64,000 bases of DNA, from the IMG/VR virus record IMGVR_UViG_3300042562_002450, positions 124,001-188,000 of that record; one strand, 5' to 3'. Shown here in pieces: positions 1 through 64,000 of the stretch (the stretch's first letter is position 1; every line of letters starts with the position of its first letter). The notes under the pieces are model-generated. The model had not been told where the DNA came from. It saw nothing but the letters and a program-made list of their open reading frames with translations, and did not search any database. This DNA comes from a virus. The translations under genes and the position numbers were made by a program.

Positions 1-1119
1 AAACGGAAATTCCATATATGTATAGCTAACCTGACCTTGACCATTAGGTAGTAGGTTAGAGCTAACTACCCCCTCACTGTAGTTGACTGCATAATATGGT
101 CCATAAACTTCTGGATCCACTATGTCCTCTTCCTTACCAAAGACTAATGACTCTGAAAAATTAAGAGTTCCTTGTTTGATATTTTTATTTTTAATTTTAA
201 ATAATCGAGAAAGAGGAACATCTTCATCGAATATTCTAATATCTGAATCTTTTTGTTTAAATGTGAATGCTGGGAGTTCTTCTTTATATGGTCTCTTGTC
301 TGTTAGTTGGAAAAAAGAACTTTCTTTATTCACCAAGGAACAAAGTGAGCGATGCGTAAGATTTCGATCTGTAATATCAATGATAAGATCTAATTGATAA
401 TTCTCTTCATTTAAGTAATCTTTATAGAAGATAATTCTAGATGCTGTAACTTTTACTCTTGGCCTGTTTAGATTTAATGAAAACTTTGGATTAACCCTAT
501 GTGCTATCTTCTTATTTAATGTAAAGCTTTTATTTGTATTTGAAATAATAAGATACTTATCATCTTCTAATGACATAGAATAGTTAACAAAAGAATTTGG
601 AATATACTCAGCATTAATAATAAAAGTCTGACCTATTAAAAGATCATTAGGATCTATATTCAGAATCACTTCATTTGCGGTATTTGATATAATCTGGAAT
701 TTTTTATTTGAAATACTTAGAGTTAATCCAGCCAAGTAGTTGATAGGCCATGTATCATCTGTCACAATTAGTTTGTTACCTAGAAACCGCTTTTCTATTC
801 CATCAATCAATCCCTGATAACTTCTATTATCTGTTATGATATATTCTGTAAACTGAAAAGCTGAATCAGAGAGATCTCCCTCTAATATCTTTTTAAAATC
901 AATAGAAACAACTTCTTCTTGTTTTAATCCAAGCTCTCTATTTATTCCATTAATAAGACCTGTGTATGATGAATTTGCAACCTTGGTGCTTGACTCTAGT
1001 ATTCTCTTCTTGTATTCAAAGAGCTTCTCTCCAGGAATACGAGTAAGATCAAAAAGCATACCTATCTCATCGGCACTTGTTACTGTATTGAATTTTTCTG
1101 GAAAATATCTTTTTGTCAT
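1..1119 (-). CDS. Baseplate/tail-fibre region protein, 3' part outside window
   Basis: The frame is open without a stop for 373 codons from the ATG at 1119 to base 1, so the gene runs off the left edge. It begins MTKRYFPEKFNTVTSADEIG. The visible part is rich in beta-strand-like segments and has no membrane segment or catalytic motif that I recognise. It starts 2 nt after the stop of the preceding minus-strand gene and continues the baseplate operon, so a structural role at the baseplate or fibre attachment is inferred from position only. The family is not identified. Confidence 0.75.
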   Translation of the reverse strand, partial: MTKRYFPEKFNTVTSADEIGMLFDLTRIPGEKLFEYKKRILESSTKVANSSYTGLINGINRELGLKQEEVVSIDFKKILEGDLSDSAFQFTEYIITDNRSYQGLIDGIEKRFLGNKLIVTDDTWPINYLAGLTLSISNKKFQIISNTANEVILNIDPNDLLIGQTFIINAEYIPNSFVNYSMSLEDDKYLIISNTNKSFTLNKKIAHRVNPKFSLNLNRPRVKVTASRIIFYKDYLNEENYQLDLIIDITDRNLTHRSLCSLVNKESSFFQLTDKRPYKEELPAFTFKQKDSDIRIFDEDVPLSRLFKIKNKNIKQGTLNFSESLVFGKEEDIVDPEVYGPYYAVNYSEGVVSSNLLPNGQGQVSYTYMEFPF

Positions 1120-1121
1120 TT

Positions 1122-3161
1122 TTAATCCACATCGATTGAGGTGTACTCTTCTGAAGAATAAATAACCTTATTTATATAGTCAATAACGATACCATCTTTG
1201 TGAAACTTAATCTTGTGAAGACTTGAAATGTCTGTGTATATTTTAAGCTCTTGGTCTGTATCTATAAAAATAGAAACTGGAACTGCATCTCCAAGGATTC
1301 TTTTTAATTTATATTTAGCTAAAGCACAGTTCTTAACTATATGAGCAAAAGAAAAATCTCTAGAGATGTCCCCACCAGAATACATTGTTTCTAGTTCGAA
1401 AAGATATTCTCCAGCCATATCTGCATTAAAGCTATTTTCTATTGGATCAATAATATAACTATCTACTTTTAGAAAAATACTAGCTATGCTTGGATCTGAT
1501 GTTATCGTTCCATCTTTTAAAATAAAGATAATACTGTTATCTGGCTTTGTTACTTTTATTCTATACTTAATGACCTTACGGCCTGGGATAGATTGGATGC
1601 ATTTAATTAAGATTTCTTTTAAACCATTCTCATCTAAAAAAGAAGCATCAGAGACAAGAGTTAATGAAAAGTCAGCAGATCCATTATTGCCAGGTATCTT
1701 TTTAAGAGTTTTAGGATATGCTTCTCTCTTGTCAAAGATATATAGGAAGTCATTTGTAACACCATATGCAAAGTTAGAATTAGAATCTGAAACAATGTCT
1801 ATCAATTCGAGAGGTGTCTCATTATCAATATCGTAAAGTCCTGATTCGGAAACGACCTCTGTTCTACCTCCAAACTTAAGGACATCAAGAGCTGACTCTC
1901 CTATTGTTCTATTTCTTTGAAGCACACTAATCTGATTCCTATTATCCAATGACCATATTGCAAGATCAGATGTTCCATCTACATTCGTTATTCTTTTTGA
2001 ATCAGTAATTAAATGCAATGGATCAGGAAAGTGCAATATCTTAAATGTTATTTCTTGTTTTTTTAAATTAAAAAACTGAATTGAAACTAACTTTTTCCAT
2101 GACTTTCGAGTATATAGATATCTTTCATTATAGATTACAATCTCTTCTTCTTCTTCTTTGTCGAATATAGAGATCCCTTTTATCTTACACTTAAGAAAAG
2201 AATATTTAGTATCTGGATCCTTATACACAGATGTATTAACACCTAGACAATAGATAACACACGTACCCTCTCTTTCAAGAGTTTTATTTAGTTGAATTTC
2301 CAGCTCACTAGCTAGTGTTTCATAGACTAATGTATTATCTGAAAGTCTTGTTTCTTCTGTGTTTATTCTTGTTGGCAACTTTTTATAATATAATGACTTT
2401 AATGTATTCTCTTCTGGTGCAAATAGATCAAATCGCGTTATCCCTTGAACCCCACTAATATCTGGCTGAACAAAAAAAGGAGAGCCATCTTGGTTAAAGA
2501 ATTTCTTAAATTCAAAGTTTTTATCAAGATCATATTTATATAATAGAGATAGCTCATTAAGATCTGCAGTCTGTATAGTTGAGTTCTTAAAAATGTTGGA
2601 AATTAAAGCTTGGCTTTTTTCCAAAGCTTCACCTAGTGGATTTAGTAATTGTTGAAAATTAGAGTACTTATCATATCTTGCTCTTGACCAGTCAGGTAGT
2701 CTGTTTGCAAGTGACTGGGTATGGCTTGAATAGAAGTAATCAGTTGGATTAGAATTTTCGAAAATTCCTTCTTCTGTTGTGAAGACAAAACTATCTGATA
2801 TCTTTTCCTCTTCTCCATTTTCATTTGTTCCCCAGGCAGTAAAGCTACAAATGTATCGAGAATTATATTCGAGAACACTAGGGAATAAATCTCTCATTCC
2901 ATATTTTAAATCTCTTTGACCATATCGGTACTCATCACCAAATTTTATTCTTCTTTTAGTATATAGACTGACTACTAATTCATGATCAGTAATCCCATGG
3001 TAGATAGAGAAAACACTAGGAACAACTTCCACATTGTTAAGCTTAAAAGATATGTTTCTAGGATCTAATTTAAAGTCTGCTTGAATACGTAACTCTAAGT
3101 CCTGATTAACAGAGACATTTGTTGAGTTCTTGCCTGGAGTAATACTAGATACTGTAATCAT
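1122..3161 (-). CDS. Baseplate-associated structural protein with Ig-like N-terminus
   Basis: 679 aa. Residues 1-110 (starting MITVSSITPGKNSTNVSVNQ) resemble bacterial Ig-like domains of the Big_5/SbsA kind, beginning with a 'SxxPgxnstnVsvn' strand pattern. A segment around residues 150-200 (SLANRLPDWSRARYDKYSN) resembles the helical start of baseplate wedge or fibre-anchoring proteins. The remainder looks beta-rich, with an acidic EEEEE run near residue 336. It lies 1 nt downstream of the gpJ-like gene, as baseplate wedge and fibre-connector genes usually do. The exact function is unknown; a baseplate rim or fibre connector is the best guess. Confidence 0.65.
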   Translation of the reverse strand: MITVSSITPGKNSTNVSVNQDLELRIQADFKLDPRNISFKLNNVEVVPSVFSIYHGITDHELVVSLYTKRRIKFGDEYRYGQRDLKYGMRDLFPSVLEYNSRYICSFTAWGTNENGEEEKISDSFVFTTEEGIFENSNPTDYFYSSHTQSLANRLPDWSRARYDKYSNFQQLLNPLGEALEKSQALISNIFKNSTIQTADLNELSLLYKYDLDKNFEFKKFFNQDGSPFFVQPDISGVQGITRFDLFAPEENTLKSLYYKKLPTRINTEETRLSDNTLVYETLASELEIQLNKTLEREGTCVIYCLGVNTSVYKDPDTKYSFLKCKIKGISIFDKEEEEEIVIYNERYLYTRKSWKKLVSIQFFNLKKQEITFKILHFPDPLHLITDSKRITNVDGTSDLAIWSLDNRNQISVLQRNRTIGESALDVLKFGGRTEVVSESGLYDIDNETPLELIDIVSDSNSNFAYGVTNDFLYIFDKREAYPKTLKKIPGNNGSADFSLTLVSDASFLDENGLKEILIKCIQSIPGRKVIKYRIKVTKPDNSIIFILKDGTITSDPSIASIFLKVDSYIIDPIENSFNADMAGEYLFELETMYSGGDISRDFSFAHIVKNCALAKYKLKRILGDAVPVSIFIDTDQELKIYTDISSLHKIKFHKDGIVIDYINKVIYSSEEYTSIDVD

Positions 3162-3162
3162 A

Positions 3163-4395
3163 TTAATTATTATCTATAATTGTAATTGGATTAGAAATTG
3201 ATGTCTCAAGAGTTACGCGTTCATAACTCTTAGGGCTATAATTTCCTATAAGACTTTTTCTCGTTAAGCTATTTGATGCTTGCGTCCTTTTGTAAAGAAA
3301 AACATTCTGGAAGTTACTTGAAGAATCAGCATCACCCATTGATTCAATTTGATCACTTGAAGATAATACAATCCTAACAATCTGATCAAGAATAATTGGT
3401 TCTGCAATTGAAAGATTATTAACATAAGAAGAAACATTATTCTTCACAATATTTCTTATATTTTCTTTTTCTTTATCTTCTAATCTACCTCTATATGTTA
3501 ATGAGAAAATAAATTCAATACCAATTAAAACTGGTGCTCGAGCTATGTTGCTCATTCCTACTGACTGCTTCTCTGCTATTACTCTTTGAGCTGTATTCAA
3601 AAGTTCATCTGATACTTCTACTGAACTAGAACTAATAAGCCAGTCACAAGTGCCAATTCCTCTAGAGTATGGAATCTGAACAATATTAGCAATACCAGGT
3701 ATAACTAAAAGAGCTAGTCTTATTGCCGTTTCATTACCAGCTTCAGATGATATTTTTTCTTTTTGAATTCTGTATCTATAATTCTCATCAGATTCTCGAT
3801 CTCTTCCATATGTGATACTATTGCTATTGCTTACAGCAAGAGAGTTCCCAAAAGAATCAGCATAGCCTTTAAAGTTATGATAAATTAATGTATTAGATCC
3901 TGCATTTGCATTAGATCCAGAAGTAATAGCGTGAGCAGAGAAGAAAACTCTATCCTCATTTGCTTTTAGTATTATATCTTCTTTATTTCTATAAAGAATA
4001 TCTTCAGAAGAAAACAATGAACTATTTGATATTTGGACAGTACCTGCTTTAATTAGTATGTCTTCTTCATTATTGATATTTCCAAAAGTCCCACCTATTG
4101 TATAGAATGAGAAATTTCGCTCTGAACTATAAATCTGAGATCGAACTTCCTGTAATCTTTCTAATCCAAAAACTTCTCCGATATAATCAAGAGTATTGCC
4201 CTTAGCTTCTCTTAATAAGCCAGCTCCAATATTGGAATCGAACTGAGCAGCTTGTAGTCCAATCTCTTCACTAAGAATATCAACAAGCATCCTAGCTTTA
4301 GATCCTGGAGAAAGGAACGTAATATTGCTAAAGGTATTCAGCTTCTGCAGCGCATTGCTTATGATCTCTGATGTCTTTAGGTCTAATAATTCCAT
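3163..4395 (-). CDS. Baseplate J-like protein (wedge component)
   Basis: 410 aa, close to the usual length of the Mu gp47/P2 gpJ/T4 gp6-related family that forms the wedge ring around the hub. Family-like features are the N-terminal helical 'GSKARMLVDILSEEIG' segment, the central beta region with 'AGTVQISNSS' (about residue 118), and 'ESDENYRYRIQKEKISSEAG' (about 202-221), followed by 'IPGIANIVQIPY', a segment typically seen as P-G-V/I in this family. The neighbours are a gp25/gp46-like gene upstream (1-nt gap) and a fibre/baseplate protein downstream, which is the canonical myovirus baseplate order. Confidence 0.88.
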   Translation of the reverse strand: MELLDLKTSEIISNALQKLNTFSNITFLSPGSKARMLVDILSEEIGLQAAQFDSNIGAGLLREAKGNTLDYIGEVFGLERLQEVRSQIYSSERNFSFYTIGGTFGNINNEEDILIKAGTVQISNSSLFSSEDILYRNKEDIILKANEDRVFFSAHAITSGSNANAGSNTLIYHNFKGYADSFGNSLAVSNSNSITYGRDRESDENYRYRIQKEKISSEAGNETAIRLALLVIPGIANIVQIPYSRGIGTCDWLISSSSVEVSDELLNTAQRVIAEKQSVGMSNIARAPVLIGIEFIFSLTYRGRLEDKEKENIRNIVKNNVSSYVNNLSIAEPIILDQIVRIVLSSSDQIESMGDADSSSNFQNVFLYKRTQASNSLTRKSLIGNYSPKSYERVTLETSISNPITIIDNN

Positions 4396-4396
4396 A

Positions 4397-4840
4397 CTAA
4401 GTTCTCACTATTCGAGGAGTTGCTGTTTTTAAATCAAAAACAATCCTAACACTCTCTAACCTATAGTCAATAAGTTTTCTTATATTATCGGAGAAAACAA
4501 CCTTCACAGCAACCTCATTTATATCTATTGCAATGGCTTCAACATTGAAGTCAGATGTAGATAAGAAGTCGTTAAAAGTTAATGCGTTAGATATCGATTC
4601 CTCAATACTAGAAATCAGACTATCGCTAATCATTCTTCCTTCAAAGACATGAAGATTAGCTCCTTTCTCTTCTTCAAAATACCAGTCTCCATAACTGCTT
4701 TTAATCCTTAGTTCAACTTCTTCCATAAACCCAAGTCCATGAAATTTCATTGTGTCCTTAAGATCTCCATGCTCAATTATAAAGTCTCCATGTTCCGAAA
4801 AGTTGAAATCTTTTCTTTTTACTACAATTGCTCTTATCAT
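4397..4840 (-). CDS. gp25/gpW/Mu gp46-like baseplate wedge protein
   Basis: 147 aa, a typical size for this family, which nucleates the baseplate wedge and contacts the sheath. The N-terminus has the recurrent 'DFNFSEHGDFIIEHGDL' arrangement (residues 12-28), followed by 'EEVELRIKSSYGDWYFE' (about 41-57), where family members have a conserved arginine-containing helix leading to a G-x-W/Y strand. It sits directly upstream of the gpJ-like gene, as expected. It is not expected to be a lysozyme despite the historical annotation of gp25 homologues. Confidence 0.82.
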   Translation of the reverse strand: MIRAIVVKRKDFNFSEHGDFIIEHGDLKDTMKFHGLGFMEEVELRIKSSYGDWYFEEEKGANLHVFEGRMISDSLISSIEESISNALTFNDFLSTSDFNVEAIAIDINEVAVKVVFSDNIRKLIDYRLESVRIVFDLKTATPRIVRT

Positions 4841-4849
4841 ACTAACCTT

Positions 4850-5398
4850 TTAACCTAGTGCGCCAACTAAGGTACTTATTAATGCAATATCTTTAACTAT
4901 AGGGCCAAGCATGGCTCCAACTGGTAGTGACCATTGGAATGTTGGAATTGGAGTAACCATGGTAGATGCAAAGCCTGTCATCAGTAGTGGGTTTAATGTC
5001 ATGATCCCTCCTATTCTTATCTCATGAGGTTGAGCTGAAAAGCTTGTTGGTCCTTTAACAATATTTCCAAATTCCCTTGTAGAGAAAAACCCATTAGTTT
5101 TTGATCCTCTAAGGCTAGCCTGACTGTCGTTAACTTCAATTATTGGAGCATCTGGAGCAGCAAGTGTTTTTAATACTTTTGAATTACTTTTATCGAAAGT
5201 TTTGCTCTGATCAATTTCTCCATCTAAATGCATTGGCTGGTGAAATGGCTCTCCTGTTTCGAGACTTACAATCTTAAGTCTGTGTGTACTTGGATTGTAA
5301 TCTTGGATCTTAACTAATGTTCCAGATAATTCTGACTTTTTTATATCAGAGGTTTTACTAACTAATTCATATTCAGAAAATGAAGATCCTTGTTTCAA
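4850..5398 (-). CDS. Putative tail spike/OB-fold hub protein
   Basis: 182 aa. Residues about 25-55 (SGTLVKIQDYNPSTHRLKIV) look like an OB-fold of the gpV/gp5 type: a beta-strand, 'iqdyn', then a second strand. The last 55 residues are hydrophobic and glycine/proline-rich (for example LNPLLMTGFASTMVTPIP), which could be a membrane-inserting or trimer-tip segment. It lies between the giant hub gene and the gp25-like gene, where myoviruses encode the spike. The start overlaps the previous stop by 4 nt, suggesting translational coupling. The assignment rests on position and fold impression, not on a clear family match. Confidence 0.55.
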   Translation of the reverse strand: MKQGSSFSEYELVSKTSDIKKSELSGTLVKIQDYNPSTHRLKIVSLETGEPFHQPMHLDGEIDQSKTFDKSNSKVLKTLAAPDAPIIEVNDSQASLRGSKTNGFFSTREFGNIVKGPTSFSAQPHEIRIGGIMTLNPLLMTGFASTMVTPIPTFQWSLPVGAMLGPIVKDIALISTLVGALG

Positions 5399-5622
5399 AA
5401 TAATCCTAATGACTTATTTGCCGTAATTGATGTTACTGGTCCATCTATTTTTGTTTCAGTCTCATATTGACTTATATCTAAGTCTTTCTTACCTAAAAGA
5501 TGAATGGTTCCATGCTGTGTAATATATCCTATCTCTCCAACTAAATCACCTAAAAAAGGAGATAGGAGATAGTGCCAATCTGGAGTAAAGAGCATCTCCG
5601 CTACATTATTCTTAGTTGCCAT
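5395..5622 (-). CDS. Small hub-adjacent protein, unknown
   Basis: 75 aa, starting MATKNNVAEMLFTPDWHYLL. It has no recognised domain. Its ATG shares one base with the stop of the 2059-aa hub gene, and its own stop overlaps the next ATG by 4 nt, so the three are translationally coupled. Small genes in this position often encode hub adaptor or LysM-like proteins in other myoviruses, but no such motif is visible here. Confidence 0.6.
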   Translation of the reverse strand: MATKNNVAEMLFTPDWHYLLSPFLGDLVGEIGYITQHGTIHLLGKKDLDISQYETETKIDGPVTSITANKSLGLF

Positions 5623-8600
5623 TATTTTTTTCCTTGCGCTGCTTTAAATTTTTCTTCTAATTTTTCCCATCTTTTAGGGTCATTATCCTTAAGTCCACCA
5701 CTATACGGAATCGCATAATAATTATCAACCAGAAATCTACCAAGATCAACACCATTAACTTCTACTGATCTGAATTTTACTTCTGCAACTTTTCTTCCGT
5801 AATTATCACTCTCATATCTTACTATGCTAATTTTAGTTCCTGGAGTGAGTAGCATTGAGACAGCTTCAGTTGCACGTTTCCCCATTCTATATTCTGCAGT
5901 ATTCTTATCTGCTTTTGATTCTCCAGTATCTATTCCTGAGATACGTATCGTTTCATTTCTACCAGTTATTATTGCTGGACTTGTAATTCTTCCACCTTCT
6001 GTCTCAATTGTATCTCCATCTAAAACTCTCGTAACAACTTCTTCTTCTGTATTTCCACCAACAACTGGCTCTCTAAGCCATGGATCTAAAAAGGTAGAAA
6101 CTAAGAATGCTGTAGCCCCAAGCTTATCTGCTCCTCTTGCTGCTTGCAACTCTAAATGCTCAAGTGGAGTATTTTCTTTAAATCCATTAAGAGCAGCCAT
6201 CCAAGGCTTACCATCTTTAGTTAATGGGAAGATAGAAATGGGTTGTCTATATGCCATGAAATTGATGAATCCTTCAACAGCACTATCTATTGCAGCCTCA
6301 ACAAGGAAGCCACCTGCAATTCCTCCCAGAGTACCAAGACCAAGTTTTCCTAAAACAAGACCGCCAGTTAATCCAGCCTTAAAAGTAGTCTTAGCTGCAG
6401 TCACTCCCGTTCTTATGCTATTAGTATTTTTTATAGCATTAAAAGCACTTTTCCCAGCATTGCTTGCTAGCTTTGCTTGTTGAATCGCAAGTTCAAAATT
6501 CTTAGTATTAATTGGTATAGATCCAAGATACTCTCCACCTATGTCATAGATACCTTTGATACCTTTGACTACTCCTTTGTCTATCCCTCTAGATAAAACA
6601 TATGGAGCAATAACTTTATTGCCAACTACAGAACCACCAAGATGTGATCCAAGTGTAGCACTATCTATAATAGCTTTATTGCTTAAAAGAAAGCTTTCCC
6701 CTTCTGTTTCAACTTTTTCTTTTGGTACGTCACCTAACATTAATGGATCAGGCTCTAAGTCCTGGAATCCTTGATTTTCTAGTTGTTCAATTGACCTGTC
6801 TAGATCCTCATCAATGTCAGCTCTTCTTGTTGCATCAGAAGGTAAAAACTTTTCCATATTTGAATAGAAAAGATCAGCCTCTGCCCCTAACCAGTATCTT
6901 GCTGCCTTTAAAATTGATTTTATCTGATAAGCACCAGTACTAGTATCTGGAATAGCTATAAACTTAGGAGTTATACTTGTGATCCATCCTGATGTTGGCG
7001 AAATAGTATGCATGACTCTTTGGACTCCAATTGGTCCACTTATCTTATTATGCTTGTCATCAAGGATAACAATATCATGAGGCTTAATTCCTTTTCTTCC
7101 TAGTATCGTTAACTTACCTTTATATATATTTTCAAGTTCTTTACACAGAACTGCTTTTGCATATTTCTCTGGAAGATGCAATCCAGGATGATCTTCATGT
7201 GCATTGTGAAATGTAAATGTTTTATTATTTATAAGATTACTATGCAGATCATCATCTGCTTTCATCCTATCTGTTATTTTGTAACTACTAAACCATCTGC
7301 TTCCAGTAAATTCTGTTTGTCCACTTGTACCTGGATGGTGAACCTGAACAGAGTTAGCTACCCCAATAGATGAGGCTTCTATTCTATTGGAAACAATGTC
7401 GTGATGAGAGGTAACAATATGATAAGCTCTGAAGTTCTTTTGCATTCCAAGTATTGCTATTGACTGAGCATCTGTCTTTGTTATTGTAGAGTTTTGCAAT
7501 GCTCTTTTTTCAAGTCTCTCCTTTGAGTCCACTCTTGAAGTTGGTGTTGTAGAATCACCTAATGTTTTAATATTTTCTGCATCTGAAAACTCTGCTTTTG
7601 CATCATATATTTCTCTAAGAGTTGCTCTTTCTCCTAATCCTAATTCGTTTGAAGCTTTGATCTTTAAAGCTTTCTCTAAAGCTGTTGCAGCTCCACGACA
7701 AAAATAAACACCATCTGGCTCTCCGAAATAGATAGTACTTCTATTGTCAAAAGGAACAACAGCTGTAACATATCCTGGATGTCTTAATGTCATCTCTTGT
7801 AAAACATCCCATACTGTCTGTTGAAAAATTGTGAACTGAGCAGGATTAGTCTCTTGCTTAGCAGCATCCCATACTTCACCTAGTGTACCTATGCCAAAAG
7901 CTGCTACTGCTGCTACTAATCCAAGTGGACCAAATAATCCAGCAACACCAACTAGCGGTATTAAGATACCACCAAAAAGAGAAACAGCGGAACCAGTTCT
8001 TAAGAGTGCTCCCTCGATAAATGTTCCCCATCCTTTAACTGGTCTATGCATTACTGGTGCATAGATATTATCTAATGCATTCCTTCCACCTAACAATAGT
8101 GGTAGATCTAGACCAAAGTTTCCTTTGATCTTATAATTTGTATTTCCAAAACTTTTAATCTCATCAGCTTGTGCGATAACTTTAGCTAATAAGTCATTAG
8201 TACCTGAATTCCATGAATATGTCTTTTTTTCATCTCCAACTCCAATAGTATTCTGAATAAGCTCATGACCATCTCCCATGCAATATATTTCAATAATATC
8301 ACCATTAGATATAGCTGCTATCCTTCCATTGAATTCTAATTCGAGAGCCCCTATGTCGTTTGAGTTGCCTAAAAAGGCTCTAATTTTTATTCCTTCTTTT
8401 AATCCAATATCTTCTAAATTAGTATTGTAAGTATCATGCATGGTGGTCTGCCCACTCATTGCATCACTAATAAGTCTGCCTGCTACATCCAATATATCTT
8501 CTCCATCCTTCCTGTGAAACGATGGATCCTTAGATTGCTTTGTCATTAAGGATTTATGAGTACCCAAGACTCTTATAATCATGACATCTGCTGCTTCGTA

Positions 8601-11600
8601 TTCATCTTTTATTATTCGAATATCAACGATTGAAGAGAGATCATATATATCAAGCAGGTCTCTTTGATTCTTAGCCATTGCCTCTAAACTTTTAAGATCC
8701 TCAGAAGAATAAGCTTGTGAATGAGACAGTTTTTCACTAAAGAGTTGAACTTGAAAAGCTGGATAAACCTGATCAAGTGAGTGAACAGGGGGTGTAGTCT
8801 CTGCAATTGCTTGCCTTACAGCTTGAAAGCGATAGTCCTCACTCATTAGATTATGTACTCTTGCAGATGAATCTAGATTTTCAGAATCAGTTCCAGCGTA
8901 ATTTGCAGCTGGAGCATAATCAGTTTCTCCAGCTTTAAGATCTTTAGAAAGAGTAGATCCCCGATAAGGATTTAAAGTTTCTTGTGTCTTTGCAAGGAAT
9001 GTTGGTTCAATCAATTTTTGTTTTATAGCTTTAGTGGTACTTCCATAAACACCTGCCATACTATTTATTATTGTATTTCTGTAACCATTAACTCTATAAG
9101 AGTTATTGTCTAGATAGTATGCAGGAGAGACTATCTTATCTGGGAGTAGCATATCTGGATATAGATCTTTTAGGTTTTTAGGTCTAACATCTGTATAGTT
9201 AGTGAAGAGATCTACGTAGTCAGCTACCCACTCTTCTCCTTTTTCAAGTCCTTTTATGAAATCTGAGTAGAGTGACAGGACAAAGTTATTAACCCAAGTA
9301 ACATTAAAGTGTTCACTAAATTGATCAGTAATGAAATTTTCAATCTCTTTTTTTATTGCTCTTTTTTCTTCAGTTTCTTTTATCGACAATGGGCCATAAA
9401 GAGCTCTTGTTACTTTTTTTAATTCTTTAGATTCTTTTTGAGTTAATGGGTTCTCTGTGTGTACTCTTTTAATTTTTTCGCTAAAGAAAAACTTTGACTT
9501 ATAAGCAGCATCAATTGGCTGACTATTAACCTCCGCCATCTCGTCATCACTCATTCCTCGTCGACCCATTGGCGATAACTCTGTAGATGAGAATGTTGCA
9601 TCCCCATTAAGCAGGTCGTATAAGTCTTTGTCTCCTGCCAATAATTGATTTAATGCATTTGCAAGTTTTTTTCCTGCTATTGATTCTGCACTCCACTTAT
9701 GTCTATCTAAAATGGTATCATTAACAAAACCCTGACGACCAAAAGTACAACCAGAATTAATATAAATTTTTTCTATGATTTTCTTTTGAATTTTAAAAGC
9801 ATCAGAAGATCCAGTGTCTCCTTCGTACTTAATAGGGAAACTAGCTTTGGCAAGTCGTGTCTCTTTGAAATCAATCTGAATGCTTGATGCGAAAGGTAGA
9901 TTAGGAATAGTTGAAGACTTAGTGCTTGAAACAATAACAGGAAGATATTGATCAATCTTAAATTCCTTCGGTTCACCATTCTTTTCAATATATTTATAAC
10001 TTTTCTTATCTACATTGTGTGATCTATATTTTAAAAGCTTAGCTAGTGGATGTGAGATTAGAAGATGATTCTCTTTTGAGAATTTAGAATAGGTAATCCT
10101 ATCTGCAGAAACTTTTTTAAAAATTGAAGAAAGAGTCGCAAGAGAATTCGAAGTTCCTACTGCTGTCTTATTCTGTTCTCCAGCATACTCTGCTGCTGCA
10201 AAAACTATTGCTCTAAGCTCTGATGTGTTCCCACCTAAGAACTGAACTGTTGGCATGGAATATAAGTCCATCTCGATATAGGTTGGATTGGTATTAAATG
10301 AGAAGCTAACATTCTGAAGAATTAAAGCTCCAGATGTTCCTCTTGGATTGAAATCAGCAAATGGTATTTCAAATCTTCTCCATCTATAAAAAATACCAGA
10401 AATAGGTTTCCCTAGTCTGCCTTCTTCTTCTTCTTCTGCAAGATACCATCCTTCTTCTTTTTTCTTATTAATAAAAAGAGCTGCATCAAAGCTTATACCT
10501 TTAGCATCCGTATTTAGTTGTGATCCTTTTGTATTTCTTTGAACAACAATAGTTGTTTCTTTTTCAAAAGAACCATACTCTTTATACATGAGTACCATTT
10601 TATCTTTTTCATCAAGAAGCCCAGGGTCATTAATTAAATTTCCGCCTACAGTTGTTGTTTCATTTTCGTAAAATTTCTTAAAAAGGCTAGATGGTGCTCT
10701 TTGTTTTCTTGGCTTACCATCAATCATCTCTATGAATTTAACTTCCTCAACATAAGGTGCATGGTTAAACCATGTTAGCTGAAGAGTACATCTAATAATT
10801 CCTGGGTGATCTTCTTCTGAGTATCCATTAATATTTTCAACAATTACAGCAATATTTGAGTTATCACTAGGATTATTAAAAAGTTCTTTTCTTATTTTTT
10901 CATTATCAATAATAGCAATTGGACTTTTCTTTGACTGGATTATCATTCGACTTAGTTTGTCATAACCATGAAAGCTTGTATCAATAGGAAAGTTTACGAT
11001 CATTCTTATTCGTTTTTTTCCAGACTGTGCCATTACTGGAGTTTCTTCTCTCATTAACATTATTGAATTGGCATATTCATCCATGTCTATAGAAATTGAT
11101 TCTGGCGGAATATCGAAAACAATATCATTGAATCTAAAATATCCCGAAGCAATTCGATTATTAATATCTATTGACTCACCATCATCTATGTCTCTAACTG
11201 GAGAGGCTTGAGCTAATGCTATGGCATCAGCTTCAGCTTGATTTGGATCTAAAACTAAGCCTTCCATTTGATTTGTTAACGCAGGTAGCCCTGTAGCTTT
11301 AGCTAGATTGTTAATTCTTTTCTTCCAACCATTAGAGAATACCTTATTTTCGGGTCTTCTTTTGACTATCTCTTGATAATCATTCATCTCTTTTTCTAAG
11401 AACTCAATCTGTACTTTTTTTGATTCATCTGAGGAGAGTTGATTTATTTTCTCAACCATCTCAGGAGTTACAGTTCCATTCTTTGGTAATCCGAGAATCT
11501 GCTTAAGATGACCTACTGGCCTGCTTCCTTTATTAAAAGTCTGGTCAAAAAGGGGAAGACTAACTTTAAGATTGTTAATCTCATCACCTCTTATCTTGTC

Positions 11601-11801
11601 CCATCTTTCCTTGTAAATAGCTCTTACTTGACTATTGGATATTGACCTTAACTCTGCTTTTGTTGCTGGACGGTTTAAGTACTCGGAATAGCTACCAATC
11701 GTAATACCTTTGTTAGTGGCACCGCCACTATCATTAGGGTTGTCACTCCAACCTCCCTCTTCCTTCAAAACATGTTTCATTGCTTTATCAAAATTAGTCA
11801 T
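5622..11801 (-). CDS. Giant tail hub protein: N-terminal GH108 muramidase, C-terminal SNase
   Basis: 2059 aa. Residues 1-180 match the GH108 N-acetylmuramidase pattern (EEGGWSDNPNDSGGATNKGI, residues 14-33; E15 is the expected catalytic Glu), which cuts peptidoglycan. Residues about 220-350 look like a tail hub beta domain, followed by a very long central region with 'HPGYVTAVVPFDNRSTIYFG' typical of hub proteins, and two glycine-rich hydrophobic stretches (about 1260-1310 and 1800-1850). Residues 1922-2059 form a staphylococcal-nuclease domain with VLDGDT (D1928), RISGIDTGE (R1953, D1958, T1959, E1961) and DNYGR (R2003), so every catalytic residue is present. It sits between the tape-measure region and the spike/baseplate genes. 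The combination suggests a needle that opens the wall and may also cut nucleic acid in the periplasm or cytoplasm. Confidence 0.85.
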   Translation of the reverse strand: MTNFDKAMKHVLKEEGGWSDNPNDSGGATNKGITIGSYSEYLNRPATKAELRSISNSQVRAIYKERWDKIRGDEINNLKVSLPLFDQTFNKGSRPVGHLKQILGLPKNGTVTPEMVEKINQLSSDESKKVQIEFLEKEMNDYQEIVKRRPENKVFSNGWKKRINNLAKATGLPALTNQMEGLVLDPNQAEADAIALAQASPVRDIDDGESIDINNRIASGYFRFNDIVFDIPPESISIDMDEYANSIMLMREETPVMAQSGKKRIRMIVNFPIDTSFHGYDKLSRMIIQSKKSPIAIIDNEKIRKELFNNPSDNSNIAVIVENINGYSEEDHPGIIRCTLQLTWFNHAPYVEEVKFIEMIDGKPRKQRAPSSLFKKFYENETTTVGGNLINDPGLLDEKDKMVLMYKEYGSFEKETTIVVQRNTKGSQLNTDAKGISFDAALFINKKKEEGWYLAEEEEEGRLGKPISGIFYRWRRFEIPFADFNPRGTSGALILQNVSFSFNTNPTYIEMDLYSMPTVQFLGGNTSELRAIVFAAAEYAGEQNKTAVGTSNSLATLSSIFKKVSADRITYSKFSKENHLLISHPLAKLLKYRSHNVDKKSYKYIEKNGEPKEFKIDQYLPVIVSSTKSSTIPNLPFASSIQIDFKETRLAKASFPIKYEGDTGSSDAFKIQKKIIEKIYINSGCTFGRQGFVNDTILDRHKWSAESIAGKKLANALNQLLAGDKDLYDLLNGDATFSSTELSPMGRRGMSDDEMAEVNSQPIDAAYKSKFFFSEKIKRVHTENPLTQKESKELKKVTRALYGPLSIKETEEKRAIKKEIENFITDQFSEHFNVTWVNNFVLSLYSDFIKGLEKGEEWVADYVDLFTNYTDVRPKNLKDLYPDMLLPDKIVSPAYYLDNNSYRVNGYRNTIINSMAGVYGSTTKAIKQKLIEPTFLAKTQETLNPYRGSTLSKDLKAGETDYAPAANYAGTDSENLDSSARVHNLMSEDYRFQAVRQAIAETTPPVHSLDQVYPAFQVQLFSEKLSHSQAYSSEDLKSLEAMAKNQRDLLDIYDLSSIVDIRIIKDEYEAADVMIIRVLGTHKSLMTKQSKDPSFHRKDGEDILDVAGRLISDAMSGQTTMHDTYNTNLEDIGLKEGIKIRAFLGNSNDIGALELEFNGRIAAISNGDIIEIYCMGDGHELIQNTIGVGDEKKTYSWNSGTNDLLAKVIAQADEIKSFGNTNYKIKGNFGLDLPLLLGGRNALDNIYAPVMHRPVKGWGTFIEGALLRTGSAVSLFGGILIPLVGVAGLFGPLGLVAAVAAFGIGTLGEVWDAAKQETNPAQFTIFQQTVWDVLQEMTLRHPGYVTAVVPFDNRSTIYFGEPDGVYFCRGAATALEKALKIKASNELGLGERATLREIYDAKAEFSDAENIKTLGDSTTPTSRVDSKERLEKRALQNSTITKTDAQSIAILGMQKNFRAYHIVTSHHDIVSNRIEASSIGVANSVQVHHPGTSGQTEFTGSRWFSSYKITDRMKADDDLHSNLINNKTFTFHNAHEDHPGLHLPEKYAKAVLCKELENIYKGKLTILGRKGIKPHDIVILDDKHNKISGPIGVQRVMHTISPTSGWITSITPKFIAIPDTSTGAYQIKSILKAARYWLGAEADLFYSNMEKFLPSDATRRADIDEDLDRSIEQLENQGFQDLEPDPLMLGDVPKEKVETEGESFLLSNKAIIDSATLGSHLGGSVVGNKVIAPYVLSRGIDKGVVKGIKGIYDIGGEYLGSIPINTKNFELAIQQAKLASNAGKSAFNAIKNTNSIRTGVTAAKTTFKAGLTGGLVLGKLGLGTLGGIAGGFLVEAAIDSAVEGFINFMAYRQPISIFPLTKDGKPWMAALNGFKENTPLEHLELQAARGADKLGATAFLVSTFLDPWLREPVVGGNTEEEVVTRVLDGDTIETEGGRITSPAIITGRNETIRISGIDTGESKADKNTAEYRMGKRATEAVSMLLTPGTKISIVRYESDNYGRKVAEVKFRSVEVNGVDLGRFLVDNYYAIPYSGGLKDNDPKRWEKLEEKFKAAQGKK

Positions 11802-12104
11802 TACTTACCTGTTGCTTTTACTGGAAATATCTTATTATAAAGTTGAGAAGATAGAACAGCAACCTTATTTATTCATTCTGAATTTTTTATTGACTTAGAT
11901 TCTTTATAGAAAAAAAGAAAGGGTATAGCTTGAAAGTGAACTCTAGTTATGTTTTCTAGCGAAAACAAAAGAAGAAAGAAAGAATCAAAGTGAAATACTT
12001 AAAAAGAGTTTATCATGGAATTCTCAGGATAGGAAGGTTAATACATTGGATTATTTTAAAGAAAATATGATATAGTTAATAGATAGAACTAGTTAAGGAG
12101 TAAA
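11802..12104. other. Divergent intergenic region, AT-rich
   Basis: About 300 bases between the hub start (minus strand) and the GIY-YIG-like gene (plus strand). The sequence TATGATATAGTTAAT, about 25-40 bases upstream of the plus-strand ATG, could serve as a -10 region, but its -35 partner (TTGGAT) has poor spacing. An AAGGAG Shine-Dalgarno lies 5 bases before the ATG. I see no hairpin terminator or small gene here. Confidence 0.4.
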
Positions 12105-12587
12105 ATGTATTATCTTACTTTTATATTTAAAGATCCAGATACACTTATAATTAAGTGTGTTGGTGTTAAATATAAGAAAACAGAGTTTGAAGACTCCGAT
12201 ATTGCTAAGTTGCTGAAACTAGGCACTTCTAATATTGAGACTAAGTTTTGGCTTAAGGAACTAAGAAAAGAAAATAAGATACCAGTTCTTGAGATACTAT
12301 ATAAAGGTCTAAGTTCAGCTGAAGCTTGCTTTGCAAAACAACAAATACTAATACAATCTGTAGAAGAAAAGATTGACCTAATTGGTCAACAACCTTTAAC
12401 TAAGAAGTATACAAAAAAGATGAGAAGCAATAATAGTATGCGCTCTGCTATTGTTGATCAGTTTGGAAATAACTACTCAGGCATACTAGAAGCAGCAGAA
12501 AGATTACTACTAGCTCCATCTAATATTTCAAAAGTTTTACATGGTAAGCTTGAACATATTGGTGGATATATCTTTAGCTTTCTTTAA
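12105..12587 (+). CDS. Degenerate GIY-YIG/NUMOD1-type homing endonuclease relative
   Basis: 160 aa, the only plus-strand gene inside the late block. Residues 2-23 (YYLTFIFKDPD ... VGVKY) occupy the place of the GIY-YIG strands. Residues 49-66 (WLKELRKENKIPVLEIL) and 71-81 match the 'W-x-x-E-L ... P-x-x-x-x-L' and following helix of the fold. The position where the catalytic Glu should be holds K78, and the usual conserved Arg is not evident, so the nuclease is probably inactive. Residues 116-158 (IVDQFGNNYSGILEAAERLL ... SNISKVLHGK) resemble the NUMOD1 helix-turn-helix of homing endonucleases. An AAGGAGTAAA leader precedes the ATG. Its stop overlaps the end of the convergent polymerase-like gene by 4 nt. 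It is probably a mobile invader, or a DNA-binding regulator derived from one. Confidence 0.65.
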   Translation: MYYLTFIFKDPDTLIIKCVGVKYKKTEFEDSDIAKLLKLGTSNIETKFWLKELRKENKIPVLEILYKGLSSAEACFAKQQILIQSVEEKIDLIGQQPLTKKYTKKMRSNNSMRSAIVDQFGNNYSGILEAAERLLLAPSNISKVLHGKLEHIGGYIFSFL

Positions 12588-15500
12588 TATCCTCTGCCTA
12601 TCTTGTCTTGCATATCGTGATAATCAAAGTTTCTAGTGTCATCTTTTATTCTCATACTAGATGTATTGTGCTCAGCAGCGTACTTATTTATTTGGAAACC
12701 AGTTCTTGCATTCCCTGATATTGATGGCTTCATGTGTCTTGGACTTTTTATATTTGGAGCACCAGGAGGACTAAAACCGACTCCATTACTTTTGTTATGT
12801 CCAGATTGCATATCTCCAAACTCAACATCAGCTTCAATGCTTGATCTTGCCCCAAATACTGTTCCAAGCAATCCTAAGATTGCTGCTGGAGCAAGTGCGT
12901 ACTTAGCTAAGTTTCCACCAAAGCCTTTACTCATTGCCTTCACATCATCAGTATTATCCATTATTGTTTTAACAAATTCTGATTGTTTTACCTTACTGCC
13001 TTCTAGTATTCTATTTAATTCCCTTGCTTGATCAGCTGCATTCATTCCACCTTTATATTCTCCAGCAAGGTTGCTTACTTCCATTAGGTCTGTTACTGCC
13101 TCATCTGAAGTAAGGTAAAGGAAATCTTTCTTACTGACACCACCTTCTCTGGAAAAGATAGCTTCAATTTCTTCTGAAGTCTCTCCTGCTCTGATCTTGT
13201 CTCCAAGATTTACGGTTGATTTCTCATTAAGACTTAAAAAGAGTTCATCTGAAAAATCTCTAAAAGTTTTTATTTTCTCAGTTATATGCTTAGATCCAAA
13301 CTCTCCATCTCCAGTTATGGAATCTAGAACTTTTTTTGCTCTTCCACTTATCAGATCTTCAGTTGATTGTGCTTTTCCTTTGATAATGTTTTCAGCAAAA
13401 AGATGCAAGGTATTCTCTACTCTAGCGAACTTTTTAATATCACCATTATTAAGCATGGCATTCATCTGGTGTAACGGACTGGCACTATTAGAAGCTATTC
13501 CAATAAAGCCTTTTTCTAAATCTTTAGCAAGAAAGGTTGAGAGTCTCATTTCCGCTAAGTCATTAGTAAGAACAGATGCTGCCTCTCGACCTTTTAGGGT
13601 ATACCTTGTTTTGATTTCTTGAGCTTTCCTTAATTCAATTGAGTCTTCTGTATTTCCATATGCTCTTTCTTTAACTTCATTTGCTGCAGCTTCTGTCTTT
13701 GCAGCGATAAGAGACATCGTATCTCCATCATAATCTCCATAAACCATTCTAAGGATATTGTTTTTTTTGCCTGAAGCAATAGCCATCCTTTCATCAGAAA
13801 GGGCTTCTAAGCCTTCTATCGAATCAGAAGGTACAACATTCACGGTAATTGCTGAAAGCCCCTCTACTGGCTCTCTAACAGCTACAGCCCATGTATCTGA
13901 GAATCTATTAGCACCTGTCTTCTTGTGAAAGGCATCGTAAGCATCTTCTCCATACATCTCTATGAATTTATTCTTATTAACAGCAACAACAAATGGTTGA
14001 GCGTTTTTAGTCTTAAACTTAGCAGCTAAACTATCAGCATATTCTTCAAGAGCATTTGAACCTGATGAAACTTGAGCATTCATACTGCTAGTTACTTTTC
14101 CCTTAAATATTTTGCTTCTTAAATCATCACGCATCTGAGAGATTGCACTGTCATAGTTAGTAACCAATGTAGTTAATCTTTCTTTATTTCTTTCTAGTTT
14201 TGGTTTTCCCATTTCACTTATTATATCTTTGGTTATCGTATCTAGTTCTGTATATTTTTTATACTTACCGCCATGTCCAATCTTTTCTCCAATATGACCT
14301 TTCATTGAAGGATCTGTGAAAATCCCTATCTTTCGATATCCTAAGATTTCATCTTCAAGGTCAACATAAGCAACACCATCAATAGCCTCATTACTAAGGT
14401 ATGCTGCCCTTTGCTTAAGAACACTATTAGATCCTAGCTTTTCTCCTTCAACATCTAAAGGAAAGACATTAGAATTAAAGTCTCCTCCTTGTAGTTTTTC
14501 TGGATTAATAATGCCAGCTTTAGTTGGATTAGTTATGTCTTTCATCATTCGATGTGATGCTTCAAAACTATTAAGTCTTGCATTGGCTCCTGGGTCTAAT
14601 CTTCTTGACATGACATCTTCAGCAAAGGCATCAAGTCCCATAACGCTATAGAGTCCTATGTGTCTTTCAGAGAAGAATCCTAGACCACCAGCTCCTGTAT
14701 CTATTGCAGCATTACCGAATGCAACATCTTTATTTTTAAAAAAACCTACATTGGATCTTAGTCCACTAATTTCTTCAAATTCATCTTTACCACCAATGAT
14801 AGTTTCTATTCTTTTAAAATAGTTCATTTTTTCAGTATCATCTATTCTTTCAAAATTAGAAAGAAGGTCTTCCCCAGCTTCATATATTGCTGCCCATTTA
14901 TTATTTTCAGCATCAGACATCTTAGATGCCCCATAGGTTATTCTCTGTCTAGCCTCATGTCTAATGGAATGAAACATACTAGATAAATTACGTGGATCTA
15001 ATCCGCTTTTCATTGCACTTGAGTTTGCTATTACTTCTACGTTTTTTATTCTTCTAATGACTTCAGGATCTAATGGCTTATTACCATTTAATTCTTGATA
15101 GTATCTCAATATATACTTCTCTAATCCATCGATACTTCTTTTAACTGTAGCTTTAACCTCACCTGCAATGTCATGAATCTTATCTCCTTGATCAAGCAAT
15201 CTTTGCTTCCTAAAGCCATAAGTTAATCCTTCATTCTCAGAGATGTGAATATCATCAAGATACAATCCTCTATGTTCTTTTTCTAGTTGAACTTTTCTTT
15301 GTCCATCTCTTGAGATTCCTAGTAAGTTTCTATTTCTAAACTGTTCTTCTCTGGTTATTATTTCTTTTTCTATTTTCTCAATTTCAGAAGATAATGATCC
15401 TTGCCCCTTAAGTCTTTCAGCATCAGCAAAATATATCTGCTCACCTACTGGACCTGAAATTACTCCAGCTGAATTTGAGTTAACTTTAAGATATGCTTGT

Positions 15501-16993
15501 CTTTTGTTTTTTGAATCCTCTATAGCTTTTTTTAAATATTCATGATAGTCATCAACATTAATTTTTGTTAGTTTTGCTCTAACCTCAGGGCTAAATGCTT
15601 GGAAGCCCCCACCTTGTTTTAGCTTTGCTGCAAAATCTTTTTCAGACAAGCCAGCGGCATCACTCATCCTCCCCATTAAAAAGCGGGAAAGATCTGTCTC
15701 TTTTCCTGCATGGATCTGGAGTGATCGAGTATTATCTACAAGAGTTCCAGCAAGCTGCCTATTTGTTAAAAGTTCTTCTTTTCCTAAGTGACCGAATGAC
15801 TTACCTTCCTCAGCTAAGTATTCATTTATTCTTGTTATCCCTTTTTCATCCATAAAAAGAACTTCTTGATTATGATTAAAAGAGTGGTTACCTTTTGAGT
15901 CTATATGGGATGTATTAGTTCTTAATCCTTGCTTGGAATTACTGGCTTCTTTTGCGAAAGGCTTTTGCTCTATAACATTGCCTTTTAGGTAAATGATACC
16001 TTTATTTACATCTGAAGCATTTCCTGCATTCCTTCCATCTAAGGCTTCATTTTTAAGTATTTGTTTTTTATCAAATTCACTCATTGGTTGAAATGGATTA
16101 GCCTTGGCACTATGTCTATGTAAAGCAATAGCTTCTGGATTCATTTTTGATGTATTCATAAACCCAGTAGCTTTGTCATTATATTGCATTAATTCCATAA
16201 ACCTATTGTTATACTCGTCTAAGTTCATTTCTCCACTTATGAATTTACTATAGTTTTCTCTTATTCCTCTGACATATGCGACATCAGCTCCTACTATTTC
16301 TCCAATACCAGTTCCTGTTGAGTTACTATTAAATACTCCTCTAATCACAGACTGATTCTGACCAGCAGAACCCATTGTTACCATGCCTTCTTTGTTAACA
16401 GTATGAACTTTTATTTTCCCAGCTTTAGAAGGAATACCAATAGAGGTTATCTGACCAGTGCTATCAAAGTTAACTGATATCGCACTTGATCTTCCTCTCT
16501 TTCTTCCTGACGCTAACCCTTCTACTGAGTTGTCTGCTTGATCTATTGTAACTTGAAGAGCTTTTAGCTCATCCATTAGTGTTGCACTTTGGTTTCTATA
16601 TCCACCATCTAAGAAATCAGCTATTCCACCGCCAGCTTTTGAGCCACCTGACATTATGATCTCATCATTAATATTATTTATTGCTGCAAAGTTTCTTCTT
16701 TTAGATACAGCTTTTTCAGTATCTGTATATGTATATAAATCTGTATTCTTTAATAAAGAATCTATAGGCTTTTGATCCTCGACAGCTTGAGCTACATCTT
16801 TGTTCATTAGACTACTTAAGTTCTTAATGAATTTATTATTTTCTTTTCTTAGCTTGCCCCTACCTGTCTTGAAGTGACCATGCTTGATAGACTTGTCTAA
16901 AGCTACAGCAGCACCACCAAATAAGGCGGCTCTTCCTGCAATTGAAAAAAAATCATAATTAACATCAAATCTATCTTCTGTCGTTGTGATCAT
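12584..16993 (-). CDS. Putative virion RNA polymerase (double-psi beta-barrel type)
   Basis: 1469 aa from the ATG at 16993, which forms an ATGA overlap with the preceding stop; a longer reading from 17008 adds 5 residues. Residues 1087-1091 are DYDGD in the context 'RMVYGDYDGDTMSLIA', matching the Mg-binding DxDGD of multisubunit RNAP beta' (NADFDGDQM) and of single-chain YonO and crAss-like polymerases. R1040 in 'VAVREPVEG', 47 residues upstream, corresponds to the conserved RxP element. Residues 899-912 (GHIGEKIGHGGKYK; lysines 904 and 910) resemble the beta-subunit GDKMAGRHGNKG barrel that supplies two active-site lysines. The order beta-like then beta'-like is as expected. A hydrophobic segment lies near residues 1365-1385. 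It sits in the tape-measure region of the tail operon, so packaging into the virion and early transcription are inferred. A chance DxDGD is the main alternative. Confidence 0.68.
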   Translation of the reverse strand: MITTTEDRFDVNYDFFSIAGRAALFGGAAVALDKSIKHGHFKTGRGKLRKENNKFIKNLSSLMNKDVAQAVEDQKPIDSLLKNTDLYTYTDTEKAVSKRRNFAAINNINDEIIMSGGSKAGGGIADFLDGGYRNQSATLMDELKALQVTIDQADNSVEGLASGRKRGRSSAISVNFDSTGQITSIGIPSKAGKIKVHTVNKEGMVTMGSAGQNQSVIRGVFNSNSTGTGIGEIVGADVAYVRGIRENYSKFISGEMNLDEYNNRFMELMQYNDKATGFMNTSKMNPEAIALHRHSAKANPFQPMSEFDKKQILKNEALDGRNAGNASDVNKGIIYLKGNVIEQKPFAKEASNSKQGLRTNTSHIDSKGNHSFNHNQEVLFMDEKGITRINEYLAEEGKSFGHLGKEELLTNRQLAGTLVDNTRSLQIHAGKETDLSRFLMGRMSDAAGLSEKDFAAKLKQGGGFQAFSPEVRAKLTKINVDDYHEYLKKAIEDSKNKRQAYLKVNSNSAGVISGPVGEQIYFADAERLKGQGSLSSEIEKIEKEIITREEQFRNRNLLGISRDGQRKVQLEKEHRGLYLDDIHISENEGLTYGFRKQRLLDQGDKIHDIAGEVKATVKRSIDGLEKYILRYYQELNGNKPLDPEVIRRIKNVEVIANSSAMKSGLDPRNLSSMFHSIRHEARQRITYGASKMSDAENNKWAAIYEAGEDLLSNFERIDDTEKMNYFKRIETIIGGKDEFEEISGLRSNVGFFKNKDVAFGNAAIDTGAGGLGFFSERHIGLYSVMGLDAFAEDVMSRRLDPGANARLNSFEASHRMMKDITNPTKAGIINPEKLQGGDFNSNVFPLDVEGEKLGSNSVLKQRAAYLSNEAIDGVAYVDLEDEILGYRKIGIFTDPSMKGHIGEKIGHGGKYKKYTELDTITKDIISEMGKPKLERNKERLTTLVTNYDSAISQMRDDLRSKIFKGKVTSSMNAQVSSGSNALEEYADSLAAKFKTKNAQPFVVAVNKNKFIEMYGEDAYDAFHKKTGANRFSDTWAVAVREPVEGLSAITVNVVPSDSIEGLEALSDERMAIASGKKNNILRMVYGDYDGDTMSLIAAKTEAAANEVKERAYGNTEDSIELRKAQEIKTRYTLKGREAASVLTNDLAEMRLSTFLAKDLEKGFIGIASNSASPLHQMNAMLNNGDIKKFARVENTLHLFAENIIKGKAQSTEDLISGRAKKVLDSITGDGEFGSKHITEKIKTFRDFSDELFLSLNEKSTVNLGDKIRAGETSEEIEAIFSREGGVSKKDFLYLTSDEAVTDLMEVSNLAGEYKGGMNAADQARELNRILEGSKVKQSEFVKTIMDNTDDVKAMSKGFGGNLAKYALAPAAILGLLGTVFGARSSIEADVEFGDMQSGHNKSNGVGFSPPGAPNIKSPRHMKPSISGNARTGFQINKYAAEHNTSSMRIKDDTRNFDYHDMQDKIGRGY

Positions 16994-19900
16994 ACAACAT
17001 AACCCCATTCTCTTAAGGCATCATTTCGTTCACTTCTTCTATCTAAAGTTATATCTAGATCAGGACTATTATCTAACCCTGGACGCATTACCACAAGGGC
17101 ATTTTCAACACCACTAGCACTAAGGCTAGAATAGTGCGAAGCGTAGTCTGAGCTGGAAGAAGCAGGAATATTAACAGTAGCTGCTGCAACTTGAGATAGA
17201 TCTCCTTCTCTTGCTGATCTTCTTCCTGTATATGCATGAGTATCTCTTGCCGCATTTTCTAAGTATCTATTCTGAGCACTATCTACACTTACAGCAGGAC
17301 TCCATCCAACCCAGTCATTTCCAGGCATTCTTGATTGATAGTCTTGCAACTCAGCTGAACGTCTTGCTTGAATTGCTCTCTGTCTTGCTTCTACATCTTT
17401 CATTACTTTCTTTCTTTGCTGATTAGACATTGACTGGCTTTTCATTGCTTCTTGTCTTATTTGATTATCCATTTGTGCTTGGTAAGCATCACGATGTCTT
17501 GGATTAACTCTCCCAATCATTTTTACTTGTGTGGCTCTATCAGTCTTAATAAAATACTTATATGAAGCTCTTTCATTTTTTGGTAATGATCTCACAACAT
17601 CAGACGGATGTGAATATAAATCCTTACCTGTATATGTCTTCTGTGCCATTATTGTATATCTATCTGCAGACTTAAGATCGCCTTTTGATTGTGCATCTCT
17701 TGCTAAGTTTGTGAATTTCATATAATCAGTTTTATCAAAGTAATCTGCAATTTCTGCTTGATCACTGCTCATGTCAATTCCACCAAGCCCCATGCTATTA
17801 AGGGTCATACTAACAGTTGGCATTATAAAATCGTCAATAGGATTCGCCCAGTTTCTGTAATCCTTGGAGTATCTTTGCTCTTCCAAGACATCTTCAATAT
17901 CTGGTGGTGCTAAGAATTTATGTGCAGGAGAAACTGGTAATAATGTTTCTAGTGGATTTGATCTTGCAAGGTCAGTTAAGACTGCAGAGTATCTACCTAA
18001 AAAACTATCATAGGTACTTGGGTCTCTAGCATTAAGTTCAGACTTTTTCTTTTCATCAACTTGTCTTTGTACATCATCAAAGATATCTTGTTCATACTGA
18101 GTTAGTTCTCTGTTCTGTAATTTACCTTTAATGTTTCGATGTTCCATAGAGCCATAAGCGACATCAGATAAAATCTTATATTTAAAGATATCAGGATAAT
18201 CATTTGGATCCATCCCTTTTAGTTCTTCATATTTTTGAGCGAAGCCCTCACCAGGCAATCTTGAATAGCCATCTTTAACTTTAAGAAATGGATCACCATG
18301 TTGAAAATCTTGATAAAAATCAGAACCAGGCATCCAGCTAGGCATCATATTCTTTAATGGATTAAGATTAATCGTAGCATCCATCTGAGCTTTCTGGAAA
18401 CCATCTTGATTCTGGAATACCCTTCGTAATGCTTCTGTTGTTAAGATACCACCACCTAACTGGAGATCATAAAAGTCTCTAGTTATTGAATCAATATCTT
18501 TTGCTGATCTTACTTCATTTGGATCTGAAAATATCTCACTAGAACCTGTTATGGTTTCCTTTATTGCTTTAACTGCAAAGCCTCTTAGTCCCATAAATTC
18601 AAGAGCAGAGTTCCATTGCTTTCTAGCAAGCGCATCAATATCATATTCTGTGTTATCTAAAAATCCTTCTGGAAGTTCAGACTCGTGCATAGTAGCAACT
18701 GGCTTTATAATCCTTCCAAGAGATGCCTCATAGGCAGGACCAAAGATACCAAGCATACTTCCATCTGGACCAGTTAATGGATATGGTTGATCAAAGTATC
18801 TATTCTTTTCCAACCAAAATGGATCATATATGGATCTTCCTAGCTTTGTGAATGGTGAAATATTCCCACCATAAAGCTCTTCATTTTTAGAATCATCTAT
18901 TAATTTGGCGTACCAATTAGGTCTGTAGTAATCAACCTCAGATCCTTCCCATGGCGTAAAGGATGATTCCCAGAATCTACCTTTCTTAACTGCTACTTCT
19001 TTTTCTCCACTATATTCTAAACCTAATTCAGAAGCAGATTTATCTGCTCCAAATCCGGCTAAAGTAAAAGGTAGGGCAAGTGCAAAGCCAATAGCTCCAC
19101 CAGTCCTTATAGCTTTACCTGTTTTGGTTACATTCTTTTTAAATATTTTACCTAAGATCCCATCGAATGATTCTGTCTTCTCTGCATTCTTTAGGAATTG
19201 GCCATACTTGTCTGTTGCAGAAGACTCTAATGCTAGTCCTTGTACGGAACCCCAAAGCCCTCCAGCCATACCTCCAGCAAGAGTTAATCCTATAGTTGAC
19301 TGCCAGCCTTCTGATCCTGGTGCTTTGGATTCTATATAATCTCTGAAACCAGTTAGTCCAGTTATGTCTGAAAGTCTTGCATATGTCTCATGTGCTTTCC
19401 GTACACTATAAGCAGCTCCACCAAGTAGTCCAGCATCTCCAATTGGAGTTCCATCGGGAGCTATCTTTTCTGCACCCCAATTTAAAGTTCCTAGTCCAAA
19501 GTAAGCTAAAGCTCCAACTCCTGCAAGCTTCCCTCCATGAGACTTAAGCATACCTTGCCAGTTAGTCGCAAGCTCATTTCCATCTAGTCCAGTATTAAAA
19601 AATTTAGCGATAAATCCATCAGGACCCAATGTCTTTTTCATCCATGGAGTAAAATAATCATCTAACTCTGGTATAACGTCCGTCAATGCTTCAAAGGGAT
19701 CACTCATTAACTTCATTGGCTTACTTACAGTTTCATGAATAAAAGCACTAGCAAAATGATCAACACCATTAGTAATAAGGAAATCAAACTTAGACATCTG
19801 CTGAACATTCTTCAATCCAAGTTGGGAGAGATGCGACCTTGCAATTGAAGCCATGCTCTTTGATTGATTATTATCTGTTACAGTTTTCATTAAAGAGAAT

Positions 19901-22473
19901 GATCCTTTCATCTCTTCGACTACATTCCCTCTGTGAAGCATTAGCTTCCCATTTTCAAAAACAACTTTATGTATCCCCTCTTCTCTAAACTTTCTATTGA
20001 AAGCTTTGTCCATATATTTGGCATATGATTCGCCTTGTTGTGTTTTAAAATCAACTTCAAAACGGGCAGTATCATACATACCATAGCTGGCAATGTCTCC
20101 TAGCCCAAAAGCTTTTGGAAAGCCACCAAGAGAAGCCTCTGCTCGTCTTATTGTAGAAACAAGTAAGTCCTGAGCAGTTGAGTGAGTTCTGTTTAAAAGT
20201 TTTTCATTATCCACTAATGGACTAAGCGCACCTAGGTATTTAACATCATTAAGTCTTCTCTTAGAAGCTTGATGCTTAAATACTGAGTAAGCTCCTATAG
20301 TCCCTAATCCTGTCAACCCTATCTGAGTCCATGACATTGGATCTTCATTAGGATCTTCTGGCTTATGAAAGTCCTGTGTTCTAAAACCAGAACCAAATGA
20401 TGTATTGTATTTCCTTTGATTTTGAGTCGGGGATCCATGCTGGAGTCCCTCTATTGTATTTGCCTCATCATCACTACCGGAAAATTTAAATAGATTAGTC
20501 ATTGCACTTCCGAGCATGACTGCACCGAAAAGCATTGTTCCCATTTTTGCTGTTTTCAATGCTTTAGTCTGAGCATCTGTTATGTCTGGAATCGCTTTAT
20601 TGCTACGAAGAAAAGTCATTCCCTCATCTGAGTTTTTATATTTTAAAAGCTCTTCATCGTATAGTTTTTGTGAATTAGCAATATCATCTGTAAAAATTAG
20701 ATTTTCTTTATTATATTTAGGATTTATTTTCCCTAAGCTTTCTCCTGCTTCAATGTTACCCTTTATCATCTTAGCCATTGACTCTCGATACAAAACAGGT
20801 TCTTCAGCCTGTCTCATCTTCAGCCAACTATCTGTTGCCTTGCTTAACTCTCCCCCTCCTTCAACTTCCTTCATTGCATTAACAAGCATTTTGGAAAGTC
20901 TTCCCTGCTGAAAGTTATCTAAGTTACCATCATGCCATTCTTTCTCACCTAAGAATGATCTAGCTAAGAAATTAATATTAGTTCCAACGCCAAAACGACT
21001 AGTCTTAGCAATAAGATTTTTCTGCTGAGCCATTGCATTCAATGTTTTAGATAATTCCTGTATCTCAATAATACTACCCTTAGAATCAAGAGCCTCATTT
21101 AATATTTGAGTTGCTCTTATCTTTTGGTTAGAAACCAATCTATTAAAACCTTCTTCTTCTGTTATCTCTCCTCTTTTAACTTTACCTAATATGCTTTTTC
21201 TTTGCATACTTTGTTCTGACCTTAACTGCATATATTCTTGTGAGTAACGAACAGGACTTCGACCGTCAAACAGTTCTTCAAAATGATCTATCTCAAAGTT
21301 TGCATTCATTGCAAGAATATTCTTTTTATTTTTCTTTGCATCTTCTAAGAAACCATGAACATATCCTTGTACTGATCTTCTTTTTGCAACTTCGGCAATA
21401 ACGTTTCCTGCGAAACCTTCTTGAGTATTTGAAAGTTGTTTTGAATAATCATTTACTTTTTGGATTTTAGTAAAATCAAAATTCTTTTCCTTATGTAGCT
21501 TTCCTATTGCAGTTTGATCATAAAGGAATGGATGATTTTCTAATTTGAAATTATTAGGTTGCTGCATAAAGATAGAGTGATAATCATTCCCTCTTTTTAG
21601 CGAGACTTGAAACATTGAATGCTTACTTGACTTTAATGACTTTGTTTCGATATCAACACCATATTGATCATCAAAAGCATTATCAATATCCCCACTGGTA
21701 AGTTTTAGGATATCTGAAAAATCACCTAGTCGAAAAGGAGATCCAAATGCAGTTGCCATCTTTCTCATCTTTCCAAACCAACCATGACCCATACCTTCTA
21801 TTATTGGCCTAGCTTCTCTTCTCATGTTCCTAATGAAAGGATTATTGCTTTTGATTCCAGCATGCACAATAGATTGAGATTTAATCTCTTGAAGTCTAGA
21901 ATAGTCACCTGCGAAATCTGCATGATTTAAGGCAGAAAATTTTTGATCTGAGTTGTTAAAAATAGGTAGTGCTTTTTTCTCAATAAAAGACTGAACTCTC
22001 TTTACTTTACTTAGATCATTCTGGTATTTATCAAAATCATACTTTTGATGAATAGTCTTTTGCATGTAAGGATTATCTTGATTAATATAATGAAGATATC
22101 CTTTCTTTATCTTTGAGTTGTGCATTAAAGCATTGAGCTCTGATTGGTCTACGGACTTAGCTTTATTCATTATTATATTTTCAAAATCAGCAGCAGATAC
22201 AGCTTTAACCTTTCCTATGCCGTCTTTTGAAACTTCATCAATAAAACCAAATTCTCCACCATTCGTATTCTTTATCTTTACATCATTTTTTATAATATCC
22301 TTTTCAGATATCCTTTTCTTTTTTACTATTTCTTTCAATGTATCATTTGATCTTTTTTGCAGACGTTGAATAGTATCAGGGGTATTTTTTTGAATAAAAG
22401 ACTTTAATAGATCCTCATGGGTCTTTCCAAAGTCAGAAGCCTTAACTGGGAGATGTTTTCTTTTATTATCCAT
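16990..22473 (-). CDS. Giant tape-measure-position protein with DnaQ-like exonuclease motifs
   Basis: 1827 aa, in the slot directly after the two tail chaperones where the tape measure normally lies. Residues 271-280 (YGVDIETKSL; D274, E276) match exonuclease motif I. Residues 389-398 (MNANFEIDHF) resemble motif II with Glu394 in the usual Asp position. Residues 513-520 (WHDGNLDN; H514, D519) match motif III of DEDDh enzymes. The second half has at least five hydrophobic, glycine-rich segments (about 641-661, 714-735, 981-1001, 1061-1081, 1121-1141), as in tape-measure or ejection proteins that line the tail and enter the membrane. The C-terminal part is charged and helical. A GAGG Shine-Dalgarno precedes ATG 22473. 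The role is inferred as tape measure plus ejected nuclease; the exonuclease activity is unproven. Confidence 0.7.
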   Translation of the reverse strand: MDNKRKHLPVKASDFGKTHEDLLKSFIQKNTPDTIQRLQKRSNDTLKEIVKKKRISEKDIIKNDVKIKNTNGGEFGFIDEVSKDGIGKVKAVSAADFENIIMNKAKSVDQSELNALMHNSKIKKGYLHYINQDNPYMQKTIHQKYDFDKYQNDLSKVKRVQSFIEKKALPIFNNSDQKFSALNHADFAGDYSRLQEIKSQSIVHAGIKSNNPFIRNMRREARPIIEGMGHGWFGKMRKMATAFGSPFRLGDFSDILKLTSGDIDNAFDDQYGVDIETKSLKSSKHSMFQVSLKRGNDYHSIFMQQPNNFKLENHPFLYDQTAIGKLHKEKNFDFTKIQKVNDYSKQLSNTQEGFAGNVIAEVAKRRSVQGYVHGFLEDAKKNKKNILAMNANFEIDHFEELFDGRSPVRYSQEYMQLRSEQSMQRKSILGKVKRGEITEEEGFNRLVSNQKIRATQILNEALDSKGSIIEIQELSKTLNAMAQQKNLIAKTSRFGVGTNINFLARSFLGEKEWHDGNLDNFQQGRLSKMLVNAMKEVEGGGELSKATDSWLKMRQAEEPVLYRESMAKMIKGNIEAGESLGKINPKYNKENLIFTDDIANSQKLYDEELLKYKNSDEGMTFLRSNKAIPDITDAQTKALKTAKMGTMLFGAVMLGSAMTNLFKFSGSDDEANTIEGLQHGSPTQNQRKYNTSFGSGFRTQDFHKPEDPNEDPMSWTQIGLTGLGTIGAYSVFKHQASKRRLNDVKYLGALSPLVDNEKLLNRTHSTAQDLLVSTIRRAEASLGGFPKAFGLGDIASYGMYDTARFEVDFKTQQGESYAKYMDKAFNRKFREEGIHKVVFENGKLMLHRGNVVEEMKGSFSLMKTVTDNNQSKSMASIARSHLSQLGLKNVQQMSKFDFLITNGVDHFASAFIHETVSKPMKLMSDPFEALTDVIPELDDYFTPWMKKTLGPDGFIAKFFNTGLDGNELATNWQGMLKSHGGKLAGVGALAYFGLGTLNWGAEKIAPDGTPIGDAGLLGGAAYSVRKAHETYARLSDITGLTGFRDYIESKAPGSEGWQSTIGLTLAGGMAGGLWGSVQGLALESSATDKYGQFLKNAEKTESFDGILGKIFKKNVTKTGKAIRTGGAIGFALALPFTLAGFGADKSASELGLEYSGEKEVAVKKGRFWESSFTPWEGSEVDYYRPNWYAKLIDDSKNEELYGGNISPFTKLGRSIYDPFWLEKNRYFDQPYPLTGPDGSMLGIFGPAYEASLGRIIKPVATMHESELPEGFLDNTEYDIDALARKQWNSALEFMGLRGFAVKAIKETITGSSEIFSDPNEVRSAKDIDSITRDFYDLQLGGGILTTEALRRVFQNQDGFQKAQMDATINLNPLKNMMPSWMPGSDFYQDFQHGDPFLKVKDGYSRLPGEGFAQKYEELKGMDPNDYPDIFKYKILSDVAYGSMEHRNIKGKLQNRELTQYEQDIFDDVQRQVDEKKKSELNARDPSTYDSFLGRYSAVLTDLARSNPLETLLPVSPAHKFLAPPDIEDVLEEQRYSKDYRNWANPIDDFIMPTVSMTLNSMGLGGIDMSSDQAEIADYFDKTDYMKFTNLARDAQSKGDLKSADRYTIMAQKTYTGKDLYSHPSDVVRSLPKNERASYKYFIKTDRATQVKMIGRVNPRHRDAYQAQMDNQIRQEAMKSQSMSNQQRKKVMKDVEARQRAIQARRSAELQDYQSRMPGNDWVGWSPAVSVDSAQNRYLENAARDTHAYTGRRSAREGDLSQVAAATVNIPASSSSDYASHYSSLSASGVENALVVMRPGLDNSPDLDITLDRRSERNDALREWGYVV

Positions 22474-22537
22474 TGCCTCATTCTATCATTTATAAATAAT
22501 AGCATCATCTAGTAAAAATACTAAACCGAGCTACAAA

Positions 22538-23122
22538 TCATATAAGTGTTTGATTTTCTTTACTAAAGTCAATGTACTCTTGGCCATCTGCTCCTTTCTT
22601 CATTGCTGGAGCTCTAGCTTTATCAACCTTATTAGCTTTGGGATTTGAAACAAAATCAAAGGTAGTTCCAAGTATCTTTTCTGCTTGAACTAGTCTTCTC
22701 ATCTGTGTCTTCCATTCCATATCCTCAACTTCCTCTGGGGTGTATGCAGGGAATGCCTGACAGATTTTAACTATAATTTCATCTCTGAGATTCATTGAGC
22801 TATCTCGTACTGAACTCAATTCTTCTTGGATTTCTTTTTCTGATGTTGGATTAGAGAATCCTAGGATTAAACGAACTATAGTAGATACAACACCAGCATT
22901 AAGAGTATTAATTGTTCCTCTTAATGTATGCTCTACTACACATTCTTCCCATATGTTATCTTCAACAATAGGGGCTAGAGCTGGATATGCTTGGCATATT
23001 CTTTTGGCAGTTTCACATTTAGAATAACTTAATGGCTTAAATAAAACTGAACCTTTACCTGTATTAAACAGATAAAGGTTCTTATACTTTCCATATAATT
23101 CAAATGCATTGCCATTATTCAT
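22538..23122 (-). CDS. Second tail assembly chaperone-like protein
   Basis: 194 aa, starting MNNGNAFELYGKYKNLYLFN. It lies between the first chaperone-like gene (3-nt gap) and the giant tape-measure-position gene, where gpG/gpGT-type chaperones that coat the tape measure are encoded. It is acidic and helical, with 'GSVLFKPLSYSKCETAKRIC' early on, reminiscent of the F-x-P-L core shared with its neighbour. I see no convincing slippery heptamer joining the two frames, so they appear to be separate products here. Confidence 0.6.
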   Translation of the reverse strand: MNNGNAFELYGKYKNLYLFNTGKGSVLFKPLSYSKCETAKRICQAYPALAPIVEDNIWEECVVEHTLRGTINTLNAGVVSTIVRLILGFSNPTSEKEIQEELSSVRDSSMNLRDEIIVKICQAFPAYTPEEVEDMEWKTQMRRLVQAEKILGTTFDFVSNPKANKVDKARAPAMKKGADGQEYIDFSKENQTLI

Positions 23123-23125
23123 TTT

Positions 23126-23689
23126 CTATAGTTTTCTAACTAGAGTTACGGCTCTTTCTGGCTCCATGAAATTAGATGCTTGAAGGATTAAATTTCTGAT
23201 TGCTTCTGGAGCTCCAGCAGTTAATACATTAATATTAGCTTGATTTAGCAATGGCCAAACGACACCAGCCATCACAATACCTTCTGTTCTTTGCTGCTCA
23301 GATAGTTTTGATTTTTCAAATCTTTGCATAAGCTCACGCCATTCTTGACGTTTCAGAGGTCTGAAAAGAAAGTTTTCTTTTTCACTTAAAGAGCAAAGGT
23401 ATATTTCTCCATGCTTACCTTTAAGTGTTTCTATTTCAGTTTCAGAAGGACGACGTTCAAGACTTTTAAATGTTTGAATTACAAAGTCTGAATTACTTTT
23501 TTTCTTTAGAAGTTCTTCTAGTTGTTTTTCTTCTTCTATGGAAAGAAGGTATGACACATCATCAATATCTACTGGGATATCCTTATCTAGGGATTCAAGA
23601 TCCATAGCAAAAACATCATCTAAATTAGGCTCTTGTTCTTCTGTATTGTAAAAACTATCATCAACTTCAGTTTTAACTTGGTCAGTCAT
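23126..23689 (-). CDS. Tail assembly chaperone-like protein
   Basis: 187 aa. A strongly acidic N-terminus (about 60 residues) is followed by 'ETLKGKHGEIYLCSLSEKEN' and 'FLFRPLKRQEWRELM' (about residues 85-120), a pattern typical of phage tail assembly chaperones located between tube and tape-measure genes. It would bind and protect the tape measure during tail assembly. It is preceded by a GGAGATGAC leader. Confidence 0.65.
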   Translation of the reverse strand: MTDQVKTEVDDSFYNTEEQEPNLDDVFAMDLESLDKDIPVDIDDVSYLLSIEEEKQLEELLKKKSNSDFVIQTFKSLERRPSETEIETLKGKHGEIYLCSLSEKENFLFRPLKRQEWRELMQRFEKSKLSEQQRTEGIVMAGVVWPLLNQANINVLTAGAPEAIRNLILQASNFMEPERAVTLVRKL

Positions 23690-23721
23690 GTCATCTCCAA
23701 TTCTTTTATTTGATGACTAAA

Positions 23722-24408
23722 CTATATAAGGTTTTTAGCAAAAAAGCTATAGCTTTCTTTTAGGGCTTCTCCATTAGCGGATATGAGTCTACCTCTACCA
23801 ACAAGTTTAACATCAATGATCTGTTCTCCTATTGTGTCTTCATTGATTACAGATCCGTAACCTATCTTAATGTTAAATGTAGGTATCGCAAATGGATCAT
23901 ATGCTCCACTCTGATCACTCGTTACTGTAGAGTTTGGAAGAAGAGAATCCAATCTTCCTTTTATAGTCTGCCCTTTTCCATCTGAGTCATTTTTCTTTTT
24001 ATTGAAAAAATCCTCCAACATTTGTCTCTTTGTAATTGCATCATTGTAACTAGAATCAAAATCGTATGGACCGATTGGGGTTTTTATTGGTTGACCATCT
24101 TTATCTAAGCCTTCTTTGAATCTTTTTGCTTCAAGGAAAGGATATGATCCTTCATTTTTTTTTCTATAATGTTCGAGTATAGCAAAAAGATAATTTGGTT
24201 CTCTGAAATTAATTGTAAAACTTCCCTGTACCATTATTCGACCTTGCGCTGCATGACTCCAGAAGGTATCTCCGTAACCATATATAGGCATTGAGTTAGA
24301 ACCAACAGAGCATTGCCAATCAACAATATCATCTACCCATAATTCTCCAATAAAAATTGAAGCTTGTGATCCTGAAAAATATTCAGTATTTAATTCTGTA
24401 CGTGCCAT
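23722..24408 (-). CDS. Tail tube-like protein 3
   Basis: 228 aa. Residues about 15-75 (FIGELWVDDIVDWQCSVGSN, then MPIYGYGDTFWSHAAQG and VQGSFTINF) show the strand and glycine pattern of tube-fold proteins and parallel the two upstream tube genes ('...YTMGSANPRSFSRGKR' and 'AGSLIFILFD' in the major tube). The rest is less conserved. The ATG shares an A with the preceding stop (TAATG). It is probably a tail-terminal tube ring or tube initiator at the baseplate end. Confidence 0.6.
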   Translation of the reverse strand: MARTELNTEYFSGSQASIFIGELWVDDIVDWQCSVGSNSMPIYGYGDTFWSHAAQGRIMVQGSFTINFREPNYLFAILEHYRKKNEGSYPFLEAKRFKEGLDKDGQPIKTPIGPYDFDSSYNDAITKRQMLEDFFNKKKNDSDGKGQTIKGRLDSLLPNSTVTSDQSGAYDPFAIPTFNIKIGYGSVINEDTIGEQIIDVKLVGRGRLISANGEALKESYSFFAKNLI

Positions 24409-25556
24409 TAGAATAGTCCTCTGCTTCGCTGTAGCATATCATTAACACTATGATTTTCTTTACCCTGATTTCCTGTAATTAAATCCCTTAGTGTTGTTGT
24501 CTGATTTCCATTGTAAAACTTTAAACTCTTACCTGCAATAATAGTAGGATGAAGCATCGAAAGACTTGTTTCAAAAAGGTTACCAGCATTCTCAATTGTC
24601 ATAATATCTTCAGCATAGAACGTAACATTGTTCATTAGGGCTAAGTCATTCGCTGATGATTGCTGAGCTTCAGTTGAAATAGTGACACCAAACATGTGCA
24701 TAAGAGAAGCTCCACCATATTCATTAATCATTATTAGCATTAGATTGAATTTTGGCAATTGATCAAGTAATACAATCTCATTAGCAGTAGTACGATTACC
24801 ATCACTATCGACTCTGTATCTTAAGAAATCCATAAGTTCATGTGACTGAAAAACGGCAAAGTTCATCGACCCAGCAATCGTACGTTGCCCTCTAGTGTAA
24901 TCTTTAGCACTAACTCTACCTAGACTTCTTACTGCAGTCTTTTCTCTATAAGATGAATAGTTGAAAGAGTACAAAGATCCAAGTTCAATAATTGGCTTAT
25001 CGGTAAGATCGCCTTTCTTTCCATCTACTGTTTTTCTTTCTTTATTTTTATTCTTTATATTTTGTTTTTGAATTTGAAAATCTCTAATTGAAGCTAAAGC
25101 AGCTTTGGATCCTCCATTCCTAATTACATCTATAAAACCAGGATTAACTTTATTTGTTTGAACATTGTCATAATTAAGTTTTGGATTGCCTCTTGTCATA
25201 TTCGCTACATTTGAAGAGTCTCCATATTCGTCTTCAATATCTTCTTGTGTTTTATCGGAACTAATAGTTTCATTTGGTCTTCCATCTTTGAATTCAACAG
25301 TAATTTTACCTAGTTCTTTTATGCTTACTCTACCAGATGCTATCTGCTCAATTCCGTCAGCTATTAATTTATCTGTTTCTTCTAAAGATATACTGTCAAA
25401 CTGTTCCTCTCCTGGAGCAAGATTTGATTTCATTCTGACTTCATTGCCATCTACGATTTCTCTATGGCTAACTTTTTTAAAATCATTAATATGTCTATAT
25501 GCATAAACCTTAATATCTGAACCTGAGAATGTTGTATTGTTTTCAAGATAAATCAT
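24408..25556 (-). CDS. Large tail tube paralogue
   Basis: 382 aa. The C-terminal half aligns by eye with the 193-aa tube protein: 'EKTAVRSLGRVSAKDYTRGQ' against 'EKAAIYTMGSANPRSFSRGK', and 'DQLPKFNLMLIMINEYGGAS' against 'DQIPPFDVVISAVNEYGARA'. The first 190 residues are an additional charged domain, partly low-complexity. It is separated from the major tube gene by a terminator hairpin, so it is probably made in lower amounts. A specialised ring at one end of the tube is likely. Confidence 0.65.
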   Translation of the reverse strand: MIYLENNTTFSGSDIKVYAYRHINDFKKVSHREIVDGNEVRMKSNLAPGEEQFDSISLEETDKLIADGIEQIASGRVSIKELGKITVEFKDGRPNETISSDKTQEDIEDEYGDSSNVANMTRGNPKLNYDNVQTNKVNPGFIDVIRNGGSKAALASIRDFQIQKQNIKNKNKERKTVDGKKGDLTDKPIIELGSLYSFNYSSYREKTAVRSLGRVSAKDYTRGQRTIAGSMNFAVFQSHELMDFLRYRVDSDGNRTTANEIVLLDQLPKFNLMLIMINEYGGASLMHMFGVTISTEAQQSSANDLALMNNVTFYAEDIMTIENAGNLFETSLSMLHPTIIAGKSLKFYNGNQTTTLRDLITGNQGKENHSVNDMLQRSRGLF

Positions 25557-25570
25557 TAGATTCCTGATAT

Positions 25571-25601
25571 AAAAATAAAGGGGAGAGTAAAAACTCTCCC
25601 C
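25571..25601 (-). terminator. Intrinsic terminator after major tube gene
   Basis: A 9-bp perfect stem (GGGGAGAGT/ACTCTCCCC, 25580-25601) with a 4-base loop. On the minus strand it is followed by a T-rich run (25571-25579). It lies between the tube gene and its larger paralogue and probably limits read-through, so that sheath and tube are made in excess. Confidence 0.8.
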
Positions 25602-25637
25602 CTATTGTAAACTAACTTTTTTCGAGCATCAATGAAA

Positions 25638-26219
25638 TTATCGAGGTACTACGCCAGCAATCTTCGAAGAAGATTTCCATGGAGTAATGCCAGTTGCAAT
25701 AAATGTATATTGCTGCTCCACAACAATGTCATCAATTGAAAAGCCAGAATTTTCATTCATAAGCTCAACACCTGAAACTGTCATAGAAGCTCTAGCACCG
25801 TATTCGTTAACTGCAGAAATAACAACATCGAACGGAGGGATCTGATCCACGTACGTTGGAGTTGCTAACTGATGTGACTCAAAGCCTTCATCGTCAAGAT
25901 CAACGTCTGCATTTGCTCCATTTCCAAATCTTGACTCAAATCCGACTTCTTCAGTATCAGCAAGGAACTGAGCCTTACTGAAATGTGAAAGAACTGGATT
26001 TGCATCAAAAAGGATAAAAATTAATGATCCTGCGATCATTCTTTTTCCTCTTGAAAAAGATCTTGGATTTGCGCTTCCCATTGTATAGATTGCAGCTTTC
26101 TCTCTCTGGATAGAGTAAGAGAAGGCTTGAATCGTACCAATTGTTTGGCCAGCGAAAACAGCAGTAATATCTGCACCTGAAAAACTATTGAACGTTCTGT
26201 TTATTTGTTCTGTAGCCAT
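25638..26219 (-). CDS. Major tail tube protein
   Basis: 193 aa, the usual size for a myovirus tube protein, which stacks as hexameric rings inside the sheath. It lies 12 nt downstream of the sheath gene, the standard order. It has the signature-like segments 'REKAAIYTMGSANPRSFSRG' (about residues 39-58), 'IAGSLIFILFD' and 'DQIPPFDVVISAVNEYGARA' shared with its downstream paralogue. It is followed by a strong terminator, consistent with high expression. The start at 26219 follows an AGGAG-like site. Confidence 0.85.
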   Translation of the reverse strand: MATEQINRTFNSFSGADITAVFAGQTIGTIQAFSYSIQREKAAIYTMGSANPRSFSRGKRMIAGSLIFILFDANPVLSHFSKAQFLADTEEVGFESRFGNGANADVDLDDEGFESHQLATPTYVDQIPPFDVVISAVNEYGARASMTVSGVELMNENSGFSIDDIVVEQQYTFIATGITPWKSSSKIAGVVPR

Positions 26220-26231
26220 TGTGTTTTCTCC

Positions 26232-28325
26232 TTATTCTCTTGCTAATGAAGTATAGACTCGGATCTTCTTCATCTCAAATGGAGGAACAACAATAAGTTC
26301 AACATCACAATCGCCTTCAATTCTCTGTTTAGTTGTAGCTGAAACAGAAATTTCAAAACGTTGCATCAAGTTGTTCTTTTGCTCAAGAGAAAGTCTTTGT
26401 CTTAAGTTTGTCTCAAGAGAAAGTCTTGCTGAGCTGCTGTTTGGCTCACCGATATAAGGCTGAGCTACTTCTCTCACAATGTCGATGATTCTATCAAGAA
26501 CACGAACCGTAGATAGTCTGACAAAGTCAGAACCAGGTCTAGCAGCAGTAGGAGCATCAGAAATTCTGAAAACTCTATTCTTCTGTTTTAATCCTACGTA
26601 GTGATACTTAGAAAGAGAATCAAGTTTGATCTTAGGTAGTTTTACCAAAGAGTCAGCACCTGAAGCTACTTTATTAGTAGGAGCACTTTGAGGGATTAAA
26701 GATGAAATCATACCAGCATAGTAAGTAGCACCATTTGAAACATAACCAAATCCAGTTTCATCAACTGGGTTTATAAATGTTTGTGGGTAGCAATATACAG
26801 AAAGGAATCGACCAATATCAATTGGCTTCCCGCCTCTATCTTTCAGTACGGCATTAGAACTTACACCAGAAGCTCCAGGTATAATACCTGAGTCTGTAGC
26901 ATAGAATCCAGGCTTATAGTTTAGTTTCCCAACCATATGCTTGTTTCCAAGTAATCCTGTACCATTCTGAACAATCTCGCCCTCAGTATCAAGTACTGGT
27001 TCTTTACCAACCCAAAGAGAAATATCCTTGGTTGACATAGAAGCTGGAAGAGAAGTTCCGATAACACCTGTAACATTGTACTCATTAGCTGAAGTAACAA
27101 AACAAGCATTTGCTAATTGATAAGCGAAGTTTACTTCTTTAAAGTCTGCAGCAGTTAAAATCTCTCCAGATATTTTAGTAGTAGCAGAAGCAGAACCTAC
27201 GCTTGGGTAGATATCAGCAGAACCATTACCATTAATGTCCCAGAAGTAGAAATTTTCACCTTCGAACTCTTCTTTGAAAAGCTTACCAAGAGCGTCGCCC
27301 TTAGAACCAGCTACTGGATATCTCTGACCAGCAGGGATACTTTCATCAGAAGAAAGAATACAGATATCTCCATTAACTACGTTAGCTGCATCAAGTGTAG
27401 CTCCCATAGGTAGAAGTTGCTTAAACTCTTCAGTTTCAATAACTGAATAGGCTTTCTCAAGAGCTTCGTAAAGCTCCATTCCAGAAAGATTGATACCATC
27501 AGAACCATTACGTAAGTTATGGCTTGTGTCAGAATCATAAGCAAATTCAACTACAACTTCTTTATCGTCAGCATCAGCAGGGACATCAAAAGCAACAACA
27601 GCGCCAACTACAGAGTAGCTGTCTTTTGAAACTTCAGAACCATCCAAGGAAACTTTAACTGAACCAGAATTTGCAACTTGAGATAAAGTGAAAGAAGCAG
27701 GAGCAGGATCTACAGCAGCAAAAGTATCAATAACAGAAACTTGATCCATAGCAATGTTTCCTAAAGAAACAAAACTATCTGGATTGTTTACTGTACCAAT
27801 ATTAGCACCACCAGTAAAATCACCTGATACCATTACTTCTCCAAGGTCGAGCGGTTGCCCACCTGGATTGTTGTCAAATACCATTTGACCAACAGCATTC
27901 TGAACTTGAATGCGACCAATCTCTTGGTTAGGTCCACGAGTGATTGGATTTATGTATCTAACAAAATAGACGTTCGCAGCATCTTTATCTTTTAAAAGAG
28001 TTTCGATAGATGTTGGGTTTGATACCATATCATCAGTTCCTACTCCATAAAGGATGGCAGACTTTGCGCCGATTCTCATTTGGTAGATATTAGTAGCTCC
28101 ACCAGCACCAGCTTCATACATACCTCTGGTAAGGGTACCTTTGATTCCAAATCTAGCTTCGGCTTCTTGGGCCTTGCGAGCTTGAATTGGCTTCTCAGAA
28201 ACACCCTTCTCAGCTGTACCAAGAATCAAGATTGAAGGATCAGTATTGTTTACAACAATCTTGAACGCACCATCTTGAATTTCACTGATAATTGCTGGGA
28301 GATTTTCATATCTGTCAATAGCCAT
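26232..28325 (-). CDS. Contractile tail sheath protein
   Basis: 697 aa, within the range for sheath proteins. The N-terminus resembles the family's adhesive start ('AFKIVVNNTDPSILILGTAE', about residues 20-39). The C-terminal domain is characteristic: 'GSDFVRLSTVRVLDRIIDIV', a segment near 'RLSLETNLRQRL', and a closing beta-strand region 'CDVELIVVPPFEMKKIRVYT'. The middle, beta-rich 'GDFTGGANIGTVNNPDSF' region is probably the surface-exposed domain. It is followed by the tube gene. Contraction of this protein drives the tube through the envelope. Confidence 0.95.
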   Translation of the reverse strand: MAIDRYENLPAIISEIQDGAFKIVVNNTDPSILILGTAEKGVSEKPIQARKAQEAEARFGIKGTLTRGMYEAGAGGATNIYQMRIGAKSAILYGVGTDDMVSNPTSIETLLKDKDAANVYFVRYINPITRGPNQEIGRIQVQNAVGQMVFDNNPGGQPLDLGEVMVSGDFTGGANIGTVNNPDSFVSLGNIAMDQVSVIDTFAAVDPAPASFTLSQVANSGSVKVSLDGSEVSKDSYSVVGAVVAFDVPADADDKEVVVEFAYDSDTSHNLRNGSDGINLSGMELYEALEKAYSVIETEEFKQLLPMGATLDAANVVNGDICILSSDESIPAGQRYPVAGSKGDALGKLFKEEFEGENFYFWDINGNGSADIYPSVGSASATTKISGEILTAADFKEVNFAYQLANACFVTSANEYNVTGVIGTSLPASMSTKDISLWVGKEPVLDTEGEIVQNGTGLLGNKHMVGKLNYKPGFYATDSGIIPGASGVSSNAVLKDRGGKPIDIGRFLSVYCYPQTFINPVDETGFGYVSNGATYYAGMISSLIPQSAPTNKVASGADSLVKLPKIKLDSLSKYHYVGLKQKNRVFRISDAPTAARPGSDFVRLSTVRVLDRIIDIVREVAQPYIGEPNSSSARLSLETNLRQRLSLEQKNNLMQRFEISVSATTKQRIEGDCDVELIVVPPFEMKKIRVYTSLARE

Positions 28326-28335
28326 GTAAAACTCC

Positions 28336-29052
28336 TTATGTCGTTTTTAAGTTTAGCTTAATCTTTTGTAAAACTTGTTCAGTCGTTATCGATACTTCTT
28401 CTGTAGTAAGATAATACATTAACGGCCTAACATGGATAACGCTATCGCCTTCCTTGACAACACTATCCGATTCTCTCTCTATGAAATAATATCTGATTAT
28501 ACCCTTTAAGGCAAAAAACTTCTTGTGTACACTCAATAAATTTTGAAACCAAGTAGCAACTTGATTGGCTTCCTTATTGCTTCTAGCGTGAATTGTAAAG
28601 CATATTTGATTATCATATAATTGTCCAAAATAATAGATCCATGTAGACCTATCTTCTTCATCTGCTTTTTGAATTGACCTAAGTGAAGGTCGGATTTCTC
28701 TAGTCCCTGCATTTGTCATTGGACTATTAGTCTGACTAAAAGACCCTGGCTTTTGACCTCTGACACTGCAAGTCACAACTGCGAGAACTTCTGTCTTTGG
28801 ATTCTTTGGATCTTCAAAAATATTATTCTTTGAAAAATCATCAATAAGGATTACTTTGTGGGTCTTCCCTTCTTGATGAATATCCATTAATTGCCTAGTA
28901 AGTGTAAGAAAATTATCCAGAGAACAGTGCACCGGGTTATACTCAACACCAGAGTACTTTGATTCGATATAATCTTCTTTGATTAAAGTATCAAGATACT
29001 CAAGACTAAAGTCGGAGTCTACATTAACTTCAATATCTTGATTGTGACTCAT
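28336..29052 (-). CDS. Tail completion/sheath terminator-like protein
   Basis: 238 aa, starting MSHNQDIEVNVDSDFSLEYL. It lies immediately upstream of the sheath gene (10-nt gap), where tail terminator or sheath terminator proteins are encoded. It has mixed alpha/beta predicted character, with 'WIYYFGQLYDNQICFTIHAR' in the middle and 'VATWFQNLLSVHKKFFALKG' after it, a pattern seen in neck-type tail completion proteins that cap the finished tail. There is no catalytic motif. Assigned by position and general character. Confidence 0.55.
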   Translation of the reverse strand: MSHNQDIEVNVDSDFSLEYLDTLIKEDYIESKYSGVEYNPVHCSLDNFLTLTRQLMDIHQEGKTHKVILIDDFSKNNIFEDPKNPKTEVLAVVTCSVRGQKPGSFSQTNSPMTNAGTREIRPSLRSIQKADEEDRSTWIYYFGQLYDNQICFTIHARSNKEANQVATWFQNLLSVHKKFFALKGIIRYYFIERESDSVVKEGDSVIHVRPLMYYLTTEEVSITTEQVLQKIKLNLKTT

Positions 29053-29054
29053 AG

Positions 29055-29636
29055 TTATAATCTTATGCTATTATCAAAATTACTAATTAAATTTATTTTA
29101 AAAAACTCAACTCGACCAAATTTATCAAGTCGATAAGGCTCAGAAGAGCCGATATCATACTTAACTCTAATAGCGAGTGGAGAGCTTACGGTACCATTAA
29201 TATCTATCTCTGGCTCTATAATTTTATCAAATTCATCAGGCATATCTTTCAAGTTACTTGTATGCTTAAAAAGAACATCATGTTCAAGGTATAAAACTAA
29301 AGCATCTGATCTGCTATCTCCATATTCTTTTACCTTACCAGGCTCATGGAAATTCGAGCCTTCAGAAAGATAGGCAGTAACCATGTAGTCATCAAAGAGA
29401 TACTTCATCCCTTTATTTGTTCCAAAAGTTGCCTCTCCACTTCTGTTCTCAAGAGTTGAACTTGCAGCTATTGGATATCCCTGACTATCTCTTCGTACTC
29501 TTCTGTAAATATAGTAAGATCCTCTTTCTTCAGTAAAGAGTAATCTTTTGATTTCTTTACGTATATCTGGTTCTCCAGATATTGTTTTGTTATTTCCGTA
29601 AGGATTCTTACTTGGTTTTTTTGAATAAAAATCCAT
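29055..29636 (-). CDS. Neck/head-tail connector candidate
   Basis: 193 aa, starting MDFYSKKPSKNPYGNNKTIS. 'YYIYRRVRRDSQGYPIAASS' (about residues 41-60) and 'KYLFDDYMVTAYLSEGSNFH' are reminiscent of head completion or neck proteins of myoviruses. The gap to the next gene is 2 nt. It lies between a connector-like gene and the tail terminator candidate. The function is inferred from gene order. Confidence 0.5.
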   Translation of the reverse strand: MDFYSKKPSKNPYGNNKTISGEPDIRKEIKRLLFTEERGSYYIYRRVRRDSQGYPIAASSTLENRSGEATFGTNKGMKYLFDDYMVTAYLSEGSNFHEPGKVKEYGDSRSDALVLYLEHDVLFKHTSNLKDMPDEFDKIIEPEIDINGTVSSPLAIRVKYDIGSSEPYRLDKFGRVEFFKINLISNFDNSIRL

Positions 29637-29644
29637 ATTTAATC

Positions 29645-30349
29645 CTATTGTGGTTCTCTGTTTGTTACTTTATACCAATCAAAAGGTTCTTTGTTTGTCA
29701 TTTGATACCTATCAAGAGTTCGTATGAAACCAGTCATCTGAGGTAAGCTCCCAGATCTAAGAAACGTTCTTCCGAACATTGGACGATGCAATGACTGCCC
29801 CTTAGTTGCAAGCTGTGGAACTAGAGGGTTATTATTAATTAAGCTTTTGATACAATCGATCAATGGATCTTTGCATGAGATTACTGCTACTGAAAGCTTC
29901 ATGGATTCACATTCAAGCTTCTCAATTAAGCCATCTGCAGGACTTGATCCGTCTTTTTTTGCATCTTTTGATATTGAAAAATCACCAAGTTTCTTATAGA
30001 CCTTTTGACCTGTATCTCCAAGATATATCTCTGCATTATATATTGCATTAAGAGCAGCTCGATAAGTGACCCATAAAGATGCGAAGTATCTCCATTTTTC
30101 AAAATTCACAGTAGAGCAAATAGAAATTGCATTAGCCTCAACAGAATACGTATGTATTAAATATAAAAGAATTTCATCAGAAACGTCTTTAAGGTAAGAT
30201 CCTGCAATGGCTCTAATCTTGTTTGGTGTAGAATATAGAGGATCAAATGTTGTAGAGAAAGAATAAAAAAGATCAGGATAGAGGTCACCGTCTGTGCTCT
30301 CTATTCCACTAATATTAATTTCTACTATTTGGTTATTAGTCAATTCCAT
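29645..30349 (-). CDS. Neck/connector-region structural protein, unknown
   Basis: 234 aa, starting MELTNNQIVEINISGIESTD. A helical middle ('YFASLWVTYRAALNAIYNAE') is followed by a basic C-terminus. It has no recognised motif. It sits in the neck gene cluster between the fibre-like 1002-aa protein and the tail completion genes, which suggests a head-to-tail adaptor. Confidence 0.5.
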   Translation of the reverse strand: MELTNNQIVEINISGIESTDGDLYPDLFYSFSTTFDPLYSTPNKIRAIAGSYLKDVSDEILLYLIHTYSVEANAISICSTVNFEKWRYFASLWVTYRAALNAIYNAEIYLGDTGQKVYKKLGDFSISKDAKKDGSSPADGLIEKLECESMKLSVAVISCKDPLIDCIKSLINNNPLVPQLATKGQSLHRPMFGRTFLRSGSLPQMTGFIRTLDRYQMTNKEPFDWYKVTNREPQ

Positions 30350-30351
30350 AT

Positions 30352-33300
30352 TTAGTCCCTAATCTTTATAGTTACTATATTCCCTGAAACTGATTCTATA
30401 CTACCTAGTACTCTTGGAACATAGTTCGGAGAATACCTAGTAACTCCAACAGCATCACTTGCAGTTAGAAAATAATCATTTGTTTTTTCTTTAGCAGTAA
30501 AAGATGTAAGTCCAGATGTTGTCATTCCGCCGCCAGCATTAACAAACGAAACAGATAGAGGAGTTACTCGTGAAAGATTTAGTTCATGAACTCTTAGTTG
30601 ACAAGTTCCACCAGTAAGAAGTCCGACATCTGCAATACTTGCTGTACTTGAAGATGTATTAACAAGTCTTCCTGCAAATCCTGGTTTGTACCATTCTAGC
30701 TTAATTGAAGAGCCATTAACAATTGCTTTGCATCTATGCCCATTTGTAGATGTTACTAATGGAGCTCTGAACATTGTTTTATTTATTGTTTCTGCAAGGT
30801 TGAAAGCCGTACCTGCTATCGTTGTTGATAGTTGAAAATCTGTCCAAACAGTAGGAAGTAGTTTTGCTACGAATGTTGTAGTCACAGCTTCTGTTGTTAA
30901 GCTTGCTGGTATCGTAATTGTAAATGATTGACCCTCGGTCAAGGCAGCATTAATATTAATTGTTCTAGATGGAGCAGTTCCCCATATTCCAGCTCTTAAG
31001 TATGTTGGTGCTCCAAATTCACCTGAATTCAAATCATACGAAACATCATTAATAGTTCCAATTATATTGTCTCGTGTTTTTTCTGTTCTTAATTCTTGAG
31101 GGATAGCAATATCCTGATTTAACTTAAACTCACCATCTGCCACAACAGGAACAACTAATGTGGATGCTGTTAATGTTTTATTTCCAATGATTATTTCATC
31201 ATGATCAGCAATAGTAGCAGAACTTGTAATAGTAAAATCTGCATAAGATAATCTAAGAGGATAAAGCCTTGCACCTTTAATAAAAGTTGAACTATTAAGA
31301 CTAGTTGAGCTTGTTGCTTTTAAGTTATGTGTTCCACTTGAATAGAATATTCCTGTAGTACTTGCTGGTACTGTAGTCGCTGGATAGTAAACAGCTCCTT
31401 TATTTGGCCAGAAGAAATCAACTTGAGCAGGAAGATATTCATTCGCAGGATGGAGATCTGCTATATGTGGACAGATCCTATCGTAAGCATCAACAAAAAA
31501 TGGAAATACGAAATCGATATCATAGCCAAACTGATTAACAAGGGAGAGTGCAATATTGTCTGAGACTTTTTTTAACCCACTAAGAACACTAGATCCAAGG
31601 ATAGGATTAATCGTTGTTGCACCTGATTCACTAAAATTAACATCTTGTATCTTTACTCCCTTTGATGGAAGCGTTGCTTTTATGATTACATCCCCAGCAG
31701 TAGATGTGAGTGTCAAATCAGAAATTGGCTCGATAGCAAGAGTTCCTAATGATTTAATCTTAGCTAATGTCTGTTGAAAGTTAATATCTTTTCTGAAAGC
31801 AATATCTGCCAATCTGAAAGTAACTAAGCTATCCCCAGATGTTGTGTCTTTAAATGTTAATCCATTTGCTGTTAAGTTTAATTCTTTAGCTGCAGCTGTA
31901 TTGTCATAAACATTTTGTAGATTAGTTACACTATTCTGTTTAATATCTATTGAGTTTCCAGCTGTTGAAACCGATAAAGAGCTATCACTTGAAGAGATAG
32001 AAACAGATCCAGATAATCCTTGAAGTGTCTTAACATTATTATGAGGATTAGATGCTGCAATGTGAGCAGCAAAAGCAGAATGGGAAGTACCATCATCTGC
32101 AAGATGTGAAGTTGAGTTATTAAGTAGGTTGACTATATTTAACCCACCAATTACTGCCGAATTTGATATTAAGTCACCAAGACCAGTTATGCTGAAAGTT
32201 TCAACTCCAAATTGATTTCTTACTGAAATTCTTTTTGCTGAGTTATTACCTGATTCAGCTTGAGTTGTTATGATTTTATGAAAACCAGTAACTGCATCAT
32301 GCTGATTAGCAAAGAGGGAGGTTGTATTCCCAATTGTCGTAATGTCTGTTTTTAATTCATTAATTGCACCAATAATATTTTTCTTACTTGTTGAAAGATC
32401 AGTAACAGAAGCATCAGAGAAAGGAAATGAAACCCTTTTATCTTGAATGATCAGTTCACTAAGACCAGAACTCAAAAGAGGAGTCTCAACTTTATTTGAA
32501 CTCTTAATAGGATCTGAACTAATATATCCAGCAGTATCTGCAATCGTTGTATTGCTTCCTACCTTTAGGTCTCCAACTTTTGCTTTTCTTGTTGCATTCA
32601 AGTTACCAACAACTCTGAATGTATCGGATGTAGAGGTCGGACTTGCATCCTCAATGATTAGACCTCCCTGAGTTGTGTTTGTTACCAATTTTGGAGGAGA
32701 GGACTGACCGTATACAGCCTGAAGACTAGTGTTAAAAGAACTAGCTTTCAATTCGTTAATTGCTCCAACTAAACTCTGTGAAGTAGTAGAGAGAGCAGGA
32801 TTCCCAGGCTCTGAAATTGTTACAGGATTTGTTAAGAAAATATCTTTTAAATAAATATAGTTTTCTGATTTTAAAGTTAATTTTGAACCTGGAGAAATTG
32901 CTCCAACAAGAAGATCTCCAAGACTTGTAGTAACACTAATATTAGTAAGATCTAAAGTTGTAAAACCACTACCTTTCACTTTCATTGTTACTGGTTTGAA
33001 ACTTAAGTTCCCTGAATCATCTAATCTTATTTCTTCTCTTGTTCCAAAGATAAGAGGTTTGCTTGCTATTAATGATATTGTGCTTCCGTTAAGGTACATG
33101 TCCTGAAGAGAAGAGTTTCCAGATATAGCCTCTAGTATCGATATCCTTTCTGCAATCCCGCTATTTGCTTTTAATATATTAGCAGGAGAAAGGGTAGAAG
33201 TTTTGAGTAAGATAGTCTGGGTATCACGAATAGCATCAGCAAGCTCATTTGGATCTCTTGCATCAATGTCATCGCCAATGATAGAAATTCCATCATTTAT

Positions 33301-33360
33301 TTTATAAACCCACTCATCTGGTTGGGCCTGATCTATATTCTTAATTCTAAATTGGCTCAT
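30352..33360 (-). CDS. Large virion fibre/neck-appendage-like protein
   Basis: 1002 aa, rich in Ser, Thr, Asn, Ile and Gly, with repeating short segments. 'GAINELK' occurs twice ('SLVGAINELKASS' and 'NIIGAINELKTDI'), and 'SHLADDGTSHSAFAAHIAAS' (about residues 418-437) is a pattern common in phage fibres. The repeated alternation of turns and strands suggests a trimeric beta-structured fibre. It lies between head and sheath genes rather than after the baseplate, so a head fibre, collar or whisker is more likely than a receptor-binding tail fibre. Confidence 0.55.
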   Translation of the reverse strand: MSQFRIKNIDQAQPDEWVYKINDGISIIGDDIDARDPNELADAIRDTQTILLKTSTLSPANILKANSGIAERISILEAISGNSSLQDMYLNGSTISLIASKPLIFGTREEIRLDDSGNLSFKPVTMKVKGSGFTTLDLTNISVTTSLGDLLVGAISPGSKLTLKSENYIYLKDIFLTNPVTISEPGNPALSTTSQSLVGAINELKASSFNTSLQAVYGQSSPPKLVTNTTQGGLIIEDASPTSTSDTFRVVGNLNATRKAKVGDLKVGSNTTIADTAGYISSDPIKSSNKVETPLLSSGLSELIIQDKRVSFPFSDASVTDLSTSKKNIIGAINELKTDITTIGNTTSLFANQHDAVTGFHKIITTQAESGNNSAKRISVRNQFGVETFSITGLGDLISNSAVIGGLNIVNLLNNSTSHLADDGTSHSAFAAHIAASNPHNNVKTLQGLSGSVSISSSDSSLSVSTAGNSIDIKQNSVTNLQNVYDNTAAAKELNLTANGLTFKDTTSGDSLVTFRLADIAFRKDINFQQTLAKIKSLGTLAIEPISDLTLTSTAGDVIIKATLPSKGVKIQDVNFSESGATTINPILGSSVLSGLKKVSDNIALSLVNQFGYDIDFVFPFFVDAYDRICPHIADLHPANEYLPAQVDFFWPNKGAVYYPATTVPASTTGIFYSSGTHNLKATSSTSLNSSTFIKGARLYPLRLSYADFTITSSATIADHDEIIIGNKTLTASTLVVPVVADGEFKLNQDIAIPQELRTEKTRDNIIGTINDVSYDLNSGEFGAPTYLRAGIWGTAPSRTININAALTEGQSFTITIPASLTTEAVTTTFVAKLLPTVWTDFQLSTTIAGTAFNLAETINKTMFRAPLVTSTNGHRCKAIVNGSSIKLEWYKPGFAGRLVNTSSSTASIADVGLLTGGTCQLRVHELNLSRVTPLSVSFVNAGGGMTTSGLTSFTAKEKTNDYFLTASDAVGVTRYSPNYVPRVLGSIESVSGNIVTIKIRD

Positions 33361-33372
33361 GTTACTCTCTTC

Positions 33373-34734
33373 TTAGTTTCCAATAGTTGTATAAGTTCCT
33401 TTGATCTCTACATGACCTATAGTCAGTGAGTCACATTGAACAAAAAATCCATATTGGGTAATATCTGTAATTGATACATTGTTATAGTTTGAACTCTTAA
33501 GTGGGTCAATAGAAAGAGTCACAGAAGATGGAGTAGTTATCATTTTAGATTTAAAGTTAACTCCATATCCCTGGAACTTTCCACCTGCATTATCTGAATG
33601 AAATTTCATTCCAAAATAGCCTACTTCTTGTACGTTTCTTTTTAATATTGAGTTACCTGTAATTATTTGATTCTGATCTGCTTTTAAAATAATATTAGTT
33701 GAAGTGTCTAATGTTCCAAAGTCACCATCTTTAGTAACTATTAACTCTGAAGTTCCTTCATTATTATCTGAATCTAGTCTTAACGTATAAGTTCCACTTT
33801 GAACATCAATCTTGTTATGTTCGAAAACTGACTGAACACTAGTTCCAAGAACTAGAGAGTTAGTCAATTCACAAGAAGAAGAAGCAATACTCGACAATAC
33901 TGATAATAGTCCAGTCTCATCAAGAGTGAGCACTGGAGAACTTACTCCATTTAATATCTGGAACTTTGAATTAGCAGAGAGACCATCAATAGCATCTTCT
34001 GAGTCTAATGTGAAAATAATATCATTAATTGATTTAAGATAAATCCCATTACTTAGGAATGATAGATTTGTATATTCAAATGAATCCTTAGCACCGATCT
34101 TTGAAGTATTAGGCATTACTATATTTTGACCAACTTCTAATTGACCAGAGATAAGCAAGTCTCTACCTATCGTTGTATCTCCGCTAATTACTACTGTATT
34201 ACTTACAGAAGAACCAAGCTGAACATTTGCTAATGCTGCAAAAGCTCCTTGAACAGAAAGTGTACCTGTAACAACTGCAGATCCACTTTGTAGTATGTAT
34301 CTATTATCTAGTGTATTTCCTTCTACGTAGCCACCTGACATTATGTTGTCAATATCGTTCTGAAGTTCTTCGAATGCTTGCTGACCTCTAGTTGAATTTA
34401 GATTACCTATTGCTGTTACTTGAATAACATTTGAATGATGTTGAAAAGGATCAGTTGGCATGACAAAAGATAAATGCCCCTCAAAAGCTGTTTGCCTATC
34501 CTTTAATGCACCATCGAGAATTTCTAATGAAGTTTTGATACTAGAGGCAGCAGGAATATAATGATTAGAGGCAAGACTCATACTGAGTCCAGCTCCCGCA
34601 ATTACGATTTCAATATTTCTAGTTGCATCTTGCAGATCATTTACATGCTCTGCTTTTACATAATCAACACCATTTACTTTTGTATAACTTGGGTTGACAA
34701 AAGAATCAATTGAATTTGGGAAATTACTAGCCAT
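33373..34734 (-). CDS. Beta-rich fibre-like structural protein
   Basis: 453 aa. The start 'VNGVDYVKAEHVNDLQDATR' (about residues 20-39) is a recurrent N-terminal module in phage fibre-type proteins. It is followed by repetitive strand-turn segments such as 'GTLSVQGAFAALANVQLGSS' and 'ISGDTTIGRDLLISGQLEVG', suggestive of a beta-helix stalk. It is the partner of the adjacent 1002-aa fibre-like gene (12-nt gap). A head or neck appendage is inferred. Confidence 0.55.
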   Translation of the reverse strand: MASNFPNSIDSFVNPSYTKVNGVDYVKAEHVNDLQDATRNIEIVIAGAGLSMSLASNHYIPAASSIKTSLEILDGALKDRQTAFEGHLSFVMPTDPFQHHSNVIQVTAIGNLNSTRGQQAFEELQNDIDNIMSGGYVEGNTLDNRYILQSGSAVVTGTLSVQGAFAALANVQLGSSVSNTVVISGDTTIGRDLLISGQLEVGQNIVMPNTSKIGAKDSFEYTNLSFLSNGIYLKSINDIIFTLDSEDAIDGLSANSKFQILNGVSSPVLTLDETGLLSVLSSIASSSCELTNSLVLGTSVQSVFEHNKIDVQSGTYTLRLDSDNNEGTSELIVTKDGDFGTLDTSTNIILKADQNQIITGNSILKRNVQEVGYFGMKFHSDNAGGKFQGYGVNFKSKMITTPSSVTLSIDPLKSSNYNNVSITDITQYGFFVQCDSLTIGHVEIKGTYTTIGN

Positions 34735-34744
34735 ATATCTATCC

Positions 34745-35737
34745 TTATTGGAAATTAATTATTAACTTATTATCTTGTATTTCATATGTAAAGTCTAAAG
34801 GTCCATAATACGAACTAACAGTAGACTCTGTAATTGTCTTAATCTTTTCAGATGTAATTGAAGCAGGGTTAATAGACTTATTAAATGTAAAAGTCACAAC
34901 CTTATTCTCTGAATTATTCATTACAGAATTTAATGCAGGAGAAATAGAAACTAACTTAAATGCTGATGTTGGATCAGTAGGAGTATTATTTTCCTGTATT
35001 GGGAGTCCAACTACAACACCTGAGTTTTGATCCGAAGGAAGAACATAAAGACTATCACCTGTCTTGAAGTCCCAAGAGTAAATCTCATTCGTCTTAACTA
35101 AAGGCTTAACTTTTATTGTGAAGATATCTCCAGCGACATAAGTGCCTATATCAAATTTAAAGAATAGACCTTCTTCAATTTCTATAAATCTTTTCTTTGC
35201 TGTCAGGTCTATTGAACTATAGTTATCAGATGATCTTGTTATTCTATATTTAGCAGTAGATTCAGACCCACCGATTATTACTTCTAATGTATACGTATTG
35301 TCAATAAGTCCATTGTATGGACCCTTAACTAGAGGGCTAATTGATCCTGTATTCAGATTTGAAGCTTGAATATCAAAGACAGATTGCTTCCCGATTTCTT
35401 TACTTAAAATTACTGAATATTCAGAGTTAGCAGAAAGAGGAGATGATGATGTGATCTCTATTAAAGATCTATACAACTCTCCAGCTTGAGCACTGTCCCC
35501 GTAATCACTTCCCGTAAAAAGACTATTAGATAGCAGTTGAACTCTTTTAAGGTTTACTTTTATTGGAGTTGGTAGTGTTTGATTTAAATTAAGATTAGTA
35601 ATCTTTTTAATTAGAAAACAATTAACAGGAGTTACGCTTCCCTCATCTAGAGAAAAAGGATAGAGTGCTGTAATCACAGGCATTAATGCAATTCCATCAG
35701 CATTATGAGCTGGACTAACTATAGGTAGTACTGCCAT
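34745..35737 (-). CDS. Structural protein with C-terminal Ig-like domain
   Basis: 330 aa. The last 90 residues ('LVSISPALNSVMNNSENKVV' followed by 'TFTFNKSINPASITSEKI') are a clear Big_5/Ig-like pattern, and residues 8-25 hint at a second copy ('SPAHNADGIALMPVITALYP'). Ig-like domains decorate many phage capsid, neck and tail proteins. It sits between a small basic-tailed protein and fibre-like genes, downstream of the major capsid gene. A capsid-decoration or collar role is plausible. Confidence 0.55.
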   Translation of the reverse strand: MAVLPIVSPAHNADGIALMPVITALYPFSLDEGSVTPVNCFLIKKITNLNLNQTLPTPIKVNLKRVQLLSNSLFTGSDYGDSAQAGELYRSLIEITSSSPLSANSEYSVILSKEIGKQSVFDIQASNLNTGSISPLVKGPYNGLIDNTYTLEVIIGGSESTAKYRITRSSDNYSSIDLTAKKRFIEIEEGLFFKFDIGTYVAGDIFTIKVKPLVKTNEIYSWDFKTGDSLYVLPSDQNSGVVVGLPIQENNTPTDPTSAFKLVSISPALNSVMNNSENKVVTFTFNKSINPASITSEKIKTITESTVSSYYGPLDFTYEIQDNKLIINFQ

Positions 35738-35738
35738 G

Positions 35739-36020
35739 TTATTCCTGTACTTTTACATTCTTAGTAGGCTTCTTTTTAGTAGAAGGCTTATTTTCTTTTA
35801 TGTCTTTTGATTCTGATTTTATCAGTTCTTCGACTTGAACACTAATAGTAATTTTTTTAGCTTTAACAGAAGCCTTAATCTGATCTAGTTCCCATTTCTC
35901 TAGTTTTGACTCATCGAGTTCAATAGCAGGATTGTTTTCACTTAAACTATGAGTTAGGGTAAGTGTTCTTGGATTCATTAAACCCCAAAACATTTGATTA
36001 GCATCAAGTACTATCTTCAT
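35739..36020 (-). CDS. Small protein with lysine-rich tail, unknown
   Basis: 93 aa. An ordered N-terminal part ('MKIVLDANQMFWGLMNPRTL') is followed by a lysine-rich disordered C-terminus (KPSTKKKPTKNVK). It lies just after the major capsid terminator and 1 nt before the Ig-domain gene. The function is unknown; the basic tail could bind DNA or an acidic virion surface. Confidence 0.55.
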   Translation of the reverse strand: MKIVLDANQMFWGLMNPRTLTLTHSLSENNPAIELDESKLEKWELDQIKASVKAKKITISVQVEELIKSESKDIKENKPSTKKKPTKNVKVQE

Positions 36021-36030
36021 TCTAGATCCT

Positions 36031-36064
36031 TATAAATAAAAGAGGGGAGCATTAAGCTCCCCTC
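36031..36064 (-). terminator. Intrinsic terminator after major capsid gene
   Basis: A 9-bp stem GAGGGGAGC/GCTCCCCTC (36042-36064) with the loop ATTAA, followed on the minus strand by TTTATTTATA. It is placed 37 nt after the capsid protein stop and mirrors the terminator after the tube gene. Confidence 0.8.
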
Positions 36065-36100
36065 ATTATAACATTATAATCTATAAAATCTCAAGAGATA

Positions 36101-37447
36101 TTAAGCAGTAACAACTGGAGTTGTAGCTGGAATGTCAGAAAGGTCAACAGTAAGCTCATAATGAGGAACTGCTGCGCGCTCAATGATTTTATTCTCAGTA
36201 TTAACAACATTTTTAAGAACTGCTACAGATTGACCTTCGTTCATGATACCGAAGCAATAACGCTCACGGAACTTAATTTTCTTAATATCACGAGCTGGAT
36301 CATTCCACTCTTCAGTAGTCAACTCTTCATCAACCAAAAGAACACCTAGCTCTTCTTTGTCACAAACGATGATATCGCCGCGTTTCTTAAGAGGGTTATA
36401 AGGAGCCCATGGAGTTACGATGATTTGCATTCCATCCATTCCCCAGTAAGATGGGAAAATTGGAGCAGAATCAATATCACGGTTACGAAGAGCTACTGGA
36501 GTAGTCTCAGAAATGTTTTGTTGCTTACCTTGCATCAAACCAGCAGACTTCTGCCAAGGGTTTCCACCCTGAGCTGATCCACGATGAGATTGGAAATAAG
36601 TAGCATTTCCTTTAAAGAAAAGATCACGCATAACAGGATCTTTACGGAACATAGTGTAGAAAAGTGGGTGAAGGATCATTGTATTAGGCATAAACCCTTT
36701 AGCAACAAAGTGACCTTCAAGATCCAACATATCTTCAGCTGTCAATGAACCATTAGCAGCACCAGCAATGTCACGACCATGAGTAACACCTAATACAGAT
36801 TGACCTGGATTAAGGTTATCAAAGTAAGTTACACCCTGAGAAGAAATCATGTTAGCAGCTTTAACTTCTTTATGACGAGCAAGAAGCTTACCAGCAGCCT
36901 TAACGTGTAGACCGATAACATCGAACTGAGAGTAACGGATCATTTCTTCTGTGATTTTCACAGCAAGACCCACTTTACCAATGTTCGCAATCATCTGAGA
37001 CATACCGCCAGAAGCTAGTTTAGTTTCAGGATACTCATCACCTTCAGACATATCTAGGTTAGTAGATGACATGGCAGAAGTCATAGGAAGGATAATTGCC
37101 TGTCCCATAGTGTACTGGATCTTCTTAAGGAGAGACGTCATAAGCAATTGAGGCTCAATGGCTTCAATGGCTTGCTCAGCAACAACCTTAGGCATCATCC
37201 AAGGAGCATCTGGAGTTGAATACATATCTTCAATTGTCCAAGAATTTCCAACCATATCAGAACCAGAGTTAGTCCAGATGAATCTGAAAGAATCTAAGTT
37301 CGTATTAAAATCTGAGAAAAGCTCATCAGAAGTTTTATCAGCAACACCAGGTGTCTTTGATGCAATATCTCTAAGAGATTTTTCGGGAGCATTGGTATTT
37401 ACTTTTACCTTGTACTCACCTGTTTTTTTGTCTAAAAAAAGTTTCAT
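36101..37447 (-). CDS. Major capsid protein (HK97-fold)
   Basis: 448 aa, the usual length for an HK97-fold shell protein of a large myovirus. Features consistent with the family are a charged N-terminal segment, 'VAEQAIEAIEPQLLMTSLLK' (about residues 88-107, spine-helix-like), 'KITEEMIRYSQFDVIGLHVK' (about 165-184), and the later 'NTMILHPLFYTMFRKDPVMR' and 'CFGIMNEGQSVAVLKN' segments typical of the P-domain and A-domain. It is flanked upstream by a capsid-associated gene and protease/scaffold, and downstream by a strong terminator. A GGAAGGA leader precedes the ATG. No N-terminal cleavage site can be fixed from sequence alone. Confidence 0.88.
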   Translation of the reverse strand: MKLFLDKKTGEYKVKVNTNAPEKSLRDIASKTPGVADKTSDELFSDFNTNLDSFRFIWTNSGSDMVGNSWTIEDMYSTPDAPWMMPKVVAEQAIEAIEPQLLMTSLLKKIQYTMGQAIILPMTSAMSSTNLDMSEGDEYPETKLASGGMSQMIANIGKVGLAVKITEEMIRYSQFDVIGLHVKAAGKLLARHKEVKAANMISSQGVTYFDNLNPGQSVLGVTHGRDIAGAANGSLTAEDMLDLEGHFVAKGFMPNTMILHPLFYTMFRKDPVMRDLFFKGNATYFQSHRGSAQGGNPWQKSAGLMQGKQQNISETTPVALRNRDIDSAPIFPSYWGMDGMQIIVTPWAPYNPLKKRGDIIVCDKEELGVLLVDEELTTEEWNDPARDIKKIKFRERYCFGIMNEGQSVAVLKNVVNTENKIIERAAVPHYELTVDLSDIPATTPVVTA

Positions 37448-37469
37448 AGTAGTAGTCCTTCCTTTCTAA

Positions 37470-38423
37470 TTACAATTTAAGTTTGAATGTTACTACAGCT
37501 GTATTGAGATTACCACCTGCATATTGAACAGCGTGTGGCACACCATCAGTAGCAGAACCTGGCAATTGATCAAGACCAGAACCATCAGTAAATGTACCTG
37601 TGTCTGGGCTAACAACTGGAGAATATAGTCTAGGGTCATAAGCTGTCTTAACTTGGTCAAGAAGTTGCTTAGGCCATTGCTTTTCGATAGCAGTTACGAT
37701 ACCAACAACATCTAATTGAGAAGCAAGAGCTGCTTCTGCATCAGCGAAAGACGCGATAGCAGATGGAGCATAAGCAACAAATTTAGAATTGATGTCGAAA
37801 GTAACTAGATCACCAGCTTTAGCAGCACCTTTCCATGTAGCCATTCCTGCAAACTTAGGACCTGAAACACCTTCAGTAGGGAACTCAAGTAGGTAGTTAG
37901 TCAAGAGAGATACAGAGTTTTGACGGTTATAATTGTGGTATTCATAAGTACCAGGATTATGAGGGTCAGAGTTCAATTGCATATAAACATCATAAGATGC
38001 AACACCGATACAGTTACCTGTAGAGATGCCAGCAGCAATCAATGAATCTACAACGAAAGCACCTGCAACAGCAGCAGCGCCTTGAGCATTTTTAACGCCA
38101 GCAAGAACGTCAGCAGCAGAATACTTAGGACCGTGACCTGCACCAAGTGCAAGAGCGATTTTGTATCCAGCAGGAACCAAGAAACCATTTGAATCTACAG
38201 AGCATGGAGAACCAGCTGAGATTACAAAGTTATCGTAGTTTTCAAGTTCAGTACGAACAGATGGAAGGTAAGAAGCTGGAACGAAAGGTCCAAATCTAAG
38301 TCCTTCTTTCTTTTCGAAGTTAGGGGTCATTCTTTGACCAACAAAGCGAGGCATTCCTCTATGAGTAGCTGAGTAGCCGCCCGCGCCTAGTTGACCATTT
38401 AAATAGCCAGTTTCAAGTGTCAT
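37470..38423 (-). CDS. Capsid-associated protein between protease and major capsid genes
   Basis: 317 aa, rich in Ala and Gly, beginning MTLETGYLNGQLGAGGYSAT and with no transmembrane segment. It has beta-rich motifs such as 'GAGHGPKYSAADVLAGV' and 'GDLVTFDINSKFVAYAP'. A gene of similar size occurs upstream of the capsid gene in several large myoviruses and is a virion component, so a decoration or vertex protein is inferred. It follows the protease/scaffold gene by 11 nt with an AAGGAG site. Confidence 0.6.
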   Translation of the reverse strand: MTLETGYLNGQLGAGGYSATHRGMPRFVGQRMTPNFEKKEGLRFGPFVPASYLPSVRTELENYDNFVISAGSPCSVDSNGFLVPAGYKIALALGAGHGPKYSAADVLAGVKNAQGAAAVAGAFVVDSLIAAGISTGNCIGVASYDVYMQLNSDPHNPGTYEYHNYNRQNSVSLLTNYLLEFPTEGVSGPKFAGMATWKGAAKAGDLVTFDINSKFVAYAPSAIASFADAEAALASQLDVVGIVTAIEKQWPKQLLDQVKTAYDPRLYSPVVSPDTGTFTDGSGLDQLPGSATDGVPHAVQYAGGNLNTAVVTFKLKL

Positions 38424-38434
38424 ATGAGATCTCC

Positions 38435-40873
38435 TTAAGTATTAACCGTGGTAATTTGTTTTACTAACCATTTATCAGCAAATGGTTTACCCTTGTTTGT
38501 TTTTAGTAATGTATACGTTCTCTTAATTTCTTTTGCCTTTAAGTCTTCAGAGAGATCAATTTTAATCTCAGCATCTTTAATGATTTGAGTATTTAAACTC
38601 TTTGAATCATCTGCGAGTACTGGACTGTCGACCTTTTCACTCTCAGATAATTTTGTAACTTTTGCTTTTTCAAGATCAGTTACCATATCCTTAAGTGAGT
38701 CCTCTGTTCTTTCTAAGTGTCTCTCGACTTCTGATTGTCGATCTGAAACCTCAAAAAGTCCAGACTTAATTTTTGCATCTACAACTTTTTCTGCTAGATC
38801 TTTTTTTGAGTTATCTTTTACTTCTGTTAAAGAATTTAAAAGTTCCTCAATCTCGTCATTAGCTAAAAGAAGCTGCTGTTCTAAAACCCCAATTTCTTGC
38901 TCAACATCTGCTAGGAAAGGGGCTATAATTGAATCAATTATTCCTCTTTCTGTTGCAAGTTGAACTAGCCTTGTGAGCTCTGCAACTAACGTTTCATCAT
39001 TAAGTTCTATTTGATTATCACATTCAGTTTTTGTACTGTCAAAAATTTCAGTAGTTTCTACTGCATTATCTGCAACTAGAACCTCTTCTGAGCTATCTTC
39101 AACAACAATCTTAGAAGAAATTTTCTCGATATTCTCAAGAATCCTACCTCTAATTGAATCTGAAGCAACAGTCAAAGCAAGAACTTTTTTCGCTGCAACC
39201 ACACATGCTTTATTGAGAATTGGGAAATATTTACCAGAACCAGCACAATCTTTAGCAACAACAGAATCAAAAGAAACTTTAAACTCATCAGAAAGGTAAT
39301 CATTCATTTTATGAACAACTTCTTCTTCAGAAGTTGCTGTTAGCTTAAATTTAGAATCCTTAGATTCTAAGTAAGAACGAACAGATTCTTCTACGGTTTT
39401 ATCTTTTGTTTCGATCATTAAAGAAGCCAAGGCATCTTCATGCTGACTTCGTGCAATCAAAGAAGCGAGTTCAACTGCTTCCTTGGCGGTTAGGTTAACA
39501 CCCTCAATTTTCTGGATTTCTACAAGAATAGAATCTTCAACTGATGCATCGTATTCAGCACCATCAACAAGTTTAGACCTGTTGTTAAGTACTTTTACTT
39601 TCTTCATTACAGCAACTTCATCTGTCAGAGTTTCAGTAACAATTTCAACTACAGGCTCTACAACAACTTCCTCAGTTGTTACCTTGTCGTTAATTACTGG
39701 AATCTGAGAAACAAAATAATCATGTACTGCAGAATTCAATACATCACCTTCAATACCATCTTGAGAAGCTAAAGCGGCAGCTGCTTTTTTTGCCAACTCT
39801 TCTAACTGCTCTGACGAAAATGTTTCAGCATACTTCTTGAATTCCATAGAAGTAAATTCGCCATCCTCACCATACAGAAAGAGAGAAATACTGGCACCAA
39901 TTTGGTCTGCAAATTTGCCCTTCTTCATTTTCTCATTCTCCATTGTTTTGAGTGAGTCTTCAAGTCTTTGAATACTATCTTTTACTTCAATAAGATCGGT
40001 ATTGGTTTCATCTGAGAGAGAGATTAACTTACTATCCTGGTAAGAAAACAGATTGGCCGCAATCGAAAATTTATCAACAAAAGTATTATCCTTAACAAGA
40101 ATAACTGAATCCAATTGTTCAACTTCATCATTTCTAATAAGCTCTATGCCCTTAAAACCAGCAGCATATTGATCAGCAGGTTCGCTGACAATACCAACAT
40201 GGTTGTAACTTTGCTTCCCAGGAATTAACACTACAGGAACTCCCGAGTCATAAACTTGGCCGCGCTCATGTTCGCATGGACCTTCTGATACCCAGTCTTG
40301 GCCACATTCAGAACAAAAAGCAGAATCAGAACTCATAGAAATCGATACAGTTAAATAACGTTCATCTAAAATCTTTTGAATTGTTTCGGGATCAGTAATC
40401 TTCAATGTTCCATTGATATGTCCCAATCCACGATAAGAGTCATTCCCACTATACTCACGAACAACATGCTGAACAAAATCAATCATGCCATTCTTTGGAG
40501 CTTCTTTCTTCTTATCAAGAAAATCCATATGGGATTTTAAATACTTATCTTTAATTAATAGTGGGGCAGATGTGTCAATATAGTCAGCTTGTATAACTCT
40601 TCCTACTGGATCAGAGTCTGAATCATGACCAACTAGTACTGGCTTTTTGTAGTGCTTCGTAAATGTAGAAGCACCTTTTTTCATGTTATCTGGCATGTAG
40701 AAACCGAGATTTCTAGTTACGATACCGGAATGTGTCATTTCAATTTGAGAGATTAGAGACTGACCACTAGGTGATGAGCTATCTTTTGTAGTAAGAAAAT
40801 CCTTACCAGAAAGACTCTTTTTGATTGATGCCTCACCCGTAATGGCATCTATAAACTTTATCGTATTCTTCAT
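38435..40873 (-). CDS. Prohead protease fused to scaffold
   Basis: 812 aa. Residues 1-240 resemble S78/U35-type prohead proteases: 'GHDSDSDPVGRV' (82-93), 'YLTVSISMSSDSAF' (173-186) and 'SYNHVGIVSEPAD' (222-234). These lie on the strands that carry the active-site His and Ser in that family. Between them is a Cys/His insert (C187, C190, C200, H202), possibly a zinc ribbon. Residues about 290-770 are acidic, valine- and serine-rich and coiled-coil-like, as in internal scaffolds that are degraded during maturation. The C-terminal 40 residues are basic (about 'KTNKGKPFADKWLVKQ') and could bind the shell. It lies between portal and capsid genes. Confidence 0.68.
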   Translation of the reverse strand: MKNTIKFIDAITGEASIKKSLSGKDFLTTKDSSSPSGQSLISQIEMTHSGIVTRNLGFYMPDNMKKGASTFTKHYKKPVLVGHDSDSDPVGRVIQADYIDTSAPLLIKDKYLKSHMDFLDKKKEAPKNGMIDFVQHVVREYSGNDSYRGLGHINGTLKITDPETIQKILDERYLTVSISMSSDSAFCSECGQDWVSEGPCEHERGQVYDSGVPVVLIPGKQSYNHVGIVSEPADQYAAGFKGIELIRNDEVEQLDSVILVKDNTFVDKFSIAANLFSYQDSKLISLSDETNTDLIEVKDSIQRLEDSLKTMENEKMKKGKFADQIGASISLFLYGEDGEFTSMEFKKYAETFSSEQLEELAKKAAAALASQDGIEGDVLNSAVHDYFVSQIPVINDKVTTEEVVVEPVVEIVTETLTDEVAVMKKVKVLNNRSKLVDGAEYDASVEDSILVEIQKIEGVNLTAKEAVELASLIARSQHEDALASLMIETKDKTVEESVRSYLESKDSKFKLTATSEEEVVHKMNDYLSDEFKVSFDSVVAKDCAGSGKYFPILNKACVVAAKKVLALTVASDSIRGRILENIEKISSKIVVEDSSEEVLVADNAVETTEIFDSTKTECDNQIELNDETLVAELTRLVQLATERGIIDSIIAPFLADVEQEIGVLEQQLLLANDEIEELLNSLTEVKDNSKKDLAEKVVDAKIKSGLFEVSDRQSEVERHLERTEDSLKDMVTDLEKAKVTKLSESEKVDSPVLADDSKSLNTQIIKDAEIKIDLSEDLKAKEIKRTYTLLKTNKGKPFADKWLVKQITTVNT

Positions 40874-40894
40874 TAATTCACCTATTTTTTAATT

Positions 40895-40923
40895 ATTATA
40901 TGTAACTAGCGTTAATCTGTAAA
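40895..40923 (-). promoter_or_regulatory. Sigma70-like promoter before protease/scaffold gene
   Basis: On the minus strand TTTACA (40918-40923), a 17-base spacer and a perfect TATAAT (40895-40900) precede the protease/scaffold ATG by about 22 bases. The spacing is ideal for a host housekeeping RNA polymerase. It would allow transcription of the capsid genes independent of the portal. Confidence 0.55.
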
Positions 40924-40928
40924 ATATT

Positions 40929-42650
40929 TTAAATAATATCAAGGTATTTATCTAAATATTTACTAGATAGTTCCGCCTCCATTTTCGACTCTGATAGTCT
41001 TAATCTTTTAAGAATTCTTTGTCTACAAGCCTCTTTATTCGCTTTGTAAGTAATAGATTCTCTACCATATCTCTTTTCAAAGAAATCTAAAGTTTTAGTT
41101 TCTCTTTCAATTAAAGAGTCTAGTCTAGACTTCTGTGGGCCAGTCTTTTTTCCATATTGATTTGTTGGAGAATTCTTATTCTTAGCAGAATTAGATGCTG
41201 CTTTAGCTTTACTTGTATTAGCAGAAGAACCTTGCTTAGCCGTAACTAAGTCCTGCTCATGACTCATTTCTGCAATATCAACATTGTTTGTATGTTCGGC
41301 TTCAAGAACTCTAAGAGTATGACGCTCTGTGTACATGTAGTCTTCTTGCCACTTCTCAAGAGGTTGCTTACCAACTATCTCTCTTGTCTCATTTAGATCA
41401 ATAATATCAGAATTATAAAGAAGCTGCGCGTTGACATTCTTCTTCATTTGTTCTTCAATATCAATTTCTTTAAACTGTAGCTGAACAAAATTATCTTCTA
41501 CTAATGGATCAAAGCTGAAATCAGCTTCTAGTAATAGTTCAGTTATAACTTCTTGATTAATGATTTCTTCAAGAACTGACTGGTAGTCTTTTACGGAATC
41601 AATTAATGACTTCGATAATGAATCTGCAGTTGATCTATTTGATGTGTCTCCATCTCCAATGTCAATTGAAGATATACCGAGTCCTGCAAGGACTCTATTC
41701 TTGAAATAACTAAGTACAGGTTGATAGTTAGGGATCTGACCGTTGGCTCCAATATACTCAATACTATGACGCTCAGGTGTTACTATACCACCCTCTGTTG
41801 GCATCGTTTGAATTAGTTGCCTAACATAGTCAACTTCATCTATAACTTCACCATTAGGTAGTGTTACATTCCCTGCTGGCTTCTCTGGAGTTCCAACCTT
41901 ATATTGAAATATAGGAAATAAAGTTTGATAGAAAAGTATTTCTACATTTTCCTCTAGTCTCCTAAGTGCTTGAATATCTGGGATAACTGGAACTATTTTA
42001 GGGGTGCCAAATGTAAAACCTGGTTTCACATCACATTTAAAATGAATAATATCTTCAGGTCTAAACTTTCTAACTTTATCGTTAGGAAGTCTTTGCTCAT
42101 ACTCGATTACTTTTCCGAATTCATCTTTTTTAATATAAACATTTTCTGCACCCATTGGGAAGTATCCAGCAATAGGTTTTGATCTTTGAACTCCACGAGA
42201 TCCGCCAGAAATATTTTCTTTTCGAACCTTAACCCAGAAGAAGTTAGACTTTGAGATTAGCTCTTTACCTGTCTGCCTAAGTAGGCTCCGCCAAGGAATA
42301 CTACTAACGTATTCAATTTGACGAATTCTATTTTTAACATATCTAATAGTATCTTCATTCTTTCCTGAAAAAACTTCTCCTTCTTTAAACATTAAGGAAG
42401 TCTTTTTTTGAAAAGCTTGTCGTACATATGACTCACCATCTTCAATTAATGAAATCTCTACAAGATTATATTCAGATGGCCGAAAGATCTGCCGCATACC
42501 ATATTGAGAAACAGGATCCTTAACATTGGGAGCTTTCCCATTTGTTCGACCTAGTTTCACTACATTACTACTCTTCCCTAGCTCTTTCTGATTAGCAGGT
42601 TGAGACTTTTTCTTAGTGACTATTCTTTTTGCCATAAGTTTGCTGCCCAT
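40929..42650 (-). CDS. Portal protein
   Basis: 573 aa. Portal-like features are 'RQIFRPSEYNLVEISLIEDG' early, a wing domain with 'GKVIEYEQRLPNDKVRKFRP', the 'EDIIHFKCD ... FGTPKIVPV' segment (typical P-E-D-I-I-H-F ... G-x-P), 'PNYQPVLSYFKNRVLAGLGI' and a clip-region 'NRSTADSLSKSLIDSVKDYQ'. It forms the dodecameric DNA channel at one vertex. It is followed by protease/scaffold and capsid genes. The start could be 42650 or 42635 (ATGGCAAAAAG); neither has a strong ribosome binding site. The N-terminus overlaps the preceding gene by 16-31 nt. Confidence 0.88.
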   Translation of the reverse strand: MGSKLMAKRIVTKKKSQPANQKELGKSSNVVKLGRTNGKAPNVKDPVSQYGMRQIFRPSEYNLVEISLIEDGESYVRQAFQKKTSLMFKEGEVFSGKNEDTIRYVKNRIRQIEYVSSIPWRSLLRQTGKELISKSNFFWVKVRKENISGGSRGVQRSKPIAGYFPMGAENVYIKKDEFGKVIEYEQRLPNDKVRKFRPEDIIHFKCDVKPGFTFGTPKIVPVIPDIQALRRLEENVEILFYQTLFPIFQYKVGTPEKPAGNVTLPNGEVIDEVDYVRQLIQTMPTEGGIVTPERHSIEYIGANGQIPNYQPVLSYFKNRVLAGLGISSIDIGDGDTSNRSTADSLSKSLIDSVKDYQSVLEEIINQEVITELLLEADFSFDPLVEDNFVQLQFKEIDIEEQMKKNVNAQLLYNSDIIDLNETREIVGKQPLEKWQEDYMYTERHTLRVLEAEHTNNVDIAEMSHEQDLVTAKQGSSANTSKAKAASNSAKNKNSPTNQYGKKTGPQKSRLDSLIERETKTLDFFEKRYGRESITYKANKEACRQRILKRLRLSESKMEAELSSKYLDKYLDII

Positions 42651-44911
42651 TTTTTAACGGTATCAGATGAGCCAAAATCAATGGCTGATTTACTACAAAA
42701 TTCATTGCTTATGATAGCATAGCTTGTTTTGAAATGTAAATCAAGGTCAGATCCCGCCCTAACCCCTGCATCTATTTCTATATTCTTAGAACTAATATCG
42801 CCTAAGTCTGGAATAATACCATCTTTATTCATTTTGTGAACTTCATTTAAGTCATTAAAACTTACTGTTTTAACTATAGAATTAAGATTCACAGAACTGT
42901 CACCAAACATATCTTCACTAAGATTCATGTCACCATAGTCAACACCAGAGACATTTACTTTAGCTCCAGAAGGAACAATTACAATTAATGGCTGACCATC
43001 TGCGTCGGTAGCTTCAAGAAAGTCAAATGGCATGCCACTTTGATTCTCTGCAGCCTTTATTCCTTTAACTGCTTCTGATAATGCTTTTCCTGGACCTTTT
43101 TTACAAAACTTTTTGAAATTAAGAAGTCCACCTTTACTTAATTTTTGAACTGCATTAACCATTGAGATTAATCGCATGAACTTCTGAATCATCCTTGTGA
43201 ATTCAATCTGATCTGACTGATTAGACATTCGACCAAGCATGATCCTCATAAATTCTTCTCTATATATATCTATAGATTGCTTCACAATACCGATACCATC
43301 ATTTATTGCTTCGGTTAGATCTGTAATTATACTTTTCTGGGCTCTCTCTAAATTGTCAATAGCAGCAGTTGCATTAGATGTTAATGTTTGATTAGCTAAT
43401 GAATTCTGTAATGTATTTGATTTATTAAAATCAGAAGGTCCCTTTGGTGTCATTCTGCCAAGTAATCCCTTTCGATCTTTGTCAATAGCTGCAAGCTCTC
43501 TATCGATTACTGCTATCTCTTTATCAAAAGTACGAGCTCCTACTTTTTCCTGAAAAGCTTTATTTTGTTTCTTGTCTAAAACTTGACCTTCTTTGAAATC
43601 TTTATTATTTCTATAATTTAAAAAATCAAGATTTGGAGTTAGTGAAATGCCATCTCTTACAAGTTTGGTTTTGATTACTCTTTCTTCTCTATCTGAAGGA
43701 AATAATCGTTTTGATCTATCTGCATTAACCAATGGTTTTGCATTTGAGTTGAGCGGATCCCTAGAAACTCTTCCAGTTCCTTCTTTATTTTCTATTTCGA
43801 AACTTCTCTTTCTATCTAGTTCAACTTTTCTAAGTCTTAATGCTTTTGCTTTTGATTCTAAGAAATTAACTTTATCTCTATTGAATTTATCTCGATTCAT
43901 ATCTGCAATATTAATTGCACCATTTATTTGTTTCTGTAGATTCGTGATCTGAAATTCAAGAGCTCTAACAATACATTTTAATGGACCAATAATTAGGTCT
44001 GCATACTTATCTAGATTACTAGTAAGACTGCCAATAACAGGTGCCAAGAAAGGACTAAGTAGCTGATTCAATATATTATCAAGACTACTCAATCCAAGAT
44101 CAAAATACTTAAGCTGCATTAGACTAAGCAATGACAACAATCCAGTAATATCTGGAATACACTGGCCATCAAGAAATTTAAAAAGATTACAGAAGTCTTT
44201 CCCGAATTCATCTAACTTTCCACTAAATAAACTACGAAGCATATCGAGAAGCTCTTTCCATTTCTTCTTCATATCTGCAGCCATGTTTAACCAAGGCAGG
44301 CCAAACTCAGCAGTAAAACTAACTCTAAATTCACAAGGAATACATCCTTTTAATAACTGAGAAACAGCCTTGTCGCTTTTAAAGTTATCAAGATAGTTTC
44401 CTTTTTCTAATACAGAACGAGAGCCAGCAGCAGGAGTATCTGCAAGAACTCTTTGATTGAGACTATTTAATTCAACTTCAGATATAGCTGTAAGTTCAGC
44501 TTGTTTTTGTGCTACTGACTTACTAGCCTCAAATTTATTTCCCATAACTATAGACTTATAGGGATTTGCAAGATCAACATTACGTATTAATTTATCCCCA
44601 TATTGATTCTCAGCAAAAGCTTGAGTATATCTACTAAGAATAGATTCGCCTTCTTTCTTTCCTTGTTCTTCTGCTTTCTTTGCAATAAAGTTAACACCTC
44701 TCATGGAGTTTTTTAATGTAGTTATTCCATTTTTAGCTATATGTGATTGAAGTGCAGTAGTGGTGCTAACTGCATCTGTCTTATATCCATAGGCTTGATA
44801 TTTAGATAAAAGGATACTGGCATATCCTCTTTGTTCAGTTAATTCTGATGTCTTAAAATTTGAAGATAAGGTTCTTGCTCTTTCTAGTAAATCCTGGTTA
44901 GCTGTTGTCAT
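42620..44911 (-). CDS. Large head-side protein upstream of portal, unknown
   Basis: 763 aa. N-terminal third helical and charged. Residues about 185-310 are hydrophobic and Cys-containing ('LLKGCIPCEFRVSFTAEFG', 'DFCNLFKFLDGQCIPDITG', 'LLSLLSLMQLKYFDLGLSSL'). Residues 320-500 are strongly coiled-coil. The remainder is helical, with a short beta-rich C-terminus. No family is recognised. The position between small head genes and the portal suggests an internal head or ejection protein. Confidence 0.55.
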   Translation of the reverse strand: MTTANQDLLERARTLSSNFKTSELTEQRGYASILLSKYQAYGYKTDAVSTTTALQSHIAKNGITTLKNSMRGVNFIAKKAEEQGKKEGESILSRYTQAFAENQYGDKLIRNVDLANPYKSIVMGNKFEASKSVAQKQAELTAISEVELNSLNQRVLADTPAAGSRSVLEKGNYLDNFKSDKAVSQLLKGCIPCEFRVSFTAEFGLPWLNMAADMKKKWKELLDMLRSLFSGKLDEFGKDFCNLFKFLDGQCIPDITGLLSLLSLMQLKYFDLGLSSLDNILNQLLSPFLAPVIGSLTSNLDKYADLIIGPLKCIVRALEFQITNLQKQINGAINIADMNRDKFNRDKVNFLESKAKALRLRKVELDRKRSFEIENKEGTGRVSRDPLNSNAKPLVNADRSKRLFPSDREERVIKTKLVRDGISLTPNLDFLNYRNNKDFKEGQVLDKKQNKAFQEKVGARTFDKEIAVIDRELAAIDKDRKGLLGRMTPKGPSDFNKSNTLQNSLANQTLTSNATAAIDNLERAQKSIITDLTEAINDGIGIVKQSIDIYREEFMRIMLGRMSNQSDQIEFTRMIQKFMRLISMVNAVQKLSKGGLLNFKKFCKKGPGKALSEAVKGIKAAENQSGMPFDFLEATDADGQPLIVIVPSGAKVNVSGVDYGDMNLSEDMFGDSSVNLNSIVKTVSFNDLNEVHKMNKDGIIPDLGDISSKNIEIDAGVRAGSDLDLHFKTSYAIISNEFCSKSAIDFGSSDTVKKWAANLWQKE

Positions 44912-45379
44912 TTAAACGACTCCAATATCAAGTTTAATTTTAGTGTTAGCTAAGGCTTGATCTGCAGAGTAAACAGGAGACAATGGAGCAAGAGCTGGCC
45001 CTTGAGCTTGAAGTGTTGCATCTGCTCTTTCCATTCCAACCCTAACAGGTACAACCAAAGTAGCTGGAGGTGGAGGAGTAACGATTGGAGGTGCAGTAAT
45101 TATTCCTGGGCCTGTAGGTATTGCACCACTTGGTGCCTGTGGAGCTATGTGATTATGTCCAACAATTGCAGCCTGCAAAGCAGTAACTGCAGCGGCAATC
45201 GAACTATTTGCATTTGCTTCTACAGTAGTAATCCTAGCGTTCATTTCATTAACCATCTGAGTATAGTCTTCTATGTGTATGAATTCATATTTTAAAAAAA
45301 GAGTATGAATCGTTCTATAGAGCTTCATCCATCTTTCTGAGATCGTTATATTTGAAGCTAAAATATTAGGCAACGCCAT
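44912..45379 (-). CDS. Small protein with Pro/Ala-rich middle, head region
   Basis: 155 aa. A helical N-terminus (about residues 10-60) is followed by an alanine-rich segment and a proline-rich linker (about 80-112, including TAPPIVTPPPPATL). The start overlaps the preceding gene by 14 nt. The function is unknown; the architecture suggests a flexible tether in the virion. Confidence 0.55.
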   Translation of the reverse strand: MALPNILASNITISERWMKLYRTIHTLFLKYEFIHIEDYTQMVNEMNARITTVEANANSSIAAAVTALQAAIVGHNHIAPQAPSGAIPTGPGIITAPPIVTPPPPATLVVPVRVGMERADATLQAQGPALAPLSPVYSADQALANTKIKLDIGVV

Positions 45380-45839
45380 CTAGTATTCCATTATTGTTAG
45401 TCATTCTTTCTTGTAGTTCTCTATTCAGAATCTCTTCATAATCACGTATTGTTTTATATTTAGAATATGTAATAACTCCAGAAGCTGTTCCGAAGATTGA
45501 TCTTTCTGCATTTGCAATAAGTTCATTTTCTGAATCATCAGGATCATAAGTGAATACAATCTTATCCATAGCCTCTTCTGCTTTTTTTGAAAGATCATCA
45601 AAGTCTTCAATCAAAGAATCTAGCTCAGCGATAGAAGAATCCATAAGGGATAAGATTTCCATATCACTAGGTTCTGCATTCTGAAAAGAAGAGAACTGAG
45701 GTGCATTTGTTTTAAGTGATTCATACTTTAACTTAGTTGTCTGATTGATCTTTGAAAGATCCTCAGTAGATAAGTTCTTAGTAACATAAGGTCTAATGAT
45801 GCTAATCTTAACATCAAAGGATTGAGCAACTGAACTCAT
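45366..45839 (-). CDS. Small acidic head-region protein, unknown
   Basis: 157 aa, acidic and helical (for example MDSSIAELDSLIEDFDDLSK), with no recognised motif. It is 2 nt downstream of the beta-rich 154-aa gene and overlaps the next gene by 14 nt. Virion assembly or head structure is inferred only from context. Confidence 0.5.
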   Translation of the reverse strand: MSSVAQSFDVKISIIRPYVTKNLSTEDLSKINQTTKLKYESLKTNAPQFSSFQNAEPSDMEILSLMDSSIAELDSLIEDFDDLSKKAEEAMDKIVFTYDPDDSENELIANAERSIFGTASGVITYSKYKTIRDYEEILNRELQERMTNNNGILDGVA

Positions 45840-45841
45840 GA

Positions 45842-46306
45842 TTATCCTCCGATTGGATTTTCTTCAGCTGTTAACTGAATACTTACATCTCTAAGAGCTC
45901 CAATCCTTGCACCTGGAGGAATAGTAACTTGAATCCAAAGAGGCTTATAAGAAGTATCTCCGAGATTTGTTGTCCCCACATTTGTAATAATAGCAACATC
46001 TCCAGATTGAGTTGAAGCCCATTCAGAACGAGAAGGTTGAGCATCTTTAACGATAACCTTATAACCAATATAAGCTTCTGGATAATTAACATCTCCAAGC
46101 CTAACTTTAGTTGCAGGAACAGGAGTTAACCTAATATCGGTATAGTAGAAGTCAGCATTGTTATTTTTTAGAAATAATTGTTTTTCTACAGTCTCTCCGT
46201 TCGTACCATTATGAGTAGTCTGGATTGGTCTGCTCTGCATACCATCTTGAGATATTTCTAAGTATTGATTATTATCTTTGTCGTATTCGAAAATACTTAA
46301 GCTCAT
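45842..46306 (-). CDS. Beta-rich small structural protein after terminase
   Basis: 154 aa, predicted mostly beta ('LFLKNNNADFYYTDIRLTP', 'YIGYKVIVKDAQPS', 'PLWIQVTIPPGARIGALRDV'). It is preceded by its own promoter-like region and by the terminator that follows the terminase gene, so it starts a separate transcription unit with the head genes downstream. It could be a head decoration protein. The AAAAGGGAAC leader gives a modest ribosome binding site. Confidence 0.55.
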   Translation of the reverse strand: MSLSIFEYDKDNNQYLEISQDGMQSRPIQTTHNGTNGETVEKQLFLKNNNADFYYTDIRLTPVPATKVRLGDVNYPEAYIGYKVIVKDAQPSRSEWASTQSGDVAIITNVGTTNLGDTSYKPLWIQVTIPPGARIGALRDVSIQLTAEENPIGG

Positions 46307-46323
46307 TGGGTTCCCTTTTAATG

Positions 46324-46370
46324 TTATAAAGTATATCTAGGATTTTAAACTTGGTAGGTACTGATGTCAA
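46324..46370 (-). promoter_or_regulatory. Sigma70-like promoter plus GATATACTTTATAA box
   Basis: On the minus strand TTGACA (46365-46370), 17 bases, TAAAAT (46342-46347), then 4 bases later GATATACTTTATAA (46324-46337). The same box, preceded 4-5 bases upstream by a -10-like hexamer, occurs before the terminase gene and before the first late gene. It drives the 154-aa gene and the head operon. Confidence 0.55.
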
Positions 46371-46376
46371 CGGAAA

Positions 46377-46424
46377 TATAAAAGGGCACACAAAGGAAAA
46401 AAGGAGTAAACCCTTATGTGCCCA
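46377..46424 (-). terminator. Terminator after terminase large subunit gene
   Basis: Long inverted repeat GGGCACA (46384-46390) with TGTGCCC (46417-46423), reinforced by inner AAGG/CCTT pairing, and followed on the minus strand by TTTTATATTT. It lies 8 nt after the terminase stop and upstream of the next promoter. Confidence 0.65.
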
Positions 46425-46431
46425 AACACAC

Positions 46432-48435
46432 CTAGATAATTGATCTAGATATTCTTCTGGAGTTTCTAGCTGTTTTAATTGAATCTCTTGCATTCCTTCT
46501 TATGTCACGTCTGTCATCATTATTGAAAGCTTCTTTCGAATAAATACGACCTGAGTTTGTTCCATAAATCGGATTATTTAAAAATGATACTCCGTTCCTT
46601 ACACTATTACTAGTAATATCTGAACGAGTTTCTGGTCTTTGTATTGATCTTCCACCAATAGATGGCTCTGCTATATTCCCAGAACCTTGCCCAAAAGATC
46701 CGCTAACAGCAACACTACTTGAGAAATGCTGTTTAGTGTACTCACCTAGTTCAATTTCTAAGCCAACTACTGCTAACATAAAAGCATCAAGATCATGATC
46801 TCCAGCTGGGCCAGCTTGATATATTGCCATCCCAGAAGCATTAACTCTTGCTATGCTGTAACCATGCAATTGCTTAAGTAGGACTTCATCTTCAGATGAA
46901 AAGTTAATCATTCCTCTTTCAAAAAACCGAACATTACTTTCAATGATAAATGGTTTCATATGCATTTTCTGAGGTAATCCAGTTACTGGATCAAATACAT
47001 CTAACTTAGAACTTGAGTTTATACCTTTAGTGTTTATGAAATTCATATCTAAATGAGCGAATTGATCTTTTCTCATTTGGGCATCTTGACCGATCTTACG
47101 AAGGAGCTCAATCTGAGTTGCACCATAACCAGTGTCGACATAGATATATGTACAGTTCCAAATACGATTCATTTCTAATGCTTTCTGAACTGCAGCAGTC
47201 TGAACCCATCCTGCTTTTTGAACAGTGGCAGATGCCACACATCTAATACGCCCATCACCTGGACTATATTCTACTATTCGGATTTTTGTCCCATTTTCCG
47301 CATCATTCCAGTCGATACCCATTGAATATATATAGTCACGATTATAAACCATATCTTCATACTTATAAGAAACCATAGCAGTTTCCAACAAGCCAAACTG
47401 AAAAACTGATGTAGCTGCTTCTCCAAACTCTGCAAGAATTTCATGTTGCCATCCAATTTCTGTACGATAGGATGCTCGAAGTTCTGCTTCCATCTTTGGA
47501 CCCCAAGAAGGATTAGACAAAGAAGAATAAAAGAACTCTTTAAAATCCATACGTTGAGTACAAAAATCATAAAAGTATTCTCTACGACCTGATGGCGTAG
47601 AAGCTGCAATCATCTCTACATCATTATGCTCCATTAAGAGAGCGATAACAGTATCGATATCTTCCTGCTTTAAATAGTCCATCTCATCCATCATAATAAA
47701 ATCAGCAGGCTGACCTCGGACAGAAGATGCACCAGATGAACCAGCAGAAAATCCAGAAATAATCATTCCAGACTTTAATGTAACTTTGTAATAAGGTGTA
47801 GCAACAAATGATTCAACCTCAGAGGCAAGCTCTGGATTCATATCAAACATACGCTTCATACGAGCAAAGAAATCTTTTACCTGTGATAAATAAGGAGCAA
47901 GGAATAGAATAGATCCAAACCCTTTAACCCATTCATTACGGTGAGCATCCCATCTTTGTTCTTTTGGGGAATTATTAAATAAACGAAATAATGCCCAGAT
48001 CAACATAACTTCAGACTTACCTAATCGACGACCACAACGTAAAACTTTGCGCTTACTGGAACATCTTAAGATATTAGATTGATACTCAATCTGCTTATTC
48101 GATTTACGGGGTCTCCAACCAAAGTACTTTTCAGCCCAAGTAACCGCATCGTAAACTGCAGTTAAATCATATAATTCGCCGTCAGAAATCTTCTCTCCAG
48201 ACTCTTTCTCAATTCTTTCTAATAGATAATCTTGTCGAGGGATATATTTATTCTCATCAGGGATACCTTTGCAATCAATAATGAAGTCGCCCTTTTTATA
48301 TAAAGGCAAACCAGTTTCATTATTAACGGGGCCATCTATAATGGCTACCCTACTATTAACACAATCAAGACAAAATTGGGTAAGCTTCTTACCTTCTTTT
48401 GCCAGCGTGACTGAGGGATGCGGGACAAAACTCAT
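46432..48435 (-). CDS. terL: Terminase large subunit
   Basis: 667 aa, DNA-packaging motor with ATPase and nuclease domains. The Walker A-like motif is CGRRLGKS (residues 134-141), Walker B is FIMMDE (246-251) and the coupling motif is AASTPSGR (277-284). The RNase-H-like nuclease has SMGIDW (D375), YVDTGYG (D434) and GDHDLDAF (D548/D550), so both activities look intact. The C-terminus is Ser/Arg-rich. It is flanked by an HNH nuclease gene upstream, a common pairing, and by a terminator downstream. A promoter-like box lies about 30-54 bases upstream of the ATG. Confidence 0.95.
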   Translation of the reverse strand: MSFVPHPSVTLAKEGKKLTQFCLDCVNSRVAIIDGPVNNETGLPLYKKGDFIIDCKGIPDENKYIPRQDYLLERIEKESGEKISDGELYDLTAVYDAVTWAEKYFGWRPRKSNKQIEYQSNILRCSSKRKVLRCGRRLGKSEVMLIWALFRLFNNSPKEQRWDAHRNEWVKGFGSILFLAPYLSQVKDFFARMKRMFDMNPELASEVESFVATPYYKVTLKSGMIISGFSAGSSGASSVRGQPADFIMMDEMDYLKQEDIDTVIALLMEHNDVEMIAASTPSGRREYFYDFCTQRMDFKEFFYSSLSNPSWGPKMEAELRASYRTEIGWQHEILAEFGEAATSVFQFGLLETAMVSYKYEDMVYNRDYIYSMGIDWNDAENGTKIRIVEYSPGDGRIRCVASATVQKAGWVQTAAVQKALEMNRIWNCTYIYVDTGYGATQIELLRKIGQDAQMRKDQFAHLDMNFINTKGINSSSKLDVFDPVTGLPQKMHMKPFIIESNVRFFERGMINFSSEDEVLLKQLHGYSIARVNASGMAIYQAGPAGDHDLDAFMLAVVGLEIELGEYTKQHFSSSVAVSGSFGQGSGNIAEPSIGGRSIQRPETRSDITSNSVRNGVSFLNNPIYGTNSGRIYSKEAFNNDDRRDIRRNARDSIKTARNSRRISRSII

Positions 48436-48464
48436 TCTTTACCTCGCGTTTTTCTCGCGATTTT

Positions 48465-48489
48465 TTGTATAGTATATCACATAATTATA
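48465..48489 (-). promoter_or_regulatory. Late promoter-like element before terminase
   Basis: Minus strand TATAAT (48484-48489), 5 bases, then GATATACTATACAA (48465-48478). No good -35 hexamer is visible, which would fit a phage-modified or phage-specific polymerase. A short GC-rich inverted repeat (TCGCGAG...CTCGCG type, about 48443-48460) follows in the leader. Confidence 0.45.
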
Positions 48490-48934
48490 GAACTCTTACT
48501 AAAGATTTCCTATTCTTAACTAGTCTAACTATACGCTTTTTTTTCTTTTTTCTATTCCCAATTAAACGACGCTTCGCGGATTTCTTACTTATATTACGAG
48601 CTCGCTTACTAATCTTCGGATTCTCCGTATTAGCATAAGCAATAGCCTCAAATAAATCGATAAAATCTTTGCTGCCTTTCTTGTGAATGTACTTATGATG
48701 ATATTCACATAGCGCAATACCATTTGTCAATTTGAATATCCATTCTGGATGATACCATTTCATATGAATGTGATGTGCATTTAGTTTGCCCTGAGGCCAT
48801 TTACAATCAGGAAACTGGCATGAATGCCCGTCTCTCTTAAATATTTTACCACGCCATCTTTTATATCTAATATCTTCATATATGGAATTATCCTCAATTA
48901 ACTCTCGGATAAGTTCCTTATCAATTTCTTTCAT
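48485..48934 (-). CDS. HNH endonuclease
   Basis: 149 aa from the ATG at 48934, placed just after the stop of the 254-aa gene; an upstream in-frame ATG at 48976 would overlap that gene. The HNH core is 'CQFPDCKWPQGKLNAHHIHM' followed by 'TNGIALCEYHHKYIHKK', with paired cysteines, the catalytic HH, the central Asn and the final HxxxH. The C-terminal 50 residues are very basic (KRRLIGNRKKKKKR), good for DNA binding. HNH proteins next to the terminase often take part in packaging-site cleavage; a free-standing homing enzyme is the alternative. Confidence 0.85.
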   Translation of the reverse strand: MKEIDKELIRELIEDNSIYEDIRYKRWRGKIFKRDGHSCQFPDCKWPQGKLNAHHIHMKWYHPEWIFKLTNGIALCEYHHKYIHKKGSKDFIDLFEAIAYANTENPKISKRARNISKKSAKRRLIGNRKKKKKRIVRLVKNRKSLVRVL

Positions 48935-48935
48935 T

Positions 48936-49700
48936 TTAATTATGCATTTGCTCAGCCATGTTACTTCCAGATCCATGTAAATTCTGAATCTGTCTCTGCA
49001 TCGCCATTGAACTATTCTGTGTCATATTAAACTTAGGACCATTCTTTCTATTATCATATTCTTGATCTGCGTAATCCATAAACTTCATAGCTTGAGTACC
49101 AGCATCAATTCCAAGGAATCCACCTGCAATGTTGAATGCAGTAATACCACCAGCAATAACTGCACCAGCAGGACCAAGAGTTAAAGCAGCAACCGTACCT
49201 ATCCCTGTCAATACAGCATCAGAAGCTATATCTGCAGCAAGACCAACAGCGTTCTTTGCATAGTGATGCATCCTATCGCCAGCATCAACTGCATCTCCAG
49301 GATCAGAAGCATAAGCCATAAGCCCATACATTCCCATACTTATTCCAGTTCCTACTCCAAAGCCTTTCAGCTGACTTAGTGATTCTTTTTTAAATCTAAG
49401 TGTCGAACTATGTTCCCCTCGAATATCATTAAATTTTGCATCAGATAGATCTCCAACCTGAGAAGCAGGACGAACATTACCATGCTTGCCTCTTGGGTGT
49501 TTGGGAGCCTCATTCATACCTTGATTATATTGACTGGTTCTAATACCATCCATAAATGTATCTGAAGACCTGCGTACAAAATCAGCTCCAGCACGGATAT
49601 TCTCTGATGCAAAATCAACTGCACCATTTTTTAATTGCCAAGCAAGATTACCTACTAGCTTTTTTGCAATCCCTGCTTTAGTTCCAAAACCATGTGGCAT
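48936..49700 (-). CDS. Glycine/alanine-rich hydrophobic virion protein candidate
   Basis: 254 aa. The N-terminus is basic and helical. Residues about 170-200 are a hydrophobic Gly/Ala stretch (LTLGPAGAVIAGGITAFNIA). The C-terminus is rich in Gln, Met and Asn. It starts 8 nt after the preceding low-complexity gene, which is similar in size and style. It is possibly an internal or ejection protein. No family is recognised. Confidence 0.5.
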   Translation of the reverse strand: MPHGFGTKAGIAKKLVGNLAWQLKNGAVDFASENIRAGADFVRRSSDTFMDGIRTSQYNQGMNEAPKHPRGKHGNVRPASQVGDLSDAKFNDIRGEHSSTLRFKKESLSQLKGFGVGTGISMGMYGLMAYASDPGDAVDAGDRMHHYAKNAVGLAADIASDAVLTGIGTVAALTLGPAGAVIAGGITAFNIAGGFLGIDAGTQAMKFMDYADQEYDNRKNGPKFNMTQNSSMAMQRQIQNLHGSGSNMAEQMHN

Positions 49701-49708
49701 ATTACTCC

Positions 49709-50383
49709 TTAATCATCATCAAAAGGATTTAAGAAATCAACTAACATACTACCACCAACAACATAAGCTCCAAGCTTAGCTCCACCCATCGCTTTACTTC
49801 CCCCTCCGAATTCATCAAGGAAGTCTCCACCTATTTTGCTAAATTTGTTATCTGCCTTAAATGCTTCAATAGCTGCCTTATTTGCACCTTCTTTTGTCAT
49901 CTTCGCTATTGTATCTTCTTGGTTAAGCGCGTCGCTCATTCTACCAAGACTATTTCTTATTGTTTGTCCGTCTTTTTTAAAAGCTCCGCTAATGCCAGAA
50001 AAGAATCCTTCATCAGCAGTAGCAGCAGCTGCAGCTTTCTTACTTTCTTCTCCAATTCCACCAATTTTTGTCTTTACATCAGGAGCTGCACTAACAGTGT
50101 CATGTGCTTCTCGAGCATCAGACATTTGTTTGCTTTTTGCTGCTAAGTTTGTTTTGTATTGCTCAGTTGATACTCCATTGTTAGATGCATCAAAAGCCCT
50201 ATCAAAGGCTCCTTGCTGAAGAAGATCAGGCTTAGCGCGAGATTTTGATGGAATAAAAGTTGAATCTCTAAAAGGATTTGGTTGGCTGGTGCTAGGAGAA
50301 ACCGGGTTGTTAACATCAAGAGTCGAGGCTTGTTTGCCTCCAGCTTTTCGTTTCTTATTCTTTTCTTGGCTTGCCTTACTCAT
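49709..50383 (-). CDS. Low-complexity charged protein, unknown
   Basis: 224 aa. It is basic and disordered-looking at first (MSKASQEKNKKRKAGGKQAS), then Ala/Lys-rich and helical, and ends in 'GAYVVGGSMLVDFLNPFDDD'. It overlaps the upstream stop region closely (1-nt gap). Function is unknown; it is grouped by position with the terminase-proximal virion genes. Confidence 0.5.
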   Translation of the reverse strand: MSKASQEKNKKRKAGGKQASTLDVNNPVSPSTSQPNPFRDSTFIPSKSRAKPDLLQQGAFDRAFDASNNGVSTEQYKTNLAAKSKQMSDAREAHDTVSAAPDVKTKIGGIGEESKKAAAAATADEGFFSGISGAFKKDGQTIRNSLGRMSDALNQEDTIAKMTKEGANKAAIEAFKADNKFSKIGGDFLDEFGGGSKAMGGAKLGAYVVGGSMLVDFLNPFDDD

Positions 50384-50384
50384 A

Positions 50385-51206
50385 TCATCCCTCTGATATA
50401 TCTACTATTGTAAACTTTTCTATTTTAGACTTAATGGATGCTGCACTACCACTAACAGTGAACTCTCCCTTGAATCCAGTGTCCACTCCCTGCTTATCTT
50501 TACGCGTTGCGCCTAATGATTCTAGAAGTTTAACTCTCCATTTCCATGCTCTTTCGATAATAGCATATCCTGGGTGTTCTTGATATTGCGTAATCGGATC
50601 TTCGTCTGCTGTATATCCTACTACATTTTTTATGATACCTGAAGGGGAATTCGTTTCTTCATCCTTACCGATAGCCATGAAACCTCTCATCTCCATAATG
50701 TGAGTAGCGGCTAACATAGTCATTGTAGTTACCTCCGAGAAGTTGTCCGACTCTACGTCGAACTCGTCGAGATAACGCTTTGTGTAGAGATCTAATACCA
50801 TAGCCTCAATTGGACAGGCTTCCCCTACGGGCGCCTTCCCTATCTGATATAAAGGACATGATGCATTGAATGGGCATTTTTCCCCATAGCATTTCACTGG
50901 CATCGAGGCTGTTAATCCTGTCAACTTCCTCTGTACTCCCTTTACGATCATTACTTTATCTTCTTCTGTCAGCTCCATCTCTGCTGGTAGATAATTAGCA
51001 ATCATAGGAAATAAAGCACCTCTAAAGTATTTGTCATCTACTAATGATTTGCTCTGATCTGAAAGTACCGTTAAAGCTGAAGTAAAGTCTTGCGTCCCGG
51101 CTTGCGGTTCTAACGCGACCTCTGTCTTTAGAATTAATCTGTCGATTTCTTCTTTTGACTTATATGCATCTTTGCGAATCTGGTTTGGTAATGTCTTATA
51201 ACCCAT
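50385..51206 (-). CDS. First late gene: Cys-cluster protein, possible small terminase
   Basis: 273 aa from ATG 51206, which has an AAGGATAACGAG leader; the longer frame to 51263 runs through the promoter region and is unlikely. A cysteine cluster lies in 'VKCYGEKCPFNASCPLYQIG' followed by 'GEACPIEAM', four to five cysteines that could bind zinc or an iron-sulphur cluster. Near the C-terminus 'YAIIERAWKWRVKLLESLGA' followed by 'TRKDKQG' resembles a segment seen in some putative small terminases. As the first gene of the block that contains terL, a packaging role is plausible but not established. Confidence 0.5.
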   Translation of the reverse strand: MGYKTLPNQIRKDAYKSKEEIDRLILKTEVALEPQAGTQDFTSALTVLSDQSKSLVDDKYFRGALFPMIANYLPAEMELTEEDKVMIVKGVQRKLTGLTASMPVKCYGEKCPFNASCPLYQIGKAPVGEACPIEAMVLDLYTKRYLDEFDVESDNFSEVTTMTMLAATHIMEMRGFMAIGKDEETNSPSGIIKNVVGYTADEDPITQYQEHPGYAIIERAWKWRVKLLESLGATRKDKQGVDTGFKGEFTVSGSAASIKSKIEKFTIVDISEG

Positions 51207-51223
51207 CTCGTTATCCTTATGTA

Positions 51224-51247
51224 TTATAAAGTATATCATAAATAGTA
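51224..51247 (-). promoter_or_regulatory. Late promoter-like element before first late gene
   Basis: On the minus strand TACTAT (51242-51247), 4 bases, then GATATACTTTATAAT (51223-51237), which also contains its own TATAAT. It is about 18-40 bases upstream of ATG 51206. It shares the box with the promoters before the terminase and the 154-aa head gene. Confidence 0.45.
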
Positions 51248-51767
51248 TTTGACAGAAGATCAAGTATTTACCTTTTTTAGGGGTATTTAAAATATGTTTA
51301 TTTTAGTCAAAAACGGTTGCGAATCGACTGTTTCTGTTCGAAAGCTGAAAGAAACTGAAGAGAACTGAAAAGAAAAATGAAATTACGAATCAAAAAAATG
51401 AAAAAATGAAAAAAAATAGAGTTCTCCCTAAAGGGAGAATTAAGATATTTTATAAGATATTGGAATAATTAAGGTCTGGGAAAAAAGACCTAGGTAAGCG
51501 CTAATTGCAACATGCGACTGCAGTTACCCTAAATGGGTAAAGATTTGGCTGAGTATGCTTGCGACTGCATGACTCTCCGCGCCGATGACACCCCCCCCGT
51601 AAATGAAAAATAAAAAAACAAAAATTGGGAATTCGCAATTTGCAAAATAAAAAATAAAAAAGCGTTAAGGGGGTGGGGGTCAAAAAAAACTAAAAAAAAT
51701 AAAATGGGAATTCGAAAAAGCGAAAATGTTTTCGTGTAGTCCTAGATTGATTGATCAAATAGATCTC

Positions 51768-51791
51768 ACCTCTAACAATTTCGTTCGAGGT
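51768..51791 (+). repeat. Intercistronic hairpin, AATTTC loop (leader of small-gene block)
   Basis: ACCTCTAAC-AATTTC-GTTCGAGGT forms a 9-bp stem with one mismatch. It lies 28 bases before the first plus-strand ATG, inside the leader, and is the first member of the C(AATNTC)G hairpin family. Confidence 0.55.
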
Positions 51792-51819
51792 ACCGGGGTC
51801 TATATATAAAGGAATTTTT

Positions 51820-52017
51820 ATGAAAGAAATTACTGTTGAAGAATGCATTGCTTTAGTGTCTTCAGTCCTTGGTGTAGAGAAAGCAAATAGCTATAGCAAC
51901 TACATTGCAGAATTGCAAGATGTTACTGTTGCTGTTTCGTCGTATGGTCTTATCTGTGTTCTATATACAGATGATGGTGGTAATTCCTCTGACTTTGAGA
52001 TTCATCTCATTGCTTAG
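51820..52017 (+). CDS. Small protein, first gene of plus-strand block
   Basis: 65 aa, starting MKEITVEECIALVSSVLGVE; an N-terminal helix is followed by beta-rich segments (VTVAVSSYGLICVLYTDDGG). The ribosome binding site is AAAGGAATTTTT. No family is recognised. As the most promoter-proximal gene it is probably expressed early. Confidence 0.65.
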   Translation: MKEITVEECIALVSSVLGVEKANSYSNYIAELQDVTVAVSSYGLICVLYTDDGGNSSDFEIHLIA

Positions 52018-52038
52018 GGTCTTGCTTGCTTGTTTCTT

Positions 52039-52064
52039 ACCTATGTGCAATTTCGCATATAGGT
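52039..52064 (+). repeat. Intercistronic hairpin, AATTTC loop
   Basis: A 10-bp stem ACCTATGTGC/GCATATAGGT (one G.T pair) with the loop AATTTC. It sits 22 bases before the next ATG, after the stop of the previous gene. There is no following T-run, so it is an RNA processing or stability element rather than a terminator. Confidence 0.65.
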
Positions 52065-52085
52065 ACACATATCAAAGGAATTTTT

Positions 52086-52268
52086 ATGAAACAGTTTAGA
52101 TTAGATTCAATTGACCTTTCTCAACCTGCTAGTCTTCCATCATTTCCTAAAACAAAAAGGAAATACAGACTTCAAGCTTTTGATAAGAAAGCTAACAAAG
52201 AAGTGGAGGAGCACTCTGATCCCTTCCGTCCTAGAGATACAAGCGTACCTTTGAAGAAGGCTGCTTAG
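52086..52268 (+). CDS. Small basic protein, unknown
   Basis: 60 aa from the ATG at 52086, chosen for its AAAGGAATTTTT leader (an upstream in-frame ATG at 52026 lies across the hairpin). It starts MKQFRLDSIDLSQPASLPSF and is rich in Lys, Arg and Pro (FPKTKRKYRLQAFDKK). Possibly nucleic-acid- or host-protein-binding; no family is recognised. Confidence 0.6.
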   Translation: MKQFRLDSIDLSQPASLPSFPKTKRKYRLQAFDKKANKEVEEHSDPFRPRDTSVPLKKAA

Positions 52269-52277
52269 TATACATAC

Positions 52278-52302
52278 ACCTATATACATATCGTATATAG
52301 GT
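52278..52302 (+). repeat. Intercistronic hairpin, ATATC loop
   Basis: Perfect 10-bp stem ACCTATATAC/GTATATAGGT with the loop ATATC, 34 bases before the next start codon. It shares position, stem ends (ACCTAT...ATAGGT) and loop style with the hairpin at 52039. Confidence 0.65.
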
Positions 52303-52335
52303 ACACATCCACTACATATAACAATGAGGTATCTA

Positions 52336-52539
52336 ATGACTACTATCAATTACTCTATCACTGTATCTGATGCGCTATCTACACCGCATGCCATTGCCTC
52401 TATACATAAGACTAATGGGCACTACCTACACCTAGTACTAGACAATGGTAAGGACATTACTATTGATGAGTACGATATACCAACACATGACCTTATCCCT
52501 ACTGAAGATATGTACATAGTACGTATCGCTAAGGGGTAA
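52336..52539 (+). CDS. Small protein, paralogue of the gene at 55104
   Basis: 67 aa from the ATG at 52336 (GAGG 6 bases upstream). Starts MTTINYSITVSDALSTPHAI. The protein at 55104-55322 begins MTTLNYSITVLDSCHHQVKI, and the two stay alignable over their length (for example LVLDNGKDITIDEYD against TLENGLFLCVSDSY), so they are duplicates. Predicted all-beta. Function is unknown. Confidence 0.65.
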   Translation: MTTINYSITVSDALSTPHAIASIHKTNGHYLHLVLDNGKDITIDEYDIPTHDLIPTEDMYIVRIAKG

Positions 52540-52554
52540 TACATACAAACATAA

Positions 52555-52576
52555 ATACATACAATTTCGTATGTAT
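52555..52576 (+). repeat. Intercistronic hairpin, AATTTC loop
   Basis: Perfect 8-bp stem ATACATAC/GTATGTAT with the loop AATTTC, located 20 bases before the next ATG. The loop is identical to that at 52049-52054 although the stem differs completely, which supports selection on the loop. Confidence 0.65.
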
Positions 52577-52596
52577 ATATAACCTTAGGAGGTTAT

Positions 52597-52773
52597 ATGT
52601 CTTATTCTCTAACTGATGCTATGGCATCACTGGAAAACACTTACGAGTACGCATTGCGTGCTCAAGAGTGTGACTACAACGATGAGCATGAAGCTTATCA
52701 CAAAGCTGCTATTAAGGCGGCGCTAGAGGCTATCCATGCTCAAGCAGCACTGGAGGCTTCTGATAAGGAGTAA
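52597..52773 (+). CDS. Small alanine-rich helical protein
   Basis: 58 aa, starting MSYSLTDAMASLENTYEYAL and ending in an Ala/Glu-rich helix (AALEAIHAQAALEASDKE). The ribosome binding site is TAGGAGG, 5 bases before the ATG. It is probably a single long helix or helical hairpin. Unknown function. Confidence 0.6.
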   Translation: MSYSLTDAMASLENTYEYALRAQECDYNDEHEAYHKAAIKAALEAIHAQAALEASDKE

Positions 52774-52932
52774 TCCTTATTACCTTAATGCAGCCTATGC
52801 CGGTCACAAGCCCGGATGAAAAATGCAGAGTGAGGGATAAAACATAAGCATGGATTTAAGCTTATGCCCAAAATATAAAACCTCTACATGTATAGTTGGA
52901 CTATATGTGTATACAAGGAAAAGGAGCACACC
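52774..52932 (+). ncRNA. Structured RNA candidate with CCGGTCACAAGCCCGG module
   Basis: This 159-base gap holds CCGG-TCACAAGC-CCGG (52800-52815), an A-rich link, then GGG-ATAAAA-[CATAAGC/GCTTATG hairpin, 52842-52865]-CCC, followed by the leader of the next gene. From memory the CCGGTCxCAAGCCCGGAT core resembles a conserved part of HEARO/omega RNAs of IscB-type systems, but no IscB-like gene is present and I cannot run a covariance search. A twister-sister-like stem-loop is another possibility. Confidence 0.35.
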
Positions 52933-53118
52933 ATGAAACGTGATGCAACTGTTCATTCCCAAGCTCGCAAGGCTTGGCGTGAACACAAGCGGTTACGTCG
53001 TGATAAAGCTAAGTCCTATTCAAGTGAACGCTTGATAGGCTGGCGAAATCGCGAATGGGTTAAGGCTCAGCGTAAGTACAATGAAGTACTTGCCTGGTCT
53101 GACAACCAAGCCGCGTAG
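52933..53118 (+). CDS. Small, highly basic protein
   Basis: 61 aa from ATG 52933, chosen because AAAAGGAGCACACC precedes it; an upstream ATG at 52888 lacks a site. It is strongly basic and Trp-containing (SQARKAWREHKRLRRDKAKS), suggestive of nucleic-acid or ribosome binding. Its stop codon lies inside a hairpin. No family is recognised. Confidence 0.6.
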   Translation: MKRDATVHSQARKAWREHKRLRRDKAKSYSSERLIGWRNREWVKAQRKYNEVLAWSDNQAA

Positions 53119-53286
53119 TACCTAACGGTACTGCAACATATCCTGAAACGATAGGGATATGAAATATACCTCCCACTGTAATGGTGGGATGTATATAAAA
53201 CTTATATAGGTATTACTTATATTGGTTCTATATACATTGTGTATAAACTACATATTTTATGTAGTTATTTTAGATAAAGGAATTTT
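53115..53286 (+). other. Intercistronic region with several hairpins
   Basis: Contains GTAGTACC-TAAC-GGTACTGC (53115-53134, 8 bp, overlapping the preceding stop), ATATCC/GGATAT (53138-53160), ATATAC-CT-CCCAC/GTGGG-AT-GTATAT (53164-53196) and AACTACATA/TATGTAGTT near 53246-53266. None has a strong T-run. The region looks like a structured RNA segment just upstream of the ribozyme cluster; no complete hammerhead core is present here. Confidence 0.5.
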
Positions 53287-53538
53287 GTGAAAATAACAAT
53301 TAACATGTTTTGTGATCGTCTTCTTGGAGACAACAAAATGGAAGTGCTAATGGTAGCAATTCATGCACGTAAGCTTGATCCCTCTATTAGATTAGAGACA
53401 GTTCAGGCTATATATGATGTCAAGTTTACACTTGATTCATGCATCATGTTTTCTACTGGTAGTGAAGAAGATAAGCAGATTATCGCTAGATTAACTAGTG
53501 AGTATGAGTCTCTACTATCACAAGGCATGATTCTTTAG
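53287..53538 (+). CDS. Small protein, GTG start
   Basis: 83 aa starting at GTG 53287 after AAAGGAATTTT. Starts MKITINMFCDRLLGDNKMEV; helical, acidic at the C-terminus. Its stop is 14 bases before the first hammerhead ribozyme. Unknown function. Confidence 0.6.
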   Translation: MKITINMFCDRLLGDNKMEVLMVAIHARKLDPSIRLETVQAIYDVKFTLDSCIMFSTGSEEDKQIIARLTSEYESLLSQGMIL

Positions 53539-53552
53539 TAGTAAACGATTAA

Positions 53553-53615
53553 GGCCGAAACGCAGTTACTAAGTAACGTAAGTCGTATATGTGTAATGCA
53601 CATACTGATGAGGCT
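53553..53615 (+). ncRNA. Type II hammerhead ribozyme 1
   Basis: Read 5' to 3': GGCC (stem II 3' strand), GAAA core, stem III with the hairpin GTTAC-TAA-GTAAC, the cleavage triplet GTA (cut after 53587), stem I TATGTG-TAATG-CACATA, CTGATGA core (53605-53611), then GGCT closing stem II. All invariant core bases are present. The order with stem II open defines type II. It lies between the genes ending at 53538 and starting at 53648. Confidence 0.88.
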
Positions 53616-53647
53616 GTATCTAATAATCAAATATCCTAGGAGGATAT

Positions 53648-53809
53648 ATGAATGACATAGATAAATGTTTTGAATTGATGGAGGCTTACATTCGAGCAGA
53701 TGAACGTAATCATAATGGCGAATATTATGAGGTATCTCTTAGTGATAAGGAAATCGCTATTGCTGCTGATCTTGATCTCGCTAACTGGATCGAAGACCTA
53801 GTTGCTTAA
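53648..53809 (+). CDS. Small acidic protein between ribozymes 1 and 2
   Basis: 53 aa: starts MNDIDKCFELMEAYIRADER; helical and acidic (ADLDLANWIEDLVA at the end). The TAGGAGGATAT ribosome binding site precedes the ATG. It is bounded on both sides by hammerhead ribozymes, so self-cleavage would release it as a monocistronic message. Unknown function. Confidence 0.65.
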   Translation: MNDIDKCFELMEAYIRADERNHNGEYYEVSLSDKEIAIAADLDLANWIEDLVA

Positions 53810-53810
53810 A

Positions 53811-53873
53811 AGCCGAAACGTCTTATCTACTGATAGATAAGAGTCTATGTGTAATGCACATACTGATGAGGCT
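53811..53873 (+). ncRNA. Type II hammerhead ribozyme 2
   Basis: AGCC, GAAA, stem III as a perfect 9-bp hairpin (TCTTATCTA-CTGA-TAGATAAGA) with one bulged G next to the core, GTC cleavage triplet (cut after 53845), stem I TATGTG-TAATG-CACATA, CTGATGA (53863-53869), GGCT. The best-formed of the three. It starts 2 bases after the stop of the 53-aa gene. Confidence 0.92.
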
Positions 53874-53900
53874 AATCTTATTAGGTAATTGGAGGTTCTT

Positions 53901-54110
53901 TTGAAAAAGCACACTTCTCCTTCTGATCTCTATGAGATCAAAATGTCTGCTCTGCACGGGGCAGCCATGGACTTGATTGAGTTGGAGTTAAATCAGCCCA
54001 TTTACTGGGTTGATTCTGCTCTTGCTTCCCTTGCTCTTGACCTTGCCACTGAGGAGTTAGCTAATGCTGAACTTCTTTTGGATATCTGGTTGAGTACAAC
54101 AGAAAACTAA
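53901..54110 (+). CDS. Small protein between ribozymes 2 and 3, TTG start
   Basis: 69 aa from TTG 53901, which is 5 bases after GGAGG; an upstream TTG at 53889 overlaps that site. Starts MKKHTSPSDLYEIKMSALHG; acidic and Leu-rich helices dominate (LASLALDLATEELANAELLL). Flanked by ribozymes on both sides. Function unknown. Confidence 0.6.
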   Translation: MKKHTSPSDLYEIKMSALHGAAMDLIELELNQPIYWVDSALASLALDLATEELANAELLLDIWLSTTEN

Positions 54111-54111
54111 A

Positions 54112-54177
54112 AGCCGAAACGCTTTCACTTAACAGTGATGTAAGCCGTCTATGTGTATTACACATACTGATGAGGCT
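54112..54177 (+). ncRNA. Type II hammerhead ribozyme 3
   Basis: AGCC, GAAA, stem III (GCTT ... TCACT-TAAC-AGTGA ... AAGC, with small internal loops), GTC triplet (cut after 54149), stem I TATGTG-TATTA-CACATA, CTGATGA (54067+100 numbering: 54167-54173), GGCT. The core is intact. It starts 2 bases after the stop of the 69-aa gene and ends 57 bases before the next ATG. Confidence 0.88.
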
Positions 54178-54234
54178 GTTCTTAATTAATCCCTAAACAT
54201 TCACTTATACATATGAACTAACTAAGGAGTCTTT

Positions 54235-54525
54235 ATGTTAGTAAACATTCGTCGTATATCGAATCATGCAACTGAACGTCTTGTAGAGACATATAGAGTT
54301 GCCCCTAAGATTCAAAAGATTATTGCTTTAGTTGTTTCACAAGCAGCTAAAAATGTAATCGAGTATGGCCGTGATAATGCTGTATTCGTTATTAACCCTA
54401 ATGAAGGGGCTTATGTGGTTAAAGGTGACACTGTTGTTACTTTTATTCATAAGTCTCGTATTGGTGAGTTCGGTAACTGCCAACGTGCTTATGATCATTA
54501 TAAATCTACTGGTAAAGCAGCTTAA
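54235..54525 (+). CDS. Small basic protein after ribozyme 3
   Basis: 96 aa, starting MLVNIRRISNHATERLVETY, with AAGGAGTCTTT upstream. An N-terminal basic helix region is followed by beta strands (VFVINPNEGAYVVKGDTVVT) and a basic end. The first gene after the ribozyme cluster. No family is recognised. Confidence 0.65.
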   Translation: MLVNIRRISNHATERLVETYRVAPKIQKIIALVVSQAAKNVIEYGRDNAVFVINPNEGAYVVKGDTVVTFIHKSRIGEFGNCQRAYDHYKSTGKAA

Positions 54526-54540
54526 ACAAAAGGAGTACCT

Positions 54541-54864
54541 ATGAATACAAAGACACTTTTTCGTATGCACAGAAGAAATCAATTAGAGAAAGGTATCTGG
54601 AAAGATGCTAATCCCTTACTGGAAATGGAACTATCTTCCCAATATGGTGTTGGTGGAGCAGAAGGCTTAGAGGAAGATGACTATTTCGCTATGCCTTCTA
54701 TGGATTCTTTCCTATCAAGTGATTTGGAAATTCTTAAGAAATACAATTATGTAATTTCTAAAATTGAAGTTGTTGCTTGGGGTGAAGTATTGAATCACGA
54801 CGGAAGTGTTATTGAGTGTGTATTTAAAATTTCGGATGTCGTAAAGGCTGAAGAATTATATTAA
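54541..54864 (+). CDS. Small acidic protein, unknown
   Basis: 107 aa, starting MNTKTLFRMHRRNQLEKGIW, with an AAAAGGAGTACCT leader. The middle is acidic (GLEEDDYFAMPSMDSFLSSD) and the C-terminal half looks beta-rich. It follows the previous gene by 15 bases, in the same transcription unit. Unknown. Confidence 0.65.
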   Translation: MNTKTLFRMHRRNQLEKGIWKDANPLLEMELSSQYGVGGAEGLEEDDYFAMPSMDSFLSSDLEILKKYNYVISKIEVVAWGEVLNHDGSVIECVFKISDVVKAEELY

Positions 54865-54880
54865 TCAACAAGGAGTTACT

Positions 54881-55099
54881 ATGAAAGCGATTCTATCTAA
54901 AGAGATTAAAGATCTAGGTGTCACTGAGTCTGATGTTAAGCATATGATGAAAGCATGTAATGTTGTTCGTCATACTGACTATGAACCTAGTCTTGGTGAT
55001 CTTAGGGATCTATTGGCTAATGCTTATGAAGAAGAAAAGAAACGTAAACGTATTGTTCTGTCTTGGGCTGACTTATTAACTAGAATTAACAAAGGGTAA
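54881..55099 (+). CDS. Small helical protein, unknown
   Basis: 72 aa, starting MKAILSKEIKDLGVTESDVK, mostly helical and charged. A CAAGGAGTTACT leader precedes the ATG. Four bases separate it from the next gene, indicating coupled translation. Unknown. Confidence 0.65.
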   Translation: MKAILSKEIKDLGVTESDVKHMMKACNVVRHTDYEPSLGDLRDLLANAYEEEKKRKRIVLSWADLLTRINKG

Positions 55100-55103
55100 T
55101 CAA

Positions 55104-55322
55104 ATGACAACATTAAACTACAGCATCACTGTCCTCGATTCTTGTCATCATCAAGTAAAAATCGTAGCAGTTAAAAGAAAGAAAGGTTGTGAGACTGAAT
55201 ACACATTAGAGAATGGATTATTTCTATGTGTATCTGATTCATACATAACCAGTGGTGAAGAATTAATCCCAGTATCTGTTGGTAATAATGAACTGTATCT
55301 ACATGTATCTAAGGTTGCTTAG
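55104..55322 (+). CDS. Small beta-rich protein, paralogue of the gene at 52336
   Basis: 72 aa, starting MTTLNYSITVLDSCHHQVKI. It shares the MTT(I/L)NYSITV-D start and overall strand pattern with the 67-aa protein encoded at 52336. The ribosome binding site is weak (AAAGGGTAATCAA), and it probably relies on coupling to the preceding gene. Unknown function. Confidence 0.65.
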   Translation: MTTLNYSITVLDSCHHQVKIVAVKRKKGCETEYTLENGLFLCVSDSYITSGEELIPVSVGNNELYLHVSKVA

Positions 55323-55332
55323 TATCTCACTA

Positions 55333-55360
55333 TAGAGCTTAACAATATCGTTAGGTTCTA
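55333..55360 (+). repeat. GAGC-type intercistronic hairpin, AATATC loop
   Basis: An 11-bp stem TAGAGCTTAAC/GTTAGGTTCTA (two G.T pairs) with the loop AATATC, 18 bases before the next start. Member of the hairpin family that recurs before several genes in this block. Confidence 0.65.
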
Positions 55361-55378
55361 CAAATTAAGGAGTATCCA

Positions 55379-55588
55379 ATGGCCTATTTCTCTAATGATT
55401 TATCTGTTCGTAAACTTCAGTATCAAGAGTTACTTATCAAAGAAGGAGACTATACCTTTAATGAAGTAAAGGATATGTCCCTCAGAGATTTGCGCGCTGC
55501 TGTTGATGAGGTTCTATGTGTATCTATCACAGAGCTAGTTGTTACTGCTGCTGGTGGTGTCTCTAGACGTACTAGAAAGATTGCTTAA
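55379..55588 (+). CDS. Small protein, unknown
   Basis: 69 aa, starting MAYFSNDLSVRKLQYQELLI, helical, ending in a basic tail (GGVSRRTRKIA). The leader is TAAGGAGTATCCA. No domain is recognised. Confidence 0.65.
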   Translation: MAYFSNDLSVRKLQYQELLIKEGDYTFNEVKDMSLRDLRAAVDEVLCVSITELVVTAAGGVSRRTRKIA

Positions 55589-55599
55589 TTAATCACTAA

Positions 55600-55625
55600 A
55601 GGGCCTAGTAATATAGCTAGGCTCT
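55600..55625 (+). repeat. GGCC-type intercistronic hairpin
   Basis: A 9-bp stem AGGGCCTAG/CTAGGCTCT with the loop TAATATAG, 19 bases before the next ATG. Related in position and 3' strand (GGCTCT) to the GAGC hairpin family. Confidence 0.6.
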
Positions 55626-55644
55626 ATAAAATAAAGGAGTCTCT

Positions 55645-55740
55645 ATGAGAATACTAACTATGAAAATTACCAAATTTAAAGATCAGACTTGGTATGACTT
55701 TTATTACAGAGGCAAGCACTTGCTTTGGATATCTCTATAG
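55645..55740 (+). CDS. 31-aa micro-protein
   Basis: 31 aa: starts MRILTMKITKFKDQTWYDFY, aromatic and basic, with a strong AAAGGAGTCTCT ribosome binding site. Short enough to be missed by gene finders; support comes from the ribosome binding site, its spacing and the surrounding regular gene array. Confidence 0.5.
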   Translation: MRILTMKITKFKDQTWYDFYYRGKHLLWISL

Positions 55741-55787
55741 ACTAACCATACTTGAGGCTAAATGTTTGAAACAACAAAGGAGTATCT

Positions 55788-55964
55788 ATGAAAGCATTAC
55801 TTGGTATCTTACTTATGACTTATTTCTTTGTACTAATGGCTGAAGCAGCTCTTACCGTTGATAAGTTTGGAACACTTGCCGATGTTGCCTCTAAGAATCA
55901 AAGAGCTATTAATAAATTACATGGTAGAAGTCCTGCTGTTGCTTATAACAAGGGAGATCTATGA
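55788..55964 (+). CDS. Small protein with signal-peptide-like N-terminus
   Basis: 58 aa, starting MKALLGILLMTYFFVLMAEA, a hydrophobic stretch followed by AxA-type residues as in a signal peptide or membrane anchor, and a short polar C-terminus. The ribosome binding site is AAAGGAGTATCT. It overlaps the next ORF by ATGA. It may act at the inner membrane. Confidence 0.6.
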   Translation: MKALLGILLMTYFFVLMAEAALTVDKFGTLADVASKNQRAINKLHGRSPAVAYNKGDL

Positions 55965-56023
55965 GATTAGTTGTATTGTTGATTGTTGTTCGTATCGCCT
56001 TTTCTGTTGTCACTTCACTATAA
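55961..56023 (+). CDS. 20-aa hydrophobic micro-ORF
   Basis: 20 codons (MRLVVLLIVVRIAFSVVTSL), almost entirely hydrophobic, starting in an ATGA overlap with the preceding gene and preceded by AAGGGAGATCT. It would be a single-pass membrane peptide. Without homologues it remains tentative. Confidence 0.35.
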   Translation: MRLVVLLIVVRIAFSVVTSL

Positions 56024-56042
56024 ACAATTCAAAGGAGTATCT

Positions 56043-57863
56043 ATGGAAAATTCATCTATCACTAACAATGGAGTTTTTGTGGCTAAATGTAACGAGTGTT
56101 TCGTGTCTATCACTACTGGTGAATTCTGTCACTTGTGTTCACCTTACATGTTAACAAATAAAGGAGCCTCTGTGTCTAAAAACCTTTCTGACAAAGAATT
56201 CTTATTCACTGTTGTACTTGAAGCTGCTACTGAGATTATGAAGTCTAAACGTAAACCCGCTTCTACTAAGCGCTCTAAGTCTTTATTCATCCCTGACCTT
56301 AAGCAGTGTTCTTCTCGTATAGGTTATGGAATGTCTAATTCTGGTATGGTTGAAGATTGCAATCTATTCGATACTGAAAGTCATGGAGACATTGATAGTA
56401 ATGGAAGTGAATATGAAGAAGTTGAATCTTTATCTTTTGAAGATAGAACTGGTACTAGTATTCACGAATCATCTTACTTAGAGTCTCAGTCTAAAGAGTA
56501 TTCTTTTGAAAGTAGCCTAGCTCACTCTAAAGCTGTTCTTCAATCAAGAGATGTCGACACTAAGGATCTATCTGATGAAGTAATTGAAGTTCTAGGTAAG
56601 CAAGTAGCTGATGTGAATGAAGCTCCTAACGCTCGCCTATCTGGTGAATCTAAGTATATTACAACTGTTACTGTTCAGCGCAAGTCTAAGCAGTCAGGCT
56701 TTTGGTACAATGTTAAGGATATTGCTCCATTCATTATTAACAATGAAGCTATCTTTTCTATTGATGACTCTGGTGAAATTGAAGGTCAAAAGTTTGTATC
56801 TGATTATTCTTACGACAAGGTAAGTAAGAAGATGGTTAAGTCTCAGAATTCTGCATTATTGGTTGCAATGAGAACAGTAGGTCTTGATACATTTCACATT
56901 GTTAGCTATGTTGACAATCATACAAATGATTTCAATACAGAGATCGTTGAACAAAGGTTTGTAGTTAAGTCTAAAGGTTTAAAGTCAGGGAATAAGTTTG
57001 AAAATATGAGACTACCTGTTGGTCTTGCTCCATTCAACTACACTGTTAACAAGAAAGGAAAAGTCGTAGAACAAACTACTTTCTTTGAGAATGACACTCT
57101 TGATCTTGAGAATGGTATTGTTATATCTGCAATAATGGATGAGGAGTTCGCTGCAGATGTGGATAATAGATTGCATCAACAAGGCATTCTTACTGGTCGT
57201 TCTAATGTTACCATAGCAATGATGTATGATGACATGTTCAAGGCTGAGTTAGAGCAACGTAAAATGGAAGATCTGACCCTTAGCTATGTAGCAGCTAAAG
57301 CTAAGAAAGATGTATTCATTAAACCTGCTCTTACTGCAGAGTATAAGAGAAAAGCAGTTAAGAAGAATCAAGATCTTCTTTCTTCTACTGAAGGTCAGCT
57401 TATATCTAAGTTCATTGAGAATTCATACATCCCTGACATGGAAGTCAAAGCTGATATCCTTGAGTTTCTTAATCAGAACAAAGCAGATCTTTTACTAATC
57501 AAGAAGATTGCTATTGCTCATCGTGCAATTCGTGGTAGAGGTTTCGAAGCTTCTGTTTATAGAGTATTAGAGAAGATGATAGCAGCAAGTAATAGAAAGA
57601 CAGTGGCTAATCAAGTTGACACTCATGTACTTCTTAATATCAGATCATTAAACAACAAGTCTCTTCTTGTCTCTTCACTTGATGATTCTGAAGTTATTGA
57701 GATCTACGATGTTGCGGTTAAGTTCAGAGCTATTGATGATTCTTGTAACATTGAGCATACTGTTGCTATTCAGATGAAAGATCGCTACATGAAGATTAAA
57801 GGTATTAAATCTCCTGTAGTCAAGCCATCTAATTCCGTCGTTCGTAATGTTAAAGTTTCTTAG
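56043..57863 (+). CDS. Largest protein of the small-gene block, zinc-ribbon-like N-terminus
   Basis: 606 aa from ATG 56043 (AAAGGAGTATCT leader); an upstream ATG at 55983 lies inside the preceding micro-ORF and lacks a site. Residues 15-33 (KCNECFVSITTGEFCHLC) form a CxxC-x11-CxxC pattern like a zinc ribbon. A second start, GTG 56172 with AAAGGAG upstream, would give a shorter product without it. Residues about 60-190 are acidic and Ser-rich. The rest is mixed alpha/beta, with a helical charged region about 400-510. No family is recognised. It is probably a host-takeover or replication-accessory protein. Confidence 0.7.
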   Translation: MENSSITNNGVFVAKCNECFVSITTGEFCHLCSPYMLTNKGASVSKNLSDKEFLFTVVLEAATEIMKSKRKPASTKRSKSLFIPDLKQCSSRIGYGMSNSGMVEDCNLFDTESHGDIDSNGSEYEEVESLSFEDRTGTSIHESSYLESQSKEYSFESSLAHSKAVLQSRDVDTKDLSDEVIEVLGKQVADVNEAPNARLSGESKYITTVTVQRKSKQSGFWYNVKDIAPFIINNEAIFSIDDSGEIEGQKFVSDYSYDKVSKKMVKSQNSALLVAMRTVGLDTFHIVSYVDNHTNDFNTEIVEQRFVVKSKGLKSGNKFENMRLPVGLAPFNYTVNKKGKVVEQTTFFENDTLDLENGIVISAIMDEEFAADVDNRLHQQGILTGRSNVTIAMMYDDMFKAELEQRKMEDLTLSYVAAKAKKDVFIKPALTAEYKRKAVKKNQDLLSSTEGQLISKFIENSYIPDMEVKADILEFLNQNKADLLLIKKIAIAHRAIRGRGFEASVYRVLEKMIAASNRKTVANQVDTHVLLNIRSLNNKSLLVSSLDDSEVIEIYDVAVKFRAIDDSCNIEHTVAIQMKDRYMKIKGIKSPVVKPSNSVVRNVKVS

Positions 57864-57872
57864 TTAATCAGA

Positions 57873-57931
57873 TTAGAGCTCAGCAATAATGCTGGGCTCC
57901 ATAAACAAAAGGTATTGTCACTCATGAAAAA
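57873..57931 (+). repeat. 59-bp perfect repeat, copy 1 (hairpin plus start region)
   Basis: Identical over 59 bases to 58153-58211. It contains the 9-bp hairpin GAGCTCAGC-AATAAT-GCTGGGCTC (57876+, stem 57876-57884/57891-57899), the ribosome binding site AAAAGG and the start codon with the first codons of the downstream gene. Confidence 0.9.
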
Positions 57932-58142
57932 TTTAATCCGTATTACTTGTTTAGAAATTTACTTCCTTCTCTTAAACGAAAAGCACATGTGGCTTGAAAA
58001 AAGAGGAACATACATCGATGATCAATATATGGTTGGTGATGCCATTGCTGATCAGCTATATGGTACTGGACATTATTGGTGGGCTAAGGCTCTTCTTGAA
58101 TGGCAATACAGCAGAGCAACTGGGAAAGTAATAACTAAATAA
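57924..58142 (+). CDS. Small aromatic-rich protein behind duplicated leader
   Basis: 72 aa, starting MKNLIRITCLEIYFLLLNEK, rich in Trp, Tyr and Leu (GTGHYWWAKALLEWQYSRAT). The ATG at 57924 is used rather than TTG 57915 because the AAAGG site is too close to the TTG. Its leader and first two codons are identical to those of the next gene. Possibly membrane- or envelope-associated. Unknown. Confidence 0.6.
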   Translation: MKNLIRITCLEIYFLLLNEKHMWLEKRGTYIDDQYMVGDAIADQLYGTGHYWWAKALLEWQYSRATGKVITK

Positions 58143-58152
58143 TTATAAAAAC

Positions 58153-58211
58153 TTAGAGCTCAGCAATAATGCTGGGCTCCATAAACAAAAGGTATTGTCA
58201 CTCATGAAAAA
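58153..58211 (+). repeat. 59-bp perfect repeat, copy 2
   Basis: Second copy of the hairpin/ribosome-binding-site/start module (see 57873-57931), 280 bases downstream. The downstream coding sequences differ from codon 4 onward, so the translation-initiation cassette was duplicated rather than the gene. Confidence 0.9.
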
Positions 58212-58482
58212 CATTACTATATGGAATTCAAATAAAGTTGAAGTAACAGAAGAGGTGTTTGCTCGCCTTAACTGTGATTTTGTTAATCATAAAGTTCTTA
58301 CTTATGCTGGCTATGCATATGTGTGTTTCATTAAAGATAAGCAGACACATGAGAATGCCTCGAAGGTGGATGTTGGATATTATGTTTCAGGTACTTATAA
58401 ATGCATGTATGGTCCATTTGAGAAAGCAGAAGAGGCATGGCAAATGGTTGAAGAATTAAAGGAATACGATAGAGAGATGTAA
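58204..58482 (+). CDS. Small protein behind duplicated leader, unknown
   Basis: 92 aa, starting MKNITIWNSNKVEVTEEVFA, mixed alpha/beta with a C-terminal acidic helix (EKAEEAWQMVEELKEYDREM). It uses the repeated leader. No family is recognised; the 'GYYVSGTYKCMYGPFEKAEE' segment is typical of small single-domain phage proteins. Confidence 0.6.
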   Translation: MKNITIWNSNKVEVTEEVFARLNCDFVNHKVLTYAGYAYVCFIKDKQTHENASKVDVGYYVSGTYKCMYGPFEKAEEAWQMVEELKEYDREM

Positions 58483-58532
58483 GCAGAGTATGAAAGAGCT
58501 AAACAATAGAACTAACCAACTAAGGAGTAACT

Positions 58533-58841
58533 ATGAATATGTCAGAAAAAGATTTATGCATTATTTTACCACTACTATGCAATGAGATTGCTAACAACTT
58601 AAATGGCTTATTCTACAATGACGACTTTGATGATATGCAAAAGAGAGAGGATTTCGAAAACAAGCTAAGTGTAGCATTTAAGATAATGGATAATTCCAAC
58701 CCTACTGAAGAGTTTAAATCTTGGCTTAATGGTGTATCTGAAAGGTATCAGACAGAAAAGAACGAACACGATAGAGAGGTTCGATATTTTGAAAGAATAG
58801 CAAAATTAGAAAAAGAACTTAATAAAAAAACAAATGACTAA
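58533..58841 (+). CDS. Small helical acidic protein
   Basis: 102 aa, starting MNMSEKDLCIILPLLCNEIA. Predominantly helical and charged, ending in a coiled-coil-like segment (RIAKLEKELNKKTND). The leader is TAAGGAGTAACT. Its last base overlaps the next hairpin. Unknown function. Confidence 0.65.
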   Translation: MNMSEKDLCIILPLLCNEIANNLNGLFYNDDFDDMQKREDFENKLSVAFKIMDNSNPTEEFKSWLNGVSERYQTEKNEHDREVRYFERIAKLEKELNKKTND

Positions 58842-58866
58842 GAGCTCAGCAATATCGTTGGGCTCT
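58841..58866 (+). repeat. GAGC-type intercistronic hairpin, AATATC loop
   Basis: A 10-bp stem AGAGCTCAGC/GTTGGGCTCT (two G.T pairs) with the loop AATATC, 19 bases before the next ATG. The 5' strand matches the 59-bp repeats (GAGCTCAGC), while the 3' strand and loop vary. Confidence 0.65.
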
Positions 58867-58885
58867 AATTACAAAAGGAGTATCT

Positions 58886-59131
58886 ATGAATTTATCTATC
58901 GCTGACGCTATGGTATTTAGAGATCTATTAGAGAATAAGATTGAGCAACTGGATGAGATACTATCTACCATTAAGGAGAGGAGTGAGTTAATTGGAGAAC
59001 CTCTGGATGAGAATGATGAGTATCAGCATGACTGTCACCGTCTTAGTTATTACAAAAAAATGCTAAGTCGGATTCAGTCTTATATATTAGTGGAGATGTC
59101 ACCATCTGAAGATCCAACAACAAAGGAGTAA
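58886..59131 (+). CDS. Small helical coiled-coil protein
   Basis: 81 aa, starting MNLSIADAMVFRDLLENKIE. Two long charged helices are apparent (LEQLDEILSTIKERSE-like, then RLSYYKKMLSRIQSYI). The ribosome binding site is AAAAGGAGTATCT. Two bases separate it from the next gene. Unknown. Confidence 0.65.
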   Translation: MNLSIADAMVFRDLLENKIEQLDEILSTIKERSELIGEPLDENDEYQHDCHRLSYYKKMLSRIQSYILVEMSPSEDPTTKE

Positions 59132-59133
59132 TT

Positions 59134-59364
59134 ATGAAAGACAAAAGAATTAAAAGACAGAAAAGAAGATTAGCGAGAGAACACCTACAGCCAATCGTAT
59201 TAACGAATTATCAAAAGAAGGTAGCATCTATTAAGGTCTTAATGGATAGAGTGGATAGATTCGTAAAAGATTCTGGTGTATCGCAAAAGCTTGAAGCTGC
59301 TGGTATAGAGCGATCTGATTTATTAAAAGCTTTTTTCAAGAGAAACAACAAGAAGAAGGAGTAA
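59134..59364 (+). CDS. Small very basic protein
   Basis: 76 aa, starting MKDKRIKRQKRRLAREHLQP. Strongly basic at both ends (ends KAFFKRNNKKKE), with an amphipathic middle. Probably DNA- or RNA-binding. The ribosome binding site is AAAGGAGTAATT. Last gene before the unusual repeat-like stretch. Confidence 0.65.
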   Translation: MKDKRIKRQKRRLAREHLQPIVLTNYQKKVASIKVLMDRVDRFVKDSGVSQKLEAAGIERSDLLKAFFKRNNKKKE

Positions 59365-59366
59365 TT

Positions 59367-59700
59367 ATGAGAGATATACTCCGTGACCTCCGTTTCGTCG
59401 TGCCTCCTCAACTGCGGCATTCACCTTGCTTCCGCAAGTCTCATGTGTCACTCCGTTTGTTTACACAAACTTCGTGCCATCCCTCGTTACGATTCGCATT
59501 CGCTCATCTCCCTCTTTGCTTCGCATTGGGGGAAGCTGCAGCATTCGCTTTGCTTACGCAAACCTCATGCCTCCGCTGGGATCTAATACGGGTAACTCAC
59601 TGCACTCACTAATGTTCGTTCCATTCGTCCTTGGGATTGGATCCTTGGGACTAGGGAAGCTCACTTCGTTCGCACATAGCTCGGCATAGCCTCGCATATC
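59367..59700. repeat. GC-richer repetitive stretch of unlike composition
   Basis: About 330 bases with much higher C and G content than the neighbours and many short repeats: TTCGCATTCGCT, GCAAGTCTCATG/GCAAACCTCATG, CTTCGTGCC/TTCGTCGTGCC and CTCGGCATAGCCTCGCATA. An ORF of 81 codons begins at 59367 behind AAGGAGTAATT, but its product (with two LLTQTSC/LFTQTSC repeats) looks like translated repeat DNA. I read it as an insertion of repetitive DNA that destroyed or replaced a small gene. Confidence 0.5.
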
Positions 59701-59745
59701 AATGGTATCTTTTTTGGATACTAAAACAGAAACAAGGGGATTAAG

Positions 59746-60294
59746 ATGAAAACAAAGATTAAGATTAAAGACTTGAATCTTGAGTTAATGAGTTTGTATT
59801 TCAATGATACATGGGGAACTAAGGATACGTTCATTGCTGCAGTGAATGTAAATTACAATAAGGAGACAGGAGAGGAGATCGGGGTAGAGGAAGTGTTGAC
59901 TCCGAGATTTGATACTGTATCGGTACTTAGTCAATGGGTAGAAGATAACGTTGCTGATCTTGGCGATCAGTTATGTAATGCTGCTTTGTTCATAGAAGAT
60001 GAGCAAACGTATGAAGTCTTTACCAGTAGTGAAGTTACTTATGCGTTTTCTGATTTCATTACAGTAGAGCAAAAGAAATTAAACTATGAGTTCTATTGCA
60101 AGAAGCTAGCTACAGCTAACAACTGGGCTAAGCTTAAGATTGTGAGAGAATCTGTCCTTGCTGGCCAGAAAGGAAAAAACGGGATGTTCTTCTTTAATCC
60201 AGGAGAGTCAAAAGAGTTCTGGAGAAAATACAATGAGAAGAAAAACATTTTAAATCAGGCAATCAAAACAAAGAATGGGAAACGTTCGGCATAG
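59746..60294 (+). CDS. Mid-sized acidic protein, unknown
   Basis: 182 aa, starting MKTKIKIKDLNLELMSLYFN, mixed alpha/beta, with 'TPRFDTVSVLSQWVEDNVAD' in the middle and a basic C-terminus (EKKNILNQAIKTKNGKRSA). The leader is AAGGGGATTAAG. Its 3' end carries the TTCGGCATAGCCTCA repeat. No family is recognised. Confidence 0.65.
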   Translation: MKTKIKIKDLNLELMSLYFNDTWGTKDTFIAAVNVNYNKETGEEIGVEEVLTPRFDTVSVLSQWVEDNVADLGDQLCNAALFIEDEQTYEVFTSSEVTYAFSDFITVEQKKLNYEFYCKKLATANNWAKLKIVRESVLAGQKGKNGMFFFNPGESKEFWRKYNEKKNILNQAIKTKNGKRSA

Positions 60295-60345
60295 CCTCAC
60301 ATAGATAAATTTGTAACTTATGTAACTTAAACAAATGGAGATCAT

Positions 60346-60555
60346 ATGAAAGACTTAGTAACACTATTCGCAACTAACCATATCGGTAATGTTGAAAGAG
60401 AAAGAGAAAGAGAATACAGAGTATCGTCTAGATTACAAATGGATGATCATTACGCTCCCAAGTCTGGTAGCTTCGTTAATGAGAAAGTTAAACCATTAAC
60501 TGACTGTGAAGTAATCGAATTAAACATTCAGCGCGCTTTTAACAAAGCTGCTTAA
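60346..60555 (+). CDS. Small protein with Arg-Glu run
   Basis: 69 aa, starting MKDLVTLFATNHIGNVERER; a tandem Glu-Arg run (encoded by GAAAGA repeats near 60395) is followed by a Lys-rich region. The leader is AAATGGAGATCAT. The Glu-Arg run is encoded by a simple hexamer repeat and may vary in length between relatives. Confidence 0.6.
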   Translation: MKDLVTLFATNHIGNVEREREREYRVSSRLQMDDHYAPKSGSFVNEKVKPLTDCEVIELNIQRAFNKAA

Positions 60556-60585
60556 AACATAAAAAATAAAACTAAGGATAACACA

Positions 60586-60897
60586 ATGAGTAAATTATTC
60601 AATAGAGCTAAGGTAATGAAAGGATTTGATTACAGTAATAAATTCTGCACGTTGCTTATCGCACGTAGCCAAGTGATTCAAAAGGTTGCTGAGATAGGAT
60701 TAAAGGTAGGAAATAATAATCAGTTGAAAGAAAGCTTTTGTGACTCATTAGAAGCAATTTGTTTGGTAATTGAAGATAGAGCTATTGGTTTATACAATAT
60801 GTATTCTGACGAATACCAAGGTGATGTAGAGGATTTAATGAATAAGTATAATGCTTTTGAAACTTTAAAATCTGAAATAATTAAAAAAGAATACTAG
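60586..60897 (+). CDS. Small helical protein, unknown
   Basis: 103 aa, starting MSKLFNRAKVMKGFDYSNKF. It appears all-helical, with basic N-terminal and acidic C-terminal halves (SDEYQGDVEDLMNKYNAFET). The ribosome binding site is AAGGATAACACA (weak). It is followed by a terminator. Unknown. Confidence 0.6.
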   Translation: MSKLFNRAKVMKGFDYSNKFCTLLIARSQVIQKVAEIGLKVGNNNQLKESFCDSLEAICLVIEDRAIGLYNMYSDEYQGDVEDLMNKYNAFETLKSEIIKKEY

Positions 60898-60938
60898 GAG
60901 TAGTGACCCTAGTTAGTCGTAGATACTTCCTTTGTTTG

Positions 60939-60976
60939 ACCAGTAGATAGTGAGCAATGGGCTACTACTGGTTTTT
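60939..60976 (+). terminator. Intrinsic terminator
   Basis: Stem ACCAGTAG (60939-60946) / CTACTGGT (60965-60972) followed by TTTT, in the 100-base gap after the 103-aa gene. It would end the upstream small-gene transcript. Confidence 0.65.
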
Positions 60977-60997
60977 ACTTAAAACCTTGGAGATAAA

Positions 60998-61279
60998 ATG
61001 AATGTAATATTCTTTATTATAATGATCCCTTTGTTAGCACTCCGCCTCGCCTTCGCTATCATATTAGCAACAATGAAAACAATAGAAGTAATTGTTCAAA
61101 TGTCTTGTTTCACGGTTAGTATCCTAATCGCACCTTTTGTTTGGTTATTTGAACAAAAGATAGATCGGAAGCTAATCCCAGTACTACAATCTGAAGAAGC
61201 TCGCCAAGGCTCGCACCCTCGGCAAAGCCTCGGTAACCATTCGGCAAAGCCTCATGATACCCATTTTCGAGTCTCATAA
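60998..61279 (+). CDS. Small membrane protein with repeat-derived tail
   Basis: 93 aa. Residues 1-50 form two adjacent hydrophobic segments (VIFFIIMIPLLALRLAFAII, then VQMSCFTVSILIAPFVWLF). The C-terminal 30 residues are encoded by a CGGCAAAGCCTC repeat (about 61220-61256), so the tail may be a recent addition. The leader is TTGGAGATAAA. An inner-membrane role (holin-like size) is conceivable but unsupported by context. Confidence 0.55.
   Translation: MNVIFFIIMIPLLALRLAFAIILATMKTIEVIVQMSCFTVSILIAPFVWLFEQKIDRKLIPVLQSEEARQGSHPRQSLGNHSAKPHDTHFRVS
61194..61256 (+). repeat. CGGCAAAGCCTC repeat unit cluster
   Basis: Two copies of CGGCAAAGCCTC (61223-61234 and 61243-61254), with a related AAGGCTCGC just upstream. 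The core GGC-AAA-GCC is a short hairpin. Related sequences with ATA in the loop occur at 59681 and 60286. All lie at or near gene ends. Confidence 0.6.
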
Positions 61280-61313
61280 CTCACAATACACAAAAACAAT
61301 CCGGGAGGATTAT

Positions 61314-61913
61314 ATGTCATCATCAAATGCTCGTGATCTTGAACTTAAAAACCTAGCTGACCAAGCTAAAACTGATTTTGTTATTGTTCAACAACATCCT
61401 GAGAAACTAGAAGAGATCCTTGATAGAACTGTTAAAGCTAAAGAAAACTTTGCAAGTGACTACAAAGAAGCAAAAGAAAAAGGATTATCTCAAACTCGCA
61501 AAGATTCCAATAAGACAATTGACGATCTGCTTCGAGAACTACAAACGCTTCGTGGACCTGAATTCCCAGCTGGAAGTCCACTAAGTCTTGAAGCTGCTAG
61601 CCGAGTTAGTGAAGTAAAGTCCATCATCAATAAGATGACAATGGATCCTCAAAGTGAAGAAGAAGCTCGTAAAGCATGGACTGGCCTATACAAATACGGA
61701 CGAGGCATTGCTACAAATCATGCGGTGTATCTACAGTGTAAACAAATGTATTATGATAAATTGGCTTCTAATTACCTGAGATATGCTCAAGGTTCATCTG
61801 ATAGGTCTGAAGGAAGAGATAGAGCTATCCTGAACAAAGTTACTAATGGAGCTGTTAACTACAAACCAGAATTTGTTCAAGCTATCTGTAACCTGCTAGA
61901 GCCAAAAGCCTAG
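61314..61913 (+). CDS. Helical charged protein, unknown
   Basis: 199 aa from ATG 61314, chosen because GGGAGGATTAT precedes it; the longer frame from 61254 runs into the repeat. Starts MSSSNARDLELKNLADQAKT; coiled-coil-like up to residue 110, then 'EEARKAWTGLYKYGRGIATN' and a helical end. First of four genes with a more uniform style (61314-63720). Function is unknown. Confidence 0.65.
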   Translation: MSSSNARDLELKNLADQAKTDFVIVQQHPEKLEEILDRTVKAKENFASDYKEAKEKGLSQTRKDSNKTIDDLLRELQTLRGPEFPAGSPLSLEAASRVSEVKSIINKMTMDPQSEEEARKAWTGLYKYGRGIATNHAVYLQCKQMYYDKLASNYLRYAQGSSDRSEGRDRAILNKVTNGAVNYKPEFVQAICNLLEPKA

Positions 61914-61924
61914 TTGAATATTCA

Positions 61925-61953
61925 AAGAGCCTGACTTAAACAGTTGGGCTCTT
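61925..61953 (+). repeat. GAGCC/GGCTC intercistronic hairpin
   Basis: AAGAGCC (61925-61931) pairs with GGGCTCTT (61946-61953), with the loop about TGACTTAAACAGTT, between the 199-aa and 259-aa genes. Resembles the other GAGC hairpins in place and stem. A following TTATTC run is weak as a terminator. Confidence 0.55.
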
Positions 61954-61974
61954 ATTCAAAACAAGGAGCAACTT

Positions 61975-62754
61975 ATGTCACGACAACTAGGTATTATTGC
62001 ACACCATACTGCAGAAGAAAACAAAGGTCCTACCTTCGCAGGATATGACCTAAGAGTAAAACAAAAACCAAGTAACTATCATCATGTAAATATCAATGAC
62101 TTTGAATTAATATATAACGGCTTCGGTTGTGAAAGAGATAACCCAGTTCCAGCCAATAAACTATTCGAAAATCTAAATCGAAGTATCTGTAAAGTCCATG
62201 TCGACCAGCTTAAGACTGAAGAAGCTTTAAATAAAGCAAGTCAAGAAGCTGAAGAGACTAAGAAAGAAGTTAATGGGAAAATCCTTAAGAATGTTTATCA
62301 AAAAGGCGATGGGTATCGTTTTGACCTACAGTGTAATGAAACTGAAGAAATCAAAAAAGCTGTTCAGTCTATGGTTAATGCATGGTCGGGCGCAATGTCT
62401 AAACGTATTGAGATGGAATTCGCTGTCATCTGCCAACTACGTAAAGGTACTCTTGATATCGCTGAAGAGAATGGTCAGGAATTCCTAGTTGAATTCCACG
62501 AAGACGGTCCAGTAAAGATAAATGAAAACAGATGTATACCAATAGAAAAGATTAAAGAATCTATATACTTCATGATCCAGCCTTTTAGATACTCAGAAGA
62601 ATTATTCTTGAAGTATATAAACTGTGAACATACTACGGATGGGTTCACTGCGTTATATGAAAAAGGTAAATTGTATTTCGAAAAAAGAAATGGTACGCCG
62701 TTCACAGAAATTGAAATAGCTATCGCTAAGGATCTAATCAAAATGAAAATGTGA
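61975..62754 (+). CDS. Unknown 259-aa protein
   Basis: 259 aa, starting MSRQLGIIAHHTAEENKGPT; mixed alpha/beta, with a charged helical middle (about 85-110) and a beta-rich second half ('IEMEFAVICQLRKGTLDIAE', 'GQEFLVEFHEDGPVKINENR'). The ribosome binding site is CAAGGAGCAACTT. It ends 7 bases before the membrane-protein gene. No family is recognised. Confidence 0.65.
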   Translation: MSRQLGIIAHHTAEENKGPTFAGYDLRVKQKPSNYHHVNINDFELIYNGFGCERDNPVPANKLFENLNRSICKVHVDQLKTEEALNKASQEAEETKKEVNGKILKNVYQKGDGYRFDLQCNETEEIKKAVQSMVNAWSGAMSKRIEMEFAVICQLRKGTLDIAEENGQEFLVEFHEDGPVKINENRCIPIEKIKESIYFMIQPFRYSEELFLKYINCEHTTDGFTALYEKGKLYFEKRNGTPFTEIEIAIAKDLIKMKM

Positions 62755-62761
62755 GGTCCAG

Positions 62762-63400
62762 ATGAGTAAGAGAAATCGTAATAGTAATCAAACCCAGTTG
62801 CCTAATGAGCAACAACAACTAGGAGTCTTTCCCATGCAACAATCCACACCAGCTATTGACACAAAAGCACAAGCAGCTCAAGCAGCAGCAAGTGAACCTA
62901 AGTCTACTTCAACAGCTCGAGTAGGCGGTGAATCTAACACTCCTTCAGATAAAAAGAAGGATGATAAAAAAGAGAGCCAATTCATTGACGTCATTACTTA
63001 CATCCCACGTAAAGTATGGAATGATGGAATCATCCCAGTATGGAATCTAGGTAAAGGTATGACACTTAAAGCTTGGGATAGAACAAAAGCTACATTCGAA
63101 AATGAAAAAGCTTATGCTAGTTCTCAAGGTCCTTCAAAGTATCTGTTAGACAGAATTGCGACACTTGGACTTAAAGTGTTAAAACTCGCCGCGGTATTTA
63201 CCTTGGCTACATTCTTAGCTAAGCTTGCAATGAGTTCATTCGGTATCGCTTTATTCTCACCAGCTGTCATGATCACTGTAGCAATCGTTGCCCTACTTTG
63301 TATGGTAATCCGTTCATACATGATCCAGAAAGAAACTTCTACAGAAGTATCTGCTAAGACACTTGGTAATCACATCGTTGAACAGATGTGCGCTGCATAA
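62762..63400 (+). CDS. Two-segment membrane protein
   Basis: 212 aa. The first 70 residues are Gln/Ala/Ser/Lys-rich and probably disordered. Residues about 135-195 hold two hydrophobic segments ('LKLAAVFTLATFLAKLAMSS' and 'ALFSPAVMITVAIVALLCMV'), with a short polar tail. It could anchor a complex at the inner membrane together with the two preceding genes. The leader is TGAGGTCCAG. No holin signature. Confidence 0.6.
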   Translation: MSKRNRNSNQTQLPNEQQQLGVFPMQQSTPAIDTKAQAAQAAASEPKSTSTARVGGESNTPSDKKKDDKKESQFIDVITYIPRKVWNDGIIPVWNLGKGMTLKAWDRTKATFENEKAYASSQGPSKYLLDRIATLGLKVLKLAAVFTLATFLAKLAMSSFGIALFSPAVMITVAIVALLCMVIRSYMIQKETSTEVSAKTLGNHIVEQMCAA

Positions 63401-63409
63401 TGATAATAC

Positions 63410-63440
63410 AAGCCCAGGGTAGAAATACCTTGGGCTTTTC
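63410..63440 (+). terminator. Intrinsic terminator after membrane protein gene
   Basis: AAGCCCAGGGTA-GAAA-TACCTTGGGCTT followed by TTCTTATT; an 11-12-bp stem with one bulged or mismatched position, 10 bases after the stop. A strong plus-strand terminator. Confidence 0.8.
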
Positions 63441-63489
63441 TTATTACTAAAAAACCGCAGATACATCTCTAATGGTTAAGGATAATCAT

Positions 63490-63720
63490 ATGGACTTCGA
63501 TATACTAGCTACAAAATTCTGGAGAATAGAACCTCTTAGTCTAAAAGAACTAGAGTTCCTATACAAAGAATTTAAAGAAGGAATGAAAGCAGAAGTAATA
63601 CAAGATGGTGACCTGGAAGATATAATAGCACATGCACAAGATGCACTAAGACTAGAACTAGCTATAGCCAAAAGAAAAAGACAAACCCCCGTAAAAATCA
63701 ATACCCATAATCCTAAGTAG
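63490..63720 (+). CDS. Small helical protein, unknown
   Basis: 76 aa from ATG 63490 (TAAGGATAATC upstream); an in-frame ATG at 63472 adds six residues. Starts MDFDILATKFWRIEPLSLKE; helical and charged, basic C-terminus (AKRKRQTPVKINTHNPK). Last recognisable gene of the window. Confidence 0.55.
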   Translation: MDFDILATKFWRIEPLSLKELEFLYKEFKEGMKAEVIQDGDLEDIIAHAQDALRLELAIAKRKRQTPVKINTHNPK

Positions 63721-63732
63721 TTAATACTATAA

Positions 63733-63807
63733 GGGAGCGAAGCGACCGTAATACCCAACCCGAGCGAAGCGAGGGTGGTAATCAACCCGAGCGAAGCGAG
63801 GGGTACT
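63733..63807 (+). repeat. GAA-loop hairpin repeats with tandem G.A pairs
   Basis: Three copies: 63733-63747 (GG-GA-GC-GAA-GC-GA-CC), 63758-63775 and 63785-63802 (CCC-GA-GC-GAA-GC-GA-GGG). Two copies share the 19-mer starting AACCCGAGCG. In each, the stem can be written as outer Watson-Crick pairs, tandem sheared G.A/A.G, two G-C pairs and a GAA loop. The outer pairs change from GG/CC to CCC/GGG, keeping pairing. Confidence 0.75.
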
Positions 63808-63883
63808 TAACAAAGGAATAAATAATTTTTATTCAGACCGTTAGAGTGATCCGATAAGTTGTTGAAAAAACAAACTTTTGGAT

Positions 63884-64000
63884 TTGGGTACCAGGTACAA
63901 ATGGGTACAAATAGGTACGAATGGGTACGAATGGGTATCAATGGGTATAACTGTTTATAGTAATGGGTATAAATGGTTACATTAAGGTTATTAATGGGGT
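63884..64000 (+). repeat. Decamer tandem repeat array (ATGGGTACRA), continues past window
   Basis: From about 63884 the sequence repeats ATGGGTACAA-like decamers in register (63891, 63901, 63911, 63921, 63931, 63941), then degenerates but keeps ATGGGTAT, ATGGTTAC, AAGGTTAT and ATGGGG spaced 10-11 bases. No gene is present from 63721 on. The 10-bp spacing places all copies on one face of the helix, as for iterons bound by a protein. Confidence 0.7.

Follow-up and report, generated by a model that had tools for sequence, protein, structure and literature searches.

Why would a phage set three hammerhead ribozymes one after another among its small genes? The question is raised by a window of 64,000 nt, the whole stretch of DNA analyzed here, which covers positions 124,001 to 188,000 of the IMG/VR record IMGVR_UViG_3300042562_002450 (198,626 bases). 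The record is AT-rich, and its TerL gene (46432-48435, minus strand; PHROG match) reaches identities of only 27-33%, to Moorella phage MTATph1, Acinetobacter phage ME3 and Bacillus phage KLEB27-3; the record is thus assigned to a large tailed phage (about 200 kb) that has no close kin in the collections searched. Close relatives of the phage or of its small genes were sought in sequence collections, and none was found. A series of small genes with Shine-Dalgarno sequences begins at about 51.8 kb on the plus strand, and the three ribozymes lie within it.

The hammerheads occupy 53553-53615 (copy 1), 53811-53873 (copy 2) and 54112-54177 (copy 3), all on the plus strand and exactly where the initial annotation had placed them. 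The order of elements is the same in each, namely a stem II strand, GAAA, a closed stem III, UH, a closed stem I, CTGATGA and a stem II strand; loops close stems I and III and stem II is open, which is the arrangement of type II. The intact GAAA and CTGATGA cores and the identical TATGTG/CACATA stem I that had been claimed are present in all three copies. Perreault et al. 2011 define the hammerhead by C3, U4, G5, A6, N7, G8, A9, G12, A13, A14, the A15.1-U16.1 pair and H17, with core-adjacent mispairs barred (PMC3088659). All three copies carry this core and the pairs that flank it (C11.1-G10.1, A15.1-U16.1 and C15.2-G16.2), together with a stem II of 4 bp. Cleavage is predicted after 53587 in copy 1, where the triplet is GUA (CGUA followed by UAUGUG), and after 53845 and 54149 in copies 2 and 3, where it is GUC; these are the sites proposed at first, and they agree with N1.1 at 53588, 53846 and 54150. 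These bases and pairings confirm that the phage-like record has an array of three type II hammerheads, all complete, and the copies are probably paralogous compact type II hammerheads at consecutive junctions of a small-gene operon.

The genes at these junctions are short and share the plus strand with the ribozymes. An 83-aa gene with a GTG start (53287-53538) lies 5' of copy 1; it terminates in three in-frame stops in a row, TAG TAG TAA (53536-53544). The sole ORF of the interval between copies 1 and 2 is a 53-aa gene (53648-53809), and a 69-aa gene (53901-54110) lies between copies 2 and 3. Both had been listed as ORFs, and both make plausible genes, with AGGAGG upstream of ATG 53648 and GGAGG upstream of TTG 53901. 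The array is followed by a 96-aa gene (54235-54525), whose ATG is preceded by AAGGAG. There is no family match for the first three genes and none above threshold for the fourth, and a relative of the 69-aa gene was sought in viral_contigs without success. Three same-strand copies and two intervals with a single ORF each make this a clustered arrangement. No convincing paralogy was seen among the array genes; clear kinship exists only between the small genes 52324-52539 and 55104-55322 (36% identity over 56 aa, E 3e-8), which flank the array on either side. From 53287 to 54525, no promoter- or terminator-like site was seen on the plus strand, in a search that phage promoters of other types would escape; this is in line with a single transcript. 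Directly 5' of the 83-aa gene, the gap 53112-53286 is strongly structured, with several hairpins in succession (folding z-score -6.15), and Rfam gives no match for it.

Each ribozyme was said to begin close to a stop codon and to end shortly before the next start, and both statements hold: copies 2 and 3 start 1 nt past the stops and copy 1 starts 14 nt past the first of its three, and the distances from ribozyme end to the next start are 32, 27 and 57 nt. In viral contigs, 44 of 55 type II hammerheads that one search pattern finds between co-directional genes start within 15 nt of the upstream stop, as do 74 of 89 in a second set obtained with two further patterns. We also used a test free of gene calls, in which a stop triplet within 8 nt had to close a frame open for about 35 codons; copies with similar flanks were removed, and bins of the same width further upstream served as the control. 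Among the matches listed, such a stop is found in 69% of the type II hammerheads (n=339), against about 9% in the control, and in 37% of type I (n=104) and 11% of type III (n=19). Type II differs from type I (Fisher, p = 5e-9) and from type III (p = 4e-7) in this comparison, in which the search patterns, and perhaps the phage groups, differ between types and the type III sample is small. The stop adjacency of type II persists in AT-rich, middle and GC-rich contigs, and in compact (80%) as well as long (61%) forms. The next Shine-Dalgarno start lies at a median of 22-28 nt, with little difference between the types. Since type II differs from the other two in stop adjacency but not in start distance, intergenic packing is unlikely to be the sole cause; differing phage groups could contribute. 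In viral contigs, type II hammerheads typically start right behind the upstream stop, and do so more often than types I and III.

We propose the following mechanism. If the small genes are co-transcribed, as we infer, each ribozyme would cut itself within the transcript, between the stem III hairpin and the stem I hairpin. The upstream message would then end in the stem III hairpin with a 2',3'-cyclic phosphate, 36-49 nt past the stop codon, and the downstream message would carry the stem I hairpin at its very 5' end, with a 5'-OH, 55-85 nt ahead of the start codon. The products would be mRNAs of 258 and 304 nt, each with one gene and structured ends, and their formation would not need a host nuclease. 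Both new ends would bear a hairpin because loops close stems I and III in type II. Indeed, only this topology puts a hairpin at both sides of the cut, as type I places one on the 3' side only and type III on the 5' side only. Bacterial mRNA decay involves the 5'-end-dependent RNase E and 3' exonucleases, and structured ends may protect the phage mRNA; the cuts may thus bear on message stability or expression. Each interval holds one gene, a ribozyme start abutting the stop and space for a Shine-Dalgarno site. Thus, in our judgment, the three hammerheads are likely to cut the small-gene message into single-gene units with a hairpin at each new end.

The same cuts could instead shut off or limit the small genes, provided that the pieces with 5'-OH and cyclic-phosphate ends decay faster than the whole message. 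Cleavage would part each gene from the promoter-proximal end, and what phage hammerheads achieve biologically still lacks proof (PMC3088659). However, every downstream gene retains its own Shine-Dalgarno sequence 3' of the cut, a hairpin would cap both new ends and all cuts fall outside the genes; down-regulation therefore has, in our view, a modest chance of being right, well behind the processing of the message into single-gene units.

A considerably smaller probability attaches to the idea that the near-identical stem I and core blocks are boundaries for homologous swaps of gene cassettes, with cleavage being incidental. The array does form a repeat family of 53 nt, with 68-83% identity, between unrelated small genes. 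Yet stem III still pairs although its sequence and length vary, and no core base is lost; both points suggest selection on the RNA; the stems of other arrays vary too, with pairing kept. With regard to stem III itself, the initial annotation was right that it differs between copies and pairs, but copies 1 and 3 do not form one simple helix: an outer 3-bp helix (ACG/CGU) is followed by an asymmetric internal loop and a hairpin. The covariation support drawn from this stem holds in that pairing is kept, but only three copies stand behind it within the window. Covariation counts on the training alignment of the covariance model described below are partly by construction, because its sequences were picked by pairing.

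Slightly less probable again is a role in making circular or spliced RNA, in which adjacent cuts release unit-length RNAs whose ends are then joined, as happens in viroids and retrozymes. The array would yield defined units (258 and 304 nt) whose 5'-OH and cyclic-phosphate ends could be ligated; these units are, however, coding genes with ribosome-binding sites, and Perreault et al. sought circular or spliced products of phage arrays and found none (PMC3088659).

The motifs themselves were examined with models and shuffles. A covariance model (R1), built from 40 viral hammerheads of other contigs and containing no window sequence, scores copies 1, 2 and 3 at 46.5, 51.3 and 48.6 bits (E 2.4e-13, 5.2e-15 and 4.6e-14) and detects nothing beyond them in the window or in the whole 198,626-base record. 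Pattern searches of the whole record for type I/III and type II orders likewise found no hammerhead besides the three. In 200 dinucleotide shuffles of the window, searched on both strands for the type II structure, the strict search gave zero matches and the loose search 15 in total (0.075 per shuffled window), against the three real ones within 625 bases. The check by covariance model that had been suggested gives a divided answer: R1 finds all three copies, but in Rfam 15 no type II match to them appears at the gathering threshold or at E up to 10, and none of the three reaches the threshold of RF02276 (Hammerhead_II). A weak Rfam type III alignment at 53838-53880 (E 2.8) was rejected as a misreading of copy 2. 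The Rfam miss reflects a limit of model coverage, because six of the nine compact copies in one other viral contig (L016) are overlooked as well; most compact copies elsewhere are also missed. Standard annotation thus under-counts compact, AT-rich hammerheads.

In folding predictions, the hammerhead is the minimum-energy structure of copies 1 and 2, and the folding energy of copy 1 is no better than that of shuffles (z -0.18). For copy 3, a rival predicted fold is 3.3 kcal/mol more stable; only about 1% of 411 viral copies show such a gap. This copy may accordingly be a slower ribozyme, or the order in which its parts are transcribed may decide how it folds. When the flanking context is included, stem II is predicted with low probability in all three, in a prediction that leaves out tertiary contacts. 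That the motifs are products of chance or decay without activity, as one might argue from the silence of Rfam 15 on type II up to E 10, the folding of copy 1 and the four of 18 consensus hammerheads that Perreault et al. 2011 found inactive in vitro (PMC3088659), is the least probable reading of all, given the intact core bases in all three copies and a Rfam miss explained by model coverage; chance origin is ruled out by the absence of strict shuffle matches together with R1 E values down to 5e-15.

By their bases, the copies are placed in a compact subclass with a 4-bp stem II (GGCC/GGCU or AGCC/GGCU), a 6-bp stem I and a UNANG-like loop of 5 nt, which reads UAAUG, UAAUG and UAUUA in copies 1, 2 and 3. 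Among compact viral copies, 56 of 65 have GGCC/GGCC or AGCC/GGCU, with the inner GCC/GGC preset by the search pattern, and most loops are U-N-A-N-G-like. In type II hammerheads, loop I commonly, though not obligatorily, forms a pseudoknot with the 3' tail. In long-loop type II, at least four pairs with the copy's own tail are possible in 82% of 237 copies, against 29% with swapped tails; in compact type II (n=188), pseudoknot pairing is not above that with swapped tails (7% vs 7%). In the array, four Watson-Crick pairs between loop I and the 3' tail are possible in copies 2 and 3 and two in copy 1. The type II consensus of 2011 includes the loop I pseudoknot (PMC3088659). RF02276 shares its core and open-stem-II topology with our copies; however, that model finds copies in other contigs and not these, which belong to a compact class that shows no sign of the published pseudoknot. 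The stem I sequence of the array was sought in viral_contigs and genome_contigs and was not found elsewhere.

Nine other gaps or leaders of the small-gene region carry a plain hairpin of about 26 nt with an AAUWUC-like loop, all on the plus strand and none of them a ribozyme. The loop is AAUUUC at 52039-52064, with further copies at 51767-51792, 52278-52302 and 52553-52578. It is AAUAUC at 55334-55359, with further copies at 55600-55625, 57875-57900 and 58155-58180, and at 58841-58866, where the hairpin overlaps the stop codon of a gene that ends at 58841. Several of these hairpins are positioned shortly past a stop codon. A model made from eight of them gave no convincing others in the 198-kb record, so the family is confined to the small-gene region. 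A candidate promoter motif, TATATAGGTACACAT, was discarded; its frequency is not significantly above chance, and it is an arm of this hairpin. The segments 57873-57931 and 58153-58211 are a perfect 59-nt direct repeat, in which two neighboring small genes have a junction hairpin, their ribosome-binding site and their first codons.

The hammerheads fill three consecutive gaps that lack an AAUWUC-like hairpin, which suggests that ribozymes and hairpins may occupy one slot, that of a structured end after each gene. A more far-reaching view, which we offer tentatively and would not yet favor, is that type II hammerheads are dedicated makers of message ends, placed at stops because in this type alone a hairpin abuts the cut from either side. 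The second hairpin family would then serve the same purpose in the same slots, and the compact UNANG-loop form would work through some contact between stems I and II that is not the known pseudoknot.

How does this array relate to systems already described? The initial interpretation stands for the type, the core, the coordinates and a likely role in mRNA processing as the best reading, but the novelty it implied for the serial arrangement does not, as clustered phage hammerheads flanking single genes are already published (PMC3088659). Perreault et al. 2011 described clustered prophage hammerheads around single genes and proposed single-gene mRNA processing; three of their tandem arrays cleave in vitro, and one triple array does so in E. 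coli (PMC3088659). de la Pena et al. 2017 likewise reported small non-conserved ORFs flanked by clustered motifs. As in the earlier arrays, among them the triple array around ardA in Agrobacterium tumefaciens, several same-strand hammerheads flank single genes or short blocks of phage origin and the same role is proposed; cleavage has been demonstrated for those arrays, whereas the present one is known from sequence. It differs in its AT-rich phage of about 200 kb, in genes without a family match and in having compact type II copies throughout. The hammerhead of Halovirus HF1/HF2 (HHphage) is also a phage hammerhead and precedes an early gene, and its cleavage site is no more than 3 nt from a transcript 5' end that has been mapped (PMC3088659); unlike our array between small genes, it is one copy with a variant core.

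The array is thus a further example of the known clustered phage hammerheads. For the stop-codon rule and the way it varies with type, for the compact class with no sign of the pseudoknot and for the coexisting hairpins, we found no earlier description in the literature, mainly its openly accessible part. For the role of phage hammerheads, a question standing since 2011, this array offers a clean test bed: its three ribozymes are nearly identical, the genes between them are tiny, and the same operon has another set of hairpins at other sites. The stop-codon rule, far stronger in type II, turns the general notion that these ribozymes flank genes into a specific and testable idea on how message ends are formed.

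Similar arrays are common elsewhere in IMG/VR, where 28 of the 307 locus-strands listed have at least three type II copies and the largest number is nine (nine in L016, seven in L159 and five in L028). Like ours, they run on one strand, have a common stem I form and mostly hold a single ORF per interval (90 of 125); unlike ours, they are mostly GC-richer, and their intervals have a median of 525 nt, against 258 and 304 nt here. Type I hammerheads are abundant in viral contigs too, with at least 126 distinct ones against at least 18 of type III. In L016, L159, L025, L028 and L339, five to nine type II hammerheads follow one another in series, usually with a single ORF between them.
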